From Pseudomonadota bacterium (lineage in GTDB: Bacteria > Bdellovibrionota_C > UBA2361 > OMIW01), in assembly GCA_900299205.1 (NCBI GenBank), contig OMIW01000127.1, positions 1 through 16,466 of the forward strand: a stretch of 16,466 bases of DNA. Reading direction: 5' to 3'. The position numbers and the translations under genes are program-made. The notes below the pieces were generated by a model, which was given only the letters and a program-made list of their open reading frames with translations, made no database searches and was not told the DNA's origin. Shown here one piece after another: positions 1 through 16,466 of the stretch; positions within the stretch are counted from its first letter, which is position 1; each line of letters begins with the position of its first letter.

Positions 1-301
1 CTCCGTGAAATGGACAACTATCCTTCGTCAACCAACTCGGTAAACCCTGGGCAGCAACTATCGGCTGGCTCAGAGCATCGAGCATGGCTCGCCCGCCCTC
101 TTCGAGTCCCTTACCCAAGTTGCGGTCTTTATCTTTAAAAATCTCCTGTTGGGCCAGTTTGTATATCACATCACGTTGAACTCCTTCGGGTAGTCGCAAT
201 GCAAAAGCCTCTTTACTGGCTCTTCCATAATCAAGGTCACCGTTGGACGTATGTTTTGCCATCAAGGTCTTGGCTATTAATGTCGCCTGATTTTGTGTCA
301 T
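1..301 (-). CDS. Unrecognised protein, N-terminal 100 residues (runs off left edge)
   Basis: An open frame starts with ATG at 301 and continues without a stop to the left edge, so only the first 100 residues are visible. The start is well fixed: an in-frame TGA lies four codons upstream, and a GAGG ribosome-binding site sits 7 bases before the ATG. The peptide begins MTQNQATLIAKTLMAKH and ends near a Trp-Leu-Thr-Lys-Asp-Ser-Cys stretch at residues 90-96. It is rich in Lys, Gln, Glu and Asp, has no signal peptide or membrane segment, and looks cytoplasmic and mostly helical. I do not recognise a family. The DNA looks more AT-rich than the neighbouring thr genes and uses codons such as TTA, ATA and AAA more freely. 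It lies downstream of thrC in the same orientation, 147 bases away, so it may be a separate unit. Confidence 0.72.
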   Translation of the reverse strand, partial: MTQNQATLIAKTLMAKHTSNGDLDYGRASKEAFALRLPEGVQRDVIYKLAQQEIFKDKDRNLGKGLEEGGRAMLDALSQPIVAAQGLPSWLTKDSCPFHG

Positions 302-418
302 ACCCACGCCTCAGAAAAACTACTCACAATAACACCGTTCAGAGAAAGGTTATTGGGAACTAGTCTGTCAGTGTGCTCTAGACCGAAATGCGCCCGAGTT
401 GTCTCAATTTAAAAGTGA

Positions 419-434
419 TTAATCGGTCGATTAA
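419..434 (-). terminator. Weak hairpin after thrC
   Basis: Fifteen bases beyond the thrC stop is a perfect inverted repeat with 7-base arms (TTAATCG / CGATTAA) around two bases. Read on the minus strand it is followed by TCACTTTTAAATT, which is only a short T run. The stem is AT-rich and the T tract poor, so it could be a weak intrinsic terminator for the thr operon or simply a palindrome. Confidence 0.3.
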
Positions 435-448
435 ATAAAACGATAATA

Positions 449-1789
449 TCATCTTGATCTTTCAAGCATTTCCGACAGGACTTCCTCAAGCGCTTTGAAT
501 TCTGGTGATATTTCGCGGGGTGCAATCGGTTGATCGGCGATAGCGGCGAGTTGAGGGGGTATCGGGGGTTCAAAGCCGATGGCGGTGGTGACCACCTGTG
601 AAAACTTTGCGGGGTGGGCGGTGTGGAGGAAAATCCCGTGCTCATCGGGCCGTAGTTCGGTGGTGAGAGCGTGATACGCGACGGCGCCGTGAGGGTCGAG
701 GATATAGCCGGTTGTCTCATATACGTCCCGCATGGTGGCGATGGTAGTATCATCTGAGACCGATACACCCGAAAGAGATGCTCGGACGAGCTGCGGTTCG
801 TTTCCGTGGAGCGACATCACACGGGGCATATTGTTGGGGTCGCCTATGTCCATCGCGTTCGAGATCGTGGCGATGCTCGGTTGCGGGCGGTACGGGGCAC
901 CCGCCAGAAAACGGGGAACGGCATCGTTGGCATTCGTTGCGGCGATAAATCGGCTGATCGGAACCCCCAGTCGCTGTGCATAGAGTCCCGCGGTGAGATT
1001 TCCAAAATTGCCACACGGGACCGCACATACCCACGGAACAGGTGATGAAGCGCTGCTCCATGAGCGCCGCTCCGTCAGTCGTAACCATTCCTGATGCGCC
1101 AGAAAATAGTAGAAGACCTGAGGAAGGAGACGCGCGATATTTATCGAGTTCGCGGATGTAAGCCCGAGAGATTCTCGATACTGGCTGTGCGAGAGAGCTT
1201 TTTTGACTAGCGATTGACACGCATCGAAGGGGCCACTAACCCGCAGAGCGAGAACATTTTCTCCGAGTCCCGCGAATTGTTTCTCCTGGATCGGACTCAC
1301 CATGCCGGCGGGGTAGAGAACCACCACGTTAACCCCTGGGCGCCGCCAAAAGCTGTGGGCGACGGCGCCGCCGGTGTCTCCCGAGGTAGCCACCAGAATC
1401 GTTATTCTGCGCCCCTGAGTCGCGGCGATACGGGTCGTCACCGCGGCAAGAAATCGAGCACCAAAATCTTTGAACGCAGCGGTTGGCCCGTGGAACAGTT
1501 CGAGCGCGGCGATTGAGTCGCTCATCGGGATAACAGGAGCTCCAAAGGTGATAGCCTCGGCTACCATCTCGGCGGTTGACATCCCCTCAATCGTCCGACC
1601 AAACAGATGCTCGGCAACGGTTATGCAGAGCTCGGTTCGGTCCATGGTGATGATTGCGTCCCAAAAGGATGAGGGGAGTGGGGTTATCGTTGGCGGAATG
1701 AAAAGCCCCCCATCGGGCGCAAGCCCCAGGGTCACTGCCTGGGAGAAGGGAACGATGGTCGTTGAATCGCTGGTGGTGATAAGGTCCAT
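449..1789 (-). CDS. thrC: Threonine synthase
   Basis: Threonine synthase, the last step of threonine biosynthesis: O-phosphohomoserine plus water gives threonine and phosphate, using pyridoxal phosphate in the cytosol. The 446 residues open with the family signature GLAPDGGLFIP (residues 22-32). The PLP lysine is K107 in the HGPTAAFKDFGARF motif, and ATSGDTGGAV at 134-143 is the phosphate-binding loop typical of fold-type II enzymes. Asn-Phe-Gly and SNAMDIGDPNNMPR motifs follow further on. Length fits the longer, E. coli-like class of about 430-460 residues. The ATG at 1789 has an AGAGGTG ribosome-binding site 2 bases upstream and lies 13 bases after the thrB stop, so it is the third gene of the thr operon. 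No damage is visible. Confidence 0.97.
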   Translation of the reverse strand: MDLITTSDSTTIVPFSQAVTLGLAPDGGLFIPPTITPLPSSFWDAIITMDRTELCITVAEHLFGRTIEGMSTAEMVAEAITFGAPVIPMSDSIAALELFHGPTAAFKDFGARFLAAVTTRIAATQGRRITILVATSGDTGGAVAHSFWRRPGVNVVVLYPAGMVSPIQEKQFAGLGENVLALRVSGPFDACQSLVKKALSHSQYRESLGLTSANSINIARLLPQVFYYFLAHQEWLRLTERRSWSSASSPVPWVCAVPCGNFGNLTAGLYAQRLGVPISRFIAATNANDAVPRFLAGAPYRPQPSIATISNAMDIGDPNNMPRVMSLHGNEPQLVRASLSGVSVSDDTTIATMRDVYETTGYILDPHGAVAYHALTTELRPDEHGIFLHTAHPAKFSQVVTTAIGFEPPIPPQLAAIADQPIAPREISPEFKALEEVLSEMLERSR

Positions 1790-1802
1790 GGCACCTCTGT
1801 GA

Positions 1803-2852
1803 TTACGAATCGGTCGATTTGGGAGAAATAATCGAAATACGGGGCGGATGTCGGGTTATCTGACCGGTGTGCGCCGTCGCGTTAATGTCGTGGGTGGCAA
1901 ACGCGCCCTTCATTGCCTGACCGACCCGCTCTGCAACCTCAAGCGATGGACACAAAGAAAAGAGTGACGGACCCGAACCCGAAATGGTGCAGTTGTACCC
2001 TCCTGCGTCAATCGCCGCGCGTTTTACGGTTTCACTCCCCGGAATCAAGGGGAGCCGGACTGGTTCGGCAAGATAATCGACAAGGGATGAGGTGATAAGT
2101 TCGTGATCGTCTTGATAGAGCCCGCAGAGCAATCTTGCGAGCGCGGCACTCTGTTTAATCGTGGTGGCAAGAGGGACCTCGCGCGGTAAAACAGACCGAG
2201 ACACCGCGGTCTCAAGAGCGAAATCAGGATTAATGACGGCATAGAAGAGGGATGATGGACATGGCAGCTCGACAAAAGTAAGCGGTTCGTATGAGGCGAC
2301 AAGGACGAAACCGCCCAGTATGGCAGGAGCGACGTTGTCAGCGTGGGCAGCACCACATGCCCGCTCCTCCCCGATCATGGCGAAGCGAACAAGCTCGCGA
2401 GGCGGAAAGGGAGAGCCGATAAGGGTGTTGACGGCGAGTGCTGCAGCGGCACTGCTCGCCGCGCTCGATCCCATGCCACTTCCAAGCGGAAGTCCTTTTG
2501 TAAGCGTCAATCTTACTCCTCTGGTGATTCCTCGCGCTGCGAGAAGCGCGGCAGCAACGACTCCGACGCAGTTGCGCTCGGCATCGACCGGTAGCTTTCC
2601 CCCATCTCCGGATATATGCGCAATTGTCACTCCGGGAGCATCGGTCCATGAGGCGCATACCTCATCTCCGGGCCCCGACAGAGAGAATCCCATGATATCG
2701 AACCCGGGGCCTACATTGGCGACCGTCGCGGGGGCAAAAGCGATGATGGTTTCGGTAATCATGTTGTCGGTCGCTGAGATAGTCGGTTCGAGCAGTTGTC
2801 GGTGGTCAGATGGTGGTAGGGGGTGGATTGTGAGCTGCACTCTGTGACGCAA
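1803..2852 (-). CDS. thrB: Homoserine kinase
   Basis: Homoserine kinase of the GHMP family, which phosphorylates homoserine to O-phosphohomoserine with ATP. The ATP-binding motif PLGSGMGSSAAS is at residues 122-133, the N-terminal family motif FAPATVANVGPGFD at 39-52, and the C-terminal GHMP motif ISGSGPSLF is present near the end. Two starts are possible. A TTG at 2852, 17 bases after the thrA stop, has a good AGAGGGGAG ribosome-binding site and gives 349 residues with a 30-residue leader. An ATG at 2762 gives 319 residues, closer to the usual 300-320, and begins just before the conserved fold, but has no clear ribosome-binding site. I report the TTG start because of the site. It is the middle gene of the thr operon, between thrA and thrC. 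Confidence 0.95.
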   Translation of the reverse strand: MRHRVQLTIHPLPPSDHRQLLEPTISATDNMITETIIAFAPATVANVGPGFDIMGFSLSGPGDEVCASWTDAPGVTIAHISGDGGKLPVDAERNCVGVVAAALLAARGITRGVRLTLTKGLPLGSGMGSSAASSAAAALAVNTLIGSPFPPRELVRFAMIGEERACGAAHADNVAPAILGGFVLVASYEPLTFVELPCPSSLFYAVINPDFALETAVSRSVLPREVPLATTIKQSAALARLLCGLYQDDHELITSSLVDYLAEPVRLPLIPGSETVKRAAIDAGGYNCTISGSGPSLFSLCPSLEVAERVGQAMKGAFATHDINATAHTGQITRHPPRISIISPKSTDS

Positions 2853-2869
2853 GAGTCTCCCCTCTCAAC

Positions 2870-5371
2870 TCAACTTGCCAACGCGACCCGCACAATGTCG
2901 GCAAAAACTCCCGCCGCCGTTACCGCCGCTCCTGCCCCTGGCCCCTGAATAACCAAGGGGCTTGTGTGATACCGCTCTGTCGTGAAGGCGAGGATGTTGT
3001 CGCTCCCTGATAACGAGAAAAACGGGTGGTCGAATCCCACCGATTGGAGCGAGACCGAGGCACGGGTGCCATCGAATTGCGCGATATATCGGAGGCGGCG
3101 TCCGTGTTCGTGCGCATCCGTCACCAGTTGCTCAAAGGTCTTATCGTAATCGACGAGACGATCAAGAAACTCCTCCGCAGTCGCGAGCGAGCGGAGAGGT
3201 TCCGGAACAAGATTTTCAATCACGATATCATCGAGCTCGAGCTCAAACCCCGCCTCTCGGGCGAGAATAAGGAGTTTTCGGGCCACATCAAGACCGCTGA
3301 GATCGTCGCGAGGATCGGGCTCGGTAAAACCTTGCTCGCGGGCATCCCGAATGAGCTTGCTCATCGGTCGACCGGGCACGAGGGTGTTGAAGAGATAGCT
3401 GAGCGTACCACTCAGGACCGCGTCGATCGTTCGTATCGAATCACCGCTGCGACGAAGATCGTTGAGGGTTCCGATGACGGGGAGCCCTGCGCCGACACTA
3501 GTTTCAAAGAGAAACCGCGAGCCTGGGAGCTTCGATGCCTCTTTAATGAGCCGATACGAGACCAAAGCCCCCGACTGTCCTTTTTTGTTTGGGGTCACCA
3601 CAGCGATATGACGCGAAAGGATGGAGTGATACCAATGGGGAACCTCTTCGCTCGCAGTGCAGTCGACGAACACGGAATGAGGAAGGTTAAGGTCGATCAT
3701 TCGTTGAATGAAGGTGGAGAGTTCGGCTGATTCACCGATCGATTGGAGGAGGCCCTCGGGATCGTCGAGCGGAATACCATCTTCATCGATCACCATTCGG
3801 CTTGAAGTGCTCAGCCCAACGACCGAGAGCTCAACGTGATGGTCCGTTTTAAGGCTATCTCGATATTCAAGTATCTGCTCGATCAGTGTTCTGCCGATGA
3901 GCCCATGGCCGACAACGAACACATTCAGGGTGCGGAGGTGAGAGAGGAAAAATCTATCGTGAATCGCGTTTAAAGCCTTTCGTTGATCGAGGCGCCGGAT
4001 GACCACCGAGATGTTTCTTTCTGATGATCCTTGAGCGATTGCGGCGATATTGACTCCATTTTCTGCGAGCGAGTGGCAGAGGGTTGCGGCGACTCCGGGA
4101 GTATTGCGCATCCCATCTCCCACGACCGAGACAATTGCATACTCGTCATCGATGATGGGGGGATCGATGAGTGATGAACGGAGTTCGTACGAAAACTCCT
4201 GACGAATGGCCGCCTCGGCGACCGCCGATTGAGCAGGTCGGATGGCAACACAGATTGTGTGTTCCGATGATGCTTGGGTTATGAGGATGACATTAACCTC
4301 GGCAGCTGCGAGTGCACGAAAGAGCCGCATCGCCATCCCTGAAACCCCTACCATCCCGCTTCCCTGAACTCGAACGAGCGCGAGCTGATCGATTGAGGAT
4401 ATTCCCCGTATCGCCTCGGTCGCATCGCCGGGGCTTGCCCCGATAACGGTGCCAGCCGCCACCGGATCAAAGGTATTTTTTATGACGAGAGGGATGCCTC
4501 GGGCCATTGCCGGGCGCATGGTTGGAGGATAGATAACCTTTGCCCCGAAATGCGAAAGCTCCATCGCCTCCTCGTACGAGAGGTAGGGGACGGGGAATGC
4601 CCGCCGAACCTTCCGGGGGTCGCACGTCAGCACTCCGCTGACATCGGTCCAGATCTCGATCTGCGAAGCACCCACCGCAGCTCCCGCAAGTGACGCTGTG
4701 TAATCGGAGCCCCCTCGCCCAAGAGTCGTTGTTTCGCCGTTTTGGGTCGCCCCGAGGAAACCTGTCAAGACAACGACATCGGGGTGGGTGGAGGCAAACC
4801 CCCTGATTCGGGCAAATGTCTCATCGTCGTTAACGAGCGCATTCCCGAATGTTGCGTCAGTTACCACCAAACCCCGAGCATCGGCAAAGGTCGCGGCTAT
4901 CCCCTGATCAGAGAGGGCAGCAGCGACAATCTGAGCGGAGAGTCGCTCTCCCACAGACATGACGGCATCGAGGGTCCGGGAGGACAGCTCTCGGAGAAGG
5001 TGGACCCCGGTAAGACGCGCTTCAAGCTCATCGAAGATCTGGTCTATCGATGCTTTCAAGTGACATCCGCCCACCGGTAAGGGGAGATGGTCTTCTTGCG
5101 TTGGAGGAGAGGAAAGTGACAAGACCGCTCCCCTCGCAGTTTCATGATGTCTCAATCTCAGCGCGGTCAGCGCATCTCGGTAAGATGGATCGCCCGCAAC
5201 AGCTGTGTGAGCGCTTTTTATCAGATCGTCCGTTACCCCCTGCAGCGCAGAGACGACAACCAAGGGACGCGCCCCTCCGAGTTGTGCCAAACGGATGATC
5301 TCCACCACTGCGAGAATTCGCTCGGCAGACGCTACTGAGCTTCCGCCGAATTTGAGAACTTTTATGGTCAT
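2870..5371 (-). CDS. thrA: Bifunctional aspartokinase / homoserine dehydrogenase
   Basis: Fused enzyme that catalyses the first and third steps of the aspartate-to-threonine pathway. From an ATG at 5371 it has 833 residues (E. coli ThrA has 820). The aspartokinase part starts at once with VLKFGGSSVA (residues 4-14) and has TTLGRGGSDYTASL (215-228) and IWTDVSGVLTCDPRKV. Two ACT-type regulatory regions follow at about 332-380 and 411-460, the usual site of threonine feedback. The dehydrogenase part has the NAD(P) loop GHGLIG (488-493), VTPNKKG (592-598) and DDLSGLDVARK. E684, D695 and K699 keep the spacing of the yeast catalytic Glu, Asp and Lys. A TTG at 5419 would add 16 residues before the kinase motif, which family alignments do not need. 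No strong ribosome-binding site precedes the ATG. First gene of thrABC. Confidence 0.97.
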   Translation of the reverse strand: MTIKVLKFGGSSVASAERILAVVEIIRLAQLGGARPLVVVSALQGVTDDLIKSAHTAVAGDPSYRDALTALRLRHHETARGAVLSLSSPPTQEDHLPLPVGGCHLKASIDQIFDELEARLTGVHLLRELSSRTLDAVMSVGERLSAQIVAAALSDQGIAATFADARGLVVTDATFGNALVNDDETFARIRGFASTHPDVVVLTGFLGATQNGETTTLGRGGSDYTASLAGAAVGASQIEIWTDVSGVLTCDPRKVRRAFPVPYLSYEEAMELSHFGAKVIYPPTMRPAMARGIPLVIKNTFDPVAAGTVIGASPGDATEAIRGISSIDQLALVRVQGSGMVGVSGMAMRLFRALAAAEVNVILITQASSEHTICVAIRPAQSAVAEAAIRQEFSYELRSSLIDPPIIDDEYAIVSVVGDGMRNTPGVAATLCHSLAENGVNIAAIAQGSSERNISVVIRRLDQRKALNAIHDRFFLSHLRTLNVFVVGHGLIGRTLIEQILEYRDSLKTDHHVELSVVGLSTSSRMVIDEDGIPLDDPEGLLQSIGESAELSTFIQRMIDLNLPHSVFVDCTASEEVPHWYHSILSRHIAVVTPNKKGQSGALVSYRLIKEASKLPGSRFLFETSVGAGLPVIGTLNDLRRSGDSIRTIDAVLSGTLSYLFNTLVPGRPMSKLIRDAREQGFTEPDPRDDLSGLDVARKLLILAREAGFELELDDIVIENLVPEPLRSLATAEEFLDRLVDYDKTFEQLVTDAHEHGRRLRYIAQFDGTRASVSLQSVGFDHPFFSLSGSDNILAFTTERYHTSPLVIQGPGAGAAVTAAGVFADIVRVALAS

Positions 5372-5475
5372 GGGTAAATACGATGAGGATGAAATGTTAC
5401 CCCAAACAGCTCGGTGCAAAGACGAAAGGGCCCAAACCGCTCCATCAGAGACGGCAATCCAATTAATTCCGTGAT

Positions 5476-5502
5476 CTTATATCATTTCACCCGAATTTTG
5501 AA
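5476..5502 (-). promoter_or_regulatory. thrA: Possible thrABC promoter
   Basis: On the minus strand, in an AT-rich patch upstream of thrA, TTCAAA (5497-5502) is followed 15 bases later by TATAAG (5476-5481). This resembles a sigma-70 -35/-10 pair with short spacing and would give a leader of about 100 bases. A 6-base repeat, GGGTAA / TTACCC, brackets the bases just before the ATG. I see no leader peptide rich in Thr or Ile codons. It is a candidate only. Confidence 0.28.
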
Positions 5503-5535
5503 TGGTCCGATGCCGATTTGCAGGGGATGAGCGGG

Positions 5536-6975
5536 TCAGTTGAGCCCGAGCATGTCATTGAGCGCCTGACAGATGGCTTTGAAGTGGTAGAGGTATTCGA
5601 TATCGGAGGAAGAGAACTGCTCTCCGGACATCTCTAGATGGATTACCCCTATACGACGAGAAAATCCGAGTATCCAGCTGATCGAGGCGACCTCTCGTTG
5701 AGGGGTGCCAGCCACTCGAGTCCTCCAGATGAGGGGACGTTTTGCAAGATAAGCGCGGGTTGCAATGAGGGATTTATCTTGGAGCGGGGCGGGGGAAATC
5801 GAAATAGTCTGGGGATTGCCGACCCATAGAACGGGAATGAGTTCGCGGGAATCGGGGTTGAGGGTAAGAATGACGACAGCCGAGAATCCGGCGATTGGAA
5901 TCGTGTTCTTTATGAGCGGGGATAGGAGCTCTGGTGCCGGGCCCCCGAGTGGCATCCGATGATACAAATCGGTAAGGTTGTCACGACACCCTCCTTGGCA
6001 TCGGGATATGAACGGGTTTTGACGAAGGACCGGGTCTCGTTCCGAAGCGCTCCTTAAAAGCATAGGATCGGAGCTTACCCCAGGAGAATTGAGGGAGGGA
6101 ATCACCCGTTGATACTCTCGAAGGAAAACCTTGAGGTCGTCCGGGGAGGGGGTTTCTGAAAGGAGCTGCGCTGCGGAGGGCCAGCTTTCCCGGAATGATG
6201 ACCATGCATCACTGGCTCCTGGATAAAGAAGCTCGCGACGAGTCTTTGCCAAAAGCTCAGAGGCTGCGCAGATCTCCCTCAATCCTGTGACTGATTGATC
6301 CAGGCTCTCCTTTGAGTCCACCGGATCTTTTCGAGGGGCTGGGTCGCCCAGAAGCGGGAGGGTCGCGAGAAATCCCCAACGCAGGAGAAGTTTGGAGGTT
6401 AATCTTAGTGGGGTGAATCCCAATACTTCGCGACAAGCCAGCTCAAAGCCATCAAATGATTTGAGATCAGCCATCATCGCGCAATACTCATCGGGGAACG
6501 AGAACGCAATGAGGAGGTTCCCCATTTGTCGAGCTATGCTGATTCCAAACAGGGTGGAAGCAGAGCCTGTTCGATTCACGGCCGAATGGGCGGTAATACT
6601 CGCCTCAAGAGTTTCAAGCACCCGATCGCCAAGAAGAGATGATGCTTTGAGATCCGGAATTGTCTCGACGGCTCTTGAAATGATTGAGGCAATCGAGCGA
6701 CTCGGCACGCAACCAAGTATTTCCTCTGGATTTTTGATGGTAGATACCCCGATGCCAAGGGAGCGACCTCGAATAGCCAGCTCTTTAATAACGAAGAGGT
6801 AGAGAGCGATATCCAGCCGGAGAGTTTCGACTAGTCTTTCTGGAGTCTCATCAAAGTGACCGGCAGTGAGGTCTTGAATTAGTTCATGCCCAAACTGGTG
6901 ATTGACCGGTATCCATTGAGATTCTATCCGGTTAACAACACGCTCAAACTCAATGGCGCTCCACTGGGAATTCAA
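5536..6975 (-). CDS. HDOD-GAF type regulatory protein (degenerate HDOD)
   Basis: A 479-residue soluble protein. Residues about 40-240 look like an HDOD domain, a catalytically dead relative of HD phosphohydrolases used in signalling. The clearest part is at 150-201, where a helix like the HDOD 'LLHDIGKL' stretch (ARQMGNLLIAF) is followed by E-V-L-G-F ... LLLRWGF, matching the usual E-x-x-x-x-G-F ... LLxxWGxP ending. No HD metal pair is seen. Residues about 345-475 resemble a GAF domain (FSAVVILTLNPDSRELIPVLWVGNP and a matching final beta-helix unit). The start is TTG with a strong AAGGGGGT ribosome-binding site 5 bases upstream. It is divergent from the sigma-54-driven flhB operon, and HDOD proteins are known to affect motility and flagellar expression in some bacteria, so a link is plausible but unproved. 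Domain calls rest on pattern recognition alone. Confidence 0.7.
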   Translation of the reverse strand: MNSQWSAIEFERVVNRIESQWIPVNHQFGHELIQDLTAGHFDETPERLVETLRLDIALYLFVIKELAIRGRSLGIGVSTIKNPEEILGCVPSRSIASIISRAVETIPDLKASSLLGDRVLETLEASITAHSAVNRTGSASTLFGISIARQMGNLLIAFSFPDEYCAMMADLKSFDGFELACREVLGFTPLRLTSKLLLRWGFLATLPLLGDPAPRKDPVDSKESLDQSVTGLREICAASELLAKTRRELLYPGASDAWSSFRESWPSAAQLLSETPSPDDLKVFLREYQRVIPSLNSPGVSSDPMLLRSASERDPVLRQNPFISRCQGGCRDNLTDLYHRMPLGGPAPELLSPLIKNTIPIAGFSAVVILTLNPDSRELIPVLWVGNPQTISISPAPLQDKSLIATRAYLAKRPLIWRTRVAGTPQREVASISWILGFSRRIGVIHLEMSGEQFSSSDIEYLYHFKAICQALNDMLGLN

Positions 6976-7344
6976 GATACACCCCCTTTATGGATGTCGA
7001 GCTGATTAATTCTCTGGGCTCCGCCCCGATGATGGAGATACCCCAATTTTCCTTTAATACGATGACGTACTCCCCGATTCCGAACCTGACAGGAAGCCTG
7101 ACCGGAAAAAAACGTGGTCATCACCATCTCCACTGACGAGACGGGGGAGTTGGGAGATTTCCCCTCTATGGTACTTCTAGATTAGGTCCTGTTGGAGAAC
7201 TTTCTTTACTCTCATGGAGGTTGCGTCACATAAGGAGAAGCCCTCGCGAATTGAATCCGTTCCCCGCGCGGCAACCTTTTGACGGTCATCAGGAGGGCCG
7301 GCACTTCAGGGGGGGGCTCGGAGCCTTTCTCGGCCAGTAGAATC

Positions 7345-7360
7345 TGGCACCCTTCTTGCT
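7345..7360 (+). promoter_or_regulatory. flhB: Sigma-54 (RpoN) promoter of the flhB operon
   Basis: TGGCAC-CCTTC-TTGCT. The -24 GG and -12 GC are separated by exactly 10 bases, and both boxes match the sigma-54 consensus TGGCAC-N5-TTGCA/T apart from the last base. Transcription would start near 7371, giving a leader of about 176 bases before the GTG of flhB. Sigma-54 drives middle flagellar genes in Pseudomonas, Vibrio, Caulobacter and Campylobacter, so its place just ahead of flhB-flhA fits. I did not recognise the enhancer site for the activator. Confidence 0.75.
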
Positions 7361-7460
7361 CGAATGGTGAGGTCTTGTTTTATTGCGTCAGTAGTCTGGC
7401 GCGGAGTGGTCTCATGTCATCGGTTACCAGGAATTTCGCTGCCACTTGGAGGGTTAGGTT

Positions 7461-7478
7461 GGGTAGTGTTCACCACCC
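7461..7478 (+). promoter_or_regulatory. Hairpin overlapping the leader terminator
   Basis: GGGT-A-GTG and CAC-C-ACCC form an inverted repeat with one mismatch around two bases (effective loop about four). Its last two bases (7477-7478) are the first two of the terminator stem that follows. A second pairing, AGGGT (7450-7454) with ACCCT (7475-7479), overlaps the same arm. Either could compete with the terminator and act as an antiterminator. This is inferred from pairing alone. Confidence 0.35.
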
Positions 7479-7508
7479 TGCTCAAAAGGGGGCAGGTTTG
7501 GTTTTTTT
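7477..7508 (+). terminator. Terminator-like hairpin within the flhB leader
   Basis: A 7-base-pair stem (CCTGCTC with GGGCAGG, one T-G wobble) and a 6-base loop occupy 7477-7496. TTTGGTTTTTTT follows directly at 7497-7508. This is the classic form of a factor-independent terminator. It lies about 106 bases downstream of the predicted sigma-54 start and 30 bases before the flhB ribosome-binding site, so it would either attenuate the operon or end a short leader RNA of about 135 bases. Confidence 0.55.
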
Positions 7509-7546
7509 CGAGAGTTTATCCGAAGACGAGACTTCGCGGAGCAATC

Positions 7547-8626
7547 GTGGCTGACTATTCATCCCCAGAAGAGCGTACCGAACTGCCCATGGGGCGCCGC
7601 CTGCAAGAGATGCAGCGGGAGGGGCGGGTTTACTTCTCGAATGAGGTGGCACAGATCGCAACACTGGCTGTTGCATTTCTTGTTGCAACACGAATTGCAC
7701 CAAAGCTATTTGCGGGTTTGAGGGAGATTCTTCGAACTACACTCGCATCCCTCCATCAAACCACGGAGCTTTCAACGAACAATATCGGGCATTGGTTTGT
7801 TGAGTCGCTATGGCATGTTGGGCCTTTCCTCCTTTCGCTCCTTTTTATCAATAGTATCGTCGCAAGTCTCGCGGTGATGATTCAAACTAAATGGAACATC
7901 AAGGCGTCGATTATTCGCTTTCGATTTTCAGCTCTTAATCCGATTGCGGGGATTAGACGGATCTTTTCTCCAGCTGGTTTTTTCACGACGCTGAAGGCAA
8001 TTGGAAAGCTCGCTCTGGTGCTCCCTATCGCTTATTTCGCGATTCGATCCTCAACTCAAGAGGCGGTCATGTTGCCATTTCGCGGTATTGAGGGGCTTCT
8101 CCTCTTTGCCGGAAATGGAATGACTATTGTGTTCTGGCGGCTGATATCAGTTTTTGCGGCGATAGCGGCGATTGATTATGTCTACGGGAAGTATCGGTGG
8201 CACCGCCAGAACAATATGACGAAGCAAGAGGTAAAGGATGAGCATAAAAATATGGAGGGTGATGAGGCAACCAAGCGCAAGATGGTAAGTAAAGGCAGAG
8301 CTCGCCTTGTTCAAAAGCTTGCCTCAGCGGTACCAAAAGCGGACGTGGTGATTACTAACCCGACCCATTATGCAGTTGCCCTTCGATATGATCGCTCAAA
8401 AATGGGAGCACCGGAAGTTGTTGCAAAAGGAACAGGATACCTTGCGTTGCGGATCCGCGAGATAGCTAAGGAAGCCGGGGTGCCGATCGTCGAGCGCAAG
8501 TTACTCGCCCGAGCGCTGTATGCCTCGGTAAAGGTCGGTCAGCAGATTCCCCACGACCTTTACCGAGCCGTCGCTGAGGTTCTTGGCTATGTGTATCGAA
8601 TAAAGGGAGCAGGTGCTCCGAGATAG
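7547..8626 (+). CDS. flhB: Flagellar export gate switch protein FlhB
   Basis: FlhB, inner-membrane component of the flagellar type III export gate. Its cytoplasmic domain cuts itself and switches export from rod and hook proteins to filament proteins. The chosen GTG at 7547 has a GGAG ribosome-binding site 5 bases upstream and gives 359 residues, the normal length. The protein begins with the typical ADYSSPEERTELPMGRRLQEM, an acidic start followed by a basic, export-gate-like helix. About four membrane segments lie at 34-52, 91-112, 150-167 and 190-213. The cytoplasmic domain carries the autocleavage motif NPTH at 271-274 (269-272 in Salmonella), and the usual VP...ERKLLARALY region follows at 312-325. 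Transcription is probably from the sigma-54 promoter at 7345. flhA follows after 38 bases. Confidence 0.96.
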   Translation: MADYSSPEERTELPMGRRLQEMQREGRVYFSNEVAQIATLAVAFLVATRIAPKLFAGLREILRTTLASLHQTTELSTNNIGHWFVESLWHVGPFLLSLLFINSIVASLAVMIQTKWNIKASIIRFRFSALNPIAGIRRIFSPAGFFTTLKAIGKLALVLPIAYFAIRSSTQEAVMLPFRGIEGLLLFAGNGMTIVFWRLISVFAAIAAIDYVYGKYRWHRQNNMTKQEVKDEHKNMEGDEATKRKMVSKGRARLVQKLASAVPKADVVITNPTHYAVALRYDRSKMGAPEVVAKGTGYLALRIREIAKEAGVPIVERKLLARALYASVKVGQQIPHDLYRAVAEVLGYVYRIKGAGAPR

Positions 8627-8664
8627 TTTTTGATGGTGCAATCGTCTATTTACGAGGAATAATC

Positions 8665-10734
8665 ATGGCAGAATCTCGGATGAGGATCGCGCAGTCACTT
8701 GCGATTCCGGCATCATTAATAGGGGTTCTTCTGATCCTCGTTCTGCCACTGCCGACGGCTCTCCTTGATGTCTGCATCGCGCTGAATATAACCATTTCGC
8801 TCGTAATACTCTTCGTGTCGCTCTATATTGAGCGGCCCCTCTCATTCTCATCCTTTCCGGCGCTCCTCCTCGTTACGACCCTTTTTCGCCTCTCGATGAA
8901 CGTGGCGGCAACACGACTCATCCTTCTGAATGGGGATAGAGGGCATGAGGCAGCCGGAAGTGTCATCAAGGCTTTCGGAGAGTTCGTGGTAGGCGGTAAC
9001 TACATTATCGGTTTTGTGATGTTTGTCGTTATTAGCATCGTTAATCTCAAGGTCATCACGAAAGGTTCGGGCAGAATCGCGGAGGTCGCTGCCAGATTTA
9101 CCCTCGATGGGATGCCAGGGAAGCAGATGGCGATCGATTCTGATCTCAATACCGGCATTATCAAGGAGACAGAGGCCCGTCAGCGAAGGAAGGAGGTTCA
9201 GCAAGAGGCGGAATTTTACGGATCGATGGACGGAGCTGCTAAGTTTGTGAGTGGAGACGCTGTCGCTGGGGTCTTTATCACGGGAATAAACATCGTTGGA
9301 GGCCTCATAATTGGGGTTGCTCAGAAGGGGATGGATTGGCTTACTGCTGCCCAAACTTACAGCCTCCTCACTATCGGAGACGGTCTGGTCAGCCAGATTC
9401 CCGCGATCATCATCTCCACGGCGGCGGGGCTCATCGTTACCCGAGCTGGGTCGGGAGAGGATCTGAATGCCGATGTATTTCGCCAGCTATCCGGCTCGGT
9501 ACGCCCGCTCTTTTTGACCTCGGCGGTATGTGGTGGTTTTGCCCTTGTTCCGGGGCTTCCATTCTTTCCTTTCATGCTGCTCAGTGTGGGGGTTGCAGCA
9601 GTTGGCGTTGTCCGACGGCGAGTCATTGCTGAGGCGCTCGTGAAACCGACGAAGGTCGAGGCGACCCCAGATCAAAATGTTCCCAAGCCAGGGAGTACCG
9701 AGGAGGTTCTGGGTCTGCTGGGGCTTGATACTCTGGAGCTTGAGCTGGGTTTTGAATTGGTGCACCTGGTCGATGGTGGTGATCTTGTCGAGCGTATCAG
9801 GAATCTGCGTCGGCAATTTGCCACAGAGTATGGATTTATCGTTCCACCGATCCACATTAAAGATAATGTTCGGATCCCCTCCGCCGAATATCGGCTGGTT
9901 TTGCGAGGAGCTATCATTGCACGTGGTGAGCTTAAACCCCGATATCTCCTCGCGATGGATCCGGGCACCGTGGCATCTCCCTTGCAAGGTATCCCAACGA
10001 GGGAGCCAGCTTTTGGGCTCGATGCCTTGTGGATACCTGAGCATGATAAGGAGCGTGCGCAGTTTACGGGATATACTGTTGTGGATTTAACGACCGTTGT
10101 GGCGACGCACATGACCGAGATTATTCGCGGTCATATGCACGAGTTGCTTGGGAGGCAGGAAGTTCAGCAGCTTCTTGACAATGTTGCCAAGGATTCACCG
10201 AAGGTGCTTGAAGAGCTTGTGCCAACGCACCTTTCAGTTGGGCAGGTCCAACAGGTCCTCCAGACACTGCTTCGCGAACAGGTGAGTATCCGTGACCTCA
10301 AAGGGATTCTTGAAACACTTGGCGATTGGGCGCCCACCGTAAAGCACCCTGAGCGGCTCGCCGAGTTTGTTCGTCGACGCATGTCGCGGGTGATCACTGC
10401 GCGCTATACCAGTCAGGCAGGAGTTTTACCGCTTGCCTCGATAGCAGCCCCGGTTGAGCGTCAGCTCGCTGATGCGGTGCAGCAGACTGATGAGGGAAGC
10501 TTCCTTGCGCTTGATCCTCCATTCGCTCAGTTGATGATTGGAAAGCTTACAAAGTTGTCGGAGAAGTTTTTGGAGCAGGGCTATACTCCTTTGTTACTTG
10601 TGCCTGCTCATCTGCGGGCGGCGTTGGCCCGGTTTTGCGAGAGATTTACCCCTGGCTTCGCCGTCATTAGTCACAGCGAGGTTGCGCCGAATGTGCGGGT
10701 TCAGTCCCTCGGGGTACTTTCGATGGAGGGGTAG
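8665..10734 (+). CDS. flhA: Flagellar export gate protein FlhA
   Basis: FlhA, the large export-gate protein that forms a ring in the inner membrane, uses proton motive force, and docks substrate-chaperone complexes through its cytoplasmic domain. The 689 residues match the family (about 690-700). The N-terminal half holds eight or so membrane segments, including 14-57, 61-75, 110-130, 200-220, 240-258 and 277-316. The FHIPEP family signature region is at 75-90 (RLSMNVAATRLILLNG), and the conserved cytoplasmic loop GRIAEVAARFTLDGMPGKQM is at 136-155. D198, in SGDAVAG, corresponds to the essential Asp of Salmonella FlhA (D208). Residues from about 330 form the soluble domain. An AGGA site lies 7 bases before the ATG. 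No flhF follows, which is unusual. Confidence 0.97.
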   Translation: MAESRMRIAQSLAIPASLIGVLLILVLPLPTALLDVCIALNITISLVILFVSLYIERPLSFSSFPALLLVTTLFRLSMNVAATRLILLNGDRGHEAAGSVIKAFGEFVVGGNYIIGFVMFVVISIVNLKVITKGSGRIAEVAARFTLDGMPGKQMAIDSDLNTGIIKETEARQRRKEVQQEAEFYGSMDGAAKFVSGDAVAGVFITGINIVGGLIIGVAQKGMDWLTAAQTYSLLTIGDGLVSQIPAIIISTAAGLIVTRAGSGEDLNADVFRQLSGSVRPLFLTSAVCGGFALVPGLPFFPFMLLSVGVAAVGVVRRRVIAEALVKPTKVEATPDQNVPKPGSTEEVLGLLGLDTLELELGFELVHLVDGGDLVERIRNLRRQFATEYGFIVPPIHIKDNVRIPSAEYRLVLRGAIIARGELKPRYLLAMDPGTVASPLQGIPTREPAFGLDALWIPEHDKERAQFTGYTVVDLTTVVATHMTEIIRGHMHELLGRQEVQQLLDNVAKDSPKVLEELVPTHLSVGQVQQVLQTLLREQVSIRDLKGILETLGDWAPTVKHPERLAEFVRRRMSRVITARYTSQAGVLPLASIAAPVERQLADAVQQTDEGSFLALDPPFAQLMIGKLTKLSEKFLEQGYTPLLLVPAHLRAALARFCERFTPGFAVISHSEVAPNVRVQSLGVLSMEG

Positions 10735-10745
10735 GAGTGACATGA

Positions 10746-10754
10746 GGGGGGGGG
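10746..10754 (+). repeat. Run of nine G between flhA and flhG
   Basis: Nine consecutive G lie 12 bases after the flhA stop and about 54 bases before flhG. A second run of eight G is at 7309-7316, upstream of the sigma-54 promoter. Neither lies inside a recognised gene. Homopolymer G runs can change length by slippage and cause phase variation in some flagellated bacteria, but there is no sign of that here beyond the runs themselves. Confidence 0.8.
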
Positions 10755-10808
10755 ATATTCTGTAGTTGTTAGTGGCGATCTTTTGTGTATCGAGCGTAGG
10801 TAAATTTT

Positions 10809-11705
10809 ATGAGCCAAACCTGGGTTGGGGAAGATGCAATGATGGACGGAGATGTCGTATACGGGGGAGGGAAGACGGGCATCCCCCGGGTGATGAGCAT
10901 CACCAGCGGGAAGGGGGGAGTTGGCAAGACTAACACGGCGGTAAACCTCGCCATAGCGTTCGCCGAGCGAGGTCGTCGTGTATTGCTGATGGATTGCGAT
11001 TTTGGATTGGCGAATGTTGACGTCATGTTTGGTATTCGCCCTCCCCAGACTCTGGAGCAGGTCGTTCTCTCCAATCTTCCCTTAAAAGAGGCTATCGTAG
11101 AAACGCCCCACGGTGTCTCTCTGATCGCAGCTGCATCGGGCATAGAGTCGCTTGCGGTACTTTCGGTCGAACAGCGGATACGGATGTGTGCCGAGCTTGA
11201 ATCTGTGGCGAGGGGTTACGATTATCTCCTTATTGATACCCAGGCAGGTATTGGTCCGGATGTTATGTATTTTAACGCCGTTTCCTCTGAAGTCCTCGTT
11301 GTGATTACCCCAGAGCCAACCTCAATCGCGGATGCGTATGCGCTGATAAAGGTCCTCGTCGGTCATTACGGAGAAACGAAGGTATCGCTCGTTGTTAACA
11401 ATGTGAGTGGATTTGATGAGGACCCAGAGCGGGTCGCTCGCAGGGCGGCAACGCGATTAATGAATTCTTGCGAGCGTTTTCTGCGAATTCGAGTTTCATA
11501 CCTTGGATTTATTCCACACGACGCCGCCGTCTCAGCGGCGATATTGAGAAATAGACCGCTGTTAGAGATATTTCCGACCTCTCAATCAGGATTGTCCTTA
11601 AGGAGATTGGCAAAACGTGTCGATGAGGTCTCGGAGGGGCCACAGGTACGAGGTGGACTTCAGTTATTCTTCCAAGACATTCTCGCTAGACAGGTTGCTC
11701 TGTGA
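10809..11705 (+). CDS. flhG: MinD-like ATPase FlhG (FleN/YlxH), without the FlhF-activating motif
   Basis: A 298-residue MinD/ParA-type ATPase that in other bacteria controls flagellar number and position and can restrain the flagellar master regulator. The deviant Walker A motif SGKGGVGKTN is at 33-42 (K35 and K40), the switch I region MDCDFGLANVDVM at 61-73, Walker B LLIDTQAGI at 140-148, and the FlhG-typical ITPEPTSIADAYALIK at 166-181. Residues 1-32 contain no DQAxxLR-like motif, the segment FlhG normally uses to activate the GTPase of FlhF. ATG at 10809 has a weak AGGT site. An ATG at 10839 (M11) has a better GGGGA site and is a real alternative. The C-terminus overlaps the next gene by four bases (GTGA). 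Confidence 0.93.
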   Translation: MSQTWVGEDAMMDGDVVYGGGKTGIPRVMSITSGKGGVGKTNTAVNLAIAFAERGRRVLLMDCDFGLANVDVMFGIRPPQTLEQVVLSNLPLKEAIVETPHGVSLIAAASGIESLAVLSVEQRIRMCAELESVARGYDYLLIDTQAGIGPDVMYFNAVSSEVLVVITPEPTSIADAYALIKVLVGHYGETKVSLVVNNVSGFDEDPERVARRAATRLMNSCERFLRIRVSYLGFIPHDAAVSAAILRNRPLLEIFPTSQSGLSLRRLAKRVDEVSEGPQVRGGLQLFFQDILARQVAL

Positions 11706-11926
11706 GAGAGGTCAAGACTCGGGAGAACGATTTCCGGTATGTGCGATTCGCGTTTGCGCTTTTCGCCCTAATCAGTCTCATCGTTGTTGGCGTTGAGGGG
11801 TGGCGACACGATATTGGGCTAGGAACGCTCGCGGTGAGAGCCGCTATCGTCATTGTTGGCATCCGAATTATTTGCGCGATAGTTGTCGGGGTTTTGAGGA
11901 GCTATGAAGAAATTCAAGGCAACTAA
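11702..11926 (+). CDS. Small two-helix membrane protein coupled to flhG and fliA
   Basis: A 74-residue protein read from a GTG that overlaps the flhG stop as GTGA. It ends 23 bases inside fliA, so it is translationally coupled at both ends and very likely real. Two hydrophobic stretches lie at about 13-32 and 43-65, joined by a short polar loop with Gly-Trp-Arg-His-Asp. The first ten residues are charged (MREVKTREND) and the tail is acidic and polar, which suggests an inner-membrane hairpin with both ends in the cytoplasm. I do not recognise a family. Its place between flhG and fliA suggests a role in the flagellar programme or simply operon coupling. No function is claimed. Confidence 0.72.
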   Translation: MREVKTRENDFRYVRFAFALFALISLIVVGVEGWRHDIGLGTLAVRAAIVIVGIRIICAIVVGVLRSYEEIQGN

Positions 11927-12668
11927 GGCGAAGACGACGGCGATTGAGGCCTATCGTTCGGTCAGTGAGTACGAGCGGGAGGACGTGATCCGAAGTTATC
12001 TGCCCCTTGTAAAACGGGTTGTTCATCGCCTCTCGGGTCGCCTGCCCAAGGAGGTTGATGTCAAAGAGATGCTTAATTCGGGCATTATCGGACTTGTCGA
12101 TGCGCTCGAGAAGTTTGATCCAACTCACGACACTAACTTCGCAACTTACGCCCAGTTCCGGATCCGCGGGGCGATTATCGATAGTTTTCGGGCTCAGGAC
12201 TGGCTTCCTCGCACCCTGAGGTACAAGGCCCATAAAGTTGAATCAGCGTATCACCGGATCGAGCAACGGATGGGGCGGCCCGCAACCGATGAGGAAGTAG
12301 CTGGAGAGCTCGGCATTGAGCTAGACGAGCTTCAGCGGCTCCTGAGTGAGGTCGGCAGCATCGTTATGTTGAGTTTTGAGGAGCTCGGATTTGGGCACGG
12401 AGAGGACCGCTTTCAGGCAGACGAGGTGGTTCCGAGCCGTATGCGCGATCCCCTGAGCAGAATACTCGGGGGAGAAAAGGTCGAACTCGTGGCTCGCGCC
12501 CTTGATAGGCTACCCGAGAAAGAACGGCTCGTTATATCCCTCTATTTTTACGAGGAGCTCAATCTGAAAGAGATTGGCGAGATCCTTGGGGTTACGGAAT
12601 CGAGGGCATCTCAGATTCGGTCCCGGGCGCTCATTCGATTAAAAAATATCCTTCGCACCGCTCGATAG
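11904..12668 (+). CDS. fliA: Flagellar sigma factor sigma-28 (FliA/WhiG family)
   Basis: RNA polymerase sigma factor of the FliA family, expected to transcribe late flagellar and chemotaxis genes once the hook is complete. In 254 residues, region 2 spans about 27-105: SYLPLVKRVVHRLSGRLP, then VDVKEMLNSGIIGLVDALEKFDP and FATYAQFRIRGAIIDSFRAQDWLPRTLR. Region 3 is near 110-150 (IEQRMGRPATDEEVAGELGI). Region 4 is at 198-250, with a helix-turn-helix at LNLKEIGEILGVTESRASQIRSRALIRLK. The ATG lies inside the small upstream gene, with GAGGAG very close (4 bases from GAGG), which fits coupled translation. Length and layout are normal. The anti-sigma factor FlgM is not in the window. Confidence 0.96.
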   Translation: MKKFKATKAKTTAIEAYRSVSEYEREDVIRSYLPLVKRVVHRLSGRLPKEVDVKEMLNSGIIGLVDALEKFDPTHDTNFATYAQFRIRGAIIDSFRAQDWLPRTLRYKAHKVESAYHRIEQRMGRPATDEEVAGELGIELDELQRLLSEVGSIVMLSFEELGFGHGEDRFQADEVVPSRMRDPLSRILGGEKVELVARALDRLPEKERLVISLYFYEELNLKEIGEILGVTESRASQIRSRALIRLKNILRTAR

Positions 12669-12716
12669 GGTAGCTTTCTACCGATTGATTTCAGTTCATT
12701 CGTACCCAACGTGGGT
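12669..12716. terminator. Small hairpins between convergent fliA and the Q-rich gene
   Basis: GGTAG-CTTT-CTACC (12669-12682) begins at the fliA stop, and ACCCA-ACG-TGGGT (12704-12716) lies just downstream of the convergent gene. Each has a 5-base stem and neither is followed by a real T run. They are the only candidates for ending transcription between the two convergent genes, and they are weak. Confidence 0.25.
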
Positions 12717-12721
12717 CCGGC

Positions 12722-14011
12722 TCACCACTTTGTATCACCGAGCGGCTTAAACCAATCGGGAAGAGGTTGAGGCTCCAGAGAGGGTTTGGACCGTCCACTG
12801 CCCGCAGGTGTTGGATCGGTTCCTGGGTTGGTATTCTCTTGAGACTCCTCCCTCTGGGGATCCTCGCCTGGATCGATTGAAGACGAGCTGTCCCTGGCCC
12901 CCTCTGGCGAATCTTCAAAGGCGATCCCATCCCCGACCATCTCGAGAAATTCTTCCTCCTCGTGCTCACCACTCCTCTTCTTTGAGTCTCTTGAACCGTG
13001 AGCGACCGACTGCTGTTGGTGAGGTCCCAGGGAAAGCTCCGTATCGAGTCGTGGAATCACACCCACAGATGTCCTCGATTTTGTCCGTTGGAGGTATTTT
13101 TGCTTTTGGGCGCTCGCCTTTGATGATGTCCGAAGGAATTCCCCAATCTGCCCTCTCTGGCCAGCTATCTCCTGGGTTTGCGCCTCTTGTTGCTTTTGCT
13201 GCTCCTGCATCTGACGCTGCTTGTCCTGCGCTGCCCGAGCATTTTGCTCCACTATCTGATTTGTGCGCTGAATTTGTGCCTGCTCGTTCGTTTCCCGGTC
13301 AGCGATGATTCCCTCGAGCATCTGTTGATCAGCTTCCTGCTTATGCTGTCGCTGCTCTTCCTGTTGTTTCTCGTGGTCAGTAGAAAGCGCGCCATCTTGA
13401 CCCATAGCCCCGTATGCCGATTCCGCCTTTTCGGGTGGAGGAGGGCCCGTTTCTTCAACTCCTGCTGCCTTTACGTTTGTTGCGTTATCCTCGAGAAGCG
13501 AACGACTCTGAGGGAGTTGTGATTGGTGTTCCGGCGATGTGGCAAGCGCAGTGCTCCCCCCCAGAGCCTGCTTCGCCTCCTTGACCATGTTGTGGGCGAG
13601 GACGTTGTTGACCATTTTAAGCTGTCGAACCAGCTCTCCTTGGGAGATCGCGCCATTTGCGTACTGGCTCATCAGGTCCTGAACCTTAGACTGAAGGCTC
13701 GCATTCTGACCTTTCGGCGACGAGGTTTGCTCCCCTTTACTCGGAGAGAGAGCCCCTCTGGAATCGCGGGTCTCGCCAGGACCGAGATCGCTGCGGCCGG
13801 TTCTACTGTCGGCAGACACAGACCCCGTCGATGAGGGGGATTCCTTTGGGCGAGAGCGGTTCGGCGAGGTGTTCTGAAGGTCTGAACGGGTACCGACCTC
13901 AGCGGGGGCTCCGATTGAGGCTGCTGAGCTTTGTTGCCCTGCGGAAGACTCCGCGGCCCCTTGTGATTGGGTATCTCGATTCAGTGAGGTCAGAGGATCT
14001 AAATTGGCCAT
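12722..14011 (-). CDS. Glutamine- and serine-rich low-complexity protein next to fliA
   Basis: An open frame of 429 residues from the ATG at 14011. It can extend to an ATG at 14140, but the extra 43 residues look unconserved and cover a TATACT box, so I prefer the shorter form. The ribosome-binding site is weak. Residues 1-105 are Ser/Pro/Gly/Gln-rich and probably disordered. About 107-150 could fold as helices (LQSKVQDLMSQYANG, then ELVRQLKMVNNVL). About 213-285 is a Gln/Glu-rich likely coiled coil (QQEEQRQHKQEADQQ). 340-429 is acidic and disordered, ending LPDWFKPLGDTKW. No signal peptide or membrane segment is present. I do not recognise the family. Its composition recalls flagellar hook-length or export-linked proteins, but the FliK-type C-terminal domain is not seen. 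Antisense frames here are poly-Leu shadows of the Gln codons. Confidence 0.68.
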   Translation of the reverse strand: MANLDPLTSLNRDTQSQGAAESSAGQQSSAASIGAPAEVGTRSDLQNTSPNRSRPKESPSSTGSVSADSRTGRSDLGPGETRDSRGALSPSKGEQTSSPKGQNASLQSKVQDLMSQYANGAISQGELVRQLKMVNNVLAHNMVKEAKQALGGSTALATSPEHQSQLPQSRSLLEDNATNVKAAGVEETGPPPPEKAESAYGAMGQDGALSTDHEKQQEEQRQHKQEADQQMLEGIIADRETNEQAQIQRTNQIVEQNARAAQDKQRQMQEQQKQQEAQTQEIAGQRGQIGEFLRTSSKASAQKQKYLQRTKSRTSVGVIPRLDTELSLGPHQQQSVAHGSRDSKKRSGEHEEEEFLEMVGDGIAFEDSPEGARDSSSSIDPGEDPQREESQENTNPGTDPTPAGSGRSKPSLEPQPLPDWFKPLGDTKW

Positions 14012-14147
14012 AGAAAGGCGATAATGCTTCCGAAGAGGTGGATCCCATCGGGGGGACGCGTGTGTCTCGTCCTCCCCACCCGGTTGCCATCGGGAGGTGT
14101 GCTCGTCCGTGTGCTGAGAGATTATGCAGTAGTATACCATCCTCTGC

Positions 14148-14195
14148 AGATTCTCGCTAAACGCTCCCCAAAGGTTATGGAACCATCGAGAATCT
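14148..14195. repeat. Inverted repeat in a divergent promoter region
   Basis: AGATTCTCG (14148-14156) and CGAGAATCT (14187-14195) are perfect 9-base inverted arms about 30 bases apart, in the 287-base space between the Q-rich gene and the divergent glycosyltransferase gene. A small GGTT-ATGG-AACC hairpin lies inside. A TATACT box (14131-14136, minus) and a TACAAT box (14278-14283, plus) flank it. Neither has a clear -35. An operator is possible but unproved. Confidence 0.35.
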
Positions 14196-14229
14196 CAGTA
14201 GCGTAAACTAGCGAATCCCCACATATTCT

Positions 14230-14248
14230 AACGGGGCTCCATCCCGTT
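14230..14248. repeat. Short hairpin upstream of the glycosyltransferase gene
   Basis: AACGGG and CCCGTT form a 6-base stem around 7 bases, 50 bases before the glycosyltransferase ATG. It has no T run on either strand, so it is not a good terminator. It may be incidental. Confidence 0.3.
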
Positions 14249-14298
14249 GGCCTCGGCGTTAAGGCATCGGAATCACTTACAATCACATACCGACTGCT

Positions 14299-15459
14299 AT
14301 GAGGAACTTTCAGACACCTCCGGCTCTTCTCCTCGTCGCACTAATAGTTGTAGCGATCATGCTCCGTATTTGGATTGCGGCGTCGTCGGTGGGATCAAGT
14401 GATGTTGGGGCGTGGTATCAATTCGCTGTTGGTGTGGATGAGGATGGATTGTGGCGGCTGTATGCCCGTGATTCGCTCTGCAACGTCCCCCCCTTGGGTG
14501 TGCTTTTGGTATGGGCTACATACAAGATTCATCTCGCTACGGGGGTCGCATTTCCTCTGATTCTTCGGATTCCAGGTATTCTGGGTGATCTACTGACCCT
14601 TATTCTCATAGGAGTCGGGTGTCGATTGCCATCGAGGATCTTTGGTATTTGTCTCTTTGGATTCGCCCCCGTGCCACTCCTGATCGCGGGATATCACGGC
14701 AACCTCGATTCGCTCGTCAATGCGATGGCGTTTGCATCTGCGATGGTACTTCACTCGGGAGGGAGTGCGTTTCGAGCAGGATTGCTTCTTGGGATTGCAG
14801 CCTCGATGAAGCTGCCTCCACTCGTGCTGGTGCCGACCGCCCTTTTCGTGGTGGGGTGGAGTCGTTGGTGGGTATTTCTAATGGGGGTCGGAATACCCCT
14901 CATTTCGGTGCTAGGGGGAGTCATATGGGGTGGAAGGCCTTTCATTCAAGATGTTCTTCAATATCAGCCACCTCTTGATATGTGGGGTGTTACCGTTTTC
15001 CTCACGACGATTCTTGGTCCCTGGCGGTCTGAGATCCCAGGATTCCCGCATGTCATCGCAACATCGTATGCGCTTCCTGCGAAGCTGTTGATTATGACTC
15101 TGCCCGCTGTCGTTATGAATGCCCTTCGAAGCACCGATATTCTTTTTGGCTTTCTCCTCGCGTTCGGTGGATTCCTCATATTCGCGCCCGGATTTGGTCC
15201 TCAGTATCTCGTGTATCCGCTCCCCGCGCTTGTGTTGCTCGCCCCGCGGTGGGCTGCTAGATATCTCGCGGCAGGGAGCTGCGCGCTGATCGCCCTTTAC
15301 AGCTGGTTTTTCGTGGGCTACCCCTTTGCTTCCATCCACAATTCGACATCGCCTCTTCATGTGAGTTTTCTCTATTATCTGACGTGGTGTGCTATTGCGG
15401 GCGGGGTAGGAGCGACTATCGTTGAGCGCTGGACCCAAAAAGGTGGGAAAGGTTCCTGA
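14299..15459 (+). CDS. GT-C type integral membrane glycosyltransferase
   Basis: A 386-residue polytopic membrane protein with about ten or eleven hydrophobic segments (for example 7-27, 63-80, 86-105, 111-131, 158-190, 193-212, 261-277, 280-300, 320-345 and 355-378). The first outer loop contains SSDVGAWYQFA with D35, placed like the catalytic acid of GT-C fold enzymes. YHGNLDSLV at 132-140, and GIAASMKLPPLVLVPTALF at 165-183, are patterns typical of GT87/DUF2029 and related polyprenyl-phosphate-sugar dependent transferases. It probably moves a sugar from a lipid carrier onto a cell-surface glycan or lipid; the substrate is unknown. The ATG at 14299 has no clear ribosome-binding site, and a TACAAT box at 14278 would give a very short leader. 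It stands alone between unrelated genes. Confidence 0.72.
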   Translation: MRNFQTPPALLLVALIVVAIMLRIWIAASSVGSSDVGAWYQFAVGVDEDGLWRLYARDSLCNVPPLGVLLVWATYKIHLATGVAFPLILRIPGILGDLLTLILIGVGCRLPSRIFGICLFGFAPVPLLIAGYHGNLDSLVNAMAFASAMVLHSGGSAFRAGLLLGIAASMKLPPLVLVPTALFVVGWSRWWVFLMGVGIPLISVLGGVIWGGRPFIQDVLQYQPPLDMWGVTVFLTTILGPWRSEIPGFPHVIATSYALPAKLLIMTLPAVVMNALRSTDILFGFLLAFGGFLIFAPGFGPQYLVYPLPALVLLAPRWAARYLAAGSCALIALYSWFFVGYPFASIHNSTSPLHVSFLYYLTWCAIAGGVGATIVERWTQKGGKGS

Positions 15460-15496
15460 ATGGCGGGGAATGTTTGCCCAAGGGTAATCGGGAAGA

Positions 15497-15515
15497 GAGC
15501 CCCTCACGAGGGCTC
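15497..15515. terminator. Shared terminator hairpin between convergent genes
   Basis: GAGCCC and GGGCTC form a 6-base GC-rich stem around 7 bases, with an alternative register that adds CCT/AGG. It lies 37 bases after the glycosyltransferase stop and 2 bases after the convergent peptidase stop. On the plus strand CTTTAC follows, and on the minus strand TCTTCCCG. T runs are short on both sides, so it is a plausible but weak two-way terminator. Confidence 0.5.
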
Positions 15516-15517
15516 CT

Positions 15518-16466
15518 TTACAACGGGGCTGTCTCTTGTTGCAGCCATGATGCGACCTCGCAAGGGAGGAGCGGCTCTAACGACTCGCGAACGGATCGGT
15601 GATAGGCATTAATCTGATTCCGTTCCTCTTCGGATAGGAGCGAAGTAACTACGAGTCGTCGGCAGTACGGTACAAGGGTCAGAGGGGAAAACGAGAGAAA
15701 TTCGCCGAGCTCATGAGAGGCAAGGTCGGGGCGCTCGGTCACGAGCAGGAGGTTCTCAATTCGAATCCCGTAAGCCCCCGGCTTGTAGTAGCCCGGCTCA
15801 TTGCTGACGATCATGCCGGGAAGAAGTGGTGCTGACCGCCGACCAAGCGCAATCCGCTGAGGCCCCTCGTGGACCGGAAGGTAGCAACCGACTCCGTGGC
15901 CAGTGCCATGTCCGTAGTTGAGGCCGTGGCTCCACAACGGCGCGCGAGCCAGCGCATCGAGGTCGCATCCATCGGTTCCCGCAGGAAAAACCGCGCGCGA
16001 AAGGGCAAGGTGTCCCTTGAGGACGAGGGTGTATCGTTCTGCCTCCTCGGGGATGGGGTCGCCGAGGTGAATCGTGCGCGTGGCGTCGGTGGTGCCGTGA
16101 AGATAGTGCCCACCGGAATCGATGAGGAGAAGTGCTGCTGTTGTCACCGAGGATGCACAGGAGGGGGTCGCCGAGTAATGCACAATCGCCCCATGGGGAC
16201 CAAATCCAGCGATAGTGGGAAAGCTCGGGCCTCGGTATGCGGGATTCTGAGAGCGAAACTCTTCGAGTTTTTCGGCGAGGCTTAGTTCCGTTATCTCCGT
16301 ATCTGAGACTCTCGAATTAAGCCAGTGAAGAAGCGAGGTAAAGGCAGCTCCATCGAGGAGATGTGCCATTCGCATTCCCTCGATCTCCACCGGGTTTTTG
16401 ACCGATTTCAGGAGGGTTATGGGAGAGGGAGCTTTGATAATCGGGCCAGTGTCGCTTTTTTCGACC
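15518..16466 (-). CDS. Xaa-Pro aminopeptidase (M24B), C-terminal part, runs off right edge
   Basis: Metallopeptidase of the aminopeptidase P family, which removes an N-terminal residue linked to proline. The frame is open to the right edge and already coding there (SPITLLKSVKNPVEIEGMRMAHLLDGAAF), so the N-terminal creatinase-like domains lie outside and the GTG at 16390 is not the start. The visible 315 residues hold the whole pita-bread catalytic domain. Metal ligands are D116 (LLIDSGGHY), D127 (HGTTDATRT), H190 (GHGTGHGVG), E223 (VSNEPGYY) and E237 (GIRIENLLL). Spacings of 11, 63, 33 and 14 nearly match human XPNPEP1 (11, 63, 34, 14), so it belongs to the larger three-domain APP type. The normal C-terminal helical tail follows and the gene ends beside a shared hairpin. 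Probably cytosolic. Confidence 0.95.
   Translation of the reverse strand, partial: VEKSDTGPIIKAPSPITLLKSVKNPVEIEGMRMAHLLDGAAFTSLLHWLNSRVSDTEITELSLAEKLEEFRSQNPAYRGPSFPTIAGFGPHGAIVHYSATPSCASSVTTAALLLIDSGGHYLHGTTDATRTIHLGDPIPEEAERYTLVLKGHLALSRAVFPAGTDGCDLDALARAPLWSHGLNYGHGTGHGVGCYLPVHEGPQRIALGRRSAPLLPGMIVSNEPGYYKPGAYGIRIENLLLVTERPDLASHELGEFLSFSPLTLVPYCRRLVVTSLLSEEERNQINAYHRSVRESLEPLLPCEVASWLQQETAPL

Follow-up and report, generated by a model that had tools for sequence, protein, structure and literature searches.

The flhB-flhA operon of the Pseudomonadota bacterium studied here is preceded by a sigma-54 promoter and, further downstream in the leader, by a hairpin with a T tract that resembles an intrinsic terminator. 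The promoter is strongly supported by sequence comparison as a true signal, of an ordinary and well conserved kind; the hairpin is plausibly a functional terminator, and is restricted to the lineage of this bacterium as far as can be seen. We give about an even chance to the reading that combines the two, in which the lineage-specific terminator would act as a fixed brake on an operon driven by an ordinary sigma-54 flagellar promoter.

The sequence, referred to here as the window, is a stretch of 16,466 nucleotides belonging to a fragmented draft genome (2.45 Mb in 206 contigs) that was most likely assembled from a metagenome. The flhB locus was compared with those of 27 relatives of the same order and class, all from families other than that of the window genome, with FlhB identities of 41-51%. 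A first FlhB scan of the genome contigs gave no match, and an alignment scan with FlhB returned mainly distant FlhB proteins. The features of the window are collected in Table 1. The start of flhB falls on the same residue as the starts of its homologues. A longer FlhB beginning at ATG 7364 was rejected, since this codon precedes the predicted transcript start and the homologues begin at 7547.

Table 1. Features of the flhB leader and operon; positions are those of the window.
Feature	Position	Strand	Basis or remark
TTTTGAC element, candidate activator-binding half-site	7277..7283	+	68 bp upstream of the -24 box
Sigma-54 -24/-12 promoter TGGCACCCTTCTTGCT	7345..7360	+	consensus without mismatch; box before flhB in 27/27 relatives; rpoN present
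Predicted 5' leader of the flhB-flhA-MinD-like-fliA operon, 176 nt	7371..7546	+	from 11 nt after the -12 C up to the base before GTG
TTGCGTCA, match to TG[CT]G[CT]CA	7383..7390	+	in relatives this word follows closely on the start
Local dyad or hairpin TGCGTCAG-TAGT-CTGGCGCG	7384..7403	+	folds alone at -11.9 kcal/mol
Leader hairpin P1	7437..7468	+	-11.3 kcal/mol
Intrinsic-terminator-like hairpin and T tract	7472..7508	+	outer stem 7472-7475/7499-7502, inner stem 7477-7483/7490-7496, T tract 7503-7508
Ribosome-binding site GGAG of flhB	7538..7541	+	sequence
flhB	7547..8626	+	start GTG 7547; PF01312 4e-103; TIGR00328 7e-100, slightly under its curated cut-off
flhA	8665..10734	+	PF00771; TIGR01398 above cut-off
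MinD/ParA-like ATPase, FleN/FlhG by position	10809..11705	+	PF13614
fliA, flagellar sigma-28	11904..12668	+	TIGR02479 above cut-off

The promoter box had been described as near-consensus in the preliminary description of this DNA; it is present and in fact carries GG at -24 and GC at -12 at the correct spacing, with no mismatch to the sigma-54 consensus, and would place the transcript start near 7371. Such a match is not rare in itself, exact matches occurring three times in the 2.45 Mb genome versus once in the reversed control. The promoter call is made instead from the position of the box, which is conserved before flhB: a sigma-54-type GG-N10-GC box lies 33-161 bases ahead of flhB, or of its aligned start, in all 27 relatives with readable upstream sequence. 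In L023 the match is weak, with a PWM score of 7.5, and the boxes of the other relatives score 16.6-21.8. The upstream neighbour of flhB varies; it is fliR in most relatives and, in the window, a divergent gene of unassigned family, the fliR of this genome being on another contig. Since the upstream genes differ while the box is kept in every relative, the promoter stays with flhB, and this conservation strongly supports the earlier assignment of a sigma-54 promoter to the flhB-flhA operon.

The genome also encodes RpoN (PF04552, 1.7e-61) and AAA+ activators of sigma-54, with five strong PF00158 matches, two of which lie a short distance apart on contig 125, one of these carrying a response-regulator domain. 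Other sigma-54 boxes of this genome are found before flgB, motA and a flgN-like gene, the last at 761-1004 on the minus strand of contig 113 (L150). Control of flagellar genes by RpoN is established (review PMC3930126), and FlhB, FliR and FliQ are among the enriched groups in a survey of the sigma-54 regulon (PMC12316311); the promoter is in line with this standard view. It resembles the sigma-54 promoters of class II/III flagellar genes of polar flagellates (Vibrio, Pseudomonas, Campylobacter) in having a -24/-12 box before an export gene, and its genome resembles theirs in carrying rpoN together with NtrC-type activators. Unlike in those promoters, two words found in this order, TTTTGAC and TG[CT]G[CT]CA, are not matched to any described activator site.

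Of 28 flhB promoters, 16 carry the first of these words, TTTTGAC, in the 130 bp upstream of the -24 box, versus a mean of 0.26 and a maximum of 2 in shuffled sequences, a test that treats related genomes as independent and thus overstates the significance. The element is present in several separate families of the order, and permitting TTTCTGAC as well raises the count to 20 of 28. Its distance to the -24 box ranges from 49 to 136 bp, mostly 49-91 bp; across L005-L033 and the window, TTTTGAC(A) stands about 50, 80 or 90 bp from the box in most genomes. A whole-genome search of the 28 genomes for TTTTGACA-N38-66-box found six places, and none in the reversed control. Five of these are promoters of flhB, and the remaining one is upstream of a gene named by eye as an ECF-type sigma factor. 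With a relaxed form of the sigma-54 box, searched as TTTTGAC-N35-65-box, the whole genome of the window has two places, one before flhB and one inside a long ORF. The pairing of this element with a sigma-54 box is almost specific to flhB. The element would most simply be the site of an NtrC-type activator, and in a poorly known order it could be a useful pointer to the export-gate activator.

The predicted leader is unlike those of relatives in its length: 176 nt versus 7-135 nt, none longer being found among those examined. The second word, TG[CT]G[CT]CA, is present in 10 of 27 leaders, no more than 60 bases from the -12 box, versus 0.34 in shuffles with a maximum of 3, a count inflated by several relatives of one genus. 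It mostly falls 19-27 nt past the -12 box, and may represent a further site for a protein or a feature of the RNA. In the leaders of L010, L011, L015-L017, L019, L020 and L026 the word stands about 10-15 nt into the predicted transcript. A conserved hairpin at +13 to +33 was considered and rejected, the dyads of the set scoring a mean of 5.0 versus 4.66 in shuffles, whose maximum was 5.07. Folding of the whole leader is unexceptional (z -1.0 and -1.3). A DNA search of the order for similar leaders found no homologue (best E 0.07). Rfam gave no match at the gathering score, only a chance lncRNA match with E 0.78; a known riboswitch, for c-di-GMP or another ligand, or another known RNA family was rejected, no Rfam aptamer matching the leader.

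The 7-base-pair stem with its 6-base loop, the T run and the flhB ribosome-binding site at 7538 are all present as previously placed. The inner stem (CCTGCTC/GGGCAGG, 7477-7483/7490-7496) encloses the loop AAAAGG and is followed by the tail TTTGGTTTTTTT at 7497-7508; moreover, an outer helix, missed by the earlier description, pairs ACCA 7472-7475 with TGGT 7499-7502. Together the two helices give a hairpin of -14.6 kcal/mol, immediately followed by TTTTTT (T score 4.28), the stable G+C-rich stem directly before a U tract that is expected of an intrinsic terminator. When compactness, stem energy and T-tract score are combined, no other compact terminator candidate in the 16.5 kb window is as good; a longer hairpin within the MinD-like gene is lower in energy but weaker in its T tract. 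A terminator as good (T score >=4.2, stem <=-12 kcal/mol) arises in 25 of 2000 dinucleotide-shuffled leaders (1.25%). In about 149 kb of the genome, both strands included, similar hairpins lie behind genes four times and, by chance, inside genes six times; the leader hairpin is kept apart from those six, having been scored 'in gene' because the flhB frame is open upstream. As a few similarly strong hairpins lie behind its genes, the organism appears to make use of them.

The preliminary description would have counted leader stems not kept in relatives against its reading, and the relatives compared point that way: a comparable terminator is present in 0 of the 27 relatives of the same order and class, which belong to other families, with two weak matches in L032 and L033. 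Most relatives' leaders are too short for such a terminator, and so are those of flgB and motA, while none comparable was found in the 218-nt flgN-like leader. The latter, in L150, is strongly folded at -82.5 kcal/mol, without a terminator. The flhB leaders of L032 and L033 share a very strong hairpin of about 16-17 pairs that differs at some bases from one genome to the other and lacks a T tract.

Two alternative pairings had been proposed to compete with the terminator stem as in attenuators. Both exist on paper, one being the hairpin 7461-7478 (-5.7 kcal/mol) and the other AGGGT 7450-7454 with ACCCT 7475-7479, but they do not compete. In the leader folded up to 7508 the terminator has a pair probability of 0.99, and giving it up raises the energy of the best structure by 14.3 kcal/mol; when the upstream sequence is shuffled, this gap averages 13.5 kcal/mol, and 186 of 300 shuffles give a gap as small or smaller. 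The hairpin 7461-7478 also loses to P1. As the advantage of the terminator is the same as in shuffled leaders, nothing points to an intrinsic switch, the two pairings were rejected as an antiterminator, and attenuation through competing stems is unsupported. No mutually exclusive antiterminator of competing stability is seen. A translated leader peptide of the trp type is not found either. The 46-codon ORF at 7414-7554 spans the terminator; a GGAG stands seven bases ahead of its ATG, and its stop overlaps the start of flhB. This ORF was rejected as a leader peptide, with a codon use of -0.16 bits per codon versus +0.25 for genes and no homologue. The leader is thus like trp-type leader-peptide and two-stem attenuators in placing a terminator between promoter and first gene, and unlike them in lacking an antiterminator beyond chance and a coding leader ORF. 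No attenuator was known at this place to the preliminary description, and a search of open papers found no description of one before flhB either.

In the reading we favour, RNA polymerase with RpoN and an NtrC-family activator, probably bound at the conserved TTTTGAC at 7277, would transcribe flhB-flhA-MinD-like-fliA from 7345-7360. All transcripts from this promoter would have to pass the terminator at 7472-7508, so that a fixed share would probably end there, giving an RNA of about 135-138 nt and less expression of the export gate, with no built-in antiterminator seen. Counting against this reading are the chance hairpin and T tract matches inside genes, and the fact that no comparable terminator is present in this leader in relatives. 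The same two observations favour another explanation, possible though on the unlikely side, in which the promoter is real but the leader has come by its hairpin and T run by chance as it drifted, without useful termination. It also gains from the unexceptional folding of the whole leader and from the rate of such hairpins, about 1% per leader with some 28 leaders inspected; but a compact -14.6 kcal/mol stem directly before six T, outside genes, is unusually good.

Attenuation of the flhB operon is unproven. Regulation by an outside factor, whether a protein, a ligand, a small RNA or a ribosome, that blocks the terminator and so controls the export operon, appears unlikely. The terminator does stand between promoter and gene, with no space for a further promoter behind it, and there is a precedent in Clostridioides difficile, where the Cd1 c-di-GMP-I riboswitch in the flgB leader acts by premature termination and yields a short RNA of about 160 nt (PMC5386303). 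Against it stand the absence of an antiterminator beyond shuffles and of any Rfam match, the non-coding codon use of the leader ORF, which has no homologue, and the lack of conservation of leader and terminator. Among known cases of premature termination in a flagellar leader, Cd1 comes closest in function, the likeness being a flagellar operon leader with a terminator, here a predicted one. Cd1 differs in having a sigma-A promoter and a GEMM aptamer, while the flhB leader has a sigma-54 promoter and matches neither GEMM nor another Rfam family. The more particular proposal, that an undescribed factor acts on 7472-7508 and that the sigma-54 leader, by premature termination regulated in this way, controls the export gate, we regard as quite improbable. 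Should the terminator prove to be regulated, flagellar export would gain a further level of control, exerted once transcription has begun. That promoter and terminator bracket about 135 nt (7371-7508) might also suggest a sigma-54-made small RNA with targets of its own, but the lack of sequence conservation in the order, the absence of an Rfam match and the presence of flhB directly behind make this very improbable.

On the other side of the promoter, the divergent gene adjoining it (5536-6975, minus strand, 479 aa) has no Pfam or NCBIfam match. Beyond it the flagellar genes are adjoined, at 449-5419 on the minus strand, by genes for threonine synthase, a homoserine-kinase-like ORF (named by eye) and a fused aspartokinase-homoserine dehydrogenase.
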